A DNA stretch of 64,000 bases from Prolixibacteraceae bacterium (GTDB lineage Bacteria; Bacteroidota; Bacteroidia; Bacteroidales; Prolixibacteraceae). Shown here in pieces: positions 1-64,000 of this stretch (the stretch's first letter is position 1; each line of letters begins with the position of its first letter). The position numbers were made by a program, and so were the translations under genes. The stretch covers positions 1 through 64,000 of the forward strand of contig JAIBEZ010000049.1 in NCBI GenBank assembly GCA_019459485.1, read 5' to 3'. The notes below the pieces were generated by a model. It did no database searches. It saw only the letters and a list, made by a program, of their open reading frames with translations, and was not told the DNA's origin.

Positions 1-141
1 AAATATCATCAGAAATAAAAGCATGGGAAAATCACAGGAACAATAAAACTGCCAGAATCAAGTGGCAGTTTACAAACGACCAAGCACGGATAAAACTGAA
101 AAGACTTTATCCGTCAATTTTAAATTAACACAACACTAGTA
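1..141 (+). mobile_element. Right end of an IS630-family insertion sequence (rest lies before the window)
   Basis: Bases 3-128 encode the tail of an IS630-type transposase, and the repeat-protein frame resumes directly after it. IS630/Tc1 elements insert at TA and duplicate it. The TA at 140-141 fits: restoring GG-TA-CTTGG would recreate the Gly-Thr-Trp expected from the other repeat units (Gly-Ser-Trp). The terminal inverted repeat cannot be checked because the left end is outside the window, so the exact boundary is inferred. Confidence 0.65.
3..128 (+). CDS. IS630-family transposase, C-terminal fragment (truncated by the window edge)
   Basis: An open frame runs in from the left edge and stops at TAA 126-128, giving 41 residues. 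It contains AWENHRNNK, then KWQFTNDQARIKLKRLYPSI. This tryptophan-phenylalanine-threonine pattern followed by ARIKLKxLYP is the usual end of the DDE transposases of IS630 elements. The catalytic DDE residues would lie upstream of the window, so activity cannot be judged. The family call rests on recognition of the tail motif only. Confidence 0.65.
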   Translation: MSSEIKAWENHRNNKTARIKWQFTNDQARIKLKRLYPSILN

Positions 142-593
142 CTTGGGATGTCACTTATTCTGGCTATACTAGTTCTCCAATTTGTACTGGAGATTATGAT
201 GGTGATGGGAAAACCGATTTATCGGTTAAAACTTCTGATGGAAGATGGTTGATTGATTATTATGCGAAGAACGGAGGATTTGGTTCTTGGGATGAAACTC
301 GATCGGGGTATGGTGGCTCTTCTGCAATACCAGCCCCCGAGGATTATGATGGAGACGGAAAAACAGATATATCTGTAAAAACTTCTGATGGGAAATGGCT
401 CATTGATTATGCGGCTGGTGGATTTGGTTCTTGGAATAAAACTTATACAGGGTACGGAGGTTCATCTTCAATACCCATTCCTAGAGATTATGATGGAGAT
501 AGGAAAGCCGACCTAAGTGTGATAAGTGGGTCTTCTTGGTTACTCGATTATTCAATAGGTGGCTTGGGTAGTTGGAATCAGACCGTTAATTGA
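142..593 (+). pseudogene. C-terminal fragment of a VCBS/FG-GAP-like repeat protein, interrupted by the IS
   Basis: The reading frame is open from the IS junction to TGA 591-593. It encodes three tandem units of about 48-50 residues, each with the pattern SW-x3-Y/R-x-GY...IP-x-P-x-DYDGDGKTDLSVKTSDG-x-WLIDY. DxDGDxKxD is a calcium-binding loop of the kind found in FG-GAP/VCBS and related extracellular repeats. The second and third units are close copies at DNA level, so the array probably grew by duplication. The 5' part of the gene should lie on the other side of the IS, outside the window. The first ATG in this frame (249) lies inside the repeat array and is unlikely to be a natural start. 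The product was probably a secreted or surface protein; its function is unknown. Confidence 0.6.
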
Positions 594-634
594 TTGTTGA
601 TAAATAAGTTGCCTGAAAAATAAATAAATTGACT

Positions 635-664
635 GAGGTGATTAAAATGTCTTTTAATCACCTC
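635..664 (+). terminator. Rho-independent terminator after the repeat-protein fragment
   Basis: A perfect 13-bp inverted repeat (635-647 with 652-664) has a 4-nt loop and is followed by TTTT. The stop codon of the convergent gene (654-656) lies inside the 3' arm, and the minus strand also runs into T-rich DNA, so the hairpin may end transcription from both sides. Confidence 0.75.
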
Positions 665-1484
665 TTTTAGTAGAATCAAACTTAAATCGTTTGAAGTAGA
701 TTACGGGCAATTCGACACAATTCAGTTGCTTTTTCTGAAACCAAACATTTAACAAACGTTCAGCAATAAATCCAAGAATTCGTTTCTGATAATCGGTGTA
801 GTTGTTTAAATCTATTCTGCGCTCAAATTCGAAAAGTACATTGAACCACCAAGACATAAATTCCTGAAAATGTTCGTCTTTCATTATAAACATGTTATTG
901 GCGAATAGTCTTTTTCCTTTAAGTACTGAATTAAAAGCATCTAAATATTCAGGACATTTTTCACAAATTATCGATTTCAACAAGTTAAGATCTGCAATAT
1001 CATGATATCGGCTATAATGAGTCTCTACTGTATATTTCAATTTACGCGCCTGTGGTAAAATAGCATCGTACTGACTGAGTAAAGTATTTATTTCCAGATG
1101 GGTTAGTATTCTTGGGATAAAAAGGAATGTATTTTTAGTATATATAAGTCCAAAACGCTTTTTATACAATCCGGCAGGGAAATAGAGTAATCGTTTCAGT
1201 CGATACAAAAACGGCTCTGCTTGAGTAGTAAAGAAACGGCGGTAATGGCAACTTCCGGTTATTTCTTGTGAGGTATTTTTCCAAACCCAATAAATTCCGG
1301 TTAGTTCACTGTAAAAAGAATTCTTTGCCGATATATTTTCACCAGTATCATCACCGGGAATGTTCTGATTTCCTGATATAAGTGCATTCCCAGCCATAAG
1401 TGGCTGATAAATTGGATCAGTATTTATAATTTGTCCGTTTTTATAGTGGAAACAATAAATCTTAATATCGGGTACTTTGGTCAT
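654..1484 (-). CDS. DUF4422 family protein, probable glycosyltransferase
   Basis: The 276-residue product begins with a short lead-in to IKIYCFHYKNG and has IYQPLMAGNAL, then ELTGIYWVWKN (about residues 60-70) and CHYRRFF (about 79-85). These are hallmark segments of DUF4422, a family found in capsule and exopolysaccharide clusters and thought to be GT-A-like glycosyltransferases. There is no signal peptide or membrane segment, so it should act in the cytosol. It is the last gene of a leftward run of three glycosyltransferase-type genes and lies 26 bp after the previous one. Acceptor and donor sugars cannot be told from the sequence. Confidence 0.75.
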   Translation of the reverse strand: MTKVPDIKIYCFHYKNGQIINTDPIYQPLMAGNALISGNQNIPGDDTGENISAKNSFYSELTGIYWVWKNTSQEITGSCHYRRFFTTQAEPFLYRLKRLLYFPAGLYKKRFGLIYTKNTFLFIPRILTHLEINTLLSQYDAILPQARKLKYTVETHYSRYHDIADLNLLKSIICEKCPEYLDAFNSVLKGKRLFANNMFIMKDEHFQEFMSWWFNVLFEFERRIDLNNYTDYQKRILGFIAERLLNVWFQKKQLNCVELPVIYFKRFKFDSTKRGD

Positions 1485-1510
1485 TTTGCTCTATTTGTGC
1501 GATAAATCGT

Positions 1511-2254
1511 TCATATGCCGAATATTTTGCAAATGAAGGCACTGATACGTTTTGTACTTATTTTAAGGCTTTTAACCCATTCTTTTTCGTTAATGTTGTA
1601 CCTTATCTTTCGATGGTCACCCAAATGCCTCACATAACCATTTTCCAGAATTACTCCCCTGAATTGATATTTATTATAGTACTCGTTGCTTAAATCAATT
1701 TCGGAAGGCCAGTTTGAATATGGCTTGATTAAATCGTAATCTTTGGTACGACGTAATCCGGGGTTAAAAGTAAATCCATGAAACCCGCCCTGAAAGCCTG
1801 GTTCAAGAAACTTATATTCAACCATATCAGAAGTCATATATATTTTTTCTTCAACCGGATGCCTATTGGTATCGTTTTGTTCACGAAGCCAAACAGTAAT
1901 CACCTTTTCATTTTCATTTAAAATCGAAAATGATTTTTCAATGAATCCAGAACGATAAAAAAGCCAATCATCTTCACAATGGAATATAAATTCGGTTTTT
2001 ACCATCCCATACGCCCTGTCTATACTTCGAATTTGCCCGATTTGAGGATTATTATGCAAAACTGTAAAATTAATCCCAGGAAATTTTTCAAGAATTATAT
2101 TCAGTTTGTCAATATCGGGACTGTCCTCAATAATGATATATTCCTCAATCGGATAGGTATTGAATTTCAGAAAACTGTTCAACGTGGGCTCTAACAAATC
2201 GAACCTTTTGCAACTGGTTAAAACAAAGGTTACGCTATTTTTGGATTCTGACAT
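1511..2254 (-). CDS. Family 2-like glycosyltransferase
   Basis: A 247-residue protein starts with NSVTFVLTSCKRFDLLEPTLNSFL, the first beta strand and helix of a GT-A fold. EYIIIEDSPDIDK follows at about residue 40, then FIFHCEDDWLFY (about 89-100), where EDDW occupies the place of the metal-binding DxD motif. The middle (GFHGFTFNPGLRR) resembles acceptor-loop sequences of family 2 enzymes. It lies between the DUF4422 gene and another glycosyltransferase, so the three probably modify the same surface glycan. The substrate is unknown. Confidence 0.75.
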   Translation of the reverse strand: MSESKNSVTFVLTSCKRFDLLEPTLNSFLKFNTYPIEEYIIIEDSPDIDKLNIILEKFPGINFTVLHNNPQIGQIRSIDRAYGMVKTEFIFHCEDDWLFYRSGFIEKSFSILNENEKVITVWLREQNDTNRHPVEEKIYMTSDMVEYKFLEPGFQGGFHGFTFNPGLRRTKDYDLIKPYSNWPSEIDLSNEYYNKYQFRGVILENGYVRHLGDHRKIRYNINEKEWVKSLKISTKRISAFICKIFGI

Positions 2255-2312
2255 ATACTGTATTTATGTGCTTAAGTGTTCAATAAATAATAATTATCAA
2301 TTTGGCAGGAAG

Positions 2313-3098
2313 CTATAACCTTCGCGGTCGAAAATAATCATAAATAACACCCAAAATACCTTCAGGAGCGGGCTGGAAAACATTTGTAGCATTAGAAAGA
2401 TTAATAAGATAATTTTTTCTGATCAATTCCTTTTCGATTAAGTAGTGTTTCCCAAATTTGTTAACAATATTGTAATTGCTCAATCTTTTTCGAAGTATAT
2501 CAAATCGTTCAATCAGAAATTCAAGTTCCATGCATTTATAATGCAATAGTTTGATATCATCTTTTTTATAGAACCTGACATGTCCGGTAGGGTAGCATTT
2601 ATGACAACCCGTCCTATAATTCATTTCTTCAATCAAATTTGGATTAAAGATGATACATTTACCTAAAAGTCGGTTATCCTTGATTCCATTCGTAATTTCC
2701 AGAAGGCTTTTTTGTGGGTATGATTCTGCATACATGTCGAATCCGTGAGGCCGAATGATGCTAATCCCTATGCTTTTTAGTTCATCAAGTTTGGCGATTA
2801 ACTGACTATGATACAGAATTTCGTCGGTATCGCAGACAATTACCCAATCCGCTTTTCCGCGGCTTTCTTTCCAAAGATTATTCTTAATTTCTAAGTTGAT
2901 GTCGTCACGAAACTCACCGTTCGAAGAATAACTGCGTAATTCAACATTTGGATACGAATTGATTATTGCGGGTGAATTATCATCCGATTCATTGTCCATA
3001 ACAACCATTTTATCACAAAACTTTGAATAATAATCCAATACAAATGGTAATATTTTTTCTTCATTCCAACAAACCGAGTAATAATGAATGATGCTCAT
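2313..3098 (-). CDS. Glycosyltransferase family 2 protein (Glyco_tranf_2_4 type)
   Basis: The 261-residue product opens with IIHYYSVCWNEEKILPFVLDYYSKF and continues MVVMDNESDDNSPAII, the nucleotide-sugar binding beginning of this GT-A subgroup. WVIVCDTDEILYH at about residue 85 supplies the DxD-type motif (DTDE). A Cys/His-rich stretch (TGCHKCYPTGH) lies at about 158-168. It is the first gene of the leftward glycan cluster and is divergent from fabG, with 95 bp between the two starts. No membrane segment is seen. The role is inferred from family features only. Confidence 0.75.
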   Translation of the reverse strand: MSIIHYYSVCWNEEKILPFVLDYYSKFCDKMVVMDNESDDNSPAIINSYPNVELRSYSSNGEFRDDINLEIKNNLWKESRGKADWVIVCDTDEILYHSQLIAKLDELKSIGISIIRPHGFDMYAESYPQKSLLEITNGIKDNRLLGKCIIFNPNLIEEMNYRTGCHKCYPTGHVRFYKKDDIKLLHYKCMELEFLIERFDILRKRLSNYNIVNKFGKHYLIEKELIRKNYLINLSNATNVFQPAPEGILGVIYDYFRPRRL

Positions 3099-3156
3099 TA
3101 AGCGTGATTTTTAATTCGATCCCAAAGGTAGAAGAATTATTTATAGCTAAAACTAC

Positions 3157-3164
3157 TATATTTG
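3157..3164 (+). promoter_or_regulatory. Candidate -7 box (TATATTTG) for fabG
   Basis: The sequence matches the Bacteroidota -7 consensus TAnnTTTG and lies 30 nt before the fabG start. No clear TTTG is present at the -33 position, so the site is only a candidate. Confidence 0.4.
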
Positions 3165-3193
3165 CTGCGCTAAAAAATATTAATATTCTATTT

Positions 3194-3940
3194 ATGAAAC
3201 TTCTTGAAGGAAAAACTGCCATAATTACTGGCGCATCGAGAGGCATTGGAAAAGCAATTGCCATCAAATTTGCTGAAGAAGGTTGCAACATTGCCTTCAC
3301 CGATCTTTATGACGATGAAAACATGAAAAACACGGAAGCAGAGTTGAATGCCATGGGCGTAAAAGCCAAAGGTTTCGCTTCGAATGCTGCAAGTTTTGAA
3401 GATACTGATCGTGTTGTAAACGAAATAGTTGCCGAGTTTGGAGCTGTTGACGCGTTGGTGAACAATGCGGGAATCACAAAAGACACTTTGCTTATGCGAA
3501 TGACTGAAGATCAATGGGATGCTGTAATTAATGTAAACCTGAAATCGGTTTTCAACTTTACCAAAGCGGCCCAGAAAATCATGTTAAAACAACGCTCAGG
3601 TTCAATTATTAACATGAGTTCGGTGGTTGGAGTAAGCGGGAATGCAGGACAGTCAAACTATTCGGCATCAAAAGCAGGTATCATCGGTTTCACCAAATCA
3701 ATTGCCAAAGAACTTGGTTCACGCGGAATCCGTTCGAATGCGATTGCTCCCGGTTTTATTATTACCGAAATGACAGCCAAAATTCCGGAAGATGCACGCA
3801 AACAGTGGGAAGCGGCCATTCCGCTGAAACGTGGTGGCACAACTGAAGAAGTTGCAAAGGTTGCACTTTTCCTTGCGTCAGATCTTTCATCGTATGTGAG
3901 CGGCCAGGTAATTAACGTTTGTGGCGCGATGAATACTTAA
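3194..3940 (+). CDS. fabG: 3-oxoacyl-[acyl-carrier-protein] reductase FabG
   Basis: This NADPH-dependent short-chain dehydrogenase reduces 3-oxoacyl-ACP in each round of fatty acid elongation. From the ATG at 3194 it is 248 residues long, the normal FabG length. An in-frame start at 3104 would add 30 residues unlike the family and would run through the promoter box. Visible motifs are GASRGIG (13-19) for the cofactor, NNAG (90-93), Asn115, and the Ser143-Tyr156-Lys160 triad in SS-x12-YSASK. The C-terminus keeps PGFIITEMT. It is a single-gene unit with its own terminator. Other SDR roles, such as acetoacetyl-CoA reduction, cannot be excluded, but the match to FabG is close. Confidence 0.88.
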   Translation: MKLLEGKTAIITGASRGIGKAIAIKFAEEGCNIAFTDLYDDENMKNTEAELNAMGVKAKGFASNAASFEDTDRVVNEIVAEFGAVDALVNNAGITKDTLLMRMTEDQWDAVINVNLKSVFNFTKAAQKIMLKQRSGSIINMSSVVGVSGNAGQSNYSASKAGIIGFTKSIAKELGSRGIRSNAIAPGFIITEMTAKIPEDARKQWEAAIPLKRGGTTEEVAKVALFLASDLSSYVSGQVINVCGAMNT

Positions 3941-3962
3941 TAATCAGATTTAAAATATACTC

Positions 3963-3993
3963 AGGCCGGTCGCATTTGCACCGGCCTTTTTTA
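3963..3993 (+). terminator. Terminator of fabG
   Basis: The 8-bp GC-rich stem AGGCCGGT/ACCGGCCT (3963-3970 with 3980-3987) is followed by a run of six T. Confidence 0.9.
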
Positions 3994-4093
3994 TTGAAAT
4001 ACGTTCAGTCTCCTCATTTTTTTTTTCATTTTTGAGACTCTCAATAAGCCAATCTTTTTGCTATATTAGATAAGCCAAAAAGAAGCATGTAAA

Positions 4094-5998
4094 ATGAGCC
4101 AAAAAGGAATTTCGTTTCGTCTTAATACCCATATAACAACAATTGCCATTATCATTATTGCTGCAATTGTCTATCTCAATTATCATTTCAGCAAGAAAAT
4201 ACTGGAAGGCAAAATTGAGGAAGGTGCCATCAATCAAAGTAATTTGGTTATTTCTTCAATTTCAAGAATTACAGTCGCCACCGAAGAAATTGCAAAAAAT
4301 GTTTCAAACCAGGCACTGTATTTTCACAAACAAAACGATCTGGATTTTCTCATGAATCAGGTTCTGGTTTCAAACGAAATATTGGAGAGTATTTATATTG
4401 AACTAATTGACAATGAGCAAAATAGTCTTTTAAAGTTTTCGTCAAATAAATCAGTACTGAATACTTTTGAAGCAGATACTTTGAATACCGGACAATTTAT
4501 TTCAGAAATGAAATCCGGTAATGGAACAATAAAGAATGGAGCATGGTCAGATCCGTTTTATTACAGGTTTGACACTACAAATTTATTGGTTTCCTACAAA
4601 ATGCCAATATATTATCCTGAAACAAAGGAAATTGGCGGAATAGTCTCATGTGCGATTTCACTTCAACAAATGAATCAAATGCTTTCGGAGATAAAAATTG
4701 GAGAAAATGGATATTCATTTATTATTCTTCAGTCGGGATACGTTATTACCCATCCAAGAAATGACTGGATTCTTAAAAAGAACCTCTTTGAAACACCATC
4801 ACTCATTTTTAATGATGATTTACAGAAAATAAAGTCAGATATTTTAAATGGTAGGAGAGGAGCGAGTCATGGCATGTCGGAGCATCTGAACAAGCAGAAG
4901 GCATGGTACTATTTTGCCCCTTTGTTGAATTCAAAATGGACGATTGTAATAGTAATCCCTGAAAATGAATTGTTTAGGGAAATTGGAGTCGTTTTTCAAA
5001 TAATATTGATGGTTTCAGGAATTGGAATTTTGATTTTGTTCCTGGTAAATATGTTTGTATTTAAACGATTGCTTGAACCTTTGGTCCGGATAACTGATGC
5101 AATTCAGCGGTTCACTTCTTTTTCGGGGCAGGAAAAAAAATCAAAAAATGAAATAATCCGGCTTGCAGAAAGTCTTGAGGACTGGCAGGCAAGATATGGT
5201 GTATTAATTGATGAACGCACAAAAACAGCCAGCGAAAAGTTCAAATTTCAGAAGGACTTAAAATCTGCACGCGAAATTCAACAAAACATTATCCCTTCAG
5301 GATACCCGGCATTTCCGGAACATCCCGAAATTGACCTGTATGCAACACTAAAGCCGGCAGAATTAGTTGGTGGTGATTTATACGATTATTTTTTCATTGA
5401 TAATGAACATATCCTATTCGCGATTGGAGATGTTTCAGGAAAAGGAATACCTGCCTCGCTTTTCATGGCGATTGCAAGTACTTTGATCAGGAGCAACTCC
5501 AAAGCAATGTCGTCGAAAGAGATTATTGAAGGGATAAACAACGAATTAGGTGATCGCAATCCCAATCAATATTTTCTGACCCTGTTTATCGGGATTTTAG
5601 ACATCAGTACAGGAATCATGGATTATTGCAATGCAGCCCATGATTATCCGTATATTTTGCACCCCGATGGTACAGTCCAAACCTTATCAAAAAGTCATGG
5701 GATACCTTTGGGGATTTACAAAAACAAAATATACAAAAGCAATACAGTTGAACTACAATATGGCGATTTAATTTTGTTTTACACTGATGGAGTGATTAAT
5801 TCGAGGAATTCGGCTGGAACACATTACGGGATTGAAAAATTGAAAAGCAACATACAAAGATTGACCGATTTAAGTGCAAAAGAAGTGGTAAACAACATAT
5901 TACATGATATTATGACCTATGAAGACGAAAGCCATCAATCGGATGATATCTCCCTGATGGCTTTGAAGTTTTTAAACGAAACAAAAAACCAGGCTTAA
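4094..5998 (+). CDS. Membrane sensor protein with extracellular Cache-like domain and SpoIIE/RsbU-type PP2C phosphatase
   Basis: The 634-residue product has a membrane helix at about 13-32 and a long extracytoplasmic region (about 33-290) with features of a dCache ligand-binding domain (GENGYSFIILQSGYVITHP). A second helix follows at about 297-322, then a short HAMP-like linker and coiled coil. The C-terminal PP2C domain (about 395-625) carries LKPAELVGGDLYDYF and GDVSGKGIPASLFMA, the metal-binding aspartates of SpoIIE/RsbU phosphatases. Such proteins dephosphorylate anti-sigma-factor antagonists or related phosphoproteins in response to an external signal. No partner anti-sigma or STAS gene lies nearby. 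Ligand and target are unknown. Confidence 0.85.
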   Translation: MSQKGISFRLNTHITTIAIIIIAAIVYLNYHFSKKILEGKIEEGAINQSNLVISSISRITVATEEIAKNVSNQALYFHKQNDLDFLMNQVLVSNEILESIYIELIDNEQNSLLKFSSNKSVLNTFEADTLNTGQFISEMKSGNGTIKNGAWSDPFYYRFDTTNLLVSYKMPIYYPETKEIGGIVSCAISLQQMNQMLSEIKIGENGYSFIILQSGYVITHPRNDWILKKNLFETPSLIFNDDLQKIKSDILNGRRGASHGMSEHLNKQKAWYYFAPLLNSKWTIVIVIPENELFREIGVVFQIILMVSGIGILILFLVNMFVFKRLLEPLVRITDAIQRFTSFSGQEKKSKNEIIRLAESLEDWQARYGVLIDERTKTASEKFKFQKDLKSAREIQQNIIPSGYPAFPEHPEIDLYATLKPAELVGGDLYDYFFIDNEHILFAIGDVSGKGIPASLFMAIASTLIRSNSKAMSSKEIIEGINNELGDRNPNQYFLTLFIGILDISTGIMDYCNAAHDYPYILHPDGTVQTLSKSHGIPLGIYKNKIYKSNTVELQYGDLILFYTDGVINSRNSAGTHYGIEKLKSNIQRLTDLSAKEVVNNILHDIMTYEDESHQSDDISLMALKFLNETKNQA

Positions 5999-6011
5999 TA
6001 CCTGGTTTTTT
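5983..6011. terminator. Bidirectional terminator between the phosphatase gene and clpC
   Basis: An 11-bp stem (5983-5993 with 6001-6011) has AAAAAA on the left and TTTTTT on the right, so each strand has a hairpin followed by T residues. The phosphatase stop codon lies in the loop, and clpC ends at 6017 from the other side. Confidence 0.88.
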
Positions 6012-6016
6012 GTTTT

Positions 6017-8542
6017 CTATTCTGTCTTTTTTGGGACTGTCGATAAAATTCTGATTTTTATTTTCTCAGTTTTCTTTTCAAATCCTACTGAAATGGTATC
6101 GCCTTCAACCACAGAAGCTTTAATTATTACTTCAGCCATCTCATCTTCAAGGTACTTTTGAATAGCTCGTTTAAGTGGTCGTGCTCCAAACTGCACATCG
6201 TAGCCTTTGTCTGCAATGAAATCCTTGGCTGCAGTTGAAATTTTCAATTTATAATTCAGTGCATTCACCCTATCATACAAGCCTTTCAATTCAATATCAA
6301 TTATTTCATGAATATGTTCTTTTGATAAAGGATTGAACATGATCACGTCATCAATTCTGTTGAGAAATTCGGGTGCAAATGCTTTTTTAAGCGCTTTCTC
6401 AACAATGTATTTGGCGTGGTCGCCTTCTTCTCCGGCAGGTTTTTGCGTGTTGAAACCTACTCCACGGCCAAATTCGGTCAATTGACGCGAACCAATATTG
6501 GAGGTCATAATAATAATGGTATTCCTGAAATCAATGCTTCGCCCTAAACTATCAGTCAAACGACCTTCATCCAAAACCTGAAGCAGAAGATGAAATACAT
6601 CCGGATGGGCTTTTTCAATTTCATCCAAAAGAACTACTGCGTAGGGTTTGCGCCTTACTTTTTCGGTTAACTGACCGCCTTCTTCATAACCAACATATCC
6701 GGGAGGAGCACCAACCAATCTCGAAACAGAAAATTTCTCCATGTATTCGCTCATGTCAATACGGATCAGCGAATCGTAACTGTCGAATAAATATTTAGCC
6801 AAAACTTTGGCAAGCTGGGTTTTTCCAACCCCGGTTGGTCCGAGAAAAACGAATGTGCCAATTGGCTTATTCGGATCTTTTAGGCCAGCCCGGTTTCGCT
6901 GAATTGATTTTACAATTTTTGTAATCGCCTCATTCTGACCGACAACACTGCCAGTCAACTGTTTTGCCATATCCATCAGGCGTTTTCCTTCTGCCTGGGC
7001 TATACGTTGAACAGGAACACCCGACATCATTGCAACTACTTCAGCAACTTTGTCTTCGGTCACAATTTCCCTATGAATAATCAGTTCTTTTTCCCATTCT
7101 TCCTTTTCCTGTTCGAGCAGCTGTAACAGATTTTTCTCTTTATCCCGGTGATTGGCAGCCAATTCAAAATTCTGGCTCTTAACAGCTTTAATCTTTTCCT
7201 CGCGTGTTTTCTCAATTTTTTCTTCGAGTTTCACAATCCGGTCGGGAACATTGATATTCAGAAGGTGAACGCGGGAACCAGCTTCATCAAGTGCATCAAT
7301 TGCCTTGTCTGGCAAAAAGCGGTCTGTTATATATCTGGCTGTCAGCTTCACACATGCATCAATGGCTTCGGGAGTATAAAATACATTGTGGTGATCCTCA
7401 TAACGCTGTTTAATGTTATTCAGGATTTCAATTGTTTCGTCAACAGAAGTAGGTTCGACCATGATTTTTTGAAAACGTCTTTCAAGCGCGCCGTCTTTTT
7501 CTATCTGCTGGCGATATTCGTCAAGAGTAGTAGCGCCAATGCACTGAATTTCGCCACGTGCGAGAGCTGGTTTCAACATGTTTGCCGCATCCAGAGATCC
7601 GGTTGCTCCACCAGCGCCAACAATCGTATGTATTTCGTCGATAAAAAGAATTACGTTGCTAACTTTCGACAATTCGTTCAAAATGGCCTTCATCCGCTCC
7701 TCAAACTGCCCACGGTATTTGGTACCGGCAACAATAGAAGCAATGTCAAGACTCACAACTCTTTTGTCAAACAATATCCTCGATACTTTTTTCTGAACTA
7801 TACGAAGAGCAAGTCCTTCTGCTATCGCTGACTTACCAACTCCGGGCTCTCCAATTAAAATCGGGTTATTTTTCTTTCTTCTCGATAAAATCTGGGCCAG
7901 ACGTTCAATTTCTTTTTCGCGTCCGATAATAGGATCCAGATTATTTTCTTCGGCTGCTTTGGTAATATCAACGCCAAAATTATCCAGAACCGGAGTATCC
8001 GATTTAGGGTTTGCTGGCTTTTTGGCTGCTGATGGGGGACCACCTGGAGGTTTCTGAAAACTGTCGTCAGTATCATCATCCTCGTCACCAAAATCCGATT
8101 TTGCTTCAGGTCGTCTATAATCTTCCAACCTCGATTTCAGGATATAATAATTGATGTGATACTCTCCAAGAATATTACTGATCAGACTTTCTTTATCTTT
8201 CAACAAAGCAAGTAGCAAATGACCGGTACTTATTGTAGCGCTGTTAAAAGCCCTGGCCTCCAGATAGACAAGCTTCAATGCTTTTTCAGCCGACTTCAGC
8301 AACTGAACAGAAGCTTGAGAATCAATATCTTTTCCGGTTCTGAGCTTTTCTTCAACTGATTGTTTAATATCTGCCAGATTGACACCCAAATTGGTAAGAA
8401 TTTCGATTGCAATGCCTTCTCCATCTCTAAGTATTCCCAGAAAAATATGTTCTAATCCGATACTTTCATTGCCCAGTCGTATTGCTTCTTCGCGGCTGTA
8501 TGAAAGAACATCTTTGATGCGTGGTGAAAATTGTGAATCCAT
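6017..8542 (-). CDS. clpC: ATP-dependent Clp protease ATP-binding subunit ClpC
   Basis: ClpC is a hexameric AAA+ unfoldase that feeds proteins to ClpP. The start chosen is the ATG at 8542, giving MDSQFSPRIKDVLSYSREEA, the usual beginning; a GTG at 8554 would add four residues. Domains in order: a double Clp_N domain (1-145) and an acidic proline-rich linker (about 150-190). The first AAA domain has Walker A GEPGVGKS (about 231-238) and Walker B ILFIDE (about 298-303). A middle domain with a UVR-like coiled coil (about 450-480) follows. The second AAA domain has GPTGVGKT (about 568-575) and VVLLDE (about 636-641). The length (841 residues) is normal. It is a single-gene unit, divergent from gyrA. 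No ctsR- or mcsA-like genes are near, as expected outside Firmicutes. Confidence 0.93.
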   Translation of the reverse strand: MDSQFSPRIKDVLSYSREEAIRLGNESIGLEHIFLGILRDGEGIAIEILTNLGVNLADIKQSVEEKLRTGKDIDSQASVQLLKSAEKALKLVYLEARAFNSATISTGHLLLALLKDKESLISNILGEYHINYYILKSRLEDYRRPEAKSDFGDEDDDTDDSFQKPPGGPPSAAKKPANPKSDTPVLDNFGVDITKAAEENNLDPIIGREKEIERLAQILSRRKKNNPILIGEPGVGKSAIAEGLALRIVQKKVSRILFDKRVVSLDIASIVAGTKYRGQFEERMKAILNELSKVSNVILFIDEIHTIVGAGGATGSLDAANMLKPALARGEIQCIGATTLDEYRQQIEKDGALERRFQKIMVEPTSVDETIEILNNIKQRYEDHHNVFYTPEAIDACVKLTARYITDRFLPDKAIDALDEAGSRVHLLNINVPDRIVKLEEKIEKTREEKIKAVKSQNFELAANHRDKEKNLLQLLEQEKEEWEKELIIHREIVTEDKVAEVVAMMSGVPVQRIAQAEGKRLMDMAKQLTGSVVGQNEAITKIVKSIQRNRAGLKDPNKPIGTFVFLGPTGVGKTQLAKVLAKYLFDSYDSLIRIDMSEYMEKFSVSRLVGAPPGYVGYEEGGQLTEKVRRKPYAVVLLDEIEKAHPDVFHLLLQVLDEGRLTDSLGRSIDFRNTIIIMTSNIGSRQLTEFGRGVGFNTQKPAGEEGDHAKYIVEKALKKAFAPEFLNRIDDVIMFNPLSKEHIHEIIDIELKGLYDRVNALNYKLKISTAAKDFIADKGYDVQFGARPLKRAIQKYLEDEMAEVIIKASVVEGDTISVGFEKKTEKIKIRILSTVPKKTE

Positions 8543-8743
8543 ATTTGTAATCACGTTAATTTTAGTTGTGCATTAAATAACAAAAATTATTCCTAAAAGT
8601 TGGTATGCTATTGCCTGATAATAAAAATCCAAAATCAAAAATACACATTTATTGAACAGCTTTGAGTTTAATTTGCTGATTTTACGAACATTGCTTTGTT
8701 AAAATCTTATTCATTAATTACCAATGAAAAGCAAAGAAAACGC

Positions 8744-8772
8744 TTGATTCAAGAAGTATTTTTGTATTTTTG
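8744..8772 (+). promoter_or_regulatory. Promoter of gyrA
   Basis: A -33-type TTG (8744-8746) is separated by 18 nt from TATTTTTG (8765-8772), a full match to TAnnTTTG. A second TATTTTTG overlaps upstream at 8757-8764. The gene also has a rare good Shine-Dalgarno site, AAAGGAGA at 8803-8810, five bases before the ATG. Confidence 0.7.
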
Positions 8773-8815
8773 TCAGTCAATTTTTTTAAAGAATATTTAT
8801 TTAAAGGAGAAGTAA

Positions 8816-11371
8816 ATGGCTGAAGGCGAAAAAATTATCAAGATTAATATTGAAGAGCAAATGAAGACTGCTTACATCGATTATTCGATGTCAGTAATTG
8901 TCGCAAGGGCACTTCCGGATGTAAGAGATGGTTTAAAGCCAGTACATCGTCGCGTGTTGTTTGGAATGAGTGAGTTGGGTACGTTTTCCAACAAAGCTTA
9001 CAAAAAATCAGCAAGGATAGTTGGGGAGGTTTTGGGTAAGTTCCATCCTCATGGCGATTCATCCGTATATTTTACAATGGTTCGAATGGCTCAGGAATGG
9101 TCCTTACGTTATCCGCTCGTTGACGGGCAAGGAAACTTCGGTTCAGTAGATGGGGACAGTCCGGCAGCGATGCGTTATACTGAGGCGCGGTTGTCAAAAA
9201 TAGCAGAGGAAATTTTATCTGACCTTGAAAAAAACACGGTGGATTTTCAGCCAAACTTTGATGAATCGCTGAAAGAACCGACCGTTCTACCAACCCGTAT
9301 TCCTAACTTATTGGTTAACGGAGCCTCGGGTATTGCAGTAGGAATGGCAACCAACATGCCGCCACACAATTTATCAGACACTATTGATGCTATTATAGCG
9401 TACATTAATAATCCGGAAATTGACATTCAGGATCTTATTACTATTATCAAAGCGCCTGATTTTCCAACCGGAGGAATCATTTACGGAGTTCGCGGTGTTC
9501 AGGAAGCTTTTGAAACAGGGCGCGGGCGCATCGTTTTGAGAGGAAAGGCACATATTGAAATAACTCCGAACGGAAGGGAAAAGATTGTTGTAACCGAGAT
9601 TCCATACATGGTTAATAAGGCAGAATTAATTATTAAAACTGCTGAACTGATCAATGATAAGAAAATTGAAGGAATTTCAAATGTTAACGACGAATCGGAT
9701 CGCGACGGGATGCGTATCGTTTTTGATATTAAGAGAGATGAAATTTCGAATGTCGTTCTAAATAAACTATATAAATACACACAACTACAAAATAGTTTCA
9801 GTGTAAACAATATTGCATTGGTCAATGGACGGCCTAAAATGCTAAATCTGAAAGACTTAATTCATTATTTCGTCGAGCACCGTCACGATGTCGTTATTCG
9901 CCGTACTCAATTTGAATTGGATCAGGCCGAAAAACGTGCGCATATTCTTGAAGGCTTGATTATTGCCAGCGACAATATCGAAGAAGTAATCGCAATTATT
10001 CGTGCTGCCAAGAACCCGGACGAAGCCAGACTGAACCTGATCGAACGATTTAATTTATCAGATATTCAATCGCGCGCCATCGTTGAAATGCGTTTACGTC
10101 AGCTAACCGGCCTTGAGCAGGATAAATTACATCAAGAATATGAAGATATTAAAAAGCTGATTGAGCACCTGAAAAGTATTCTGGCAGACATCAATCTACG
10201 GATGGAAATTATTAAGAATGAGCTGATTGAAATCAAAGCAAAATACGGAGATGTTCGTAAAACTGAGATTGTTCCAAATGCTGAAGAGTTTAATCCTGAA
10301 GATTTTTATGCTGATGACGAAATGGTAATTACTATTTCGCATTTGGGTTATATGAAAAGGACTCCACTATCCGATTTTAGAACCCAGGGAAGGGGAGGAG
10401 TTGGTTCAAAAGGCAGCAATACAAGAGATTCAGACTTCCTTGAACACATGTTCAATGCATCAATGCACAATACGCTCTTGTTATTTTCTGAAAAAGGGAA
10501 ATGTTTCTGGCTGAAAGTATATGAAATTCCTGAAGGCACAAAAACATCGAAAGGGCGTGCAATACAAAATGTTATTAACATTGAGCAGGATGACAAGATT
10601 CTAGCATTTATTAATGTAAAAACTTTGACTGATCCAGATTATATAAATAGTAATTTCATAATTCTGTGCACAAAGAAGGGAACCATCAAGAAAACATCGC
10701 TTGAGGCATATTCTCGTCCGCGACAAAATGGAGTGAATGCCATTACGATTAGGGAAGACGATAAATTACTTGAAGCCAGAATGACCAATGGTAATCATCA
10801 CATTATGATGGCAGTACGTTCAGGAAAAGCTGTACGTTTTGTCGATAAGGACGTCAGACCAATTGGAAGAACAGCCTCCGGAGTACGTGGAATCAGGCTG
10901 GGCCATGATCAGGATGAAGTCGTTGGCATGGTTTGTGTTGAGAATGAAAACGAAGACATTCTGGTTGTTTCCGAAAATGGTTATGGAAAACGTTCGAAAA
11001 TTGAAGATTACAGGTTGACGAACCGTGGTGGAAAAGGTGTTAAAACAATTAATATAACTGAAAAAACCGGTCCACTTATTTCAATTAAGAGTGTCGATGA
11101 AAGTAACGATTTAATGATAATTACTCAGTCAGGTCTTACTATCAGAATGTCAGTTTCAAATATGCGGATCATTGGTCGTGCAGCACAAGGTGTCAGGCTG
11201 ATTAATCTAAAGGATGGAGATAAAATTGCATCAGTAGCAATTGTACCAGCATCCGAAGATCCTGATGAAGTGATTGAGATTGTTCCAACTTCCGAAGGTC
11301 CTGATGATTTGACTGAATTACCGGAAGGAATTAACAATGACCAACCAGTTAGTCCGGAATCAACCGAATAG
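8816..11371 (+). CDS. gyrA: DNA gyrase subunit A
   Basis: GyrA is the DNA-cleaving subunit of gyrase and forms an A2B2 complex with GyrB to supercoil DNA. The product (851 residues) has the winged-helix/tower breakage domain with catalytic Tyr121 (AAMRY), the coiled-coil gate, and a C-terminal beta-pinwheel. A GyrA-box-like [10 protein letters not shown] lies at about 520-530, which favours gyrase over topoisomerase IV. The quinolone pocket reads [17 protein letters not shown]: Ser82 (E. coli Ser83) is present, but the residue matching E. coli Asp87 is Phe86. The tail after about 810 is an acidic, partly duplicated segment ([18 protein letters not shown]). It is followed 47 bp later by a TPR protein gene. 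Confidence 0.93.
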
Positions 11372-11418
11372 ATAAATCAAAATTAATTATGTATCAAAAT
11401 TATAAATCACTCTTTACA

Positions 11419-12597
11419 ATGAAAAGAACGACAATTTTATTTGTTTTACTTTTTGCCGTAACAGGCGTATTCGCTCAAAAAGGCAAAGTAACCAGTGCTT
11501 CTAGCTTTAAAGAAACCGGTAAGCTCGACAAGGCGGTTTCAACAATTGAAGAAGCCATTGACGCAAGCAATCCTAAAACAGAAAGTTCTGTTACCTGGCC
11601 AAGAACCTGGGAGGTTCGGGGAGAAATTTATCAGGCTGTATTTCAGTCAAAAGATGAAAATTACAAAAAGCTGAGTAACGATCCACTGACTGTTGCCTAT
11701 GATTCTTACTTAAAAGCACTAGCACTTGATGACAAGGACAAGTTTTCAAAAAGTATTAAGATCAAACTTACATTATTAATTGGAGATCTTACAAATCAGG
11801 CAGTTGCCGCTTTTAACGAAGAAGATTACAACAAAGCGCTTAAATCATTTGAGCAAATTATTGGAATTGAAGAAACTCCTGTTTTCAAAGCTGATGATCC
11901 GACTTCAGTTGACACAGTTATTATTTTCAATGCCGGACTTGCAGCATACAATGCCCAGAACTATGATAAAGCGATAAAATACTACAGAGAAGCGGCTAAA
12001 TATAAATACAGTGGAGCGCGTACCTATCAACTGATTTCATCAAGTTACATGCAAAAACAAGATACTGTTAGTGCATTAGACGTATTAAAAGAAGGATTGA
12101 AAGAATACCCGGGCAACGGAACAATTCTTGTTGAAGTAATCAATATCTATTTGAATTCGAACAGAGTAGATGATGCTTTGAGATATCTGGATATAGCTAT
12201 TGAGCAGGATCCAAAGAATGCATCGTACCATTTCGCCAAAGGAACCTTGTATGATAAGCTGCAAAAACCTGAAGAAGCTACTGCAAGCTACCTTAAAGCT
12301 ATTGAGTACAAAGACGATTATTTTGATGCTTATTATAACCTCGGAGCCGTTTATTACAACAAAGGTGTAAAACAAATTGATGTTGCAAATGCTGTTCCAA
12401 GTAATCAGCCTGAAAAATATGAAGTAGAAAAAGAGAAAGCTGATATTGAGTTTAAAAAAGCAATTCCTTATATGGAAAAAGCCCATGAAGTTAATCCAAC
12501 TGATAAATTTACAATGGAATCATTGAAAACATTGTACTACCGTTTAAAAATGTTGGACAAACATGCAGAGATAGTAGAAAAAATGAAAAACCTGTAA
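11419..12597 (+). CDS. Secreted TPR-repeat protein
   Basis: The ATG at 11419 gives MKRTTILFVLLFAVTGVFA-QK, a clear signal peptide with cleavage after residue 19. An in-frame ATG at 11389 would add ten residues and cannot be ruled out. The mature part consists of tetratricopeptide-like helical pairs: AVAAFNEEDYNKALKSFEQ, GLAAYNAQNYDKAIKYYREA, AKGTLYDKLQKPEEATASYLKA and YNLGAVYYNKG. These cover most of the roughly 390 residues. TPR proteins of this kind act as scaffolds in the periplasm or at the outer membrane. It lies 47 bp after gyrA and ends at a strong terminator, so it may share a transcript with gyrA. The exact role is unknown. Confidence 0.8.
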   Translation: MKRTTILFVLLFAVTGVFAQKGKVTSASSFKETGKLDKAVSTIEEAIDASNPKTESSVTWPRTWEVRGEIYQAVFQSKDENYKKLSNDPLTVAYDSYLKALALDDKDKFSKSIKIKLTLLIGDLTNQAVAAFNEEDYNKALKSFEQIIGIEETPVFKADDPTSVDTVIIFNAGLAAYNAQNYDKAIKYYREAAKYKYSGARTYQLISSSYMQKQDTVSALDVLKEGLKEYPGNGTILVEVINIYLNSNRVDDALRYLDIAIEQDPKNASYHFAKGTLYDKLQKPEEATASYLKAIEYKDDYFDAYYNLGAVYYNKGVKQIDVANAVPSNQPEKYEVEKEKADIEFKKAIPYMEKAHEVNPTDKFTMESLKTLYYRLKMLDKHAEIVEKMKNL

Positions 12598-12616
12598 TAA
12601 ACACAGAATAATTAAG

Positions 12617-12640
12617 GAGGAGCTTTTGCTCCTCTTTTTT
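12617..12640 (+). terminator. Terminator of the gyrA/TPR unit
   Basis: Perfect 7-bp stem GAGGAGC/GCTCCTC (12617-12623 with 12628-12634), TTTT loop and a T6 tail. Confidence 0.9.
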
Positions 12641-13199
12641 GGCATACAAAAATAACATAATATTAATTCTAAGACAAACGCATAAAAATTTCTTCAGCCA
12701 TGTGATGACCATAATTAAGCCGGAATGCTTCGCTTTATTTCCATTAGATCGACAAGTACCAGTAAATATTCTATTCTAATAAAAAGGAAATTTTTGATGC
12801 TCTGAGAGCAAACAAAGAAATAATCAATCAGCAGTTCCGAAATCTTATCCTTGAAATGGAATTCCACGAACATTCATTTGTTCTGAACTTTTAAACTGAC
12901 CAAAATCCAAGCAGAAGTATAAAACTTCCAATTCACTTAATTGGTAAGGATTAAACAGCATCATCTAGTCTTTTAAAGTTTTAATATTGATTTGGGAATA
13001 TCGGTAAGTTGATTATTAAAATTAAGGCACATCAAGATTGTTACATTTGTAACATTCAATCGAATAAACTGTGACAATTTTCACATAATCAACACTTTAC
13101 GTAAATTCACATTTGTAATTTAGTTATTTTGGTCGATTAATTTTGTCCATGTCAGGATCGAGTACCAGCAAGACAGAAATATACTTATCAAATAAAAAA
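12641..13199. other. Convergent intergenic region, AT-rich, with no clear gene
   Basis: This gap lies between a rightward gene with its own terminator and a leftward gene, so no annotated gene should be expressed from it. It holds two palindromes at 13040-13085, described separately, and a TAnnTTTG box at 13138-13145. An open but startless frame of 43 codons at 12766-12894 may be a gene remnant or chance. Confidence 0.5.
13040..13085. promoter_or_regulatory. Two palindromes resembling Crp/Fnr-family operators
   Basis: GTTACA-tt-TGTAAC (13040-13053) and TGTGA-N6-TCACA (13070-13085) are both perfect dyads about one and a half turns apart. The second is identical in layout to the classical CRP half-sites, and the first resembles Fnr/HcpR-type sites. 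A weak TTTG (13112-13115) and TAATTTTG (13138-13145) follow with 22 nt between them. The regulator and target are unknown. Confidence 0.4.
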
Positions 13200-13229
13200 A
13201 ACGGTGATATACCAATCATTTCTGATTAG
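13149..13229 (+). CDS. Possible small ORF (26 residues) downstream of the palindromes
   Basis: ATG at 13149 to TAG at 13227-13229. The peptide is hydrophilic (starts MSGSSTSKTEIYL) and resembles nothing I recognise. It begins at or next to the start point predicted from the TAATTTTG box, so it would be nearly leaderless. Its 3' end overlaps the hairpin at 13200-13241. It could equally be part of a small RNA or non-coding. Confidence 0.15.
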   Translation: MSGSSTSKTEIYLSNKKNGDIPIISD

Positions 13230-13241
13230 TATATCATCGTT
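13200..13241 (-). terminator. Long hairpin, probable terminator of the leftward unit
   Basis: Bases 13200-13212 pair with 13229-13241 with one G-U pair, and 13214-13218 pair with 13223-13227, so the stem is nearly continuous. An A-run at about 13193-13201 becomes a T-run on the minus strand just after the hairpin. A second AT-rich inverted repeat (13252-13261 with 13278-13287) lies between it and the stop codon of the preceding leftward gene. Confidence 0.65.
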
Positions 13242-13288
13242 CATCAGCTAAAAAATTGACATTTCAAATTCGAAAATTGTCAATTTTA

Positions 13289-13468
13289 TCAGTTAACCCT
13301 CAGTGAATAAAACTCTTCAAGACTTCGATCAATGATACTATCAACTTCTGTCAGAATTCTTGTTTTCGATTTAAACCTAAATGCTTTGTCATCTTCCCGT
13401 TTCTGCTTTAAAGCTTCACGAAGAAGATACATAGCCTTGATCATTTTTTTTAATCTGTCTTCTTTCAT
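13289..13468 (-). CDS. Small basic hypothetical protein
   Basis: I do not recognise this protein. From the ATG at 13468 it has 59 residues, beginning MKEDRLKKMIKAMYLLREAL and ending SLEEFYSLRVN. It is predicted to be almost wholly alpha-helical, with many Lys, Arg and Glu. An in-frame start at 13519 would add 17 residues (MHFGFQLFRFEQTNNYA), which look less natural. It follows mgsA on the same strand and ends before a hairpin terminator. It could be a small nucleic-acid-binding or regulatory protein, but nothing in the sequence shows this. Confidence 0.5.
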   Translation of the reverse strand: MKEDRLKKMIKAMYLLREALKQKREDDKAFRFKSKTRILTEVDSIIDRSLEEFYSLRVN

Positions 13469-13556
13469 TGCATAATTGTTTGTCTGCTCAAATCTAAAGA
13501 GTTGAAATCCAAAATGCAACTGTGGAATTTTACTTTTTTATTAAAAAAATGTAAAA

Positions 13557-14033
13557 TTATACATCAAAATCTACATCCCGCTTAATGTAACCGCTATAAT
13601 CTTTCAAAATGGGTTCATATTCGTGGTGAAATAATTTAGAGGAGATTAAGAAATCGGCTGTTGATCGGTTTGTGGCGGTAGGAATATTGTACAAAGTTGA
13701 AATGCGAAGCAATGCTTTTACATCCACATCGTGAGGCTGCGGTTGCATCGGATCCCAAAAGAAAATCAATACATCCACCTTTCCTTCACAAATTAATGCC
13801 CCAAGTTGCTGGTCACCGCCAAGCGGACCTGATTTAAGTCGTTCTACATTAGGAGGAATTACATCATTTTCACGACATTTTTCAACCAAAACAGCATTAA
13901 CCAATTTACCGGTAGTTCCAGTACAAATCAGGCTATGCGGACTCAATTCCTTCCAATTCCAGGCTACCCATTCCATCATATCTTTTTTGCGGTTATCATG
14001 GGCAACTATCGCTATTACTTTTTTCTTCTTCAT
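13557..14033 (-). CDS. mgsA: Methylglyoxal synthase
   Basis: MgsA converts dihydroxyacetone phosphate to methylglyoxal and phosphate, a glycolytic bypass used when phosphate is limiting. The product has 158 residues, close to the E. coli enzyme (152). The active-site residues align with a constant offset of three after the first helix: Asp74 in GGDQQ, Asp94 in FFWDP, His101 and Asp104 in PHDVD. The phosphate loop TGTTGK is at 38-43 and His12 lies in VAHD. The enzyme is cytosolic. It lies downstream of the flavodoxin terminator, so it is probably transcribed from its own promoter. Confidence 0.93.
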   Translation of the reverse strand: MKKKKVIAIVAHDNRKKDMMEWVAWNWKELSPHSLICTGTTGKLVNAVLVEKCRENDVIPPNVERLKSGPLGGDQQLGALICEGKVDVLIFFWDPMQPQPHDVDVKALLRISTLYNIPTATNRSTADFLISSKLFHHEYEPILKDYSGYIKRDVDFDV

Positions 14034-14133
14034 TTTGCATATTTTAGTTCAGTTAACAAAGATAAGGTTTTACCGTCTTCCTGTTCGCCCGGGATATTAT
14101 ATAAATAATAAAAATTCATTTTTCAGTAAAAAA

Positions 14134-14163
14134 TAAGGGCATGATATTTAAACCATGCCCTTA
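14134..14163 (-). terminator. Terminator of the flavodoxin/E1/E2 unit
   Basis: Perfect 10-bp stem TAAGGGCATG/CATGCCCTTA (14134-14143 with 14154-14163), followed on the minus strand by a T-run. Confidence 0.88.
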
Positions 14164-14185
14164 CAAATAATTTTAACTTAAATTC

Positions 14186-14695
14186 CTACTTGAATTGAGT
14201 TTTAAGATCCGCCACCCAATTGGCAATCCGTTCTTTCGAAAGCCTTGGCTGCGTTTCCTGATCGAGCAGTAAACCAACAAATTTACCGTCCAATTCAGCC
14301 TTGGAGGATTCGTAGGTATATCCCTCGATAGTAGTTGAACCAATCACCTTCGCTCCTCTTTGCTTTACCAAATTGACCATTGTTCCAACGGCATCTCCAA
14401 AGTTTTCAGGATACTCAACCTGGTTACCCAACCCATAAATTGCGATCGTTTTTCCCTTAAGATCCAAATCTTCCAATGCCGGAACAAATTCATCCCAGTA
14501 GTTGGGCAATTCACCGTCAAACCAAGTTGGAACTCCGAGTATCAGATTCGTAAAAGACAGAAACAATTCCTCTGTTAATTCTTCAGCATTTACTGGTACA
14601 ATTTTAAAATCGGCTCCAAATTCTTCAATGATTTTTTCGGCTGCTTTTGCAGTTTTCTTTGAATTAAAGCTATAAAATATCCCTGTTTTATTCAT
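14186..14695 (-). CDS. fldA: Flavodoxin
   Basis: Flavodoxins are FMN-binding one-electron carriers that can replace ferredoxin. From the ATG at 14695 the protein has 169 residues, the size of long-chain flavodoxins. An upstream in-frame start at 14737 lies inside the E1 coding sequence and adds residues unlike the family. MNKTGIFYSFNSKKTAKAAEKI carries the phosphate-binding loop. GVPTWFDGELPNYWDEF (about 57-73) is the first FMN-stacking loop, and IYGLGNQVEYPENFGDAVG (about 85-103) the second. The gene starts 13 bp after the E1 stop, so it is translated from the dehydrogenase mRNA and may serve as redox partner in the same metabolism. Confidence 0.9.
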   Translation of the reverse strand: MNKTGIFYSFNSKKTAKAAEKIIEEFGADFKIVPVNAEELTEELFLSFTNLILGVPTWFDGELPNYWDEFVPALEDLDLKGKTIAIYGLGNQVEYPENFGDAVGTMVNLVKQRGAKVIGSTTIEGYTYESSKAELDGKFVGLLLDQETQPRLSKERIANWVADLKTQFK

Positions 14696-14708
14696 GATTG
14701 TTAAGTTA

Positions 14709-16751
14709 TTAATAAGCCAAAACTTCTTTGGCTGCAATGTAAATTTTTTCGGTATTAGGTAAAATCATTCGTTCGAATGAACGGTGAAATCCTACGGGTG
14801 TAAATGATGATCCAACACGCTTGACCGGGCAGTCGAGGTATTCAAAAGCTTCTTCCATTATTACAGATGTAATTTCAGCGCCGAATCCCGAATGAACTTT
14901 GTCTTCATGCACAACCATTACTTTTCCGATTCTTTTTATTGAATTCAGAATTGTTTCCTTATCAAGCGGAACGAGTGACCTCAAGTCAATTACTTCAACC
15001 GAACTTCCCTCTTTCGAAAGTTTTTCAGCGGCTTCCAGACACATGTGTGTGGTATTACCATATGTAATCATCACCAAATCTTCACCATTTCTGCGGATGC
15101 GGGCTTTGCCAAACGGTACTTCAAAATCATCCGGAATAACAGTTGCCGCTTTCGGATCATTATACAAGGCTTTTGGCTCCATAAACATAGTCATTCCCCT
15201 TGATCTGATGGCAGTTCTCAATAGTCCGGCTGCATCATCGGCAAATGAAGGGTAAACGATACGCACACCCGGAATCGATGTTAAAGCTCCTTCAATGTTT
15301 TGCGAATGGTAAATTCCACCACCAATATAACCGCCAGATGCAAGCCTGATTGTCACGTTTGGAGTAAATTGTCCGTTTGATCTCCAGAAATCGTGACTGG
15401 AATCAACATATTGCTCCATGGCCGGCCAGAAATAGTCAGCAAATTCGGCACCTTCGATTACAATTCTAATTTTTTCATCATATCTTGACATTCCATTTGC
15501 AGTACCAACAATAAAGTCCTCTGCGATTGGAGCATTAAAAACTCTTTTAGGGCCAAATTCCTGCTGCAGTCCTTTCGAGACATTAAAAATTCCTCCCTTG
15601 TCTTTATTGGCCATATCCTGCCCCCACATAAAGGTATCCGGATTGTTTCTGAATTCAGCCTTCAGGGTTTCATTCAATGCAGTAATCAATTTTTTCTTTT
15701 CGCCTTCTTCATGATGGGTTCCATCAACATATTTAAGCGGCTTGTGAGGCTCCGGAAGAACAAAATCGAGATACGTGTTCGGATCAGGATCTGGTGCCTT
15801 TAAAGCCTTCTTATGGGCTTCTTTCAACTCTATTTTTGATTCGTTTTCAATAGCAATAATCTCTTCGTTGGTAAAACGATTGTAACGAACCAACATGCGT
15901 TTGTATTTCGCCAACGGATCGTATTCCTGAGCATAATTGCGTTCTTCTTCCGAACGGTATAATTCATGACGATCTGAGTTCGAATGTGAATGCATTCTGA
16001 TGCAATTGGCCTGAACCATCACTGGCATACCGGTTTCCAAAGCATGTTTTTTTGCTTCATGCATGGCATTCATCGATTCAAAAACATCTTTTCCGTTACA
16101 ATGGATGATCCGGAGATTTTTAAAGCCTGTAAAATTGTTGGCGACCTTTCTGTTAGCGGTCTGATCCTTTTTCGGAACAGAAATACCATATCCGTTATCC
16201 TGAATTGCAAAGATAACAGGCAGTTTTTCTTTTGAAGCGCCATTGATGGCTTCATAAACGAATCCTTCAGACAATGAAGATTCGCCCTGCACGCTGATTG
16301 CCACCGCCTTTTGGCCATAATATTTGATTGCCCGGGCCACACCTACCGCATGAAGCGTGTGATTACCAGTCAGCGATGAAACATTGTGGATATTCCAGGG
16401 GATTTTTGCAAAGTGGTTCGACATGTGCCGCCCGCCGCTTGAAAGGTCTGTTGCTTTAGAGATACCATTCAGGATTATTTCTTCAGCAGTTAATCCGCAA
16501 GACATAGCTGTCAGCAAATCGCGGTAATATAAAAATATGTGGTCAACTTCTTTTTCAAATATTTGCCCGATTGCAAGCTGAATTCCATCGTGACCTGCAT
16601 AAGGTGCATGATACGACCAGCCAATGGCCTGCTTCAGGTAATTCGGAGCTTTTTCGTCAATTGCACGACCTAAAGTCATCAATCGGAACCATTTTTCAAG
16701 CGTTTCTTTGGGAGTTGTTTTAATCGAAAATACAATTGGAACAGTATCCAT
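14709..16751 (-). CDS. 2-oxoacid dehydrogenase E1 component, fused alpha and beta subunits
   Basis: This thiamine-diphosphate enzyme decarboxylates a 2-oxoacid and passes the acyl group to the lipoyl arm of E2. The alpha part (about 1-330) has a thiamine-binding segment, VQGESSLSEGFVYEAINGA...QDNGYGIS at about 172-208, in place of the usual GDG start. The beta part (about 345-680) begins KKLITALNETLKAEF and contains IAEDFIVGTANGMS, YVDSSHDFWRSNGQF and VIDLRSLVPLD. The 680-residue fusion is typical of Bacteroidota. Its gene follows E2 on the same strand (24 bp apart), so E2, E1 and flavodoxin form one operon. No E3 lies in the window. The substrate is probably a branched-chain 2-oxoacid or pyruvate, and the sequence does not decide. 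Confidence 0.87.
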   Translation of the reverse strand: MDTVPIVFSIKTTPKETLEKWFRLMTLGRAIDEKAPNYLKQAIGWSYHAPYAGHDGIQLAIGQIFEKEVDHIFLYYRDLLTAMSCGLTAEEIILNGISKATDLSSGGRHMSNHFAKIPWNIHNVSSLTGNHTLHAVGVARAIKYYGQKAVAISVQGESSLSEGFVYEAINGASKEKLPVIFAIQDNGYGISVPKKDQTANRKVANNFTGFKNLRIIHCNGKDVFESMNAMHEAKKHALETGMPVMVQANCIRMHSHSNSDRHELYRSEEERNYAQEYDPLAKYKRMLVRYNRFTNEEIIAIENESKIELKEAHKKALKAPDPDPNTYLDFVLPEPHKPLKYVDGTHHEEGEKKKLITALNETLKAEFRNNPDTFMWGQDMANKDKGGIFNVSKGLQQEFGPKRVFNAPIAEDFIVGTANGMSRYDEKIRIVIEGAEFADYFWPAMEQYVDSSHDFWRSNGQFTPNVTIRLASGGYIGGGIYHSQNIEGALTSIPGVRIVYPSFADDAAGLLRTAIRSRGMTMFMEPKALYNDPKAATVIPDDFEVPFGKARIRRNGEDLVMITYGNTTHMCLEAAEKLSKEGSSVEVIDLRSLVPLDKETILNSIKRIGKVMVVHEDKVHSGFGAEITSVIMEEAFEYLDCPVKRVGSSFTPVGFHRSFERMILPNTEKIYIAAKEVLAY

Positions 16752-16775
16752 AAAGCAAATTTTAATTTATTAAGG

Positions 16776-18131
16776 TTATACTTCGCGATCAATATTGAAT
16801 TCTTCAAGAATATCTGCTATTCGCCGCAGGAAAGCCCCACCCATAGCACCATCTATAACTCTGTGATCATATGATAAAGAAAGGAACATTTTGTGACGGA
16901 CAACAATGGCGTCACCAGTTGGAGTTTCCATTACGGCAGGTTTTTTCTCGATGCTGCCCGTTGCCAGAATTGCAACCTGTGGCTGACTGATAATCGGTGT
17001 TCCAATTAAATTCCGGAATGAACCAAAATTGGTGATCGTAAAAGTTCCACCCTGATAATCTTCAACTGTAAGCTTATTTTTGCGCGCAGCTTCAGCCAAC
17101 TGATTTAGATTTTTGGTCAGTCCAACCAGATTTTTTTGTTCTGCATTTTTAATAACCGGCACCACCAGGTTTCCATCAGGTTTGGCAACGGCAATTGCAA
17201 TATTTACATCCTTGTGGATGATTATTTTATAGTCGTCAACCGAAGAATTTAATAAAGGATACTCTGTAATTGCCCTAGCAACTGCCTCCGTAAAAATGGG
17301 CATGTAAGTTATTTTCTCTCCGTACTTAGCGCTGAAGTCGTCTTTTATCCGGGTGCGCCACAAAACCAGGTTGGTAACATCGGCTTCGACAACTGAGGTT
17401 ACATGAGGAGAAACCTTTTTCGACATGACCATGTGATCGGCAATAATTTTCCGTACCCGATCCATTTCGATGATCTGATCACCCGATCCCAATGACGCCG
17501 ATATTTTCGGTTGTTCCTTTTTTTCTTCTGTTTTTACTCCTGAAGTTTTAACAGGAGGAGAAACTTTTCCTTCCTTGCGTGCCTGAACAAAGGAAAGGAT
17601 ATCGGATTTTTGAACCCTGCCACTAAGTCCGGAGCCTTTAATTGATTCAAGTTCACTTAAGCTTACCTGCTCTGATTTGGCTATTGATTGAACCAACGGG
17701 GAATAAAACCTGGTTGATTTTGTTTCGTTACTTTCTTCAACAGGTGCTGATTCAGTGACTTCAGGGGATTTAACAACTTCTTTTTCTACTGATTTGGCGG
17801 TCAAGGTTTGTGCAGGTTCCTTTTCCGTCGTTTTTTTAGATTCAGACTCAACTTTCTCAACAACAGCATCGTCGTCGGATTCGTCATCATCGTCAATAGT
17901 TATAATGACAACGGTTTCACCTACCGGAACCAATGCATTTACCTCAAAAAATATTTTCTTTATAATACCTTCAACCGGTGAGGGAATTTCTGAATCAACC
18001 TTATCAGTTGCAACTTCAAAAAGTGATTGATCTTCTTCAATTTGATCGCCTTCCTTGACGAACCATTTTGTGATGGTAGCTTCCTGAACGCTTTCGCCCA
18101 GTTTAGGCATCTGGATTTTAAATTCTGACAT
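16776..18131 (-). CDS. Dihydrolipoamide acyltransferase (E2) of a 2-oxoacid dehydrogenase complex
   Basis: The 451-residue protein has one lipoyl domain (about 2-77) with the lipoylated Lys44 in EVATDKVDSEIP. An acidic and Ala/Pro/Glu-rich linker follows, then a peripheral-subunit-binding domain (about 142-180, YSPLVQSIAKSEQV...GSGLSGRVQKSDI). The C-terminal catalytic domain ends in LSLSYDHRVIDGAMGG with His423 and Asp427. It forms the core of the complex and transfers the acyl group to CoA. It is the first gene of the E2-E1-flavodoxin operon. The high-acid linker (DDDDESDDDA) at about 80-90 is unusual but compatible with a flexible tether. Confidence 0.9.
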   Translation of the reverse strand: MSEFKIQMPKLGESVQEATITKWFVKEGDQIEEDQSLFEVATDKVDSEIPSPVEGIIKKIFFEVNALVPVGETVVIITIDDDDESDDDAVVEKVESESKKTTEKEPAQTLTAKSVEKEVVKSPEVTESAPVEESNETKSTRFYSPLVQSIAKSEQVSLSELESIKGSGLSGRVQKSDILSFVQARKEGKVSPPVKTSGVKTEEKKEQPKISASLGSGDQIIEMDRVRKIIADHMVMSKKVSPHVTSVVEADVTNLVLWRTRIKDDFSAKYGEKITYMPIFTEAVARAITEYPLLNSSVDDYKIIIHKDVNIAIAVAKPDGNLVVPVIKNAEQKNLVGLTKNLNQLAEAARKNKLTVEDYQGGTFTITNFGSFRNLIGTPIISQPQVAILATGSIEKKPAVMETPTGDAIVVRHKMFLSLSYDHRVIDGAMGGAFLRRIADILEEFNIDREV

Positions 18132-18237
18132 ACTTACCTTTATTTAACATTAAGAATTTCGAGTTTTCAAACTAACTAATTAACAAGAAACAGATTGAAA
18201 AGTTCAACAATGTAAGTCAAATAAAGTATCAGACAGA

Positions 18238-19551
18238 TTAATCTTTTGGTTTATATTTAAACAAATCGTGTTTTGGCCAACTTTTAACCGAGTGTTCAAT
18301 TTTTCCCATCATGTAATTGACGTAATACGGTAGTTTAGATCCCTTCCAACTACTTGAATTTATGATGACTACCCATGAAAATCCATTGCTCTGCCGTTTC
18401 ATAATAGCAGATGTTCCGGCCATACTCCCGGTTCTGATCCAATCGCCGTTGTCTTTTACTGTTTTCCAACCCAATGGTCCCCTAAATAACTTATTTTCAG
18501 TCATCTGATCAATTAAGTGGCCTTTGAACATATCAGGAACACTTTTAAAACCGTCGATCATCACCATCAGCTTTGCCAGTTCAACCGACGAAGCAATCCA
18601 GCCACCGGCCGGCCCCAGCAACTCAATCGGATTGCCACCATAAGCTTTTGGAACCATCCTTCCTGAGCCATCGAAACATGAAACCAGTTGATTGTCATCT
18701 GATTCATAGTATTTCACTTCATTAAACCTACGATCTGAAAGATAACTTCGGCCAATGTGCATATCTGTAATACCAATCGGTTTCAGAACTTCGTTGCGCA
18801 CATATTTCTCGTAGTTTTGACCTGAAACTGCCTCGACAACTTTTGTTAAAAACATGTATCCCATATTTGAGTACGAAGATCGGGTTCCCGGATCAAAATG
18901 CAATCTTCGGGTTGAAACAAACCGACTATAGGAATCAATAGTTGCACTTCCTTTTTCGCCATTTAACTCGAGTACCAACAGCGAATTAAATGCCATATCG
19001 CCGTACCGCAGCGACCAACCACCGGCATGTGCCAAAAGGTGACGAACGGTAATACTATAAATACGCGGGTCTTTTACTGAATTAAAAATAGAATCTTTAA
19101 TGATTGCTTTTGGTCCAAACACTTTCGAGTCAAGGGTGATTGACTTATCCTCAACTAATTTCATGATGGCAACGGCAGTTATTAGTTTGCTGATACTGGC
19201 AACCCTGAACAATTGTCCGGGTGAAACCGGCTGTTTTGCTTCTACGTCAGAATATCCAAAACCTTGCGCATAAACCAGTTTTCCGTTCTTCACTACCGAC
19301 ATGGTCATGCCAGCTAGATTCCATTGCCGAAGAAATTCATTCGCTTGTTTTTCAATGACTTTGCTTTCCTTGAATTCTGAAAGGTCGTTGGTTATCAGGA
19401 AGTTCAATCCATCTTCCTCGACATCCTCCATGCTATTCCGAATTTCATCCCGATCTTTGGGTGTTGAAATACGAAAAACTATCAGAAAGAAAATTAGTCC
19501 AACCAGAATGATTTTTTTTGTGCAGATATGTTTCAAAAGATAATTCAGCAT
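18238..19551 (-). CDS. Serine hydrolase of the beta-lactamase/penicillin-binding protein (class C-like) family
   Basis: The 437-residue protein has an N-terminal membrane anchor (about 13-27) and then a beta-lactamase-fold domain. The catalytic SxxK is Ser119-Ile-Ser-Lys122 in FRVASISKL, and the YxN motif is Tyr227-Ser-Asn229. GSMAG near residue 390 takes the place of the HTG/KTG strand. The family includes esterases and D-amino-acid peptidases as well as class C enzymes, so antibiotic hydrolysis should not be assumed. Its start overlaps the end of pyrD by 7 bp, so it is probably co-transcribed with the pyrimidine genes without an obvious functional link. Confidence 0.82.
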
Positions 19552-20456
19552 TGTAAACTCCCAATTAATTCGCTAACAGACTGCATTTTATGTCGTTCCA
19601 TATACAAAGTCAGGCCATCAACAATCTGCACAGGAATAGTTGGATCGATAAAAATTGCAGTTCCAACCTGAACTGTAGATGCACCGGCGATCATAAATTC
19701 AATGGCATCGGTAGCATTCATAATTCCACCCATCCCCATCACAGGTATTTTTACCGCATTGTAAACCTGCCAAACCATTCTGAGCGCAATTGGCTTTATT
19801 GCCGGACCGGATAAACCACCAGTGATGGTTGACAAAACCGGTTTCCGTGTTTCAGCGTTTACAGCCATACCTAGTAAGGTATTTATAAGTGAAACACTGT
19901 CGGCACCCTGACTTTCTACGGCCCTTGCTATATCAGCAATATTTGTAACATTGGGAGATAATTTTACGATTAATGTTTTGCTGTAAACTTTTCTGACAGC
20001 TTTTACAACCGCTTCGGCTGATGGACAGCTAATTCCAAACGCCATTCCGCCTTCTTTTACATTCGGACAACTGATGTTTAGTTCGATTGCCGGAATTTTA
20101 TCCAACTCATTTAACCGTTCAGTTAACGCTACATAATCTTCAATAGTAGAGCCATTTACATTTACAATGATATGGGTATCAATGTCTTTTATACGTGGAT
20201 AAATATTTGCAATAAAATTATCAACTCCTTTGTTTTGCAGGCCAACTGCATTGAGCATTCCGGAGGGAGTTTCGGCCATCCTCGGGTATGCATTTCCTTC
20301 CCGGTGCTTAAGAGTGGTTCCCTTTACAACTATTCCTCCAAGTCTTGAAAGATCCAGAAAATCGGCAATTTCTTCGCCAAATCCGCAAGTTCCGGAAGCC
20401 AACATGATCGGATTCTTGAAATCCAACTCATGTATTCTTATTCCTAAATTTACCAT
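19545..20456 (-). CDS. pyrD: Dihydroorotate dehydrogenase B, catalytic subunit
   Basis: PyrD oxidises dihydroorotate to orotate in pyrimidine synthesis. The class 1B enzyme is a heterotetramer with PyrK and passes electrons to NAD. The 303-residue protein has FMN-contact segments [10 protein letters not shown] (18-27) and [13 protein letters not shown] (43-55). The catalytic base Cys130 lies in [11 protein letters not shown], and the second FMN phosphate loop is GMGGI...VQVGTA near the C-terminus. A catalytic Cys, not Ser, marks class 1. pyrK overlaps its start by 7 bp, which confirms the 1B type. Confidence 0.94.
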
Positions 20457-21223
20457 TTTAAATCATTTACATTAAACACCGGTCCATCAGTACAAACGCA
20501 TTTATGCCCGGCCTTGGTATCTTCAACACAGCACAAACAAACACCAAAACCACAGGCCATCATATTTTCGAGTGAAACTTCGCAAAAGATTTGCTTGTCC
20601 AGTGCAATTCGGCCAATTGCTTTCATCATCAAATCTGGTCCACAAGTGTATATTTTTGTGAATTCATTCAGATGATTTGTAAATACCGGATGATTTGTAA
20701 CATATCCCTTCTCGCCTAAAGAACCATCTTCGGTAGCAAAATAGAAATTTCCGAAAGGTTTATATTCTTCAATATCAACATGATCTGAAATAGATCGGGC
20801 ACCAATCAATATGTGAACATTTTCAGGATCAAGTCCGCAAAGTTTTGCAAGAAACAACATAGGAGCTACGCCGCTTCCACCGCCAATCAACAAAATACGG
20901 TCATTCTTTTCTGGAAGGGTAAACGACTTACCCAATGGAAGGATTGTACTTATTTGAACTCCTGGTTGCGTCTCTGTTAATTTTTTTGAACCCCTGCCCA
21001 AAATTTTAACCAACAAAGAAATGGTTTGGTTTTGATAATCGACATCAAGAACAGAAAAGGGACGCCGCAGGAATATTTCCTGTGCTTCCTTAATTTCAAC
21101 ATTTACAAACTGTCCGGGAAATATATCAGAAACAGGTACAGGTGACTGAAGTTTTAATAGAAAATTATCCTTGTTAAGTTGCTTATTTTCAAGCAATAAT
21201 AAATCAACAACCGTCTTTTTCAT
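20450..21223 (-). CDS. pyrK: Dihydroorotate dehydrogenase B, electron-transfer subunit
   Basis: PyrK carries FAD and a [2Fe-2S] cluster and links PyrD to NAD. The 257-residue product has an FAD-binding barrel with RRPFSVLD (about 54-61). The NAD-binding fold has [17 protein letters not shown] (about 111-127). The cluster motif is C-x4-C-x2-C-x11-C formed by Cys224, Cys229, Cys232 and Cys244. The length is normal for the family. It is the first gene of the pyrK-pyrD-hydrolase run and lies 36 bp downstream of an XRE regulator on the same strand. Confidence 0.94.
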
Positions 21224-21259
21224 GCAGTAGAATTTGACGGCAAATATAGTTCAAAAAAC

Positions 21260-21760
21260 TTATCGGGATGGATTATAAACCTTAAAAGTTTGGTCTTTAA
21301 AAAATACAATTAGCCGTTCTATAGGCTTTTCAGAGCCAAAAAAGGAATCATACAACTCATTTTCAGCTACTTTTTTTTCTTGCAGTGGTGTTGATAAAGT
21401 ATTTTCTTTTGGCTCAGTCGGTGGCAAATCTTTGATGATTACAGGATCGATACTTTTTTTCGTATCAATCGGATCATTGAATGACTCTTTGATTAGCGGT
21501 TTAACCGCAGGCTCAGGAATTGGGTCAAACAATGTTCTTGATTTTGAAGCGCCTTCAATCATGTTGCCTTCTCCAAGCAACAACCATTTTGCATTTATTT
21601 CAGGATAGATCTGTAATAGTTTTTCAATGAACTGGAAACTGGGCTTATTCCTTGCTTTTAGAACATGGGTAACATTCGATCGCTGAACTCCAATAGCATC
21701 GGCCAATTCTGAAGGAGAAATTCCCTTGTAGTCCATAAATTTCCTGATCCTGTCTTCCAT
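21260..21760 (-). CDS. XRE-family helix-turn-helix transcriptional regulator
   Basis: The 166-residue protein has an N-terminal HTH domain (about 1-62): KGISPSELADAIGVQRSNVTHVLKARNKPSFQFIEKLL, followed by YPEINAKWLLLGEGNM. This form is common among Bacteroidota XRE proteins. Residues from about 70 to 140 are Pro/Lys/Glu-rich and probably disordered, and the tail (RLIVFFKDQTFKVYNPSR) forms a short strand-rich end. It may regulate itself, since several TGTA-containing repeats lie directly upstream (21766-21855). Whether it also controls pyrK-pyrD cannot be told. Confidence 0.82.
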   Translation of the reverse strand: MEDRIRKFMDYKGISPSELADAIGVQRSNVTHVLKARNKPSFQFIEKLLQIYPEINAKWLLLGEGNMIEGASKSRTLFDPIPEPAVKPLIKESFNDPIDTKKSIDPVIIKDLPPTEPKENTLSTPLQEKKVAENELYDSFFGSEKPIERLIVFFKDQTFKVYNPSR

Positions 21761-22662
21761 ATAAATGTAAATTAATGAATGTACAAATGTAATAAAATCG
21801 AATTGAATTTACGTTTACAATTATGCACTTTGACTAATTACATTTGTGTACAAATAGTTGTTTCATACAAAAAATGGCGATAAATTTATTTTATATAAAC
21901 TTTAGGTGAATCAAGTATAATACTGAAAAAGAAACACTTATATCAATTAAATTACGAATAAACCACACAAATGCACATATATAAACAATCGTTTCAACTT
22001 ATAGTAGATATATATCAGTTTAATATACTGTTATAGAATATTTTATATTGATTTTTAAGATGTATTTAAAATGGCTTTTAACCTGAGGTATTGATGTTAA
22101 TTACTCTATTTATTTTCCTGAAATATTTTGTACTGTGTGCATTTACAAATGTACTTTCAATGTGAATTTTACATTTATAAACAAAATCGAATGCTTTTTT
22201 ACTGTTGCCTTTTGTGAATTTATGCGAATTCTGTAGTCGGTAATAACGAATCTCTATTTCAGTATAGACTCCGGATTTGTCAGCTCCTGTGAAGATTCTG
22301 ATTTGGCAAGAAAAAGAGGAATATTAATTCCAACAGATCGATTTCAATATCCTCCGTCGAATAAAAAAATGAATGGACCAGTTTTTTTTTGCTTTTGTCG
22401 TCAACTTTGAAAATATGAACCTATTCCCTGCCCTCTCTCAACTTTGTTGGAAATATCCAATTCTAAATCAGTCTAAAATCAATTTATATTACTTCAAGAT
22501 GCTGATATAATGACATTTAATTAACAAACATCATCTATCTTGCACATTCTCTTCTGGACGAAAACAGACAATTTTTCAACAAATAGCTTAGAAAGTGGTT
22601 TGAGTGGGCTAAAGACGGTCTTAAAAAGTGTATTTTTCTGTTTTTGATTAAAACTTGAATTT
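21761..22662. other. Long AT-rich intergenic region between divergent genes
   Basis: About 900 bp separate the XRE gene start from the metallophosphoesterase start. Near the XRE gene, ATGTA-containing direct repeats (about 21766-21792) and a dyad ATTTGT-gt-ACAAAT (21842-21855) could be operators. A third related site (TTTACAAATGTA) lies at about 22141-22152. A minus-strand frame at about 22078-22330 is open for roughly 80 codons but has no start codon. Nothing else was recognised. Confidence 0.4.
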
Positions 22663-23883
22663 ATGAGAGGAATTCCTTCCGCATTTTTGCTATTCTTTTT
22701 TGCCTTTGTTTTTTTGATTGAGCTAATCTCCTATTCCGGGTTCTGGCTTTTGATCAAGCAACGTTCAAAAAAAATCAAAATCAATCTGACAGTATTGTAT
22801 CTTCTCATAAGCATACTGTCAACCGGGCTCCTACTATACGCTTTCGCGAATCCGGAGGTGATTCGCCAAGCCAAAAATTATACACTTTTCTATGTGGTAA
22901 TAACTGTTGCATTTTTGAACCTGTTGCCCAAATTCATTTTTTCATTTACGACCATTGTTTCGTTTATTTTCAGATGGCTGGCTGGTAAGCGTTCACAAAT
23001 GATACTAATCACAGGTTCTCTCCTTATTTGTTCAGGATTCTTTTTCGTGATTGTTTATGGTATTTTTATTGGACGCTACCAGGTGAATGTCAGGCAGGAA
23101 AATCTGTATTTTGAAAATTTACCAGAGCAACTGAATGGATTCAAAATAATTCAACTATCTGATATTCATCTGGGCAGTTTTGGAAAGAATACGGAAGTGA
23201 TGGAAAAAACTGTCATGATTGTGAATCAACTAAATCCTGATTTGTTGTTATTTACCGGAGATTTGGTGAATAATTTTGGCGAAGAAACTATTGGGTTTGA
23301 ACCCTATTTAAAACAGCTCTCTGCAAAATATGGGAAATATGCCATTCAGGGAAACCACGATTATGGCGACTACTCAACATGGCCCGATACTGCAAGCAAG
23401 AGAAAAAATTTGCAACAGACACAAAGCAGTTTAACGCATGCCGGATTTAAACTTTTGCTGAACCAAGGTGAAAGAATAGCTGTGAAAGATACCGCATTTT
23501 CATTGATCGGTGTCGAAAACTGGGGTCATGCGCCATTTCCTCAGTATGCCAATCTGGATGATGCAATGAAAGGGATTACTGATCAATCGTTTAAGATTTT
23601 AATGTCGCACGATCCTTCTCATTGGAAGTCAATTGTTGTTCCTCAAACTGATATTCCGCTGACACTTTCAGGCCACACCCATGGAGCTCAATTCGGGATA
23701 AAAATTGCTGGAATCGAATTCAGTCCTATCTGGTTTAATCAGAAGCATTGGGGAGGACTATATAAGTCAGATAATCAGCATCTTTACGTGAACAGAGGAC
23801 TTGGAACAATTGGATTTCCCGGCAGGATTGAAATGCGCCCTGAAATTACTGTACTGACTCTTTACCGAACTACAAACCGTTGA
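22663..23883 (+). CDS. Membrane-anchored metallophosphoesterase
   Basis: The 406-residue protein starts with four predicted membrane helices (about 5-30, 41-62, 73-101, 113-135). A calcineurin-like phosphoesterase domain (about 160-400) follows. The metal-binding motifs are complete and in order: SDIHLG (166-171), TGDLVNN (198-204), GNHDYG (230-235), SHDPSHW (about 323-329) and GHTHGAQFG (about 338-346). It is most like the YkuE/YaeI group, some of which hydrolyse UDP-diacylglucosamine or other nucleotide-lipid bonds; that role is only inferred. The domain probably faces the periplasm or the inner-membrane surface. Its end overlaps that of the convergent gene by 14 bp. Confidence 0.87.
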   Translation: MRGIPSAFLLFFFAFVFLIELISYSGFWLLIKQRSKKIKINLTVLYLLISILSTGLLLYAFANPEVIRQAKNYTLFYVVITVAFLNLLPKFIFSFTTIVSFIFRWLAGKRSQMILITGSLLICSGFFFVIVYGIFIGRYQVNVRQENLYFENLPEQLNGFKIIQLSDIHLGSFGKNTEVMEKTVMIVNQLNPDLLLFTGDLVNNFGEETIGFEPYLKQLSAKYGKYAIQGNHDYGDYSTWPDTASKRKNLQQTQSSLTHAGFKLLLNQGERIAVKDTAFSLIGVENWGHAPFPQYANLDDAMKGITDQSFKILMSHDPSHWKSIVVPQTDIPLTLSGHTHGAQFGIKIAGIEFSPIWFNQKHWGGLYKSDNQHLYVNRGLGTIGFPGRIEMRPEITVLTLYRTTNR

Positions 23884-26776
23884 AATCGATTGAAAACAGA
23901 AGTTCAAATCTGAAACTTTCAGAATCCGGCAGATAAATCGATCTGACTCCCAGGTCGATCGGAGCAAAAAATCTTAAAATATTCATATCGGAAGTTAGTT
24001 CCACACCAAGCGAATTCATTTCAAATTGATAATGATTAGGGATTATTTTATCGTTCTGGTCGAGAATAGGCGCTGATAACCATGCATAATCGTAAAACAG
24101 CGAAGTTTTTATACGTTTGAGGTAAACCAGTTTACCAAAGCTTATATCAGGATAAGCCAACGGAATTCGGTAATCAACTGCCAGTGAATACATTCTATTA
24201 TTTTGGAATCCCTGAAAACCACGGGGAAACCGCACAAAGTTTGAAAAATTATGGTTTTGGTTAAATATTTTTTCCTGATATCCCTGATAAATTTTAATCC
24301 CGTCATTCTTTGTCAAACCGGGAAAATACAACACCGATTGAATTCCGGAAAGTGAGCCAAGATCGTTGCCAATAAAAGGTGTGTGTCTGAAAATTACATC
24401 AAATTGATGACCCCATCTGGGCATAAGATTTTGGCTGGTTTGACGCAATAAATGGTAATAATACAATCGATAGGTCAGTGCATGATAGTCGCCGGAATAA
24501 AAATTATCAGGTGTTAATTTATTGTGAGTTACCTTATTGAAACTGTATTTTATTTCAGGAAAAAGCGCTACCGAATGCTTTCCTCTCGACAAATCCAACG
24601 GAATCCTGATATCGAAATCAGCAGTCATTTCATTCCACGTAAAACGTTGAACAGTTGTATCGCTTCGGATGACCTGATTTTGTTGATTGAGTGTATTTGT
24701 GATCTGATAATAATTTGAAGCTTCGTCTCCATAAGACAATTCAGCATCAATTTCAGGGAACCAACCTGAATAATTGAATGCGGCACTGTACTTTCCGGTG
24801 CGGTCGGCAATGTTGTAATTATATCCTAGTCTGGTTTCAGCGGTTCCAAGTTTGTTTTGAGAAAATACTGAAACGCCCGGTCTGATTTCGTAACTGTTGA
24901 CGTCGATATAAGCAGGCGCCCAACTGTGGAAATTGAACAAATGTCCGAGTTTAGAATACTTTTTTGAAGGGTATTTTATCGAATCATTGTTGGCAAAATC
25001 CGGAATTCCTTTCTCCTGAGCTGCAAGATTATCAGCTAATTTGTTCGATTTCAGACTGATATCAGTTACTTTATAATGATTGCTATTGTCATTCAGATTT
25101 ACCATTGAAAGCCGATGTCCTAAAGCAGAATAATTACTGAAAAGAATTTGATTTTTTGAATTCACAGCCGATGGATAATCGGCTCCGAATTTAGCTTCAT
25201 AAATCCTGAAAATCTGATGGCTGGCTGGATCAACTGAATACAAATGATCGCTTCCTGAAAAATCGGCAGAGATTACAATTTGGTTATTAGTGAAAACCAG
25301 ATTTTTCAGATTGCCAAAAGTTACCGGGGTAATTTGCTGAAAATGTTTTGATTGAAGATCGTACGAAGCCAGATATTTCCCTTTCGACGAAAGACTTACA
25401 ACGTACAGCTTCTCCCCTTTTTCGTCCCAGCACGGTGTAAAGAAATACTGGTTATCGTCGGTATGGAACCGTTCCATTAATTTTCCTGAATTAATATCGA
25501 ACACAGACAGAAAAAAATGATTTTCCGGATCAACTTCTACTGCTGCAAATGATTTTAAATCAGGAGAAATGACAGGACTAAAAAGTTTGTTTTCTGAAAA
25601 TATTTCCTGCCTTGTTTTTGTTTCGATGTTATAAACCAAAATTACCGACCGGTCAGCATGTGACCACCGAATATCTGCACGTCTTTCAGCCCAGATGATC
25701 AACTGGTCTTTCACCGAAACCGATTCTTCAAATACTGTCCCGGGTGTATAAATTACCTTTTCAGTTTTATCAGGACTGATCAAAACAAAACGTCCGATAT
25801 CGTCAATCGAAGTTCGGTAAGCTACAATGAAAGAGTCTTTGTAAAACTCCGGATAAAGGTAATCAGTATAGTTTTTTACTGTTGGTGAAACTACTGAACT
25901 ACTGCTTGTTGATTGCAAATTAGAATCCTTCTGCCAATAAGTTTTCAGGTCATCGAAAATCTGATTGTACAACTGCTTGCTGTTCATTCCGGTTTGTTTT
26001 TTCAATACCGAATTTAGCGGAGTGATTGAAAAAGGTTGGTTACCAACTTTGTGCACCACATCCGACCAGATTTGCGCGCCATATTTTTCCCTGCTTTTGC
26101 CAACCATCCAGTAGCCCAATTTGTAATGATCGGGTACAAAATCTTTGTATGAACCCAGAAAAGCTTTGTCGAATGAATATTTCCCTTTTTCAGCCAACTG
26201 GGCGCGGTATTCCATGCTGAAGGCAGCCATTCTTCCGCGACCGGTATTCGATAAAGCAGTTTCAGTTACCACCGCATCGCCTTCCAAAAACCAAAAAGGC
26301 AAATACGCACCGGTGACAATTGCTGCGGCCTGTTCGCCTAAAATAAATTTCAACAGAAACGGTAATTCACTTTGTATTTTATCCATCTGCACCACATGCC
26401 TGAATTCGTGCAACGCAAGTTGTTCCAGCCAATCCTGAGCGTAAATTTGCTGATGTGGAGTGGTAAAAAGCTCAATACGTTTGGGTGCCCATGCCACCAA
26501 ACCATTCGATTTGACGGTTCGAGTATGCAAAACCACCGAAATTTTACGGGGATCGAAATTCATCGTTTTCGATCCGTATTCATAGACTTTCGACAGAATG
26601 AACGCTAATCTTTGTGCCTCTTTACCAAACTCTTCAGGATAAATTATCTGAAATTTTTCGGTAGATATTTGCCTCCAGCGAATCTGCGAAGGATCTTGCC
26701 CGGTTTGGAAAAACTGAGCATTCGTAGCATTTGTGAAGATGAAAATTATCAAAGCAAAACTAAATATATACTTCAT
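23870..26776 (-). CDS. Large outer-membrane protein: metalloprotease-like domain, beta-propeller and C-terminal barrel
   Basis: The 968-residue product has a signal peptide (cleavage near NATNAQ, residue 20). Residues about 30-260 resemble the peptidase MA/gluzincin fold: LALHEFRHVVQMD contains HEFRH (an HExxH motif), and WFLEGDAVVTETAL further on supplies a possible third zinc ligand. Residues about 290-600 are TolB/DPP-IV-like propeller repeats (FSPVISPDLKSFAAV, YFFTPCWDEKGEKLYVVSL). The last 330 or so residues alternate like a beta-barrel. They include VRFPRGFQGF, similar to the VRGF/Y motif of Omp85 proteins. I infer a surface-anchored barrel with a periplasmic propeller and peptidase. 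It is a single gene, divergent from the VWA/lipoprotein operon. Confidence 0.7.
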   Translation of the reverse strand: MKYIFSFALIIFIFTNATNAQFFQTGQDPSQIRWRQISTEKFQIIYPEEFGKEAQRLAFILSKVYEYGSKTMNFDPRKISVVLHTRTVKSNGLVAWAPKRIELFTTPHQQIYAQDWLEQLALHEFRHVVQMDKIQSELPFLLKFILGEQAAAIVTGAYLPFWFLEGDAVVTETALSNTGRGRMAAFSMEYRAQLAEKGKYSFDKAFLGSYKDFVPDHYKLGYWMVGKSREKYGAQIWSDVVHKVGNQPFSITPLNSVLKKQTGMNSKQLYNQIFDDLKTYWQKDSNLQSTSSSSVVSPTVKNYTDYLYPEFYKDSFIVAYRTSIDDIGRFVLISPDKTEKVIYTPGTVFEESVSVKDQLIIWAERRADIRWSHADRSVILVYNIETKTRQEIFSENKLFSPVISPDLKSFAAVEVDPENHFFLSVFDINSGKLMERFHTDDNQYFFTPCWDEKGEKLYVVSLSSKGKYLASYDLQSKHFQQITPVTFGNLKNLVFTNNQIVISADFSGSDHLYSVDPASHQIFRIYEAKFGADYPSAVNSKNQILFSNYSALGHRLSMVNLNDNSNHYKVTDISLKSNKLADNLAAQEKGIPDFANNDSIKYPSKKYSKLGHLFNFHSWAPAYIDVNSYEIRPGVSVFSQNKLGTAETRLGYNYNIADRTGKYSAAFNYSGWFPEIDAELSYGDEASNYYQITNTLNQQNQVIRSDTTVQRFTWNEMTADFDIRIPLDLSRGKHSVALFPEIKYSFNKVTHNKLTPDNFYSGDYHALTYRLYYYHLLRQTSQNLMPRWGHQFDVIFRHTPFIGNDLGSLSGIQSVLYFPGLTKNDGIKIYQGYQEKIFNQNHNFSNFVRFPRGFQGFQNNRMYSLAVDYRIPLAYPDISFGKLVYLKRIKTSLFYDYAWLSAPILDQNDKIIPNHYQFEMNSLGVELTSDMNILRFFAPIDLGVRSIYLPDSESFRFELLFSIDFNGL

Positions 26777-26851
26777 GTACTGTAGCTGATTAAAGGTGAT
26801 GAATATAGAAAATTATAGCTCAAGTTTGTTAATTTTGGCTCTCTATAAAAA

Positions 26852-28930
26852 TTGTACGCTTTGGAAATTAGTTTTGATCATAGTTTTTCCGGATGGTGGG
26901 TTCTGCTGGCCTTGCTTTTATCTTCTGTTATCAGTTTTCTGTTGTATTACCGAAATTCAGATAATTCAAACCTTTCGACCTTTCAGAAAACTTTTCTGGC
27001 ATTTCTCCGGTTCGCCTCCCTTTTTCTGATTTTTCTGTTCCTGCTTTCTCCGTTAATAAGGAAAGTGAAGAAGATAAAACAATTGCCAATTCTGGCAGTT
27101 GCGCTGGATAATTCCATGTCGGTGAAGCCACAAACCGCGGCTTTTGAAGAATTGTCGAAAACCATAAAAGAGCGTTTCTCCAATGACTACGAGGTTGAAT
27201 TCTGGTCGTTTGGCGAAAAAGTTGAATCAAACGGCCCAATCACTGGAACGGAAAGGCGTTCGGATTACGGACAGATGATTAAAACACTGAAAAACAATTA
27301 TATCAATCGAAATATTGGCGCAATGATTCTGGTTGGCGATGGCATTTACAATCAGGGCCAAAATCCAGTCAATCTTGCTTCAGCCCTGAAATTCCCGGTT
27401 TATTCCATCGGAGTTGGCGATACGACACTCAAAGTTGATGCGGGTATCAGAAGTGTAAAAACAAATAAAGTGGCTTTTCTGAAGAATAAGTTTCCAATTG
27501 AAATTGAATTAAAGTTTTCGAAACTGAAGAATAAAATTGCCTACATCGAAATTGAGAACGATCGAAAAATAATTTATTCAAGTACTGTTTCTGTTGTTTC
27601 TGACGATGATTTCAAACTCGAATTTGCCAGCCCGGAAGCCACAAAAACCGGACTTCAGCATTATAAAATCAGGGTCAGGCCTTTTACTGAAGAATCGAAT
27701 ATCAAAAATAACGAATATGAATTTGTAATACAGGTATTGGAAAACAAGCAGAAAATACTGTTGCTCAGCGATGGTCCGCATCCTGATTTGGGTGCCCTTC
27801 GCAATAGCCTGTCGGAGCTTCAGAATTATGAAACAGAATTAGTTACAGGCAACGAGATTCCCGATAGCCTAAAAAAATACAGCCTGATCGTTTTTAACCA
27901 AATTCCGTCGAAAAAAAATGCTGCGAGCACACTTTTAACCAAGATAAGAGACAGCAGAATTCCGGTTTTATTTCTGATTGGCCCAAATACTTTGCTTGAG
28001 CAATTGAATACGCTTGAAATTGGAATGAAGATTTCTGCCAGCAACAATACCGAAGAAGTACAAGCCATTTTTGATGAAAACTTTTCGTTGTTCGTTCTTT
28101 CAAACGAAACAAAAGACTTGCTTTCGATGGCTCCCCCGCTGATCAGTCCGTTTGGCAATACTGAAATTTCACCCTTGCTGCAAAGTTTGGCAAGTCAGAG
28201 TGTAAAAAATATTCGCACCTCAAAATCAATCATGGCATTTGGAAACGACAAAGGCCGGAAAATCGGCTTTATTGTTGGCGAAGGTATCTGGCGCTGGCGG
28301 TTGTTCAACTACCAGAACAGTGGCGATCATGAAGCTTTTAACGAACTGATGCAGAAAATCGTGCAATACGTTTCGTTAAAAGAAAATGAAGACAATTTCA
28401 ACGTAAATTATCCGGCGCTATACCAGGAAACCGACAATATTGAATTTACAGCCGAGTTGTACAACGATAGTTACGAGCTGGTAAATACTCCTGACGTAAA
28501 CATCAGGATTAAAAGCGACAGCCTGAAAGAATACAATTACACTTTTGACCGAACCTCTGACTATTACAGGCTGAACGCTGGCAACCTGCAACCGGGCGAT
28601 TACACCTTCGAGGCCGAGACACAATTGGGAAATCAGCAATTCAAAGAAAAAGGCAGCTTCAGTATTCTGAAAAATGAAGTTGAATTGCAAAATATTCAGG
28701 CCGATTTTGGGTTATTGTATCAGATAGCCCAACAAACCGGTGGTCAGTTTGTTCCGATTGATAAATATGGCACATTACTTGATGCAATTGGCGACAATAA
28801 ACAAATAGCCGCACAGGAACATCAGCAAACATTTTTAACGGAGTGGATCAATCTGAAAACCATGTTTTTCGTGCTGATAATTTTGTTGGGAGTTGAGTGG
28901 TTTTTCAGGAAGTATTGGGGAATTTATTAA
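26852..28930 (+). CDS. Membrane protein with a VWA-like domain, BatA-like
   Basis: The 692-residue frame has no ATG before residue 89, and an in-frame TAA lies at 26846, so translation must begin at a TTG: 26852, or 26861 which gives a start ending in EISFDHSFSGWW. Two membrane helices lie at about 15-32 and 46-66. A von Willebrand A-like domain follows, with the metal site DNSMS (about 86-90) and LVGDGIYNQG. Then come a flavodoxin/amidotransferase-like region (KILLLSDGPHPD) and a final membrane helix (about 667-685). The layout resembles aerotolerance BatA/BatB-type and related Bacteroidota membrane proteins. TAATTTTG (26830-26837) is a possible -7 box. Three lipoprotein genes follow at 12-13 bp or overlapping, so all four should form one operon. 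Confidence 0.7.
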   Translation: MYALEISFDHSFSGWWVLLALLLSSVISFLLYYRNSDNSNLSTFQKTFLAFLRFASLFLIFLFLLSPLIRKVKKIKQLPILAVALDNSMSVKPQTAAFEELSKTIKERFSNDYEVEFWSFGEKVESNGPITGTERRSDYGQMIKTLKNNYINRNIGAMILVGDGIYNQGQNPVNLASALKFPVYSIGVGDTTLKVDAGIRSVKTNKVAFLKNKFPIEIELKFSKLKNKIAYIEIENDRKIIYSSTVSVVSDDDFKLEFASPEATKTGLQHYKIRVRPFTEESNIKNNEYEFVIQVLENKQKILLLSDGPHPDLGALRNSLSELQNYETELVTGNEIPDSLKKYSLIVFNQIPSKKNAASTLLTKIRDSRIPVLFLIGPNTLLEQLNTLEIGMKISASNNTEEVQAIFDENFSLFVLSNETKDLLSMAPPLISPFGNTEISPLLQSLASQSVKNIRTSKSIMAFGNDKGRKIGFIVGEGIWRWRLFNYQNSGDHEAFNELMQKIVQYVSLKENEDNFNVNYPALYQETDNIEFTAELYNDSYELVNTPDVNIRIKSDSLKEYNYTFDRTSDYYRLNAGNLQPGDYTFEAETQLGNQQFKEKGSFSILKNEVELQNIQADFGLLYQIAQQTGGQFVPIDKYGTLLDAIGDNKQIAAQEHQQTFLTEWINLKTMFFVLIILLGVEWFFRKYWGIY

Positions 28931-28942
28931 AAAGGACACAAA

Positions 28943-29995
28943 ATGCTGTTTATTCGCAAATATAAAACATATAAAATAGTATTCTTCTGCCTGACTGTAT
29001 TGGCTTTTGTATCCTGCAAAAGCTACTATACCACGTTAACCATCGAAAATGCACGTCCTGCAAAGGACGATTTGCCTCCAGATATACAAAGTCTTACGCT
29101 GATGAACCGCGCCATGAACAATCAGTTTGAAAATTATCAGGAAGATTCGCTGCAATTGTATTTTTACCGTCAGGGCTTTCAGCTATCAAAAATTGTACTC
29201 GACAGCACAGCCGCCGATACCACCATCCGCGCACTCGCCGAACTTTTATTTGAATCGGACCGCTACGATGTGGTTGTACCGGTTGAAAGGAACTTTAAAC
29301 GTGAGCTGCCATACGAAATACTACCGGATACCCTGAGCAATTTGCTCGTTAGCCAGATTTGCAATCAATACAACACCGACGCCTTGATGGTTTTGGAAAG
29401 ATTCTCGGCCAAAGTAATGGCCGACTTTTCTGCCGAAAAATATACCGACCCGACTACAGGCACCAGTTATTCCTATTACGCTTCGCAAGACCTGAAATAC
29501 AATGCCTTTTTCAGGATTTATAAGCCGGGAGCAAAAAGCCCGGTGAAAGAATTTGAACTGATTGATACGATTTACTGGGAAAGTGCCGATTATACGCAGC
29601 AAAGGCTTTTTGCCAAACTACCATCCATCAAAGAATCGCTGACCAATGCCGGAATCAAAATCGCTCTGGATATTGATAGCAAATTATCACCAACCTGGTT
29701 CTCCGAAAAGCGGGGCTATTTTTTGTTCGACCTGAAAAACGATCAGGGTCAACAATTGATGAACGAAAACAGAGTAGTGGAAGCAAAAGCATTTTGGCTC
29801 GAAAAAGCGCAATCGACCAACAAGAAAATAAGAAGCAGGGCCGAATACAACCTGGCTCTGGCAAGCGAGCTGGATGGAAATATTGATCAGGCAATTGAAT
29901 GGGGATTGAAATCATTTTACTCTAATTACCAATACCAAACCGAAGTATATCTGAAGAAACTGAATACATTAAAAGAGAGTAAACTAACCAAATAA
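28943..29995 (+). CDS. Lipoprotein, first of three tandem paralogues (DUF6340-like)
   Basis: The 350-residue product has a lipobox ending in Cys25 (LAFVSC). The N-terminal half begins IENARPAKDDLPPDIQSLTLMNR. The middle contains an alpha/beta region with NQYNTDALMVLERFSA. The C-terminus carries TPR-like helices (RAEYNLALASELDGNIDQAIEW). It lies 12 bp after the VWA gene and 13 bp before its nearest paralogue. The three paralogues share the LP-x-I-x2-hydrophobic opening, the 'TGADALI' type segment, an aromatic DTIYW/DTVYW motif and the TPR-like tail. I believe this is the family called DUF6340, but the number is from memory. Function is unknown. Confidence 0.7.
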   Translation: MLFIRKYKTYKIVFFCLTVLAFVSCKSYYTTLTIENARPAKDDLPPDIQSLTLMNRAMNNQFENYQEDSLQLYFYRQGFQLSKIVLDSTAADTTIRALAELLFESDRYDVVVPVERNFKRELPYEILPDTLSNLLVSQICNQYNTDALMVLERFSAKVMADFSAEKYTDPTTGTSYSYYASQDLKYNAFFRIYKPGAKSPVKEFELIDTIYWESADYTQQRLFAKLPSIKESLTNAGIKIALDIDSKLSPTWFSEKRGYFLFDLKNDQGQQLMNENRVVEAKAFWLEKAQSTNKKIRSRAEYNLALASELDGNIDQAIEWGLKSFYSNYQYQTEVYLKKLNTLKESKLTK

Positions 29996-30008
29996 AACCA
30001 ATCCGGCC

Positions 30009-31043
30009 ATGAAGAAGTTGATAACGATTTCAGGAATTGTTTCGTTGTTCTTTTTGAGTTCATGTGTTACCCTAAATGAGTTTCCTATCGAAGTTTTTCA
30101 GCCAGCCAAAATCACACTACCGGCTGAAATTAAAAATGTTACAATCGTTAGCCGGAACCTGAAGTATCAGAACGACACCTTGCAGAATTACTATTCCAGA
30201 GATTTCAGGCTGGTAAAAAACAGAAAAACATTTAACACCGACAGTATTTCCGTTCAGGCGTGCCTCGACAGTTTGTTGCAAAAATTACAGACTCAGAAAC
30301 GGTTCAATAAAATTACCGCGTTGCCTGTTTCAAGCTTTCCCGTACAATTTGTAAAAAACCTACATGCTCCATCCAAAAACCTGATTCAGGAAATAGGATC
30401 AAAAACCGGTGCCGATGCATTGATCATGCTTGACACGTATTCGGGATTTTACTCCATTTATAAAAATTCTGAGGATGGCCGTTCTGTTGCACAAGTTTTA
30501 ACTGCCAGTGTATGGACCATTTTTGATGTTTCGAAAAACCGTATGATTAGCCATACCTCCCTGGTTGACACTGTGTACTGGGACGGATTCGACAATAAGG
30601 AAAACTATTTGGCTTCCAGAATTCCGGATAAAAAGGCAGCCGTACAAATTGCTGCCGGTTTGGTGGGCGCAAATTATTCGAAAAATATAATTCCATACTG
30701 GGCCACCGTTTACCGCAATACTTTATCGACCAATCAGGCTGATTTTAAGAAAGCTGCAGGCCTTGCGAAAATGAACAAATGGGAAGAAGCATCGGCTTTG
30801 TGGCAAAAATATACCGAAAGCAAAAACAAACGCCATAAAATTCATGCGCTTTACAATCTTGCCGTTGCCGGCGAAATGGACGGAAATATTGAAGCAGCAA
30901 TTGAACTTAACAACAAGGCGTCGAAAATCAGCTCCTCTCCTTCCTTTGCCGATGAAAATAAAATCATCAGGAAATATGCAGCCGTTCTGGCAAAGCGGAA
31001 AATCGAATTGGCAAAGATAAATTCGATGAACTATGAACTGTAG
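30009..31043 (+). CDS. Lipoprotein, second of three tandem paralogues (DUF6340-like)
   Basis: The 344-residue protein has a lipobox ending in Cys19 (FFLSSC) and the shared opening FQPAKITLPAEIKNVTIVSRNL. SKTGADALIMLDTYSG (about 129-144) and SLVDTVYWDGFDNKENYL match the corresponding parts of the first paralogue. The tail contains the TPR-like HALYNLAVAGEMDGNIEAAIEL. Identity to its neighbours is modest, so the duplications are old. It overlaps the third gene by 11 bp, which suggests translational coupling. It is probably anchored in the outer membrane on the periplasmic or outer face. Confidence 0.7.
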   Translation: MKKLITISGIVSLFFLSSCVTLNEFPIEVFQPAKITLPAEIKNVTIVSRNLKYQNDTLQNYYSRDFRLVKNRKTFNTDSISVQACLDSLLQKLQTQKRFNKITALPVSSFPVQFVKNLHAPSKNLIQEIGSKTGADALIMLDTYSGFYSIYKNSEDGRSVAQVLTASVWTIFDVSKNRMISHTSLVDTVYWDGFDNKENYLASRIPDKKAAVQIAAGLVGANYSKNIIPYWATVYRNTLSTNQADFKKAAGLAKMNKWEEASALWQKYTESKNKRHKIHALYNLAVAGEMDGNIEAAIELNNKASKISSSPSFADENKIIRKYAAVLAKRKIELAKINSMNYEL

Positions 31044-32106
31044 ATTTTTTTGCATTCTACTGATTGCAATTATGGTTTTCGCATCGTCATGCGTAACCAC
31101 CTACAATATGAGCTCCATTCAGGTGGAAATACTGAAACCCGGCTATTTTACAATGCCCGAAGATATTGATACCGTCGCCATTTTTAAACGCGATCTTTTT
31201 CAATCGGATACCATCACTTTCAGGTATTCTGATGGGGACAATAAAAAAATGCTGACCAATAAATTGATCAGTTATCGCGATCTTTCAAATGAATGCGTTG
31301 ATGCATTGGCCGATTTTCTCAACACTGAAGGGTATTTCCAAAGAGTGATCAATTACAAGGATTCGATGAATTACCTGTTCTCCGGAAGTGACAGCCTGAT
31401 CTATTATTCTGAATTGCACAAAAAAACAGGTGCTGATGCCTTTATATTTCTGGATTTTTTTCATATAACGGATCACTTTTCAAATAATAAAGTTTATTAT
31501 TCAGACAATCTCGTCATTGAACAATTTCCCGAATTTCGAACAAGTACCAGGTTAGAGAGTGTCAGTGCCAATCTTTTATGGACAGTTTCCTTCAAAGGCG
31601 ATACCTCTGTCTATCTGGTCAGGCAGCCCGACGATTTGTACTACGGAAACACTGTTTATCCTGAACTATTTGGTACGGATGCCAATCACCGGTTATTACT
31701 GAATAATGCCTCAGAGTATCTGGGAAAAACTTTCGGAGCCAAAATAGTTCCAACGTGGCTGAAAGTTGAACGCAGTTATTACAGGTCGCACAATGACAAT
31801 ATGCGTGCGGCTGAAAATTTATGCCTGAACGGCGAATATCTGAAAGCCGCTGAAATATACAACCGCGAAACAAAAAATAAAAACCGGAACATCGCCGCCA
31901 AAGCACGATACAACATGGCTTTGCTTTGCGAAATGGAAGGAAAACCGGATGCTGCGATCGACTGGCTGGTGCTTTCGTATTCAGCCTATAAACAGAACAA
32001 TGAGGAACATAAATTCAACTGCCAGCAATATATAAATATAATTGCAACGCGGAAAAAGGAAATCGAACGGTTGGGAAAACAGGTCCGTGAAAAATCGGGC
32101 GCATAA
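31033..32106 (+). CDS. Lipoprotein, third of three tandem paralogues (DUF6340-like)
   Basis: The 357-residue product has a lipobox ending in Cys20 (VFASSC) and the family opening ILKPGYFTMPEDIDTVAIFKRDL. KKTGADAFIFLDFFHI corresponds to the TGADALI segment of its neighbours. The TPR-like tail is AKARYNMALLCEMEGKPDAAIDW. The ATG lies inside the last codons of the second paralogue. The gene ends 45 bp before a repeat island and no simple terminator is seen, so hairpins of the island may end the operon. Confidence 0.7.
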   Translation: MNCRFFCILLIAIMVFASSCVTTYNMSSIQVEILKPGYFTMPEDIDTVAIFKRDLFQSDTITFRYSDGDNKKMLTNKLISYRDLSNECVDALADFLNTEGYFQRVINYKDSMNYLFSGSDSLIYYSELHKKTGADAFIFLDFFHITDHFSNNKVYYSDNLVIEQFPEFRTSTRLESVSANLLWTVSFKGDTSVYLVRQPDDLYYGNTVYPELFGTDANHRLLLNNASEYLGKTFGAKIVPTWLKVERSYYRSHNDNMRAAENLCLNGEYLKAAEIYNRETKNKNRNIAAKARYNMALLCEMEGKPDAAIDWLVLSYSAYKQNNEEHKFNCQQYINIIATRKKEIERLGKQVREKSGA

Positions 32107-32150
32107 GGTAGAAATAGCCACTGAGTAAAACATACGGTTTGTCTAAGGAC

Positions 32151-32352
32151 AAGCCCAACGGGCTTTAATGTGAATAGCCATGGGCGAAACCCATGGAAAC
32201 GAATAACGATCGCGAACCCAACCCCGAACGGGGTTGAACAACTGGAAATAATTGATTCATTCCATTCAACCCCTCGCGGGGTTGCGTGCCAACACCGAAC
32301 ATCGTCCATGCATTTCATACATGGCTAATCACATTTAATCGCTTCGCGATTT
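32151..32352. repeat. Inverted pair of hairpin-rich modules (REP/BIME-like)
   Basis: The left module has three hairpins in order: AAGCCC-aac-GGGCTT (32151-32165), CCATGGG-N5-CCCATGG (32178-32196) and CAACCCCG-aa-CGGGGTTG (32219-32236). The right module holds the same three types in mirror order: CAACCCC-tcgc-GGGGTTG (32267-32284), CCATG-N9-CATGG (32306-32324) and AATCGC-ttc-GCGATT (32337-32351). The two modules are inverted copies: AATGTGAATAGCCATG on the left matches AATGTGATTAGCCATG on the minus strand of the right. This is the build of a REP doublet, which in other bacteria is mobilised by a Y1 transposase of the RAYT type; none is in the window. Confidence 0.75.
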
Positions 32353-32377
32353 TACGAGCCAAACAGAATGTCGCATA

Positions 32378-32622
32378 ATCCCAAACCAACCCGGGGAACC
32401 CATCCAATGACATTTTTCATTCCAAACTGGCTGCGCGGAATCGTCCGAGAGTTTTTTTTGCTCCAAACTGATTGCGCGAACCCATCCGACGTCTTTTTTT
32501 GCTCCAAACCGGCTGCGCGGAATCGTCCGAGGCATTTTTTAATCCCAATCCATGCGCGCGGACTTGTCCGAGGAGTTTTTCCGCTCCAAAACGATTGCGT
32601 GGATTCAGCGAAGGCATCCTAC
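32378..32622. repeat. Degenerate 41-bp tandem repeat array, about six units
   Basis: Units at 32378-32418, 32419-32459, 32460-32500, 32501-32541 and 32542-32582 are each exactly 41 bp, and a sixth of 40 bp runs to 32622. Each starts near [AG][CT]TCC-CAAA, has a central TGCGCG-type core, then CC(A)TCCGA or CGTCCGAG, and ends in a run of five to eight T. Adjacent units differ at several positions. There are no spacers, so this is not a CRISPR array. The unit length is not a multiple of three and the frames are broken, so it is not coding. Confidence 0.8.
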
Positions 32623-32824
32623 GCTATTTCTATCTCAATCCGCTCCGGTAAATTGTGGTTTCTCCTCTCTTTCAAAAGAGCGGAAGAAGACCAATTGCGA
32701 ACTTAAGGGTGAGTCAATTACGGAATATGACAATAAATCGCTTCACTTGCTTAATTTAATTGAAATCAGCAGTTATTATATGAAAATAATGTGTTAAATT
32801 AGCTCACATCTTTAAACTTCAATT

Positions 32825-33568
32825 ATGGATTATAATCTTGAAACTTTAAGCGCCAGCGCTTTAACCAACATGGAAGCTGGACAGTTGATTCATCGTCTCC
32901 AGAGCGATTTGGCAACGATCGATCCGAATTCGTTAACCGATTTGCCGTATAATAATTACGTGGAGGGATTGGCAAATCATTCGAATTTGTATGAAAAGGC
33001 ACTTGCTCAGGTGCAAAAAAATGAGGAAACCGAAAAAATAGTACAGGCCGATGGCGTTCGCGATAAAGCGGTAAGCGCATTGGGATTGTGCATAAAACTC
33101 TACGCTTTGTCAGACGATCCGGATGAAGTGGAAGCCAGCCGGAGCCTTGGTATTTTATTTGGTTCGTATAAAAATTTAGCCAAATTGAACTACGAAGCCG
33201 AAACCCTTGGAATCGACAAACTGATCAGCGAGTTGTCGAAACCAAACTACAGTCAGAAAGTGAACTTCCTTCAGATGGATCGCTATGTAACGCGGCTTTC
33301 AAATGCCAACGAAGCATTCAAAACCCTGTTTAGTGGCCGGATGATGACTGCCGCGATGACTGAAACCTTCGATTTGAAAAGTATTCGCATAGAAATGTTG
33401 AAAATGTACAGCGAATTTACAGTCTATGTGCTGGCCATGGCCAAAGCGCTGAACACACCACTTTTCATCACATCGCTCAACCTTTTGAACGCCACCCGTA
33501 AATATTATTCCGACCTATTGGCAAGACGCACCGCAAAAAAAGAAGAACAAGAAGAACCAGTGGATTAG
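32825..33568 (+). CDS. DUF6261-like protein
   Basis: The 247-residue protein has no signal peptide or membrane segment and is predicted to be almost all alpha-helical. It begins DYNLETLSASALTNMEAGQLIHRL and has VDxRDKAVSALG-type and long amphipathic stretches (YSQKVNFLQMDRYVTRLSNANEAFKTLFSGR). I recall this opening and the NLPxNxYVxxL segment from the Bacteroidota family DUF6261, members of which often occur in several copies per genome; the number is from memory. The function is unknown. The gene stands alone between the repeat island and a double hairpin. Confidence 0.6.
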   Translation: MDYNLETLSASALTNMEAGQLIHRLQSDLATIDPNSLTDLPYNNYVEGLANHSNLYEKALAQVQKNEETEKIVQADGVRDKAVSALGLCIKLYALSDDPDEVEASRSLGILFGSYKNLAKLNYEAETLGIDKLISELSKPNYSQKVNFLQMDRYVTRLSNANEAFKTLFSGRMMTAAMTETFDLKSIRIEMLKMYSEFTVYVLAMAKALNTPLFITSLNLLNATRKYYSDLLARRTAKKEEQEEPVD

Positions 33569-33583
33569 CACCCGCTTCCGCCT

Positions 33584-33632
33584 GATTACAAACAGATCCG
33601 ATAGCTTTAAGTTATCGGATCTGTTTGTAATC
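33584..33632. repeat. Perfect 20-bp hairpin after the DUF6261-like gene
   Basis: Bases 33584-33603 are exactly complementary to 33613-33632, with a 9-nt loop. There is no T-run on either strand, so it is not a standard terminator. It may protect the mRNA end or be a relic of a mobile repeat. Confidence 0.75.
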
Positions 33633-33660
33633 AATCGCTTCACTATTGTCATCAAACAAA

Positions 33661-33700
33661 AACCCTGAAATCGCAGCATTTCGTCTGCAATTTCAGGGTT
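33661..33700. terminator. Bidirectional terminator between the DUF6261-like gene and lgt
   Basis: An 11-bp stem AACCCTGAAAT/ATTTCAGGGTT (33661-33671 with 33690-33700) is extended by GCAG/CTGC after one mismatch. It is flanked by A residues on the left and TTTT on the right, so it works for both strands. lgt ends at 33721. Confidence 0.85.
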
Positions 33701-33720
33701 TTCAATAGGTATTAAATATC

Positions 33721-34560
33721 TTATTTTTTCCCTTTTACTTCTTTTACTTCAAGGTTTTTATAATATACCGGTCCTTTACGGATAGCAAGAACAATAAGAA
33801 CAATTCCTATAATTATAAACGGAATGCTCAGCCATTGGCCCATATTCAGACTCATGGTTGCTTCAAATGCCTCCTGGTCTTCCTTAATAAATTCTACAAA
33901 GAACCGTGCGGTGAAAACCATTATAAAGAATACACCGACCAACATGCCCTGATAATCTTTGGCTTTTGTTTTCCAGTACATGTAAAGCATTACGCCAAAA
34001 GTTAAAAGGTAACTCAGCGATTCATAAATCTGTGTCGGATGTTTTGCAACTGTTTCATGGTTGCGTTCGAAAATGAAACCCCATGGCAAAGTCGTTTCGA
34101 CACCGTAAATTTCAGAATTCATCAGGTTTCCAAAACGGATCAGCGCAGCCACAAAAATACTCGGAACCACTACCCTATCCAAAACCCATAAAATTGATCG
34201 TTTCGAAACGTTCCGACTCCATAAAATCATGGCAATTATAATCCCAAGAACACCACCGTGACTGGCCAGGCCACCCTGCCAAACGTACAGGATTTCAATC
34301 GGATGCTGCGAATAATAATCCCATCCGTAGAAAAATACATGACCTAACCGAGCGCCAACAATGGTTGCAACAATCAGGTAGATAAACAAACTTTCGAGCC
34401 ATTTCGGGTCAATGTTCTCGTGTTTGAACATCTTTTCGCCATGATTGTACCCGAAAAGGAACCCAAGGGCGAATAACAGTCCGTACCAGCGAACCTGCAA
34501 AGGCCCTAACGTGAAAATTTCGGGGCTAACGTTCCAATGAATAAATGCCAGAATGTCCAT
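33721..34560 (-). CDS. lgt: Prolipoprotein diacylglyceryl transferase
   Basis: Lgt transfers diacylglycerol from phosphatidylglycerol to the lipobox cysteine of prolipoproteins, the first step of lipoprotein maturation. The 279-residue protein has about seven membrane helices. QGGLASHGGVLG contains His101 (E. coli His103), and IRFGNLMNSEIYG carries Arg142 and Asn145, which match the essential Arg143 and Asn146. HPTQIYESLSYL (about 185-196) is the third family signature. It lies 134 bp after secA on the same strand. The window contains at least five likely lipoprotein substrates. Confidence 0.94.
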   Translation of the reverse strand: MDILAFIHWNVSPEIFTLGPLQVRWYGLLFALGFLFGYNHGEKMFKHENIDPKWLESLFIYLIVATIVGARLGHVFFYGWDYYSQHPIEILYVWQGGLASHGGVLGIIIAMILWSRNVSKRSILWVLDRVVVPSIFVAALIRFGNLMNSEIYGVETTLPWGFIFERNHETVAKHPTQIYESLSYLLTFGVMLYMYWKTKAKDYQGMLVGVFFIMVFTARFFVEFIKEDQEAFEATMSLNMGQWLSIPFIIIGIVLIVLAIRKGPVYYKNLEVKEVKGKK

Positions 34561-34599
34561 GCAAACGATTTGTTTGGGTTGTTAAGATTAAATATACTG

Positions 34600-34691
34600 A
34601 GAATGGAAAAAGGAGAACGGAGAAGGGAAAGAGGAAAACTTCAATTTAATTTTCCTGTCTCCCGTTTCCAGTCTCCGGTTTTCCGTTTTTT
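34600..34691. repeat. Polypurine/polypyrimidine inverted repeat between secA and lgt
   Basis: A nearly pure purine stretch (about 34600-34638: GGAGAACGGAGAAGGGAAAG and similar) is followed after an 11-nt AT loop by a nearly pure pyrimidine stretch (about 34650-34691). The two halves are imperfect inverted copies of low complexity. It could fold as a long imperfect hairpin in RNA and may weaken read-through from secA. Confidence 0.6.
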
Positions 34692-34694
34692 TAG

Positions 34695-37600
34695 TTAATC
34701 AGCCAGGTCTTTACCGTGACAGGCCTTGAATTTTTTACCACTTCCACAAGGACAAGGATCATTGCGCCCTACCCTTTTCTCAACCCTGATAGGTTGTAAC
34801 TGTTTGGGTTCCTGTGGCGCTTCCGGTCTGCTCTGACTTGGTGGGCCCGAGGGCAATTCAGATTTCGAGGTCGATAATTTGCTCAGGTCAAGTCCTCTGC
34901 GTTCGTGGCCTTCGCGCACCTGCTGCGGATCGCTGATCGGAATATGTCCTTTTGCCAGAATTGAAACAATTGATTTATTTACTTTGGTGACCATGATCTT
35001 GAACAAGTTGAAAGATTCAAATTTGTAGATCAGCAATGGGTCTTTTTGTTCGTAAGTTGCATTCTGAACCGATTGTTTCAGATCATCCATTTCACGAAGT
35101 TGTTCTTTCCATGCATCGTCGATGGTAATCAGAACAGTTTGTTTCTGATAGGATTTGACCAATTCCTTGCCCTGATTTTTATATGCCTTTTCAAGGTTGG
35201 TCACAATCTGGAATACATGTTTTCCATCGGAAATTGGAACAACAATGTTTGTGTAAAGATGTGATTTTTGCTCATAAACGTCGCGGATAACGGGATAAGC
35301 CTGCTTGGCGATATTCTCCATCCGTCGCGTGTAAGTCGCAACCATTTCGTGATATACTTTTTCAACCAGATCATCGTGTTTCATTTTCATGAATTCCTGT
35401 TCCGAAACAGGCAATTCCATCGACATCAGGCGGATAAGGTCGTTGTTGAATTCTTCAAACATTCCGTTTTCCTGGTATTCGCTCACCAGATTCTCAATCA
35501 CATCGTACATTGTATTCAGGAGGTCCACTTCAACGCGTTCGCCAAACAAAGCGTGACGGCGTTTTTTGTAAATTACCTCACGTTGCGAATTCATCACGTC
35601 ATCGTACTCCAACAAACGTTTACGTATGCCGAAGTTGTTTTCTTCCACCTTCCGCTGTGCACGTTCAATCGACTTTGTAATCATCGAATGCTGGATCATT
35701 TCGCCCTCTTTCAGGCCAATTTTATCCATGATTCCGGTAATACGGTCAGAACCAAACAAGCGCATCAAATCGTCTTCCAGCGAAACGAAGAACTGAGATG
35801 ATCCCGGGTCTCCCTGGCGACCGGCACGTCCGCGTAACTGGCGGTCAACACGGCGCGACTCATGTCTTTCAGTACCAATGATGGCCAAACCTCCTGCTTT
35901 TTTAACTTCCGCAGTTAATTTTATGTCGGTACCACGACCAGCCATGTTGGTAGCGATGGTCACCATACCTGAAACCCCTGCATCGGCAACAATTTCAGCT
36001 TCACGGGCGTGTAGCTTGGCATTCAGTACATTGTGCTTAATGCCGCGCATTTTCAGGTAACGGCTCAGCAATTCCGAAATTTCTACTGAAGTTGTACCAA
36101 CCAAAACAGGACGTCCTGCCTTGTTTAGTGCTACAATTTCTTCAACCACCGCGTTGTATTTTTCGCGTTTGGTTTTATATACCATGTCGTCGCGGTCGTC
36201 GCGAATAACTTTTCTATTGGTCGGGATCACCACCACGTCCAGTTTATAGATGTCCCACAACTCACCTGCTTCTGTTTCGGCAGTACCGGTCATACCGGCC
36301 AGTTTGTGATACATCCTGAAATAATTCTGAAGGGTGATGGTCGCGAAAGTTTGGGTTGCAGCTTCTACTTTCACCCGCTCTTTGGCTTCAATGGCCTGGT
36401 GCAAACCGTCCGAATAACGACGGCCTTCCATGATACGACCGGTTTGTTCGTCAACGATTTTTACCTTGTTTTCAATTACCACGTACTCAACATCCTTTTC
36501 GAACATTGCGTACGCTTTCAGCAACTGGTTAATGGTATGAACACGCTCCGATTTGATGGAATAATCGGTAAGCATCTCATCTTTCTTTGCCAACACCTGC
36601 TCTTTGGTGAGCGATTTATCGTTTTCAATTTCAGCAATTTCAGAACCAACATCAGGCAAAACAAAAAACATCTGATCTTCAACGTCGTCCGAAATCAGGT
36701 CAATTCCTTTATCTGTCAGCTCTACTGAATTTTGTTTCTCTTCAATCACAAAAAACAGCGGATCGGTAATGATATGCATGAGCTTGTTATTGTCCTGCAT
36801 GTGGTAATTCTCTGTTTTTGTCATCTGGCTTTTTATTCCCTCTTCGCTCAGGAATTTGATAATCGCCTTGTTTTTCGGCAATCCCTTCTGTGCACGAAGC
36901 AATAAAATGGAACCTTGTTCTTTTTCCTCCTTGGTAGCATTCGGATTGTTCAGTATTCGTTTTGCATCCGACAAACATTGGTTGACAACATTTCTCTGGG
37001 CTGCATACAGCTTCTCAACCTTGGGCCTCAGCTCTTCAAACTTCTGAATTTCGCCTTTCGGTATCGGACCTGAAATAATCAATGGAGTACGGGCATCGTC
37101 AATCAAAACTGAATCGACCTCATCGACAATTGAATAGTGATGTTTGCGCTGAACCAGATCGTTTGGATTGATGGCCATGTTATCGCGCAGGTAATCGAAC
37201 CCGAATTCGTTGTTGGTTCCGTAGGTTATGTCGGCCAGGTATGCTTTGCGGCGACCTTCGGAGTTGGGTTGGTGCTTGTCGATACAATCAACACTCAAGC
37301 CGTGAAATTCGAAGATCGGCCCCATCCATTCCGAGTCACGTTTCGACAGGTAATCGTTGACTGTTACCAGGTGAACACCTCTTCTTGTCAATGCATTCAG
37401 AAAAACAGCCAGCGTTGCAACGAGTGTTTTTCCTTCACCGGTGCCCATTTCAGCTACTTTTCCCTGATGCAGCACAATACCACCGATCAACTGCACATCG
37501 TAATGAACCATGTCCCAGGTGACCTGGTTTCCACCGGCCATCCATTTATTTAGCCAAATTGCATTGTCGCCCTCAATAAGAACACTGTTCCTGGTTGTTG

Positions 37601-38018
37601 CAAGATCGCGGTCGAAATCGGTTGCTTTTACAATAACCTTTTCATTGTCATTAAAAAGTTTGGCTGTTGCTTTAATTACTGAAAATGCCGCCGGAAGTAT
37701 TTCGTTCAAAACTTCTTCGAGCTTGTCTTTAATTTTTTCTTCGAGTTTGTCAATTTCCTGATAGATTTTTTCGCTTTCCTGAATATCAACTGTTTCTGCC
37801 AGTTCGTTCAGTTCAGCGATCTTGTCTTCTTCAGGTTTAATCCGCTCTTTTATCAATGCTTTTAACCGGTCAGATTCGGCTCTCAGTTCATTATTGGAGA
37901 GTAATTTAATGCGTTCATATTCTTTTTTCGTCATTTCAAGCAATGGCGTTATTTCAGTCATGTCTTTATCTGCCTTATTGCCAAGAAATTTGCCCAGAAT
38001 TTTATTTAAAAATGCCAT
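34695..38018 (-). CDS. secA: Preprotein translocase subunit SecA
   Basis: SecA is the ATPase that drives unfolded preproteins through SecYEG. The product has 1107 residues, about 200 more than E. coli SecA, as is usual in Bacteroidota. The extra length is mainly in charged coiled-coil insertions in the N-terminal part (about 58-105) and in NBD/preprotein-binding regions. Walker A MGTGEGKT is at 191-198. [30 protein letters not shown] and the [24 protein letters not shown] segment follow. The C-terminus holds a zinc-binding tail with Cys1089, Cys1091, Cys1100 and His1101, used for SecB or phospholipid contact. It appears to be the first gene before lgt, with no strong terminator between. Confidence 0.95.
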
Positions 38019-38314
38019 TGTACAGGTTTTAATTGATCAAAATTTTCAAGCCACAAATGTAGTTATAATGTTTAAAACACGAATTTGTTTTTACGATTAT
38101 CATGCCACCCGGCTAATCAACGAAAGATCAGCCAAAATTGTCTTTGATTCCGGAATAACTGACAATATATCAGCAAAAGAAATTATCATTCGAATGTTTT
38201 AATGACAAAAACGGTTATGAAAGTGATCTTTTTTATCGTGGACTCATTACTGGAAATTCATAATTTTTGCCTGATTCGAATGATTTTTTAATTTTACCTC
38301 AAAAAAATTTATAA

Positions 38315-38836
38315 ATGAAATTCGACGACCTCATTACCAGCCGGTTCTCTGTCAGATCGTACACCAGCAAAAATGTTGACAGAAGTATTATTCTTGAAAT
38401 TCTGGAAGCTGCACGAATGGCTCCTTCAGCAGTGAATTTCCAACCCTGGCATTTTATTGTGATTACCGAAAAGCAAGATTTAAACTCTATTCACGAAGTT
38501 TATCACCGAAGCTGGTTCAAAGAAGCCCCTGTTTGCATTGTTGTTTGCGCCGACCATTCGCAATCGTGGAAACGAAAATCGGACGGAAAAGATTTTGCTG
38601 ATGTGGATGCCGCTATTGCCATTGATCATCTGGTTTTAAAAGCTACCGAACTTGGACTTGGAACTTGCTGGATTTGCAATTTTGATGTTGAACTGGCCAG
38701 CAAGAAACTGGAATTACCTGCTCACATTGAGCCAATTGCCATAATTCCAATTGGTTATACAACATCGGTGGCCCCGGTAAAAATCAGAAAAGATTTGTCA
38801 CAGTTGGTTCACTGGGGCAAATTTCACACAGAATAA
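38315..38836 (+). CDS. Nitroreductase family protein
   Basis: The 173-residue FMN-dependent oxidoreductase has the family's SRFSVRSYTSKNVD (about 9-22), AARMAPSAVNFQPWHFIVI (about 33-51) and the DVDAAIAIDHLVLKATELGLGTCWICNF segment (about 92-119). The last corresponds to the helix and FMN-contact part of small nitroreductases. These proteins reduce nitro groups, quinones or flavins with NAD(P)H and act as dimers; the natural substrate is unknown. The box TAATTTTA upstream differs from the -7 consensus at one base. No operon partner is evident, since the next gene starts 91 bp later. Confidence 0.88.
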   Translation: MKFDDLITSRFSVRSYTSKNVDRSIILEILEAARMAPSAVNFQPWHFIVITEKQDLNSIHEVYHRSWFKEAPVCIVVCADHSQSWKRKSDGKDFADVDAAIAIDHLVLKATELGLGTCWICNFDVELASKKLELPAHIEPIAIIPIGYTTSVAPVKIRKDLSQLVHWGKFHTE

Positions 38837-38927
38837 ACCTGATAAAGCTTCTAAAAGGAAAATACTTGGCAGAGTGACTTCTGTTTCAGATTATAAAACC
38901 TATTTTTACTGACTTTCAAATGAAGAC

Positions 38928-39725
38928 ATGGTAAAAAAAATATTCATTGGCTTTTTGGCTTTGCTGATGGCTCAGTTGGTTTATTCACAAAAGAATGCGA
39001 AGCCGATTATTTCCTCGCAAAATTTCAGCAGTAAAACTGAATTGTGGGAATCAGTCGGTCATGGCATCCTGAATTTCGAGGCAGATGTGATGTATATTTA
39101 CGGCAAGTTGTTCGTCACCGATTTAATGCCTGACAGCGCCAACCACAAATTACCAACACTTACAGATGCTTATTTATATCCCCTTTTCAATCAGTATAAA
39201 AAAAACAACGGCGAAATTATTCCGGGATATAAAGGAGATATTTACCTGATTTTGAACATTTCAAGCCAGCCCATTCAGGTTTACAAACAACTGGCAGCCG
39301 AAATGCGCCCGTTTACTGATATGCTTACTTTCGAGCTCGCCGGAGTAAAACATCCGGGCAAGCTCCGAATCCTTATAAAAGACAGTGGTCAGCTCGACCA
39401 AATAAATAGCATCAAGCCAAGTTTTCTGGGAATGGCGGGCAGTCTGGCTGATATTGACAAAAATATGGATTCAGGAAAAATGCCTTTAATTGAAATTGAT
39501 TTCAGCGAAATTACCAGTTGGAAAGGAACCGGAAACATTCCGTTTGAGGATTTTCAGAAATTTAAAGATTTGGTGGCAAAAGTGCATTCCCAAAATAGGA
39601 AAATCAGCTTCCGCAATTGTCCAACTTATAAAGCGGTTGCTGACGTTATTCAAACTTCAAAAGCCGATTTTGTCAGCACTCCTGAAGCCATTAAAATGGC
39701 CGGATTTTTTGTGACTCCGAAATAG
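38928..39725 (+). CDS. Secreted protein resembling glycerophosphodiester phosphodiesterases, probably without catalytic histidine
   Basis: The 265-residue product has a signal peptide (cleavage near VYSQK, residue 21). LWESVGHGILNFEADVMYIYGKLFVTD (about 39-65) looks like the 'AL..G....E.DV.....LVVxHD' segment of the PLC-like/GDPD TIM barrel. PTLTDAYLYPLF and GDIYLILNISSQP continue the pattern. The GDPD hallmark AHRG or AHND at the first strand is replaced by ISSQNFSS, and the HD after the second strand reads TDL, so both histidines appear to be lost. It may be a non-catalytic or divergent member. The assignment is by pattern only. Confidence 0.5.
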   Translation: MVKKIFIGFLALLMAQLVYSQKNAKPIISSQNFSSKTELWESVGHGILNFEADVMYIYGKLFVTDLMPDSANHKLPTLTDAYLYPLFNQYKKNNGEIIPGYKGDIYLILNISSQPIQVYKQLAAEMRPFTDMLTFELAGVKHPGKLRILIKDSGQLDQINSIKPSFLGMAGSLADIDKNMDSGKMPLIEIDFSEITSWKGTGNIPFEDFQKFKDLVAKVHSQNRKISFRNCPTYKAVADVIQTSKADFVSTPEAIKMAGFFVTPK

Positions 39726-39729
39726 GTTT

Positions 39730-40755
39730 TTAAAGGCCGCTCAAGCGTTTGCCCAACTCAGCAGTCAACTCATAAAGTGAAGAACAAACGAGTTTTTCCG
39801 TTGAATTTATTTCGGCCTTCCAAACCATGTTTTTTTCTTCTGAAGGAATATTTATCACAACCAGAGGATCGGTTTCAGTATAAACCAAACCTATTCGCTG
39901 CAAAGCGCGGCAAGTCCAGTTAAATATTTTGCCTTCAGGGCCTTTCAAAGTGTAGGTTCCGATCGTATTTTTCCGAAGCATAAAATCTCCCGATTCGCCA
40001 TTAAAATAAACCTTGTCGGAGCGAAACATCTGATCGAAATTACCTGCAAGAATTAAATCTTCTGGTGCGCCTTCAACCATCTTGTCGTCAAGCATTAGCC
40101 ATATTTTATCCACTTCCGACGTTGAAATGTTCAGATCGTGCGTTGAAAACAAAACAGTCTTGTTTTCAGTCTTTACAAAATTGTGCAACAGGTGGATAAT
40201 TTCGTATTTGTTCCTAATATCCAGAAAGGCGGTTGGCTCGTCTAAAATAATGAGCGGTGTATCCTGAACAAGTGTCCGGGCAATCATTGCGCGTTGCCGT
40301 TCTCCATCGCTGATCTGGTCGATCATCCGGTCTTCGTAACCTGCCAAACCGACTTGCTGGATTGCTCGTTGAATGATGCGGTTATCTTCGTCTGTCAGCG
40401 TTCCCATTAAATTGGTGTACGGATATCTTCCCATTGCCAGAAGTTCCCAGACGCGCAGGTTTTGTACGCGAATGGCTTCCGTAGAAACAAAACTCAGCAC
40501 CCGCGCCAATTCCTTGATACTGAAGCTGCCCAGCTTGCGGTCGTTAAAAAGTATTTCGCCGCCCAAAGGTTTCTGAAAACCAGTCAGTGTGCGCAGTAAA
40601 GTGCTTTTGCCAATTCCGTTGCTGCCAATTAATGCAATCAATTCGCCGGAATGGGCATTCACATTGATACCTTCCTTGATGGCAACAAAGTTCTTTCCCT
40701 TCTTGTATCCCACAGAAAGGTTTCGTACCGTAATATTTACCTGTTGGTTGCTCAT
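39730..40755 (-). CDS. ABC transporter ATP-binding protein, iron chelate/cobalamin type
   Basis: The 341-residue ATPase has Walker A GSNGIGKST (about 39-47), the signature ISDGERQRAMIARTL (about 143-157) and Walker B LIILDEPTAFLD (about 164-175), most like FecE/BtuD/HmuV. After the normal end (about 255) it has an extra domain of about 85 residues with FNWTCRALQRIGL and LVVINIPSEEKNMVW. Its start shares one base with the stop of the permease gene (TGATG), so the two are translationally coupled. It powers uptake of a siderophore, haem or corrinoid; the substrate is not shown by the sequence. Confidence 0.9.
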   Translation of the reverse strand: MSNQQVNITVRNLSVGYKKGKNFVAIKEGINVNAHSGELIALIGSNGIGKSTLLRTLTGFQKPLGGEILFNDRKLGSFSIKELARVLSFVSTEAIRVQNLRVWELLAMGRYPYTNLMGTLTDEDNRIIQRAIQQVGLAGYEDRMIDQISDGERQRAMIARTLVQDTPLIILDEPTAFLDIRNKYEIIHLLHNFVKTENKTVLFSTHDLNISTSEVDKIWLMLDDKMVEGAPEDLILAGNFDQMFRSDKVYFNGESGDFMLRKNTIGTYTLKGPEGKIFNWTCRALQRIGLVYTETDPLVVINIPSEEKNMVWKAEINSTEKLVCSSLYELTAELGKRLSGL

Positions 40756-41798
40756 CAGACCGAAGAAAATTTTCTGTTTTTTAAAATAATCCAGATAATT
40801 ACCGGAATGCCCACCAGTGCAGTAACCGAGTTAATTGGCAAAGTACTTTCGTAGCCGGGCATTTGCGAAACAATGTCGCTTAAAAGCATCACAATTGAAC
40901 CGAGCAGTAAACTCGAAGGAATCAATATTTTATGCCGGGCAGTTTTAAAAAGCAAACGGCCAATGTGAGGTACTGCAATTCCAATAAATCCAATGGGACC
41001 GCAAAAAGCAGTGATACTGCCAGCCAGAATACTGGTACTTGTAAATACAAGAAAACGGGCATTACGAACCCGTAATCCCATACTTTTTGCATATTGCTCA
41101 CCCAGCAACATCACATCAAGCGACTTCACACTGAAAAAGCTCAAAAATAATCCGATGACAACCGATGGAATCAGCACATTCAATTGCGATTTTGTTACAC
41201 TTCCCAAGCTGCCCATCGTCCATATAACAAACGATTTAAGCATCGACTCGTTACTGAAATACTGAAGGATATTTACCAAAGCGCCCGAAGCGCTTCCAAA
41301 TAACATTCCAAGAATCAGAATGGTGAGAATATCTTTGATGCGGATTGAAACCGCCAGAATCAGAAACAGTACTAGCGCGGACCCCAGCCAGGCTACTATT
41401 ACCAACGCCCACGAGCCGCTGATGGTAAAAAGTCCCAGCGTAAATACCGATGAAAACCCTAGAACCAAAATAGCCACTCCAAGGCTTGCACCGGCGCTGA
41501 TGCCCAAAACAAAGGGACCAGCCAGCGGATTTCTGAAAATCGTTTGCATTTGCAATCCACTTATTGACAATGCCATACCAGCCATTACCGCAGTGATTGC
41601 TTTAGGTAACCGAAAGTCAAGAACAATGCTTTTAATTTCAGGATTAACATCTCCGGTTCCTGTAAGAACCTGTAAAATGGTTTTAAATGGAATCAGAAGC
41701 GAACCAAAAAAGATGTCGAGAATAAACAGCAGAATGGCAAGCAGTCCAAGCATTCCAAACAGCAAAAAATCCCTCGATATCAGACGGTCTTTCAGCAT
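40755..41798 (-). CDS. FecCD/BtuC-family ABC transporter permease
   Basis: The 347-residue membrane protein has about nine to ten helices and the family patterns LDFRLPKAITAVMAGMALSISGLQMQTIFRNPLAGPFVLGISAGASLGV (about 45-93) and SITAFCGPIGFIGIAVPHIGRLL (about 262-284). One polypeptide dimerises to form the channel. It overlaps both neighbours by a single base (TAATG and TGATG), giving a tight binding-protein/permease/ATPase order. Together the three genes form a complete BtuCDF-type importer. Confidence 0.93.
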   Translation of the reverse strand: MLKDRLISRDFLLFGMLGLLAILLFILDIFFGSLLIPFKTILQVLTGTGDVNPEIKSIVLDFRLPKAITAVMAGMALSISGLQMQTIFRNPLAGPFVLGISAGASLGVAILVLGFSSVFTLGLFTISGSWALVIVAWLGSALVLFLILAVSIRIKDILTILILGMLFGSASGALVNILQYFSNESMLKSFVIWTMGSLGSVTKSQLNVLIPSVVIGLFLSFFSVKSLDVMLLGEQYAKSMGLRVRNARFLVFTSTSILAGSITAFCGPIGFIGIAVPHIGRLLFKTARHKILIPSSLLLGSIVMLLSDIVSQMPGYESTLPINSVTALVGIPVIIWIILKNRKFSSV

Positions 41799-42925
41799 TA
41801 GTTTAGTTTTTGATAATAGTGAAAAGCACTGTCTGACTTGATTTCAGGATGAAAAATATGAATCAGGTCGCGCAATAAATACTGAGGGTTGGCTGCTCCT
41901 GTTTCCCAAACTTCGTTGCCACCGGTCGGGTTCATTTGCTTATTGTCGTTATAAACCATCTTTTTCTGCAATGCAGGAATTATCTGAAATCTTTCGTCGC
42001 TTTCAAGAATATCCTGAATGCTGTTTGTTTGTCCGGTATTGATCCACAGATCGGCTTGAGTTGCCTTCATGATGGCGTTTTCGAGCGAAACAACAAAACT
42101 CTCACGACTCGGATTATCTTTCCAGATATAATCACCTCCGGCATCGGCAATCAGGTTGGCCATGTATGATTTTCCTCCCGGAACCCACCAATTGTCCTTG
42201 TATGGCAATCCGGAAAGAATGAGTGGTTTGTGATTGCTTTCCGATACCATTTTCTTCATGCTATCGTAATCCATAATAATCTCATTAAATACCTGTTGTG
42301 CGTGATCATTTTGATTATAAAATGAACCCATAAAAAGCAACCATTCTGCCCTGCCGAGGGGTGTTTCTTCAAGGTATTCGGCATTAATTACAACCGGAAT
42401 ATTCAAATCTTTCATCTTTGAAAGATGGGCGGCTACATCTGCACCAATACCGTAAGCCATCACCAAATCAGGTTTCAATTGCAGCAAAAGTTCGTAGTTC
42501 AGGTTTTGATCGTAACCAACGTCGTGCACCAAACCTTCCTCAATGCCTTTTCTGACAATTGGATTTGAAACAAAGTCTTTTCCTGAAACTCCAATTATTG
42601 TGGACTCCAATCCCAATTTCTGGATGAATCCAATGTGGGTCGTTGACAGAACGACCACTTTTTCAACCGGCGTTCGGATAATTGCGCGACTGGCCAAAGA
42701 ATCAGGAATGGCAATACCTTTTGGAATCAGGTAATAGGAATAAATGAAATTCCGGGCATTTTCCCATGGGTTAAAAACATCGAGCCGGGTAATCTCCCCC
42801 ATTCTGACGATGTGAAATCCGTGGGCAAACTGATTTGAATCCGGCTTGATCTGCTTAGGTGGTTGATTACCACATGAAAACAAGACTAAAATGAGCGTAA
42901 AAAGTAAAAGTATATTGATTTTCAT
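41798..42925 (-). CDS. ABC transporter substrate-binding lipoprotein, BtuF/FecB type
   Basis: The 375-residue lipoprotein has a lipobox ending in Cys18 (VLFSC). The two-lobed class III binding fold is visible: KVVVLSTTHIGFIQKLGLESTIIGVSG (about 89-115), LLLQLKPDLVMAYGIG and the long connecting helix. LADAGGDYIW (about 268-277) and DLWINTGQTNSIQDIL (about 300-315) lie in the second lobe. Similar Bacteroidota proteins are annotated as iron-siderophore or cobalamin binders. It is the first gene of the importer operon. Its start is 21 bp after the stop of the protease gene on the same strand, so the protease may be co-transcribed upstream. Confidence 0.9.
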   Translation of the reverse strand: MKINILLLFTLILVLFSCGNQPPKQIKPDSNQFAHGFHIVRMGEITRLDVFNPWENARNFIYSYYLIPKGIAIPDSLASRAIIRTPVEKVVVLSTTHIGFIQKLGLESTIIGVSGKDFVSNPIVRKGIEEGLVHDVGYDQNLNYELLLQLKPDLVMAYGIGADVAAHLSKMKDLNIPVVINAEYLEETPLGRAEWLLFMGSFYNQNDHAQQVFNEIIMDYDSMKKMVSESNHKPLILSGLPYKDNWWVPGGKSYMANLIADAGGDYIWKDNPSRESFVVSLENAIMKATQADLWINTGQTNSIQDILESDERFQIIPALQKKMVYNDNKQMNPTGGNEVWETGAANPQYLLRDLIHIFHPEIKSDSAFHYYQKLN

Positions 42926-42946
42926 GTTGAATTGAAAAGTGCAAAA

Positions 42947-45139
42947 TTAAGGGATATATGCAATTTTACCCACTATTGTCTGGCCACCAGCTTCAATATG
43001 AACAAAATAAAGTCCGGGTCTTTTGCCTGAAAAATTCAGCATCAGTTCATTAGGGCCATTTTGAATGCACGAAATATTTTGCAATTTACCAAGCAGATCA
43101 TAAACAGCCACATCTTCCGGGCAATTGATCTCATCAGCAGTTTTAACTGTCAGTAATTCATTTCCTTGCAGCGGATTCGGATAAAATCTGGCAGTCAAAT
43201 CATCCTCTATGATTACGGTATCAGCTGTTAAAGTATCAATATTACAGGCAATTAGCTCAGTCAATAATGCAGATCCGTCCCCACTCAGGTTTTGAGAATA
43301 ATACGGCAACCAACCCGTCTGATTTTTCAGGAAAAAGCTATTTGTTTTGTCAGATTTCCGGTTGGCCATATAAACAGCCAAAGTATCGCCTTCATTTAAC
43401 TTGTCAATATTATAAGAAATAAAGAACTTGCCATTGGTTTTTACCGGGCTCTTAAACTTCAAATAATTCATTCCGTCAACCCAAAACTTTTTGATATCAT
43501 ATTCTTCAGAGTATAACAGTGTCTCCGGCAACTCATTTCCTTCATAAACCTGAACACTAATGAATGATTGTGTAAACAATGGATTGGTTTTTACCTTGGC
43601 AATTCCGAGCGTTATTCCCTGAACTTCACAACTACTGGCAAAAGTATATTGCTCCGCGAAATCGGTGAAACCTGCAAGGTTCGAACCGCTGAAATATCCT
43701 TTCTTTGTGATTCCATTTGTAATCTGAATGGCAGCATAGCTGTCATTATCTTTTATATTGGTGAAAGGTTTGCAAAGGGTAGTTCCGGCATCCGGCGCTA
43801 AACCATCCAGTTTTTCAACATTAGAATTTACCGGATCGAGCCAGAATTTTAATTGTTTGGAAGTTTCTTTCCGGTAATCCCAGGCCAACGCAAATTTTTC
43901 AAAAAAATCGTTTACTGGCACCTGACAAGTTGCTGCTCCACCAGTCAATGTCCCGATTACTAATTTATTCTGGTCAAACAACGGACCTCCGGAAGAACCA
44001 CTTTCTGTGACACCGTTGTCCCAACGTAAAATTTTCCAGAATCCTTTGGGTACATAGCTTCCATTAAATGATGACGTCTGTGCGATATCGTTGTCAATCG
44101 CAATCTTTTTAATATCGCCCAGTGGATGATGAATACTCAATGATGACGACGGTGCCAGTGTCTTTCGGTTCCAGCCTGCAAAATAAGGCCGATAAGAATA
44201 AGGCACTGGGTTACTGAGCTGTACCAATGCAAAATCAAGACTGTCAAACGAGGCTTTTAAGCTGCTTCCTGATAATGAACGGCTCACATCACTGTCAATG
44301 GAAACACAGGAAGGCGCTTCGTAATTGAAAAGGAATACGGCTGTACTTGCTTCTCTTTCAGTTCCGATGCAATGATTGGCTGTTAACAGATATGGTATTC
44401 TGTCAAGCGAAGTATTGTTTAGGAGCGTTCCCGTGCATATTTCGTTACCAGAAATGATAATCCGGCAAACGGCATCCCTTATTTCTTCGGTTCCATCAGC
44501 AACATCGCAATTCACATTTACATTGCATGCGCCCGATATTCCCAGTGGACGGTGCGTTCCGGAGGCAGTAATCCCGATAAAATCATGCGAAATCCTTGAA
44601 ATTTCAATTTCGCCGGAAAATACTGCACCTTTCGGCTCCTCATATTGAATAAGCAATTCATCGTCAGCCAATGGTTCAACCGCCAATACCTGACTGATTG
44701 AATTATTTGCTGAAGTGTATGCACCCTTAATCTCACCGCTATTAACGCCAATCAGGAAAAGCCGGGCATTTTCGGGCAATTTGAAACGACCAAATATTAC
44801 ATTTAGTGAATAAGCCCCCACCGACCTTATCCTCAACTGCCAAACATTCAACTCATTATCAGAATACCACTTTCCGGAATTTTTCAGGTCGTATGAAACA
44901 TCAAAAGGATGTGCAAATTGAAATGGCTTGAGCTTTGGTTCACCGGAATCGGCAATGCGATGGGACTTTTGAATCTTTAAATTATCGACTGGTGGTAAAA
45001 TGATCAAATCGTCAGCAAAAACTGATTTAAGTTTTTCGATACGAACGGGAGTTCCACCTTGTGAGATTTGTCCTTTTACCATTGCCGGAAAAAGTACCAA
45101 CAGAAATATGAAGGTGATTATAGTTTTTGATAAAATCAT
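42947..45139 (-). CDS. Secreted trypsin-like serine protease with type IX sorting domain
   Basis: The ATG at 45139 gives a clear signal peptide (MILSKTIITFIFLLVLFPAM...GQ). The longer frame from 45253 would overlap the divergent tatD start. The 730-residue product has a beta-rich pro-domain (about 25-205) and a chymotrypsin-fold domain with His256 (LLTANHC), Asp302 (SLDFAL) and Ser383 (GSSGGPL). It resembles lysyl endopeptidase (Achromobacter protease I). A jelly-roll-like region (about 440-630) follows. The last 80 residues form a Por-secretion tail: FYPNPLQG, VYDLLGKL, GLYFVHIEAGGQTIVGKI. The cleavage specificity is inferred only from family likeness. Confidence 0.86.
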   Translation of the reverse strand: MILSKTIITFIFLLVLFPAMVKGQISQGGTPVRIEKLKSVFADDLIILPPVDNLKIQKSHRIADSGEPKLKPFQFAHPFDVSYDLKNSGKWYSDNELNVWQLRIRSVGAYSLNVIFGRFKLPENARLFLIGVNSGEIKGAYTSANNSISQVLAVEPLADDELLIQYEEPKGAVFSGEIEISRISHDFIGITASGTHRPLGISGACNVNVNCDVADGTEEIRDAVCRIIISGNEICTGTLLNNTSLDRIPYLLTANHCIGTEREASTAVFLFNYEAPSCVSIDSDVSRSLSGSSLKASFDSLDFALVQLSNPVPYSYRPYFAGWNRKTLAPSSSLSIHHPLGDIKKIAIDNDIAQTSSFNGSYVPKGFWKILRWDNGVTESGSSGGPLFDQNKLVIGTLTGGAATCQVPVNDFFEKFALAWDYRKETSKQLKFWLDPVNSNVEKLDGLAPDAGTTLCKPFTNIKDNDSYAAIQITNGITKKGYFSGSNLAGFTDFAEQYTFASSCEVQGITLGIAKVKTNPLFTQSFISVQVYEGNELPETLLYSEEYDIKKFWVDGMNYLKFKSPVKTNGKFFISYNIDKLNEGDTLAVYMANRKSDKTNSFFLKNQTGWLPYYSQNLSGDGSALLTELIACNIDTLTADTVIIEDDLTARFYPNPLQGNELLTVKTADEINCPEDVAVYDLLGKLQNISCIQNGPNELMLNFSGKRPGLYFVHIEAGGQTIVGKIAYIP

Positions 45140-45236
45140 TTTCTGAAACCATTGAATTTCAAAAATAAGATAAATTATCTTATTGGATTCAAAATGTTTC
45201 AAATTCAAGTAAATTTGACCTTTTAACCGCTGTACT

Positions 45237-45908
45237 ATGTTTGAAATTGACATTCACACCCATCAGGTAAAAAATGAAGTTTCTATCGGGATACTAAATA
45301 TTTTTGCACAGGATTTACCATTTCTGAATGATAAATTATACTATTCCGCAGGACTTCACCCATGGCACATCGGGCTGGTCAATCCGGAAGAATGTCTGGA
45401 GTCAATTGAACTTACAATAAGCAAAGAAAACATGCTTGCTATCGGCGAATGCGGCCTCGACCGATCTATAACAGACGACTTCGCAATACAGGAATTCTAT
45501 TTCAGGAAGCAGATTGAAATTGCTAAAAAAAGCTCTAAACCTCTGATTATTCATTGTGTACGGGCGTTTCCGGAACTAATGAAAATTAAGAAGGAAACAA
45601 AATCAGAAATTCCATGGATTATACATGGTTTTCATGGCAATCAGCAAACAGCTTTGCAACTTATGAAGCACAATTTTTACTTTTCTGTTGGCAAAAAGTT
45701 GCTCTCCGATCAACGCAAAAACGATATTTTGAAACTTCTTCCTGCCGAGCGGCTGTTTTTGGAAACCGATGACAGTAATGGGTCAATCAGCGAGATTTAT
45801 TCACTGGCCGCACAAAAATTAAACATGAGTCACGAAGATTTGGCTGCCATCGTCCTTAAGAATTTCAAACACCTGTTTGGATTTGAAAAGCTGCCAATAT
45901 TGATTTAA
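45237..45908 (+). CDS. TatD-family metal-dependent hydrolase
   Basis: The 223-residue protein has the amidohydrolase-type ligands in the TatD order: DIHTHQV (5-11), the AGLHPWHIG strand (about 39-47) and ECGLD (about 72-76). KPLIIHCVRAF (about 98-108), IHGFHGN and the final FLETDDS (about 173-179) follow. It is shorter than E. coli TatD (260). Family members act as 3'-5' exonucleases or DNA-repair nucleases in the cytosol. It stands alone, divergent from the protease and upstream of the methionine leader. Confidence 0.88.
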   Translation: MFEIDIHTHQVKNEVSIGILNIFAQDLPFLNDKLYYSAGLHPWHIGLVNPEECLESIELTISKENMLAIGECGLDRSITDDFAIQEFYFRKQIEIAKKSSKPLIIHCVRAFPELMKIKKETKSEIPWIIHGFHGNQQTALQLMKHNFYFSVGKKLLSDQRKNDILKLLPAERLFLETDDSNGSISEIYSLAAQKLNMSHEDLAAIVLKNFKHLFGFEKLPILI

Positions 45909-45939
45909 CCTGATTTTTTTTGAACATTTTATAAATAGT

Positions 45940-45970
45940 TTTGTCTATTTGCTAAAACTGTTTATGTTTG
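45940..45970 (+). promoter_or_regulatory. Promoter of the methionine leader and operon
   Basis: TTTG at 45940-45943 and TATGTTTG at 45963-45970 are both exact matches to the Bacteroidota -33/-7 elements with 19 nt between them. A start point near 45976 would place the leader ATG about 20 nt into the RNA. Confidence 0.75.
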
Positions 45971-45996
45971 CACTCAATAAAATCAGGTTATAAAAA

Positions 45997-46092
45997 ATGA
46001 ATTATTCAGCAAAATATAGCTTTTACTGCGTTTTCTCCTCCAGAGCTTGCAATGATTTTATGATGTCTGTCATGCCTATGATAATGCGCTAG
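45997..46092 (+). CDS. Probable methionine-rich leader peptide (31 residues)
   Basis: ATG at 45997, preceded by an A-rich tract, opens a frame of 31 codons to TAG 46090-46092. The peptide ends in MMSVMPMIMR, so five of the last ten residues are Met (residues 22, 23, 26, 28 and 30). It begins about 20 nt after the predicted transcription start, and its stop codon overlaps the 5' arm of a hairpin (46091-46098). Aspartokinase-like, metY and metA genes follow at 46180. This is the layout of an amino-acid leader peptide in which ribosome stalling at Met codons senses charged methionyl-tRNA. No similar peptide could be looked up, and translation is inferred. Confidence 0.65.
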   Translation: MNYSAKYSFYCVFSSRACNDFMMSVMPMIMR

Positions 46093-46130
46093 CCTTCAGG
46101 CGGTGTGATTATGCATGTTGTTTGAAGGCT
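46091..46130 (+). promoter_or_regulatory. Hairpin after the leader stop codon, possible attenuator
   Basis: AGCCTTCA (46091-46098) pairs perfectly with TGAAGGCT (46123-46130), loop 24 nt. A competing smaller hairpin, GCC-ttca-GGC (46092-46101), uses the same 5' arm. A ribosome at the leader stop codon would cover the 5' arm. No T-run follows directly; T-rich DNA comes at about 46156-46168 after a weak AT stem, so control could be by a weak or Rho-dependent terminator or at translation. Confidence 0.5.
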
Positions 46131-46179
46131 TCCATCCGATTAAAGAATTTACCCAAATTTTCATTTTTAAACATTTATC

Positions 46180-47523
46180 ATGTCAAATTGTGTCGTACGA
46201 TTTGGCGGAAACAGCTTATCCGAATTCCATGTATTGGAAGCATTCGCCAATCTTTTGAGTGCATCAGGAAAAAAAGCCGTTGTGGTAGTTTCCGCTATAC
46301 CAGAAATACAACAGAGTATCGAGCAGGGAATCAATCTGTTAATAAACAATGCCGCATCTTCTGCACTAATTATGCAGCAGATCAATGATTCAGTCCAGCA
46401 GAAATTAAATGTATTTCAGGAATCAGAATTGAATGAATTGCTAAAATCAGAATTAAATGCCCTGCATAATCTATTGAAAGGCATTGAATTTACCGGCGAT
46501 TTCTCTGTCTCGCTAAAAGATCAGGTTGTAAGTTTTTCGGAAAGGATTACTGCGGCAGTTTTGCAATTGTTTTTATCGAAGAACCAACTTAAATCAACAA
46601 TTATTTATCCTGAAAATCTGGGACTTATAGTTACCGAAGAATACGGGAATGCAACCATTTTATACAAAGAGTCGCCCAATGTAAAAAACTCATTATCAGA
46701 AGGAATAAATTTAATTCCCGGATCATACGGAATCACCAAAAACGGCAAAATTGCCCGGGTAGGTAAAAGTTCTGCTGATTATACTGCCGCCGGAATTACC
46801 CGTTTGATTGATGCGGATTCGCTGCAACTTTGGGAACTCGACAAAGAATTTAGGACATGTGACTCCGAGATAGTGCCAAATGCACAACTGATTCCGCGCC
46901 TGACCTATTCTGAAGCCTCTGAATTGTCTTATTTCAGTGAGCTTTCAATCCATCCGCGAATTGTTGAACCGTTGATCAGCAGACACATTCCCATTCAGGT
47001 TTTCAGGTTGGTTAATAAAGGTAAGGAATTGACAACGATCATTAATTCTGAATCGTTTGTAACGCACAATGTTGTGAAAAGCGTGGTGCATACCGATGAA
47101 ATTGCAGTATTGAAACTAAATGGCCCGGGTGTTGGTTTTAAACCCGGTATTCTGGCAAAAGTGACAACCGCATTTCATAACTCCGGAATCAATATTCGAT
47201 CTGTAATTACCTCACAGGTAAGTATTAATATCATCCTGAACAAAAACGAAATTACCCGGGCCCGAAAGATTTGCAGAGAATTGCCATTGAGTTCAGTAAG
47301 CGAAATAATCATTGAAGACAAGGTTTCTCTCATTGCGGTAGTTGGTCATGGAATGCAGCAACACCATGGTGTATCGGCCAAACTATTTACAGCCGTTGCC
47401 CAACACAAAATAAACGTACTACTCAGTGGTTCAGGCGCTTCTGATCTGGCAAGCTATTTAATTGTTGACCGGAAAGACACGCAGAAAGCCATCAAAGAGA
47501 TTCATCAGATTTTTTTTGATTAG
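46180..47523 (+). CDS. Aspartokinase family protein with divergent active-site motifs
   Basis: The 447-residue protein has an amino-acid-kinase domain (about 1-270) and two ACT-type regulatory domains: GPGVGFKPGILAKVTTAFHNSGINIRSV (about 308-335) and a second at about 383-447 with GHGMQQHHGVSAKLF. It should phosphorylate aspartate in the Met/Thr/Lys pathway. The first motif, normally KFGGTSV, reads VRFGGNSL, with Arg7 for Lys and Asn11 for Thr. The later GxGGSDYTA motif reads GKSSADYTA. The length fits a monofunctional enzyme without homoserine dehydrogenase. It is the first enzyme gene after the leader and is followed 27 bp later by metY. Confidence 0.8.
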   Translation: MSNCVVRFGGNSLSEFHVLEAFANLLSASGKKAVVVVSAIPEIQQSIEQGINLLINNAASSALIMQQINDSVQQKLNVFQESELNELLKSELNALHNLLKGIEFTGDFSVSLKDQVVSFSERITAAVLQLFLSKNQLKSTIIYPENLGLIVTEEYGNATILYKESPNVKNSLSEGINLIPGSYGITKNGKIARVGKSSADYTAAGITRLIDADSLQLWELDKEFRTCDSEIVPNAQLIPRLTYSEASELSYFSELSIHPRIVEPLISRHIPIQVFRLVNKGKELTTIINSESFVTHNVVKSVVHTDEIAVLKLNGPGVGFKPGILAKVTTAFHNSGINIRSVITSQVSINIILNKNEITRARKICRELPLSSVSEIIIEDKVSLIAVVGHGMQQHHGVSAKLFTAVAQHKINVLLSGSGASDLASYLIVDRKDTQKAIKEIHQIFFD

Positions 47524-47532
47524 ATTTTTTAA

Positions 47533-48855
<1,323 letters not shown>

Positions 48856-48872
48856 TTTTACAAAACTTTTAT

Positions 48873-48901
48873 CGGAATCTCTGCTTCAATCAGAGGTTCC
48901 G
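48873..48901 (+). promoter_or_regulatory. Hairpin between metY and metA
   Basis: An 11-bp stem (48873-48883 with 48891-48901, one G-U pair) has a 7-nt loop and no T-run. It may stabilise or process the mRNA between the two genes rather than terminate it. Confidence 0.55.
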
Positions 48902-48927
48902 GTATTACAAATTAAACTATTGACATT

Positions 48928-49869
48928 ATGCCAATTAACATTCCAGATAAATTGCCGGCAATAGAATTGCTCGAGAAAGAGAATATATTTATCATGGACG
49001 AATCGCGTGCTTCGCAGCAGGATATTCGTCCGTTAAAAATCATCATTGTCAATCTGATGCCGGTCAAAGTTACCACGGAGACCGATCTTATACGTTTGCT
49101 TTCCAATACGCCACTCCAGATAGAAATTGATTTTCTGAGGATGAAAGGGCATAAATCAAAAAACACTTCGGAAGTACACATGAAGGCCTTTTACAAGACT
49201 TTTGATCAGTTGAAATCGCACAATTATGATGGAATGGTTGTCACCGGAGCACCGGTAGAAATGCTTCCTTTTGAGGATGTTACCTATTGGAATGAACTTA
49301 CAGAGATATTTGAATGGTCAACAAAACATGTGACTTCTTCGATGTTTATCTGCTGGGCGGCACAAGCTGGATTGCACCATTTTTACGGCATTCCGAAATA
49401 TTTGCTTCATGAAAAGATGTTTGGAGTATTTAAACACCGCAATTTAAATGACAAATTACCTATTTTTAGGGGATTTGATGATGAATATTATGTGCCCCAT
49501 TCACGTCATACTGAAGTGCTTGAAGCAGACATTGAAAAAGTAAGTGAATTGAAAATAGTTTCAAAGTCTGACGAATCGGGTGTTAACATGGTGATGACTC
49601 ACAATGGCCGTCAATTCTTTATTACCGGGCATTCTGAATATTCGAGATTTACGCTCGACACTGAGTACAAGCGCGATGTGAAGAAAAACCTTCCCATACA
49701 GATACCCGCAAATTATTATCCTGATAATGATCCGAATAAGGAACCTGTTATGCGGTGGAGAGGCCATTCCAACCTGTTGATTTCGAATTGGCTCAACTAT
49801 TACGTCTATCAGGCGACACCCTATAATCTTGACGGGCCAATGCCTTTCAGCCTTGATTTCCAGATTTGA
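48928..49869 (+). CDS. metA: Homoserine O-acetyltransferase, MetA type
   Basis: MetA activates homoserine for sulfur addition. The 313-residue protein has catalytic Cys142 (FICWAAQAG), with His235 and Glu237 in TGHSEYSRF, numbering that coincides with the known enzymes. Residue 111 is Glu (TGAPVEMLPF). In the family this Glu goes with acetyl-CoA use, whereas Gly goes with succinyl-CoA in enterobacteria. That fits the neighbouring MetY, which needs O-acetylhomoserine. The enzyme acts in the cytosol. The next gene starts 53 bp after its stop. Confidence 0.92.
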   Translation: MPINIPDKLPAIELLEKENIFIMDESRASQQDIRPLKIIIVNLMPVKVTTETDLIRLLSNTPLQIEIDFLRMKGHKSKNTSEVHMKAFYKTFDQLKSHNYDGMVVTGAPVEMLPFEDVTYWNELTEIFEWSTKHVTSSMFICWAAQAGLHHFYGIPKYLLHEKMFGVFKHRNLNDKLPIFRGFDDEYYVPHSRHTEVLEADIEKVSELKIVSKSDESGVNMVMTHNGRQFFITGHSEYSRFTLDTEYKRDVKKNLPIQIPANYYPDNDPNKEPVMRWRGHSNLLISNWLNYYVYQATPYNLDGPMPFSLDFQI

Positions 49870-49922
49870 GGTTGAAAATCTCGAAGAAAACAGTTTCTTT
49901 TGAATTCTTAAAACTGAAAAAT

Positions 49923-50330
49923 ATGCTTGGTTATCAATGGGAAGAAAAATACAGTGTTGGAGTTCAGTCGATCGACAATCAACACAAAGAAATCTTCAGG
50001 CTTCTGGACAATCTGTTTAAGGCATTGAAGTCAGGACAGGCAGCACAAACCACCGTCAGGATTATTACTGAACTGGAAAATTACGCTGTGATACATTTTC
50101 ACAAGGAAGAATTTTTCTTCAGGCAATTCAATTATACTGAATCACCCGAACATTTGCAGGAACACAAACAATTCATTGAGAAAGTTGCCGCCATTAAGGC
50201 AGATGCAAAATCAGGAAAATTGGCATCCTCCTTCGAATTAATCAACTTTCTGAAAAATTGGGTAGATCATCATATTCTGGTGGTTGACATGAAATACCGC
50301 GGCTGCTTTCATGAAAATGGACTGCGTTAG
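49923..50330 (+). CDS. Bacteriohemerythrin
   Basis: The ATG at 49923 gives MLGYQWEEKYSVGVQSIDNQH, the standard opening; a TTG at 49866 would overlap the metA stop. The 135-residue four-helix protein keeps all seven di-iron ligands: His21, His58, Glu62, His77, His81, His117 and Asp122. It binds oxygen reversibly at a non-haem di-iron site and may store or sense oxygen. It lies downstream of metA on the same strand, but a functional link to methionine is not obvious. Its stop lies 8 bp from the end of the convergent OmpA gene. Confidence 0.92.
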   Translation: MLGYQWEEKYSVGVQSIDNQHKEIFRLLDNLFKALKSGQAAQTTVRIITELENYAVIHFHKEEFFFRQFNYTESPEHLQEHKQFIEKVAAIKADAKSGKLASSFELINFLKNWVDHHILVVDMKYRGCFHENGLR

Positions 50331-50337
50331 TGCATCA

Positions 50338-52275
50338 TTATTTTCGGGTAATTTTAAATTCGGTTCTGCGGTTCAGGGCTCTGCCTTCAATCGTTTCATT
50401 CGGGCTAATTGGCCGCGAATAACCGTAACCTTTAAATGTCATTCTGTATTTTTCTATTCCCTGATCAACCAGATACGTATATACTTCTTCTGCCCTCGAT
50501 TCTGAAAGTACCCGGTTCAGTTCCTCGCTGCCCACGTTATCAGTATGCCCTTCCAGTTCAATGTAAAGGGATTTATTGGTGATCAGAAAATCAATCAAAC
50601 GTTTAAGTTCAATCTTCGATTCAGGAAGTAATTCATACGAGCCGGTGTTGAAAAATACATTCCGCAGAACAACAGAGCCACCAATTTCTATCTTTTTAAG
50701 TTTAATTTCAAGAATATACGGATCAATAAATTCCATTTTTTCCTTCAATTGAAAGTTCTCCGAGAAAAACAAATATCCATCAGCTGAAACATTGAAAGCA
50801 TATTCCTTTCCAAGCGGCAGGCACATCAGGAACTCGCCCTTTTCCCAGCACGACTCACCATTTATAACTGACTTTGCATTTCCCAGATCAACCAGTTCCA
50901 CCTTTGCACAAATTGGCAGGCCGGAATCGCTGTCGGTAATTTTGCCCTTGATGTACGATACCGGAGTTGGCCGGGCCTCTTTGTGCAATTGAAAAGAATA
51001 AATATCCATCCCCATTGAACCTGGCCTGTCTGATGAATAATAGGCAATTTTACCTGCCGCATCAACCACCAATCCCTGCTCATCTTTATGTGAATTGATT
51101 GGAAATCCAATGTTGTGTGGTTTGATCCAAACTGAATCATTTCTCAAACGACTGTAAAAAATATCATAACCGCCCAATCCCTGCCAGTGATCAGATGCAA
51201 AATATAAAGTTTTACCATCGGAATGGATGAATGGGGACATTTCATTTCCTGGTGTATTGATTGAATCGCCCAGATTGAAGGCATGGCCCCAAACAGGCAT
51301 CCCTACTGCTGAAAAACCCAATAAATTACATTTCCAAATATCCATTCCACCTTTCCCACCTTTCCGGCTACTCACAAAATAAAGTGATTCGCCATTGGCT
51401 GAAATGGAAGGTTGTGATTCCCAAGATGATGTATTGACAGGTTCTCCGGCATTTTGAGGAACAGACCATACCCCACCTTTATTCCTGGAGAAATAGATAT
51501 CGCAACTTCCAATGCCATCCGTTCTGGTACACGCCGTAAAAAATAATAATTTGCCATCAGTTGAAACAGATTGAGCTCCTTCGTTGTAGATTGTATTGAT
51601 AGATGTGAGCGGTTCACTTTCCTGCCACTGATTATTAATTAATTGAGAAGTATGGAAATCTTCCTGGGCCATACTTTTAATTTCTCCATTGGGCGAATTT
51701 GCTCCTACAAGCCTTGTGAAAATGAGTGTTTTACCATCAACTGTAATACTTGGCCAATATTCGTCATCTTCTGAATTGATATTTGGTCCCAGATTAACTG
51801 ATACGAATGGAACTGGCATGTTTAATAGTATGACAGCTCCGGCACATTTTTCAATATTTTGCTTTGCTTTCTCTGCAAATTTTCCTTTTTCCCCATCAAT
51901 TTTAAGGTAATTTTTATACGAATCTACTGCCTTTTGATAAAATCCAGACCGGTAATAGGCATTTCCAAGTGTAAAATACAATTTTGGAAATTTGGTGGTG
52001 TTTATTTGAATGGCAGTCTCCAGCGACTTAATTTGTAAATAAACTGAATCCAATCCCTGATAAATATCTGATTTAAAAAGATATGGTTCCAGAAATTCAG
52101 AATCCAGTTCAATTGCGTCGTCCAGAAGAGAAAGGGATTTGCTCGTCAGGTTATTTTCGTATGCAATTTTGGATTCTTCAAAAAGTCTGACTGCTTTTTT
52201 ATTATCAGTTGAATAACTTTGTCCAAAAGTGTATCCCAAAAATGACATCAGAATAAACGTAAAAAAAGTTCTCAT
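50338..52275 (-). CDS. OmpA-family protein with TPR and PD40 propeller
   Basis: The 645-residue product has a signal peptide (cleavage near TFGQS, residue 19). Helical TPR-like repeats (about 25-140) follow, with TLGNAYYRSGFYQKAVDSYKNYL. A PD40/WD40-like propeller (about 175-425) has PSITVDGKTLIFTR, QPSISANGESLYFVSSRKGGKGGMDIW and SPFIHSDGKTLYFASD. A carboxypeptidase-regulatory-like domain (about 435-520) and an OmpA domain (about 535-645) come last. The OmpA part contains ELEGHTDNVGSEELNRVLSESRAEEV and the final RALNRRTEFKI, which bind peptidoglycan. Such proteins occur in large numbers in Bacteroidota, and some are linked to type IX secretion (PorE-like). The exact role is unknown. Confidence 0.88.
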   Translation of the reverse strand: MRTFFTFILMSFLGYTFGQSYSTDNKKAVRLFEESKIAYENNLTSKSLSLLDDAIELDSEFLEPYLFKSDIYQGLDSVYLQIKSLETAIQINTTKFPKLYFTLGNAYYRSGFYQKAVDSYKNYLKIDGEKGKFAEKAKQNIEKCAGAVILLNMPVPFVSVNLGPNINSEDDEYWPSITVDGKTLIFTRLVGANSPNGEIKSMAQEDFHTSQLINNQWQESEPLTSINTIYNEGAQSVSTDGKLLFFTACTRTDGIGSCDIYFSRNKGGVWSVPQNAGEPVNTSSWESQPSISANGESLYFVSSRKGGKGGMDIWKCNLLGFSAVGMPVWGHAFNLGDSINTPGNEMSPFIHSDGKTLYFASDHWQGLGGYDIFYSRLRNDSVWIKPHNIGFPINSHKDEQGLVVDAAGKIAYYSSDRPGSMGMDIYSFQLHKEARPTPVSYIKGKITDSDSGLPICAKVELVDLGNAKSVINGESCWEKGEFLMCLPLGKEYAFNVSADGYLFFSENFQLKEKMEFIDPYILEIKLKKIEIGGSVVLRNVFFNTGSYELLPESKIELKRLIDFLITNKSLYIELEGHTDNVGSEELNRVLSESRAEEVYTYLVDQGIEKYRMTFKGYGYSRPISPNETIEGRALNRRTEFKITRK

Positions 52276-52546
52276 TGCAGTTTTATTGAATAAAACGAAT
52301 GTAGGGTTAATTTATTGGGTATAACTAATTCAGGAAACTTTTAATTCTTTTTATCGTATTTTAAAAATATAAAAATTAAGAATAAACCATAATAAACACA
52401 TTATCAGTAACTACTAAAAAAAAATAAATATTTTTTCACAAAGAAGTTTGGAATATCTATTTTTTTTTTCATAGTTTAACAATCAAATATTAATCCTATT
52501 TATTAATTTTTAAAATCTTAATTATCAAACATTTAGATTTTTTGCA

Positions 52547-52744
52547 ATGAAAACAAACAAGAATCTGAAAATTACAAAGAAAGGTGGAATACCTTTAAAA
52601 GCAGATGGTGATGTGATTAAAGCACCCAAATTACAGAAAGACAAGAGCTCAAAAAGAAGATTATCTATTTATGACGATTTTTCGGATGAAAATCTTGACA
52701 ACCTTAAAATGGATTTTGACGAAGATGACTTGGATTATGCCTAA
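52547..52744 (+). CDS. Small hypothetical protein with basic N-terminus and acidic C-terminus
   Basis: I do not recognise this 65-residue protein. The first 40 residues are Lys-rich (MKTNKNLKITKKGGIPLKAD..), and the rest is strongly acidic (YDDFSDENLDNL, then DFDEDDLDYA). There is no signal peptide, membrane segment or Cys. The polar character suggests a disordered or nucleic-acid-related peptide, but this is a guess. It has a long AT-rich upstream region (52276-52546) and its own terminator, which supports a real single-gene unit. Confidence 0.6.
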   Translation: MKTNKNLKITKKGGIPLKADGDVIKAPKLQKDKSSKRRLSIYDDFSDENLDNLKMDFDEDDLDYA

Positions 52745-52802
52745 GACAAATAATTAACATATATAAATGCTTCCCCAGGGGCTGACATTTAAGAATATAA
52801 AG

Positions 52803-52829
52803 AAAAAGACCAGTTGATCTGGTCTTTTT
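52803..52829. terminator. Bidirectional terminator between the small acidic protein gene and the DUF4251 gene
   Basis: The stem AAAAAGACCAG/CTGGTCTTTTT (52803-52813 with 52819-52829) has a 5-nt loop, with A-run and T-run on the two sides. Confidence 0.9.
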
Positions 52830-52839
52830 TCATTTGTGC

Positions 52840-53328
52840 TCATTTCATCTTCCCAATAACTCCGTAATAACTAATTTGTTGCCTGTTACGAAAAGTGATT
52901 CTTAAATCAGCATACGCGTTCAAACCCGTAGTTAAATATATCAAATACGAATCCTTGCTGTCAGCCACTTCTGCTGAAATGGTATATATCCTTTTCTTTT
53001 CATTCCATACTCTTTCAATTTTTTCGGCAGTAATTTCAAATTTCACCCCATCGCTTCCGCCGTAAGGCACGGAATACGCTCTTCCAAAGTATGGCAAATA
53101 GGCTGTCAGTTTCAGGCTGTCAAAAACCAGGTCATATGTCGCCCCCAGGTTATTAAAATTGCCCAGTGTTGATTGAGCAGAACTTGCAGCAAAACGAAAA
53201 CGTCCTGATTCAATCAGCTCAAACGTTTCCTTTTCCTTTTGCATCCTGCGTTCTTTCCGGTCGTTTGGCTGAAATCCGCTAAAAACCAGAAAGAAAGTGA
53301 TCATGAGAAATATTCCTATCCTATTCAT
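52840..53328 (-). CDS. DUF4251 domain protein
   Basis: The 162-residue product has an N-terminal hydrophobic signal (MNRIGIFLMITFFLVFSGF) and then RKERRMQKEKETFELIESGRFRF. YDLVFDSLKLTAYLPYFGRAYSVPYGGSDGVKFE (about 65-98) and the strand-rich end LRITFRNRQQISYYGVI follow. This is the DUF4251 pattern of small secreted or periplasmic Bacteroidota proteins with a beta-sandwich fold. The function is unknown. It lies alone downstream of the D-2-hydroxyacid dehydrogenase gene on the same strand. Confidence 0.8.
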   Translation of the reverse strand: MNRIGIFLMITFFLVFSGFQPNDRKERRMQKEKETFELIESGRFRFAASSAQSTLGNFNNLGATYDLVFDSLKLTAYLPYFGRAYSVPYGGSDGVKFEITAEKIERVWNEKKRIYTISAEVADSKDSYLIYLTTGLNAYADLRITFRNRQQISYYGVIGKMK

Positions 53329-53406
53329 AATTACTGAATTTTAAATTAACGATCTGTTTTTCAGTATTTATAACGAATAAAAAATACGGAAGTTTCCTCA
53401 TTTATT

Positions 53407-54360
53407 TTATTTCACAACATTTTGCAGGTTTCCCGAAATAAAACCATTCAGGTTTTCAATGGTAATATTCATCAATCGCTGACGCGCTTCAATGGTTGCC
53501 CAGGCAATGTGTGGGGTGATAAAACAGTTTCGGGCCGAAAGCAGCGGATTATCTGCTTTCGGAGGTTCTGTGGAAAGCACATCAAGGCAAGCTGAAGCGA
53601 TAATTCCTGAATTCAGGGCGATTGCCAGATCACGTTCATTTATCAGCCCTCCCCTGCCCGTATTGATTAATATGGCAGATTGTTTCATTTTCCTGAGCAA
53701 TTGTTCATTGACAAATTCAATATTTTCCGGAGTTAACGGACAATTAATGCTCACTACATCACTTTCAGAAAAAATATCATTCAGCGTTGTTTGGAGCATT
53801 TCAGCAGGTACATCAGTGACAAGTGACCGGTTATGAAAAATTATTTTCATTCCGAAAGCCGATCCAATTTGGGCAACCTTTCTCCCAATCCTGCCAAAAC
53901 CAACGATTCCGAGCGTTTTTCCAGCCAGTTCCATTTGCGGAGTTTTCCAATACGAAAAATCAGGATTGCCTGCCCAGTCTCCGGAACTGACAGATGCAGC
54001 ATGCATTTCCACACGATTGGCGACATTCAGGATATGCGCGAAAACAAGTTGCGCGACAGAATCGGTGCTGTATGCCGGAATATTGGTAACCACAATCCCT
54101 TTGCGGCTGGCTGCCTGAACATCTACCACATTGTATCCGGTGGCAGTCACTCCGATGTATTTCAAAACGGGAAGACTTTCAATCAGCTTTTCATCAATGA
54201 CTGCTTTGTTGGTTATTACCACTGTGGCATCTTTGATCCTGTCGAATATTTCATCAGGTTTTGTGCGGTCATAAATGCGGCATTCGCCCAGTTTATTTAA
54301 ACCTTCCCACGACAGATCGCCCGGATTTAGGGCAAAACCGTCCAATACAACTATTTGCAT
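53407..54360 (-). CDS. D-2-hydroxyacid dehydrogenase (glycerate dehydrogenase/hydroxypyruvate reductase type)
   Basis: The 317-residue NAD(P)-dependent enzyme has the Rossmann loop TLGIVGFGRIGRKVAQIGSAFGMKI (about 150-174). The catalytic Arg lies in LINTGRGGLINE, the Glu in the following ACLDVLSTEPP region, and His in CFITPHIAWAT (about 281-291). VLDGFALNPGDLSWEGL at the start is typical of the glycerate/hydroxypyruvate group. It probably interconverts a 2-oxoacid such as hydroxypyruvate and its D-2-hydroxyacid in the cytosol; the substrate is not fixed by the sequence. It lies 13 bp downstream of the DUF4249 gene, so it is likely in the same transcript. Confidence 0.88.
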   Translation of the reverse strand: MQIVVLDGFALNPGDLSWEGLNKLGECRIYDRTKPDEIFDRIKDATVVITNKAVIDEKLIESLPVLKYIGVTATGYNVVDVQAASRKGIVVTNIPAYSTDSVAQLVFAHILNVANRVEMHAASVSSGDWAGNPDFSYWKTPQMELAGKTLGIVGFGRIGRKVAQIGSAFGMKIIFHNRSLVTDVPAEMLQTTLNDIFSESDVVSINCPLTPENIEFVNEQLLRKMKQSAILINTGRGGLINERDLAIALNSGIIASACLDVLSTEPPKADNPLLSARNCFITPHIAWATIEARQRLMNITIENLNGFISGNLQNVVK

Positions 54361-54373
54361 AAGTTTCTGATTT

Positions 54374-55195
54374 TTATTTCTTTAAATAATCCTTGACAAT
54401 CACCGTTTTTCGGTCGAACGAATAGGCAGAAAAATACCCAAGTGCACCATTGCTAAAGTTGCTGATCGGGTTGGTCGGTGAGGCTGATTGTTGCATGGTA
54501 TTGCCTGCAATATTTTCGAGGGTTAAAAAATAATTATAGGCTGCCTTATCAATTGACTGCAATTCAACGGTTAAGGTATCCGTTTCCTGAAATACGGTTG
54601 AACGCTGACCCAGACCGATGTCTTTTCCGTTAAAAAGCTGATCTGAATAAAGTGTGATTTCTCCCCCATCTTCCATAGATTTTCCGTTTACAAAATACTT
54701 CAGCCGGTAATAATTTTCCTTGTCAGCCGGATCCCTGATATAGGTATTGACTTTATACCCGCTGTCAAAAAATCCAAAACCATCGAAATACGAAAAACTC
54801 AGGTCAGCAATCGTTACGACCTCATTCAAAAAAGACCGGGCAGAATAGGCAATCCCATCATACTCAACATCAACAACATACCAAAACCCGGGAGACGCAT
54901 GTGTACTTTTTAGCTGATATATTCCGGGCTCGGTCTCTTCAAAATATTTTGACTTTCCCTTTTCAGCCCTGATAGTTACCTTGGCCCCAGAGACCGGATT
55001 TTTAGTTTTTGTGCCGAAATAAGGTGATGTTTTTGAAACAAGTACAGTAAAAGGCAACTTGTTATTGGTCATAGTTGCCTCAATTACAATGGCTTCATTT
55101 GCCCCGGACAAGTCAATTTCAATTACTTTTTCGCAGGAGGAAAAGGCAAACAAAATTGCAAACAGGCATGAAATGTATAAAATCAGATTCTTCAA
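54374..55195 (-). CDS. DUF4249 lipoprotein, partner of the TonB-dependent receptor
   Basis: The 273-residue lipoprotein has a lipobox ending in Cys21 (AFSSC), followed by EKVIEIDLSGANEAIVIEATMTN, the classical start of DUF4249. A beta-sandwich region with PVSGAKVTIRAE and IYQLKSTHASPGFWYVVDVEY follows. DUF4249 proteins are almost always encoded just after a TonB-dependent receptor and are thought to cap it or help it capture a ligand. Here the receptor gene ends 3 bp before this one begins. The ligand is unknown. Confidence 0.88.
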   Translation of the reverse strand: MKNLILYISCLFAILFAFSSCEKVIEIDLSGANEAIVIEATMTNNKLPFTVLVSKTSPYFGTKTKNPVSGAKVTIRAEKGKSKYFEETEPGIYQLKSTHASPGFWYVVDVEYDGIAYSARSFLNEVVTIADLSFSYFDGFGFFDSGYKVNTYIRDPADKENYYRLKYFVNGKSMEDGGEITLYSDQLFNGKDIGLGQRSTVFQETDTLTVELQSIDKAAYNYFLTLENIAGNTMQQSASPTNPISNFSNGALGYFSAYSFDRKTVIVKDYLKK

Positions 55196-55198
55196 TTT

Positions 55199-57538
55199 TC
55201 AGAATTTAAATTTATAACTTACTGAAGGAATGATCTTAAACAATGAAATCTGTACCGCCTCCGTCAGTTCAGGATTCTCTTTGTTTTGTCTGAAGGAAAT
55301 AAAATAGGCATTTTCCCTTCCGTAGGCATTGTAAACCGAAAAATTCCAGCTCGATTCAAATCTTGCAGTTTGTTTCCTGATCCAGATTAATCCCAGGTCG
55401 AGCCGGTGGTAATCAGGCATCCGGTATCCATTTCGTTGCGTGTAATAACCAACAATTCTTCCGTCAACCTCATATTTACCATTTGGGAAAGTTACAGCAT
55501 TTCCTGTATTATACACCCAGGTGGCGGAAATTTTTAAATTTCTGGTAAGATCATACATTGCAACCACAGATATATCATGCTGCATATCCTGACGGGCAGG
55601 AAACGGAAGACCTTTGCTGTTTTGGTCAGGCTGATTGATCTCGTCAAATTGACGCATTGTTCTTGACCATGTATATCCCAGCCAGCCAGTGAGTTTTCCT
55701 TCATTTTTCCTGAATAAAAATTCAGCTCCGTATGCCCAGCCACGTCCGAAAACCAATTCGGCTTCGACTGTTGAATTAAAAACAAGGTCAGCTCCGTTCC
55801 GGTAATCAATCTGATTTTGCAAATTCTTGTAATAGAGTTCAACCGACGATTCGATTGCATTCCGATTACTGTTTCGGAAATATCCAACAGACCATTGATC
55901 GGAAATCTGCGGTCTCACATTGTCACTGCTCGGTAGCCAAACATCAGTGGGTGTTGAAGAGGTTGAATTGGACAACAAATGAATAAACTGATAAATCCGG
56001 TTGTACGAACCTTTTACAGCACTTTTAGAGTCAATCAGATAGTTCAGGGCCAGACGCGGTTCGGGGCCACCTTGCGTTTTTACCCATTTAAACCGATCGT
56101 AACTATTTGTCTTTATGAAATCTCCATTGCTGTCGAAACTGTAAAAATCACCGGGACCAACATTCGAAAACAAAGCCAACCGCAAGCCATAATAAATCTT
56201 CAGGCGATCCGATATTTTCTGACTATTGGAAATATAAAATGCACTTTCCAAAGCCCGGCGTGGCCTGACGGCAAGCGTACTATAAACGCTACCGGGAGAA
56301 GTTTTAACTTCTCCGGGGACAATTTTGTGGAAAATCAGGTTCGCTCCGAATTTTAGTGTGTTTTTTGCATTCAGGTACCAGCTAAAATCCTGTTTGAGGT
56401 TAAAATCCTGAATAACAGAACCAAGTAGTACATCGTTATCTCCCGACAAATCAATTTCGTAAGAATAGTTGCTGAAAATAAGTGAACTGTTCGAAAACAA
56501 CTTTTCATTGAAAGTATGATTTAGCCTGACTGTCGCTGTTTTACTTCCCCAGTCAAATCCAAACTGATCTTCCATCCGAAACTTATCGCGACCCAAATAA
56601 CCGGAAATAAACAAGCGGTTCGCTTCATTCAGTTTGAAATTGGTTTTCAGGTTCAGATCGTAGAAATACAACTGAGTTTCGCGAAGGTCTTTGTCTGGTG
56701 CAAAATTCAGGAACAAATCGGCATAAGTACGGCGGGCGCTCACCATAAACGAACTAACATATTCTTTTACAGGGCCTTCGAAACTCAGGTTTGACGCAAT
56801 CAATCCCACATTTCCGGTAGTGTGGTAATCCTTCATGTTTCCTTCTTTCATCCTGATATCCAACACCGATGAAGCCCGTCCACCATATTCGGCGGGAATA
56901 GAACCTTTAAGCAATTCAGCGTCACGAATGGCTTCCGAATTAAAAACAGAGAAGAAACCCAGCAAATGTGATGCATTGTAAACAGGTGCTTCATCGAGCA
57001 ATATCAGGTTTTGATCCAGTCCGCCACCGCGCACATAAAATCCGGCATTTCCCTCACCTGCCTGCTTTATTCCGGGCAATAGCTGCATTGTTTTTATCAG
57101 GTCGCGTTCGCCAAATAAAACCGGGATATTTTCAATCTGCTTTGGATTTAGCTTTAAACTGCCCATGCCTAGCGATGTAACATTGTGGTCGGCGCTTTTG
57201 CCACGAACCTCAATATTTTCCAGTTCGTAAGCAACAGACTTCATCCTGAAATTTATGACCTGACTGGAATGAAGATCTACCTCTAAAAGCTGATTTTCAT
57301 AGCCAACAAACTGAACTTCAATACTAAAACGACCTTCAGGAATTGTAATGGAATAAAAACCGTAAGGATTACATATTGTGTTGTAACTGGTATTTTGAAC
57401 AGAAAGCACTGCTCCGGCAAGGTCTTCGCCACTTTCTGCATCGGCAATCGTCCCGCTAAGTGTATATTTATTCTGAGAAAATGCCCCGGAGAACATGCCC
57501 ATTAAAATAAAAATATACAAAAGCCGGTGACCCATCAT
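55199..57538 (-). CDS. TonB-dependent outer-membrane receptor
   Basis: The 779-residue receptor has a signal peptide (to about residue 21), then a carboxypeptidase-regulatory-like domain (TLSGTIADAESGEDLAGAVLSVQNTSYNT..YGFYSITIPEG, about 24-105). The plug (about 115-230) contains ERDLIKTMQLLPGIKQAGEGNAGFYVRGGGLDQNLILLDEAPVYN. A 22-stranded barrel runs to the C-terminal SYKFKF, ending in Phe as outer-membrane barrels do. It pairs with a DUF4249 lipoprotein and not a SusD protein, so import of a metal complex, peptide or small ligand is more likely than glycans. It is the first gene of a leftward operon with DUF4249 and a D-2-hydroxyacid dehydrogenase. Confidence 0.92.
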   Translation of the reverse strand: MMGHRLLYIFILMGMFSGAFSQNKYTLSGTIADAESGEDLAGAVLSVQNTSYNTICNPYGFYSITIPEGRFSIEVQFVGYENQLLEVDLHSSQVINFRMKSVAYELENIEVRGKSADHNVTSLGMGSLKLNPKQIENIPVLFGERDLIKTMQLLPGIKQAGEGNAGFYVRGGGLDQNLILLDEAPVYNASHLLGFFSVFNSEAIRDAELLKGSIPAEYGGRASSVLDIRMKEGNMKDYHTTGNVGLIASNLSFEGPVKEYVSSFMVSARRTYADLFLNFAPDKDLRETQLYFYDLNLKTNFKLNEANRLFISGYLGRDKFRMEDQFGFDWGSKTATVRLNHTFNEKLFSNSSLIFSNYSYEIDLSGDNDVLLGSVIQDFNLKQDFSWYLNAKNTLKFGANLIFHKIVPGEVKTSPGSVYSTLAVRPRRALESAFYISNSQKISDRLKIYYGLRLALFSNVGPGDFYSFDSNGDFIKTNSYDRFKWVKTQGGPEPRLALNYLIDSKSAVKGSYNRIYQFIHLLSNSTSSTPTDVWLPSSDNVRPQISDQWSVGYFRNSNRNAIESSVELYYKNLQNQIDYRNGADLVFNSTVEAELVFGRGWAYGAEFLFRKNEGKLTGWLGYTWSRTMRQFDEINQPDQNSKGLPFPARQDMQHDISVVAMYDLTRNLKISATWVYNTGNAVTFPNGKYEVDGRIVGYYTQRNGYRMPDYHRLDLGLIWIRKQTARFESSWNFSVYNAYGRENAYFISFRQNKENPELTEAVQISLFKIIPSVSYKFKF

Positions 57539-57585
57539 ACTATTTTGAATATTTCGCTAAAATAGGTTTATTCAAGCTTGATTTG

Positions 57586-57593
57586 TACTTTTG
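57586..57593 (+). promoter_or_regulatory. Candidate -7 box (TACTTTTG) for the acyl-CoA ligase gene
   Basis: A full match to TAnnTTTG, 19 nt before the ATG. The -33 element is not clear. Confidence 0.35.
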
Positions 57594-57612
57594 AATTCAA
57601 AATTTTGACATC

Positions 57613-59256
57613 ATGGAAAAATCATCTCAACTGACATTGCCGTTTTTATTCGGAAAGACTGTAGAAAGATTTGGCACTTACAATGCCATGGCACTGGTTG
57701 GCGAAAAACCGCTTACTTACGATGAAGTTAACCGTCAGATTTCAGGGTTAATGCGGTTTTTAGAAGATTTAAATATTCAGCCGGGCGATAAGGTTGCAAT
57801 TCTCAGCACCAATCTTCCGAATTGGGGGGTTGCTTATTTTGCAGTTACGTTTATGGGAGCAGTCGCTGTTCCGCTACTGCCCGATTTTTTACCGTCTGAA
57901 ATTGAAAACATACTGAATCATTCGGAATCAAAAGCCATCTTTTTTTCTGAAAAATTGAATACAAAAATTGATCAGATCCAGGCAACAAATTTGAAATACC
58001 GGGTCAGAATTGAAGATTTCACGCTCATTACAAACGATTTGAATCGGCCTGTTTATGATGCAGGCGCTGTTTGTAAACAAGTTTATAATGTTGACGAAGA
58101 TGATCTGGCAGCAATCATCTATACTTCGGGAACTACCGGCAGTTCGAAGGGTGTAATGCTGAGCCACAAAAACATTTGCTTCACCGCCGAAAATGCACAA
58201 TGTGTCAGGATCGTTCACGAAAGAGACCGTTTCCTTTCAATATTACCAATGTCGCACACCTACGAAAATACCCTTGGGTTTGTGATGCCTCTACTGAAAG
58301 GAACATGCGTTTATTATCTTGGCAAACAGCCAACTCCATCGATCCTACTGCCAGCTTTACTTGAAGTAAGACCGACCATGATGTTTGCCGTTCCGCTCAT
58401 CATCGAAAAGATTTACCGCAATAGAATACTTCCCGCTTTTACGAAAAAGTGGCCCATTCGCCAACTCTATAAAGTTCCGTTTATCAGGAAAAAACTGCAT
58501 CAAATTGCAGGTAAAAAACTGATGCAGACTTTTGGAGGCGAAATCGATTTCTTCGGAATTGGCGGCGCTAAACTCGACAAAACAGTTGAGCAATTCCTCA
58601 TTGAGGCCAAATTTCCGTACAGCATTGGCTACGGACTGACAGAAACTTCACCACTTTTGGCCGGAATGAAAGTTTTTGAATCGCGGTTGCAATCTACTGG
58701 TCCGGCCATTACCGGTGTTGAGCTCAAAATAAACAATCCTGATTCAAAAACCGGGGAAGGCGAGATTTGGGCAAAAGGTCCGAATGTGATGAAAGGTTAT
58801 TACAAAGAACCGGAACTGACTGCTGAGGTAATTACTTCGGATGGATGGTTCAAAACCGGCGATTTGGGGAAATTCGATAAAGACAAATTTTTATACATTC
58901 GAGGCAGGTTAAAAAACATCATTATCGGTTCAAGTGGCGAAAATATATTTCCGGAAGAGATTGAATCAGTTATCAACAACTTCCCTGATGTAGTTGAATC
59001 ATTGGTTGTTCAGCAAAAAGGAAAACTTGTGGCAATGGTATTTCTGAACATGGAGGAGTTGCAATCCAAATATTCTGACCTGATTGAAAAAGGCTCTAAA
59101 CTTGCCGATCAGAAAATGAATGAACTGTTGAAAGAACTTCAGTTGTATGTGAACCAAAATGTAAATAAATTCTCGCAGGTGCAGGCAATTATGATTCAGC
59201 ATGAACCTTTTCAAAAGACTGCTACACAGAAGATAAAGAGGTATTTGTATAATTAA
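57613..59256 (+). CDS. AMP-forming long-chain acyl-CoA synthetase
   Basis: The 547-residue ANL-family ligase activates a fatty acid with ATP and CoA. Motifs are IIYTSGTTGSSKGVMLSHKN (about 170-189), SIGYGLTETSPLLAGM (about 338-353), GWFKTGDLGKFD (about 415-426) and the hinge region RGRLKNIIIGSSGENIFPEE. The C-terminal Lys lies in ATQKIKRYLYN. The overall pattern matches long-chain acyl-CoA synthetases of the FadD15 type but is about 50 residues shorter. It acts in the cytosol or at the membrane surface. Its stop overlaps the end of the convergent gene by 4 bp. Confidence 0.88.
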   Translation: MEKSSQLTLPFLFGKTVERFGTYNAMALVGEKPLTYDEVNRQISGLMRFLEDLNIQPGDKVAILSTNLPNWGVAYFAVTFMGAVAVPLLPDFLPSEIENILNHSESKAIFFSEKLNTKIDQIQATNLKYRVRIEDFTLITNDLNRPVYDAGAVCKQVYNVDEDDLAAIIYTSGTTGSSKGVMLSHKNICFTAENAQCVRIVHERDRFLSILPMSHTYENTLGFVMPLLKGTCVYYLGKQPTPSILLPALLEVRPTMMFAVPLIIEKIYRNRILPAFTKKWPIRQLYKVPFIRKKLHQIAGKKLMQTFGGEIDFFGIGGAKLDKTVEQFLIEAKFPYSIGYGLTETSPLLAGMKVFESRLQSTGPAITGVELKINNPDSKTGEGEIWAKGPNVMKGYYKEPELTAEVITSDGWFKTGDLGKFDKDKFLYIRGRLKNIIIGSSGENIFPEEIESVINNFPDVVESLVVQQKGKLVAMVFLNMEELQSKYSDLIEKGSKLADQKMNELLKELQLYVNQNVNKFSQVQAIMIQHEPFQKTATQKIKRYLYN

Positions 59257-59624
59257 CCTTGAGCTTTATAATATTTTCTGAACAGCACTTTCTTTAAATC
59301 GCGGAAAATGACCTGATGAGCCAATACCTCCAGATCGTTGTAATGTGGCAGTTCGCGGTGAGCCTTTGCAATCTCCTGTTCGGTAATGTCAACCTGGTAT
59401 AAAACGGCCATCAGGCGGCTGTAATCGCGGTCGAGATAAACCGAAATCTGATTGATCAACTGTTCGTGTAGCTCGTGATAGGCGTTTTCAACATTTCCGG
59501 AGAAGGTGATTTCAATACCGAACATGCCAAAATCCTTCATGATTTGCTGAGCTGTTTCCAGAACAATATCTTCTTTATTCAGAAAAAATTCGATGTTGTT
59601 GTTTTGCAGATTGGGTAGATTCAT
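59253..59624 (-). CDS. Conserved hypothetical protein next to an ABC exporter
   Basis: The 123-residue protein has no signal peptide or membrane segment and looks mostly helical: EDIVLETAQQIMKDFGMFGIEITF, then HELHEQLINQISVYLDRDYSRLMAVLYQVDITEQEI and a basic end. I recall similar short Bacteroidota proteins, described only as hypothetical, that share DYxRLxALLYxVDI- and AxxELPxYxxxxxLAxxVIxRELxKV-like stretches. Its start lies 1 bp from the stop of the exporter gene, so it is translated from the same mRNA. A role with the exporter is possible but unproven. Confidence 0.7.
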   Translation of the reverse strand: MNLPNLQNNNIEFFLNKEDIVLETAQQIMKDFGMFGIEITFSGNVENAYHELHEQLINQISVYLDRDYSRLMAVLYQVDITEQEIAKAHRELPHYNDLEVLAHQVIFRDLKKVLFRKYYKAQG

Positions 59625-59625
59625 T

Positions 59626-61401
59626 TTAGTTCAGATTAAATTGCAACTCACTTAGGTTGCGATAAATTCCGTTTTTAAGTTGAGTCAATTCTTCGTGTGT
59701 CCCCTTTTCAATTAACTGTCCATGTTCGAGAACCAAAATCTGATCGGCTTTGCGGATGGTCGAAAACCGATGTGCAATAACGACAGAAGTGCGACCCTGC
59801 ATTAATTTTTCGAGGGCATCCTGCACCAGTCGTTCCGATTCGGAATCAAGCGATGATGTGGCTTCATCAAGAATCAGTATTTTAGGATTTTTCAACACTG
59901 CACGGGCAATTGCAATCCGCTGACGCTGACCGCCGGAAAGCTGCGTGCCGCGCTCTCCAACAATGGTTTCCAACTTTTCAGGAAAACGACTGATGAATTC
60001 CATGGCATTGGCTTTTTGGGCAGCTTCGGTAATTTCCTCCTCTGTCGCACCTTGTTTCCCATAAGCAATATTTTCGCGGATAGTGCCTCCAAATAGCAAA
60101 ATATCCTGAGGAACAAGGGCAATCTGACTGCGCAGGGCTGACAAGGAGAATTCGCGGCTGTCTTTTCCATCGAACAGAATGGCTCCCGAAGTAGCATCGT
60201 GCAATCGCAGCAGCAACGTTGCAATGGTCGATTTTCCGGCACCGCTGGCTCCAACAAGAGCGACCATCTGGTTGGCTGAAATATCAGCATTGATATTCCG
60301 GAGTACATTTTCTTCCGGTCTAGAAGGATATGCAAACGTCAGGTTCCTGAAGCTGATCTGTCCATGCAATTCATCTTTTGAATCCAGTACTGTAATTTCC
60401 TGAAGGTCTTCTTCCGGTTCATTAAATATGGCAAATAAATCTTCGGTAGCGCCTATAAATTTCTGAATACTGGTATAAACGGAGGCCAAACCGCCAATGG
60501 TTCCGCCAACAAAAGCCGAATAAATTACGAACGAAAACAAATCGCCGGCAACCAATTCACCGCTGGCAAGTAAGGCTGACCCTTTCCAGATAACAGCCAC
60601 CAAAGCGCCAAACAAGCCGAAAACTATAAAAGCTGAAAATGCACCTTTGTACCTGCCACTTTTAATGCCGACTTGCGCAATTTCTTCTGTTTTCTTGCGA
60701 TACCTGCCGATTTCGAAAAATTCGTTGGTGTATGATTTTACACTTTGAATGCCCTGCAATGTTTCTTCAACAATGGTATTCGATTCGGCTACCTGACTTT
60801 GAACCTCTTTCGAAAATTTCCGGATAAACTTACCGAAAACACGCGCCAGGATCATGATTCCGGGCAAAACTGCCAGCATGAACAGCGTCAGCTTCGGCGA
60901 GGTAATAGTGAGCAAAACAATACCGCCAATAATGATGATGATTTGCCGGATGAATTCAGCCAGCGTGGTTGTCAGTGTTTCCTGAAGCAGGATAATATCG
61001 GCGGAAATACGGCTGTTCAACTCTCCCACCCTTCGCTTGTCAAAGAATTTTAATGGCAGTTTTATGAGATGACTGTATGTATCCTGACGCAAAAACGCAA
61101 GTGTTTTTTCAGTTACGTTCACAAACAGAACTATCCTGAAATACGAAAACGTCGATTGCACCAATAAAACAACAACCAACATCAGCGCTATTTCGTTCAC
61201 AGTGTAAGCGGTTGCAAGGTTATTTCCTGAATTGACCAATTCGCCCAACAATTTCGGGAAAGCAAGACTGGCAAGACTGGATCCGAGCAGGAAAAACATT
61301 CCAATCCCATATTCACGGCGAAAGGGTTTCAGATATTTATATAATTTGAATGCATTGCGAAGGCCTTCGCGGGTTATTTTTTTCTTCTCAACTTCAACCA
61401 T
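59626..61401 (-). CDS. ABC exporter, fused permease and ATPase (MsbA-like)
   Basis: The 591-residue half-transporter has six membrane helices (about 30-310) of the type I exporter fold. A nucleotide-binding domain follows, with Walker A GASGAGKST (about 385-393), signature QLSGGQRQRIAIARAVLKNPKILILDEATSSLD (about 487-519) and the H-loop VIAHRFSTIRKADQI. It works as a homodimer at the inner membrane. MsbA-like proteins export lipid A or lipids, while close relatives export drugs or peptides, so the substrate stays open. It is followed directly by the small hypothetical gene. Confidence 0.9.
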   Translation of the reverse strand: MVEVEKKKITREGLRNAFKLYKYLKPFRREYGIGMFFLLGSSLASLAFPKLLGELVNSGNNLATAYTVNEIALMLVVVLLVQSTFSYFRIVLFVNVTEKTLAFLRQDTYSHLIKLPLKFFDKRRVGELNSRISADIILLQETLTTTLAEFIRQIIIIIGGIVLLTITSPKLTLFMLAVLPGIMILARVFGKFIRKFSKEVQSQVAESNTIVEETLQGIQSVKSYTNEFFEIGRYRKKTEEIAQVGIKSGRYKGAFSAFIVFGLFGALVAVIWKGSALLASGELVAGDLFSFVIYSAFVGGTIGGLASVYTSIQKFIGATEDLFAIFNEPEEDLQEITVLDSKDELHGQISFRNLTFAYPSRPEENVLRNINADISANQMVALVGASGAGKSTIATLLLRLHDATSGAILFDGKDSREFSLSALRSQIALVPQDILLFGGTIRENIAYGKQGATEEEITEAAQKANAMEFISRFPEKLETIVGERGTQLSGGQRQRIAIARAVLKNPKILILDEATSSLDSESERLVQDALEKLMQGRTSVVIAHRFSTIRKADQILVLEHGQLIEKGTHEELTQLKNGIYRNLSELQFNLN

Positions 61402-61480
61402 CCTGATAATTTTGTTCTATCTTTTTTACAGTCTCAATAACAGTCCAGATCACTTTGTGTTCAACTGACATAACTAAGCA

Positions 61481-61513
61481 AGTGAGCGGGTGACTTGAAG
61501 CCACCCGCTCACT
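61481..61513. terminator. Perfect 12-bp GC-rich hairpin between fumarase and the ABC exporter
   Basis: AGTGAGCGGGTG (61481-61492) pairs with CACCCGCTCACT (61502-61513), loop 9 nt. No T-run follows on the minus strand, so it may be an incomplete terminator or an mRNA-stabilising structure. Confidence 0.5.
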
Positions 61514-61567
61514 AAAAATTATCAGATGTCAAACTCCGTTCTTCTGTCTCCGGAATTCCGACTTTCC

Positions 61568-63172
61568 CTACAACTGTTTAAAGAAGTCGTTTCCTTTATC
61601 GTCAACAATGATGAAGGCCGGGAAGTTTTCAACACGGATTTTTCGGATGGCTTCCATGCCCAATTCTGCAAAGTCGATCACTTCACTCGATTTGATGCTT
61701 TGTTTTGCCAGGATTGCTGCTGGTCCGCCAATAGAACCAAGGTAAAATCCACCATGCTTTTTACAGGCATCAGTCACCTGCTGAGTGCGGTTTCCTTTGG
61801 CCACCATTATTTTAGATCCGCCAAGGCTCATGAAAAAGTCAACATACGGATCCATCCGGCCGGCAGTAGTTGGCCCGAAACTTCCGGAGGCCATTCCTTT
61901 TGGCGTTTTTGCAGGACCTGCATAATAAACCGGGTATTTCTTGAAGTATTCCGGCATTGGCTGACCGGCATCCAGCATTTCTTTCAAACGGGCATGTGCC
62001 ATGTCGCGGGCAACAATCAATGTTCCTGAAAGGTTAAGTCGGGTTTTAATCGGATATTTGGATAAAATCTTAATCACATCTTCAATCGGCTGATCCAGAT
62101 CGATGTCAACGGCAGGTTGCATGTGTGGCGCTGATTCTGGAAGGAAACGTGCCGGATTTTTTTCAAGTTCTTCAAGGAAAATACCGTCTTCGGTAATTTT
62201 AGCCTTGATATTACGGTCGGCACTGCAACTAACTCCTATTCCAACCGGACACGAAGCTGCGTGACGTGGCAAGCGTACCACTTTTACATCGTGTACAAAG
62301 TATTTTCCACCAAACTGGGCGCCAATCGCGCTTTCCTGACAGATCTTTTCGATTCTGCTTTCCCATTCCAGATCACGAAATGCCTGCCCGCCATCGTTGC
62401 CTTCGGTTGGCAAATGGTCGAAATATCCGGCAGAAGCTTTTTTGACAGTCGCCAGCGTCGATTCGGCTGAAGTTCCGCCAATTACCAGTGCCAAATGGTA
62501 TGGAGGACAAGCTGAAGTTCCCAAATCACCAATTTTTTCCTTGACGAATTTGGTCAGATTTTCTTCGGTCAACAGCGATTTTGTTTGCTGGTACAAGTAT
62601 GTTTTATTGGCCGAACCGCCTCCTTTTGTAATGAACAAAAATTCGTAGCTGTTGCCTTTTTCAGCATAAATATCAATTTGTGCCGGAAGGTTGGTTCCTG
62701 TATTTTTTTCGTCGAACATAGTTAGCGGAACCACCTGCGAATAGCGAAGATTGCGATCGTGATAGGTGTCATAAATTCCTTTCGAAAGAAATTCGGCATC
62801 GTTTACACCGGTATAAACATTTTCGCCTTTTTTGCCAAGAACAATGGCTGTTCCTGTATCCTGGCAGGTGGGCAATTCACCTTCCGCAGAAACAACCTGA
62901 TTGAGCAACATGGTATGAGCCACGAAACGATCGTTATCAGTCGCTTCGGGATCCTGTAGTATTTTTGCAAGTTTTTCGAGATGAGATGCACGCAGATAAA
63001 ACGAAACATCGGTAAAAGCTTCTCTGGCCAGCAATTCAAGGCCTTCAGGAGCAACTTTTAAAATTTTGCGTCCCTCGAACTCAACTGTTGATACGAAATC
63101 TTTGGTTAAAAGACGATACTTAGTGGTATCATTTTTTATTGGAAATGGTTTTTGATAATTAAATGTTGACAT
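61568..63172 (-). CDS. fumA: Class I (iron-sulfur) fumarate hydratase
   Basis: This enzyme converts fumarate to malate with a [4Fe-4S] cluster. The 534-residue protein has the two usual domains. The three cluster cysteines lie in [18 protein letters not shown] and VSCSADR, matching Cys105, Cys224 and Cys318 of the E. coli enzyme. The C-terminal domain contains [32 protein letters not shown]. The class I enzyme is sensitive to oxygen, which fits a facultative or anaerobic lifestyle. It appears to be a single-gene unit with a minus-strand box CAAATATA at 63241-63248. Confidence 0.93.
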
Positions 63173-63240
63173 CTTATTGTGCTGTAAATGAGTTAATAAT
63201 AAATGCAGTCAGTATAAAATAAAAGTGTTTGAAACGGAAA

Positions 63241-63248
63241 CAAATATA
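63241..63248 (-). promoter_or_regulatory. Candidate -7 box (TATATTTG on the minus strand) for fumarase
   Basis: A full match to TAnnTTTG, 68 nt before the fumarase ATG. A minus-strand TTG at 63272-63274 lies 23 nt further up, a slightly long spacing. Confidence 0.35.
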
Positions 63249-63415
63249 GTTAATCCGACAGGATTAAAAGGCAATACCAATTGCTGATATTAAGATTTAC
63301 ATAGAGTCTTAACACAAAATTTTTACTAATTATTGCGAATCAAAGGAAGTTACTGGTTTTCCAGAGGGGCAAATATTAAGCTAAATAAAAGTGCAATCAT
63401 GTATATAGATATACC

Positions 63416-63423
63416 TATATTTG
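63416..63423 (+). promoter_or_regulatory. Candidate -7 box (TATATTTG) for the sulfatase gene
   Basis: A full match to TAnnTTTG, 66 nt before the ATG at 63490. No -33 TTTG is seen at the expected distance. Confidence 0.35.
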
Positions 63424-63489
63424 CGCCGATTGACAATTTAAGGACTAAATGAGGTTGTTTGCCAAAGTAAAAGAGAAAAATCATTAAAT

Positions 63490-64000
63490 ATGAATTCAAT
63501 AACTCTGAATAAAATCCTTCACAGCCGATTTGGAGGGATTCTGCTACTTTATATGGTATTTATAAGTATCTCTTTTATCAGCAAAACAGTTTTGCTTTCA
63601 ATGTCTTTCGTTGATGTCAGCATAAATCCGCTCAATATTTTATGGTCGTATGGAGCCGGATTATTCATGGATACTGTGGCTTTTTCCTATTTCATGATCC
63701 CTTTCGTGCTGTTTCTGACTTTTGTATCTGACCGGATATTTAATTCAGCAATTCATAAATGGGTCGCATATTCCGTTTATTTCATCACATTCTATATCCT
63801 TTTGTTCAACGGTGTTTCAGAGTATTTTTTCTGGGAAGAATTTGGGGTCCGATACAACTTTATCGCGGTCGATTACCTTGTATATACTACTGAGGTATTG
63901 GGTAACATCAAAGAATCGTATCCATTGCCGCTATTGATTTCGGCCATTTTAGCCGCAGATATTGCACTGATCTATTTGGTTATCAGGAAAGACCTGCTGA
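63490..64000 (+). CDS. LTA synthase/sulfatase family membrane protein, N-terminal part (cut by window edge)
   Basis: The ATG at 63490 opens a frame that stays open to the end of the window (170 codons). About five membrane helices are visible: GGILLLYMVFISISF, LNILWSYGAGLFMDTVAFSYF, FVLFLTFVSD, WVAYSVYFITFYILLF and LLISAILAADIALIYLVI. The non-membrane segment EYFFWEEFGVRYNFIAVDYLVYTTEVLGNIKESYP is typical of the start of LtaS-like phosphoglycerol or phosphoethanolamine transferases. The alkaline-phosphatase-like catalytic domain would lie beyond the window. In Gram-negative bacteria the substrate may be a periplasmic glucan or lipid. Confidence 0.75.
   Translation, partial: MNSITLNKILHSRFGGILLLYMVFISISFISKTVLLSMSFVDVSINPLNILWSYGAGLFMDTVAFSYFMIPFVLFLTFVSDRIFNSAIHKWVAYSVYFITFYILLFNGVSEYFFWEEFGVRYNFIAVDYLVYTTEVLGNIKESYPLPLLISAILAADIALIYLVIRKDLL

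Follow-up and report, generated by a model that had tools for sequence, protein, structure and literature searches.

A short leader peptide ending in methionine codons, with a single RNA hairpin against its stop, precedes a predicted methionine operon in the 64,000-nucleotide stretch of Prolixibacteraceae DNA analyzed here (the window), and we consider it likely, on comparative sequence evidence, that the two form a methionine-specific, ribosome-mediated attenuator that senses Met-tRNA. In the window's organism this device would act alone; elsewhere in the order (the NCBI taxonomy places Prolixibacteraceae in Marinilabiliales) it would act in series with SAM-I riboswitches. A first-pass annotation of this DNA had proposed that a ribosome at the Met codons senses charged Met-tRNA, and the proposal gains support from the conservation and covariation of the element among relatives and from its recurrence behind SAM-I.

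Leader, hairpin, and genes in the window

The features of the region are listed in Table 1. The promoter-like element reads TTTG (45940-45943) and TATGTTTG (45963-45970) with 19 nt between them, which we take to be an instance of the −33/−7 Bacteroidota promoter consensus; similar boxes are visible by eye, without a count, at the matching place in many relatives. The leader ATG lies 26 nt past TATGTTTG and opens the frame MNYSAKYSFYCVFSSRACNDFMMSVMPMIMR, whose Met codons have their first bases at 46060, 46063, 46072, 46078, and 46084 and whose peptide end, MMSVMPMIMR, is followed by TAG at 46090-46092. On re-reading, the annotated promoter, the distance from it to the ATG, the 31-codon frame, and the tail with its five Met residues all proved right in coordinates and sequence, and Pfam agrees with the assignment of the three genes behind the leader as aspartokinase-like, metY, and metA.

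The hairpin, H1, folds as RNA into 17 bp with a 6-nt loop (−19.3 kcal/mol), the eight pairs at its base being Watson-Crick and many of those above G-U. The stop codon had been placed on the 5' arm of an 8-bp hairpin; the stop does adjoin or enter the hairpin, but the RNA stem has 17 bp and not 8. As a whole, the 223-nt leader folds no better than its shuffles (z 0.57), so the weight of the case lies on conservation and not on energy.

Table 1. Positions of the leader, its hairpin, and the genes behind them in the window
Feature	Position	Strand	Basis or remark
Promoter-like TTTG-19-TATGTTTG	45940..45970	+	Read directly; presumed Bacteroidota −33/−7 type
Leader peptide ORF, 31 codons + TAG	45997..46092	+	Kept in relatives; ATG frame bias 226:24:6
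Met codon cluster, residues 22, 23, 26, 28, 30	46060..46086	+	Proposed control codons
RNA hairpin H1, stop-adjacent	46091..46130; arms 46091-46107 / 46114-46130	+	Fold and covariation
Spacer, C-rich, G-poor, without U-run terminator	46131..46179	+	
First gene: stand-alone aspartokinase carrying ACT domains	46180..47523	+	Pfam AA_kinase 8.2e-26, ACT_9 2.7e-23
metY-like, Cys/Met metabolism PLP enzyme	47551..48855	+	Pfam Cys_Met_Meta_PP 3.3e-127
metA, homoserine O-succinyltransferase family	48928..49869	+	Pfam HTS 1.4e-138

No Rfam family reaches threshold anywhere in the window. At E values up to 10, positions 45880-46300 give two chance-level matches, to a microRNA and to a cyanobacterial sRNA family (E 0.6 and 0.8), and no covariance model of a SAM riboswitch, the known element that the first-pass annotation had wished to see checked for across the leader, matches there. 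The window's genome has no match to SAM-I (RF00162), and 20 same-genus loci have neither SAM-I nor any other known RNA family. The suggestion that the leader stands in place of a SAM riboswitch thus holds for the window's genome; elsewhere in the order, the two occur in series.

Conservation among relatives

An aspartokinase protein match was found in 98 of 101 related genomes (E ≤ 0.001), partly to other aspartokinases. The set of 48 upstream regions, all from genes for the closely matching enzyme, comprises the window with L005-L033 (30 regions) and L045-L062 (18 regions), and it, like the SAM-I set below, was chosen without the leader pattern used in the genome scan described in the last section. 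A leader whose Met-codon end lies directly against a hairpin is present in 45 of the 48; among these, L059 has a single non-initiator Met. L062 is a variant with a Met-rich leader and a looser hairpin, while L053 and L061 have no leader with hairpin before the aspartokinase. In L053, unrelated sequence runs up to an apparent remnant of the 3' arm before the gene, perhaps an insertion. Neither of the two bifunctional thrA genes (L063 and L064) has a Met leader with a hairpin. The window's genome encodes three further aspartokinases (L002-L004), none of which has a Met tail with a hairpin near the gene within the 400 nt upstream. A short ORF ending in FMMSGMK, 306 nt upstream of the L004 gene, seems to be the reverse strand of a neighboring gene.

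Leader statistics were drawn from 44 loci (45 were entered and L033 was missed by the pattern; L053, L061, L062, L063, and L064 were left out). Non-initiator ATG triplets fall in frame 226 times, versus 24 and 6 in the other two frames. Counted in codons from the stop, Met occupies −2 in 44/44 leaders, −4 in 43/44, −6 in 35/44, and −9 in 35/43, and it accounts for 182 of the 524 residues in the last twelve positions versus 44 of 951 earlier ones. At fixed positions, then, these leaders carry the cluster of codons for the pathway end product that characterizes leader-peptide attenuators. Three relatives have lost the stop and kept both the Met codons and the hairpin (L011, 612-675; L015, 2878-2941 on the minus strand; L023, 1396-1459), their frames reading into the hairpin and ending at a TGA in the 3' arm.

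Some of this bears on nascent-peptide arrest, by which the Met-rich tail in the exit tunnel would itself sense Met or SAM or would stall termination, much as TnaC stalls termination with Trp. Tails shared between families (MPLMPMCM or MPLMPMSM in L037, L040, L144, L170, and L227) and an Arg at residue −1 in 36 of 44 leaders are what such a mechanism might leave. The residues between the Mets, in contrast, vary (entropies of 1.96, 2.29, and 2.97 bits at −3, −5, and −7), anywhere from 0 to 8 codons follow the last Met, and the three relatives just named have no stop at that place; we regard arrest as unlikely.

The hairpin keeps its place with respect to the reading frame. In all 30 loci folded, the start of H1 coincides with the stop codon or with the sense codon replacing it (L011, L015, and L023), or lies at most 2 nt away (L033 is within 2 nt of its stop). 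Two-sided changes are seen in 5 of the 17 pairs among 30 sequences (26 distinct). In a larger alignment of 86 sequences (A4), which was fitted to the hairpin model and is thus biased toward that structure, they are seen in 12 of 17 pairs and in 96 cells, versus 29.0 in shuffles, with a covariation score of 0.244 versus 0.130; sliding the partner by 1 to 3 columns lowers the paired cells of these 86 sequences from 86% to 32-50%. By these comparisons, H1 is a predicted stem-loop that is conserved, covaries, and lies at a fixed distance from the leader Met codons. The comparison with relatives that the first-pass annotation had called for finds the frame, the Met cluster, and the hairpin all conserved, with compensatory changes in the arms, and the observation as a whole is stronger than first stated.

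Met-rich leaders behind SAM-I riboswitches

An RF00162 aptamer lies just before the leader in L037, L038, L039, L040, L054, L056, L059, L060, and L062, and because several distant loci show this arrangement, the order was searched for SAM-I alone. Matches were found in 73 of 247 genomes, at 83 places, under the stricter filters applied to all searches of more than 40 genomes (those with our models R1 and R2 included), which lose weak matches. We analyzed 82 of these places, leaving out that of G270, which is the already-read L037. A short ORF (12 to 60 codons, starting within 48 nt) follows at 59, a long gene at 6, and neither at 17. By blastx the six long genes are metH, and they start 12 to 20 nt after the aptamer; the short ORFs start about 12 nt after it, with 49 of the 59 at 9 to 16 nt.

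These short ORFs are coded for methionine toward their ends. ATG occurs in frame 118 times versus 18 and 12 (binomial P = 6e-31, a value that, like the others for this set, overstates independence because some loci are close relatives) and is the most frame-bound of the codons seen at least 20 times. Met makes up 107 of 706 of the last 12 residues (15.2%) versus 11 of 1,057 before them (1.0%). At least two Met in the last 14 residues, which we call a Met-rich end, are found in 37 of the 59, compared with a mean of 1.7 and a maximum of 6 in 200 rounds of shuffled bodies, and the 37 span 25 of the 45 families having SAM-I matches, a count that is free of the overstatement. Behind them lie metY-like genes (16), aspartokinase (7), metH (7), and genes outside our small reference set (7). 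The 22 ORFs that are not Met-rich probably include chance ORFs. Outside the order, the 30 best of more than 100 listed SAM-I sites have 5 short ORFs, none of them Met-rich.

The design of Met leader and predicted hairpin is thus one that recurs behind SAM-I with unrelated hairpin sequences. This recurrence weighs against the view that RNA structure is all that matters, the ATGs being a motif of an aptamer or a protein site and the frame incidental. Because Met has a single codon, selection on the amino acid cannot be proven by synonymous change, which leaves room for such a view, as does the lower stem AGCCTTC/GAAGGC, almost invariant across the window's leader family; the frame bias in both sets (226:24:6 and 118:18:12) and the unrelated hairpins make it very improbable in our judgment.

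Two observations concern individual sites. At the SAM-I site of G223 (L193), a short ORF before a metY-like gene ends in SISSCCCFCCC, perhaps a Cys-coded version. In L038 (MITMTTITRTSISML) and L059 (MITIYYITRTNTSML), the order is SAM-I, leader, and aspartokinase, and the leaders have Thr, Ile, and Ser codons with a last Met, perhaps multivalent.

Spacing of the stem and proposed mechanism

When stalled, a ribosome shields roughly 12 nt, counted from the first base of the codon in its A site. In the 37 Met-rich leaders behind SAM-I, measured from the first base of the last Met codon, the stem score is raised at 0 to 11 nt (z 2.7 to 5.7) and falls beyond that to z values of 1.4, 1.0, and then below 1. 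A rise is also seen when these leaders are anchored on the stop (z up to 5.0 at +3), because most stops follow the last Met at 3 to 9 nt. With Met and stop at least 12 nt apart (15 leaders), the Met-anchored rise over 0 to 11 nt reaches z 4.2 and the stop-anchored one at most 1.8, with one stop-anchored high point at +16 (z 3.3). No stem rise is found in the 22 short ORFs that are not Met-rich or at an anchor 40 nt past the stop. The mean best stem score within 15 nt is 18.8 in the 37, versus 15.7 shuffled (sd 0.5), and since only 14 (38%) singly score above the 90th percentile of the shuffles made from them, the hairpin in the SAM-I set is to be read as a group signal. The spacing of these predicted stems fits the ribosome footprint, and because the hairpin sequences of the SAM-I set are unrelated, we take it as the best evidence for the mechanism.

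That mechanism would run as follows. When Met-tRNA is scarce, the ribosome would halt with its A site at one of the last Met codons; its leading edge would cover the 5' arm, the hairpin would be blocked, and the operon would be expressed. When methionine is plentiful, the ribosome would reach the stop and depart, the hairpin would form, and expression would drop. At loci with both elements, SAM probably controls initiation of the leader, since the leader starts about 12 nt past the SAM-I aptamer, where metH starts at a few other places, and charged Met-tRNA probably controls its completion.

Output of the hairpin

The plainest output would be that of a trp-type attenuator in which the hairpin serves as an ordinary intrinsic terminator; both its position and its polarity would suit that role. 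No terminator-like site is found on the plus strand of the window from 45800 to 50400, in agreement with the earlier remark that no strong U-run terminator follows the hairpin, and among 44 loci, T runs in the 10 nt past the hairpin reach a length of 4 at most. Behind SAM-I, a hairpin with a T run is present within 130 nt at 0 of 37 Met-rich sites, compared with 9 of 39 other sites within the order (Fisher's test, 0.002) and 20 of 30 sites outside it, the latter being the best-scoring among more than 100 listed. The terminator test used is rough and missed L204 with its T8 run. When the test is extended up to the gene, 1 of 30 Met-rich sites is positive. T runs of at least 6 do occur within 130 nt at 6 of the 37, each lacking a fitting hairpin. 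An ordinary terminator is accordingly about as improbable to us as the structure-only view, if not slightly more so, and since the Met-rich sites lack terminators that are present elsewhere, the leader seems to occupy the terminator's place.

The pairing tests point the same way for the other half of the classical scheme. The first-pass annotation had spoken of alternative RNA hairpins; we found a single hairpin and no set of alternatives. The freed half of the hairpin pairs with the spacer less than shuffles do, which argues against a classical antiterminator, and pairing of the leader ORF with the spacer is likewise weaker than in shuffles. The leader ORF pairs slightly more strongly with the 3' arm (−12.0 versus −11.0 kcal/mol, sd 0.38), and the RNA that a stalled ribosome would leave uncovered is still somewhat more stable when folded than its mononucleotide shuffles (−30.0 versus −27.5 kcal/mol). 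A pairing of a mid-leader GGG with a CCC of the spacer, noted by eye in same-genus relatives, is unsupported by the pairing test and was dropped. The classical trp-type combination of an exclusive antiterminator and a U-run terminator was not found.

Rho loading sites are C-rich and G-poor. In the window's leader family, C makes up 21.2% of the spacer and G 5.7%; the sequence before 37 long ORFs of the window, a set that may include spurious ones, has 14.5% C and 13.9% G. C exceeds G in the spacers of 41 of 44 loci of the family, and the SAM-I set shows this bias only weakly (17 of 29). Our leading guess, a tentative one to which we give somewhat less than an even chance, is that in the window's leader family the hairpin acts via Rho-dependent termination; translation initiation and mRNA decay share the remaining probability.

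For the order as a whole, we somewhat favor a history in which SAM-I exchanged its terminator for a Met-coded leader, giving a two-input switch with a stop-adjacent hairpin and no intrinsic termination, and in which Prolixibacteraceae such as the window's organism lost the riboswitch and kept the peptide alone. The putatively Cys-coded L193 would suggest that the slot can be recoded.

Relation to known systems

Transcription attenuation by leader peptides is known for the trp, his, leu, and thr operons. The element described here resembles those attenuators in having a short leader ORF with codons of the regulated amino acid beside a hairpin and before biosynthetic genes; it differs in its Met codons, in the single hairpin that begins at the stop or last Met, and in that neither a U-run terminator nor an antiterminator was found. 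Methionine is an awkward choice for such control because every protein starts with it.

Several published systems share features with this one. The Bacteroid-trp RNA motif (RF01692) is likewise a cis-regulatory RNA of Bacteroidetes, trp-related by name (PMC2864571), but it gives no match on the window's leader or in its genome. A Xanthomonas SAM-I riboswitch is described as also sensing uncharged initiator tRNA, so that inputs from SAM and from Met-tRNA charging meet on one met transcript with no intrinsic terminator; there the tRNA binds the RNA directly, whereas the sensor proposed here is a ribosome translating Met codons (PMC7270179). In Bacillota, T-box and SAM riboswitches are reported in tandem, likewise combining a sensor of tRNA charging with a sensor of SAM, but the former is T-box RNA where we propose a leader peptide; the text of that paper has no word beginning with "leader" or "Bacteroid" (PMC12452182). 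In the transcriptome of Bacteroides thetaiotaomicron, some 5' UTRs are reported to contain short ORFs that resemble leader peptides, in a passage naming BT_4401 and no met gene (PMC7366714). In Sinorhizobium meliloti, a SAM-II riboswitch is reported upstream of metA, two AUGs and a terminator lying in between (PMC9373788). Among the papers listed by searches of the open-licence literature, we found no description of a methionine leader peptide, or of a SAM riboswitch combined with one, in Bacteroidota, which does not prove that none exists.

If the reading given here is true, a widespread Met leader would add methionine to the list of leader-peptide amino acids, would constitute a Gram-negative counterpart to the T-box and SAM pairing of Bacillota, and would be a case of a riboswitch with a translated peptide as its expression platform.

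Distribution and minor observations

A pattern scan of named genomes returned 77 stretches with leader and hairpin, from records titled Draconibacterium, Mariniphaga, Maribellus, Sunxiuqinia, Mangrovibacterium, Prolixibacter, Tangfeifania, Gaoshiqia, Prolixibacteraceae, Bacteroidota, and a few others. Because the pattern contains the two last Met codons, the TAG, and both arm ends, these are given in all 77 loci. Aspartokinase (71) and/or metY (62) lies behind 75 of them, and the remaining two end too early to judge. Such constancy of the genes in cis, together with leaders whose length from the first in-frame ATG ranges from 9 to 42 codons and whose sequence varies outside the Met tail, makes it scarcely credible that the conserved small ORF encodes a functional micropeptide acting in trans.

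Model R1 has a single match in the window's genome, the leader locus itself. Under the filters mentioned above, model R2 finds matches at E 0.01 in 13 of the 393 genomes searched in the order, several of them by chance, and across the class it matches 1 of 395 genomes beyond the window's own, inside a long ORF and so taken as chance. L042, L043, and L044, together with L143, L145, L146, and L147, were judged chance matches and dropped; L142, which has a leader-like end and a hairpin with no recognized gene behind, was left uncounted.

Three of the loci come from records titled Chitinophaga pinensis (L089), Odoribacter sp. (L107), and Chlorobiota (L113), assembly titles that may be wrong; the MetY of L089 is 97% identical to that of the window. 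Directly 3' of metA in the window lies a hemerythrin-like ORF (49866-50330), present in 4 of the 77 loci (L089, L098, L114, and L131). One subclade, with L065, L075-L078, and loci like them, has a further short hairpin, for example GCTC..GAGC, visible by eye about 11 nt past the first.
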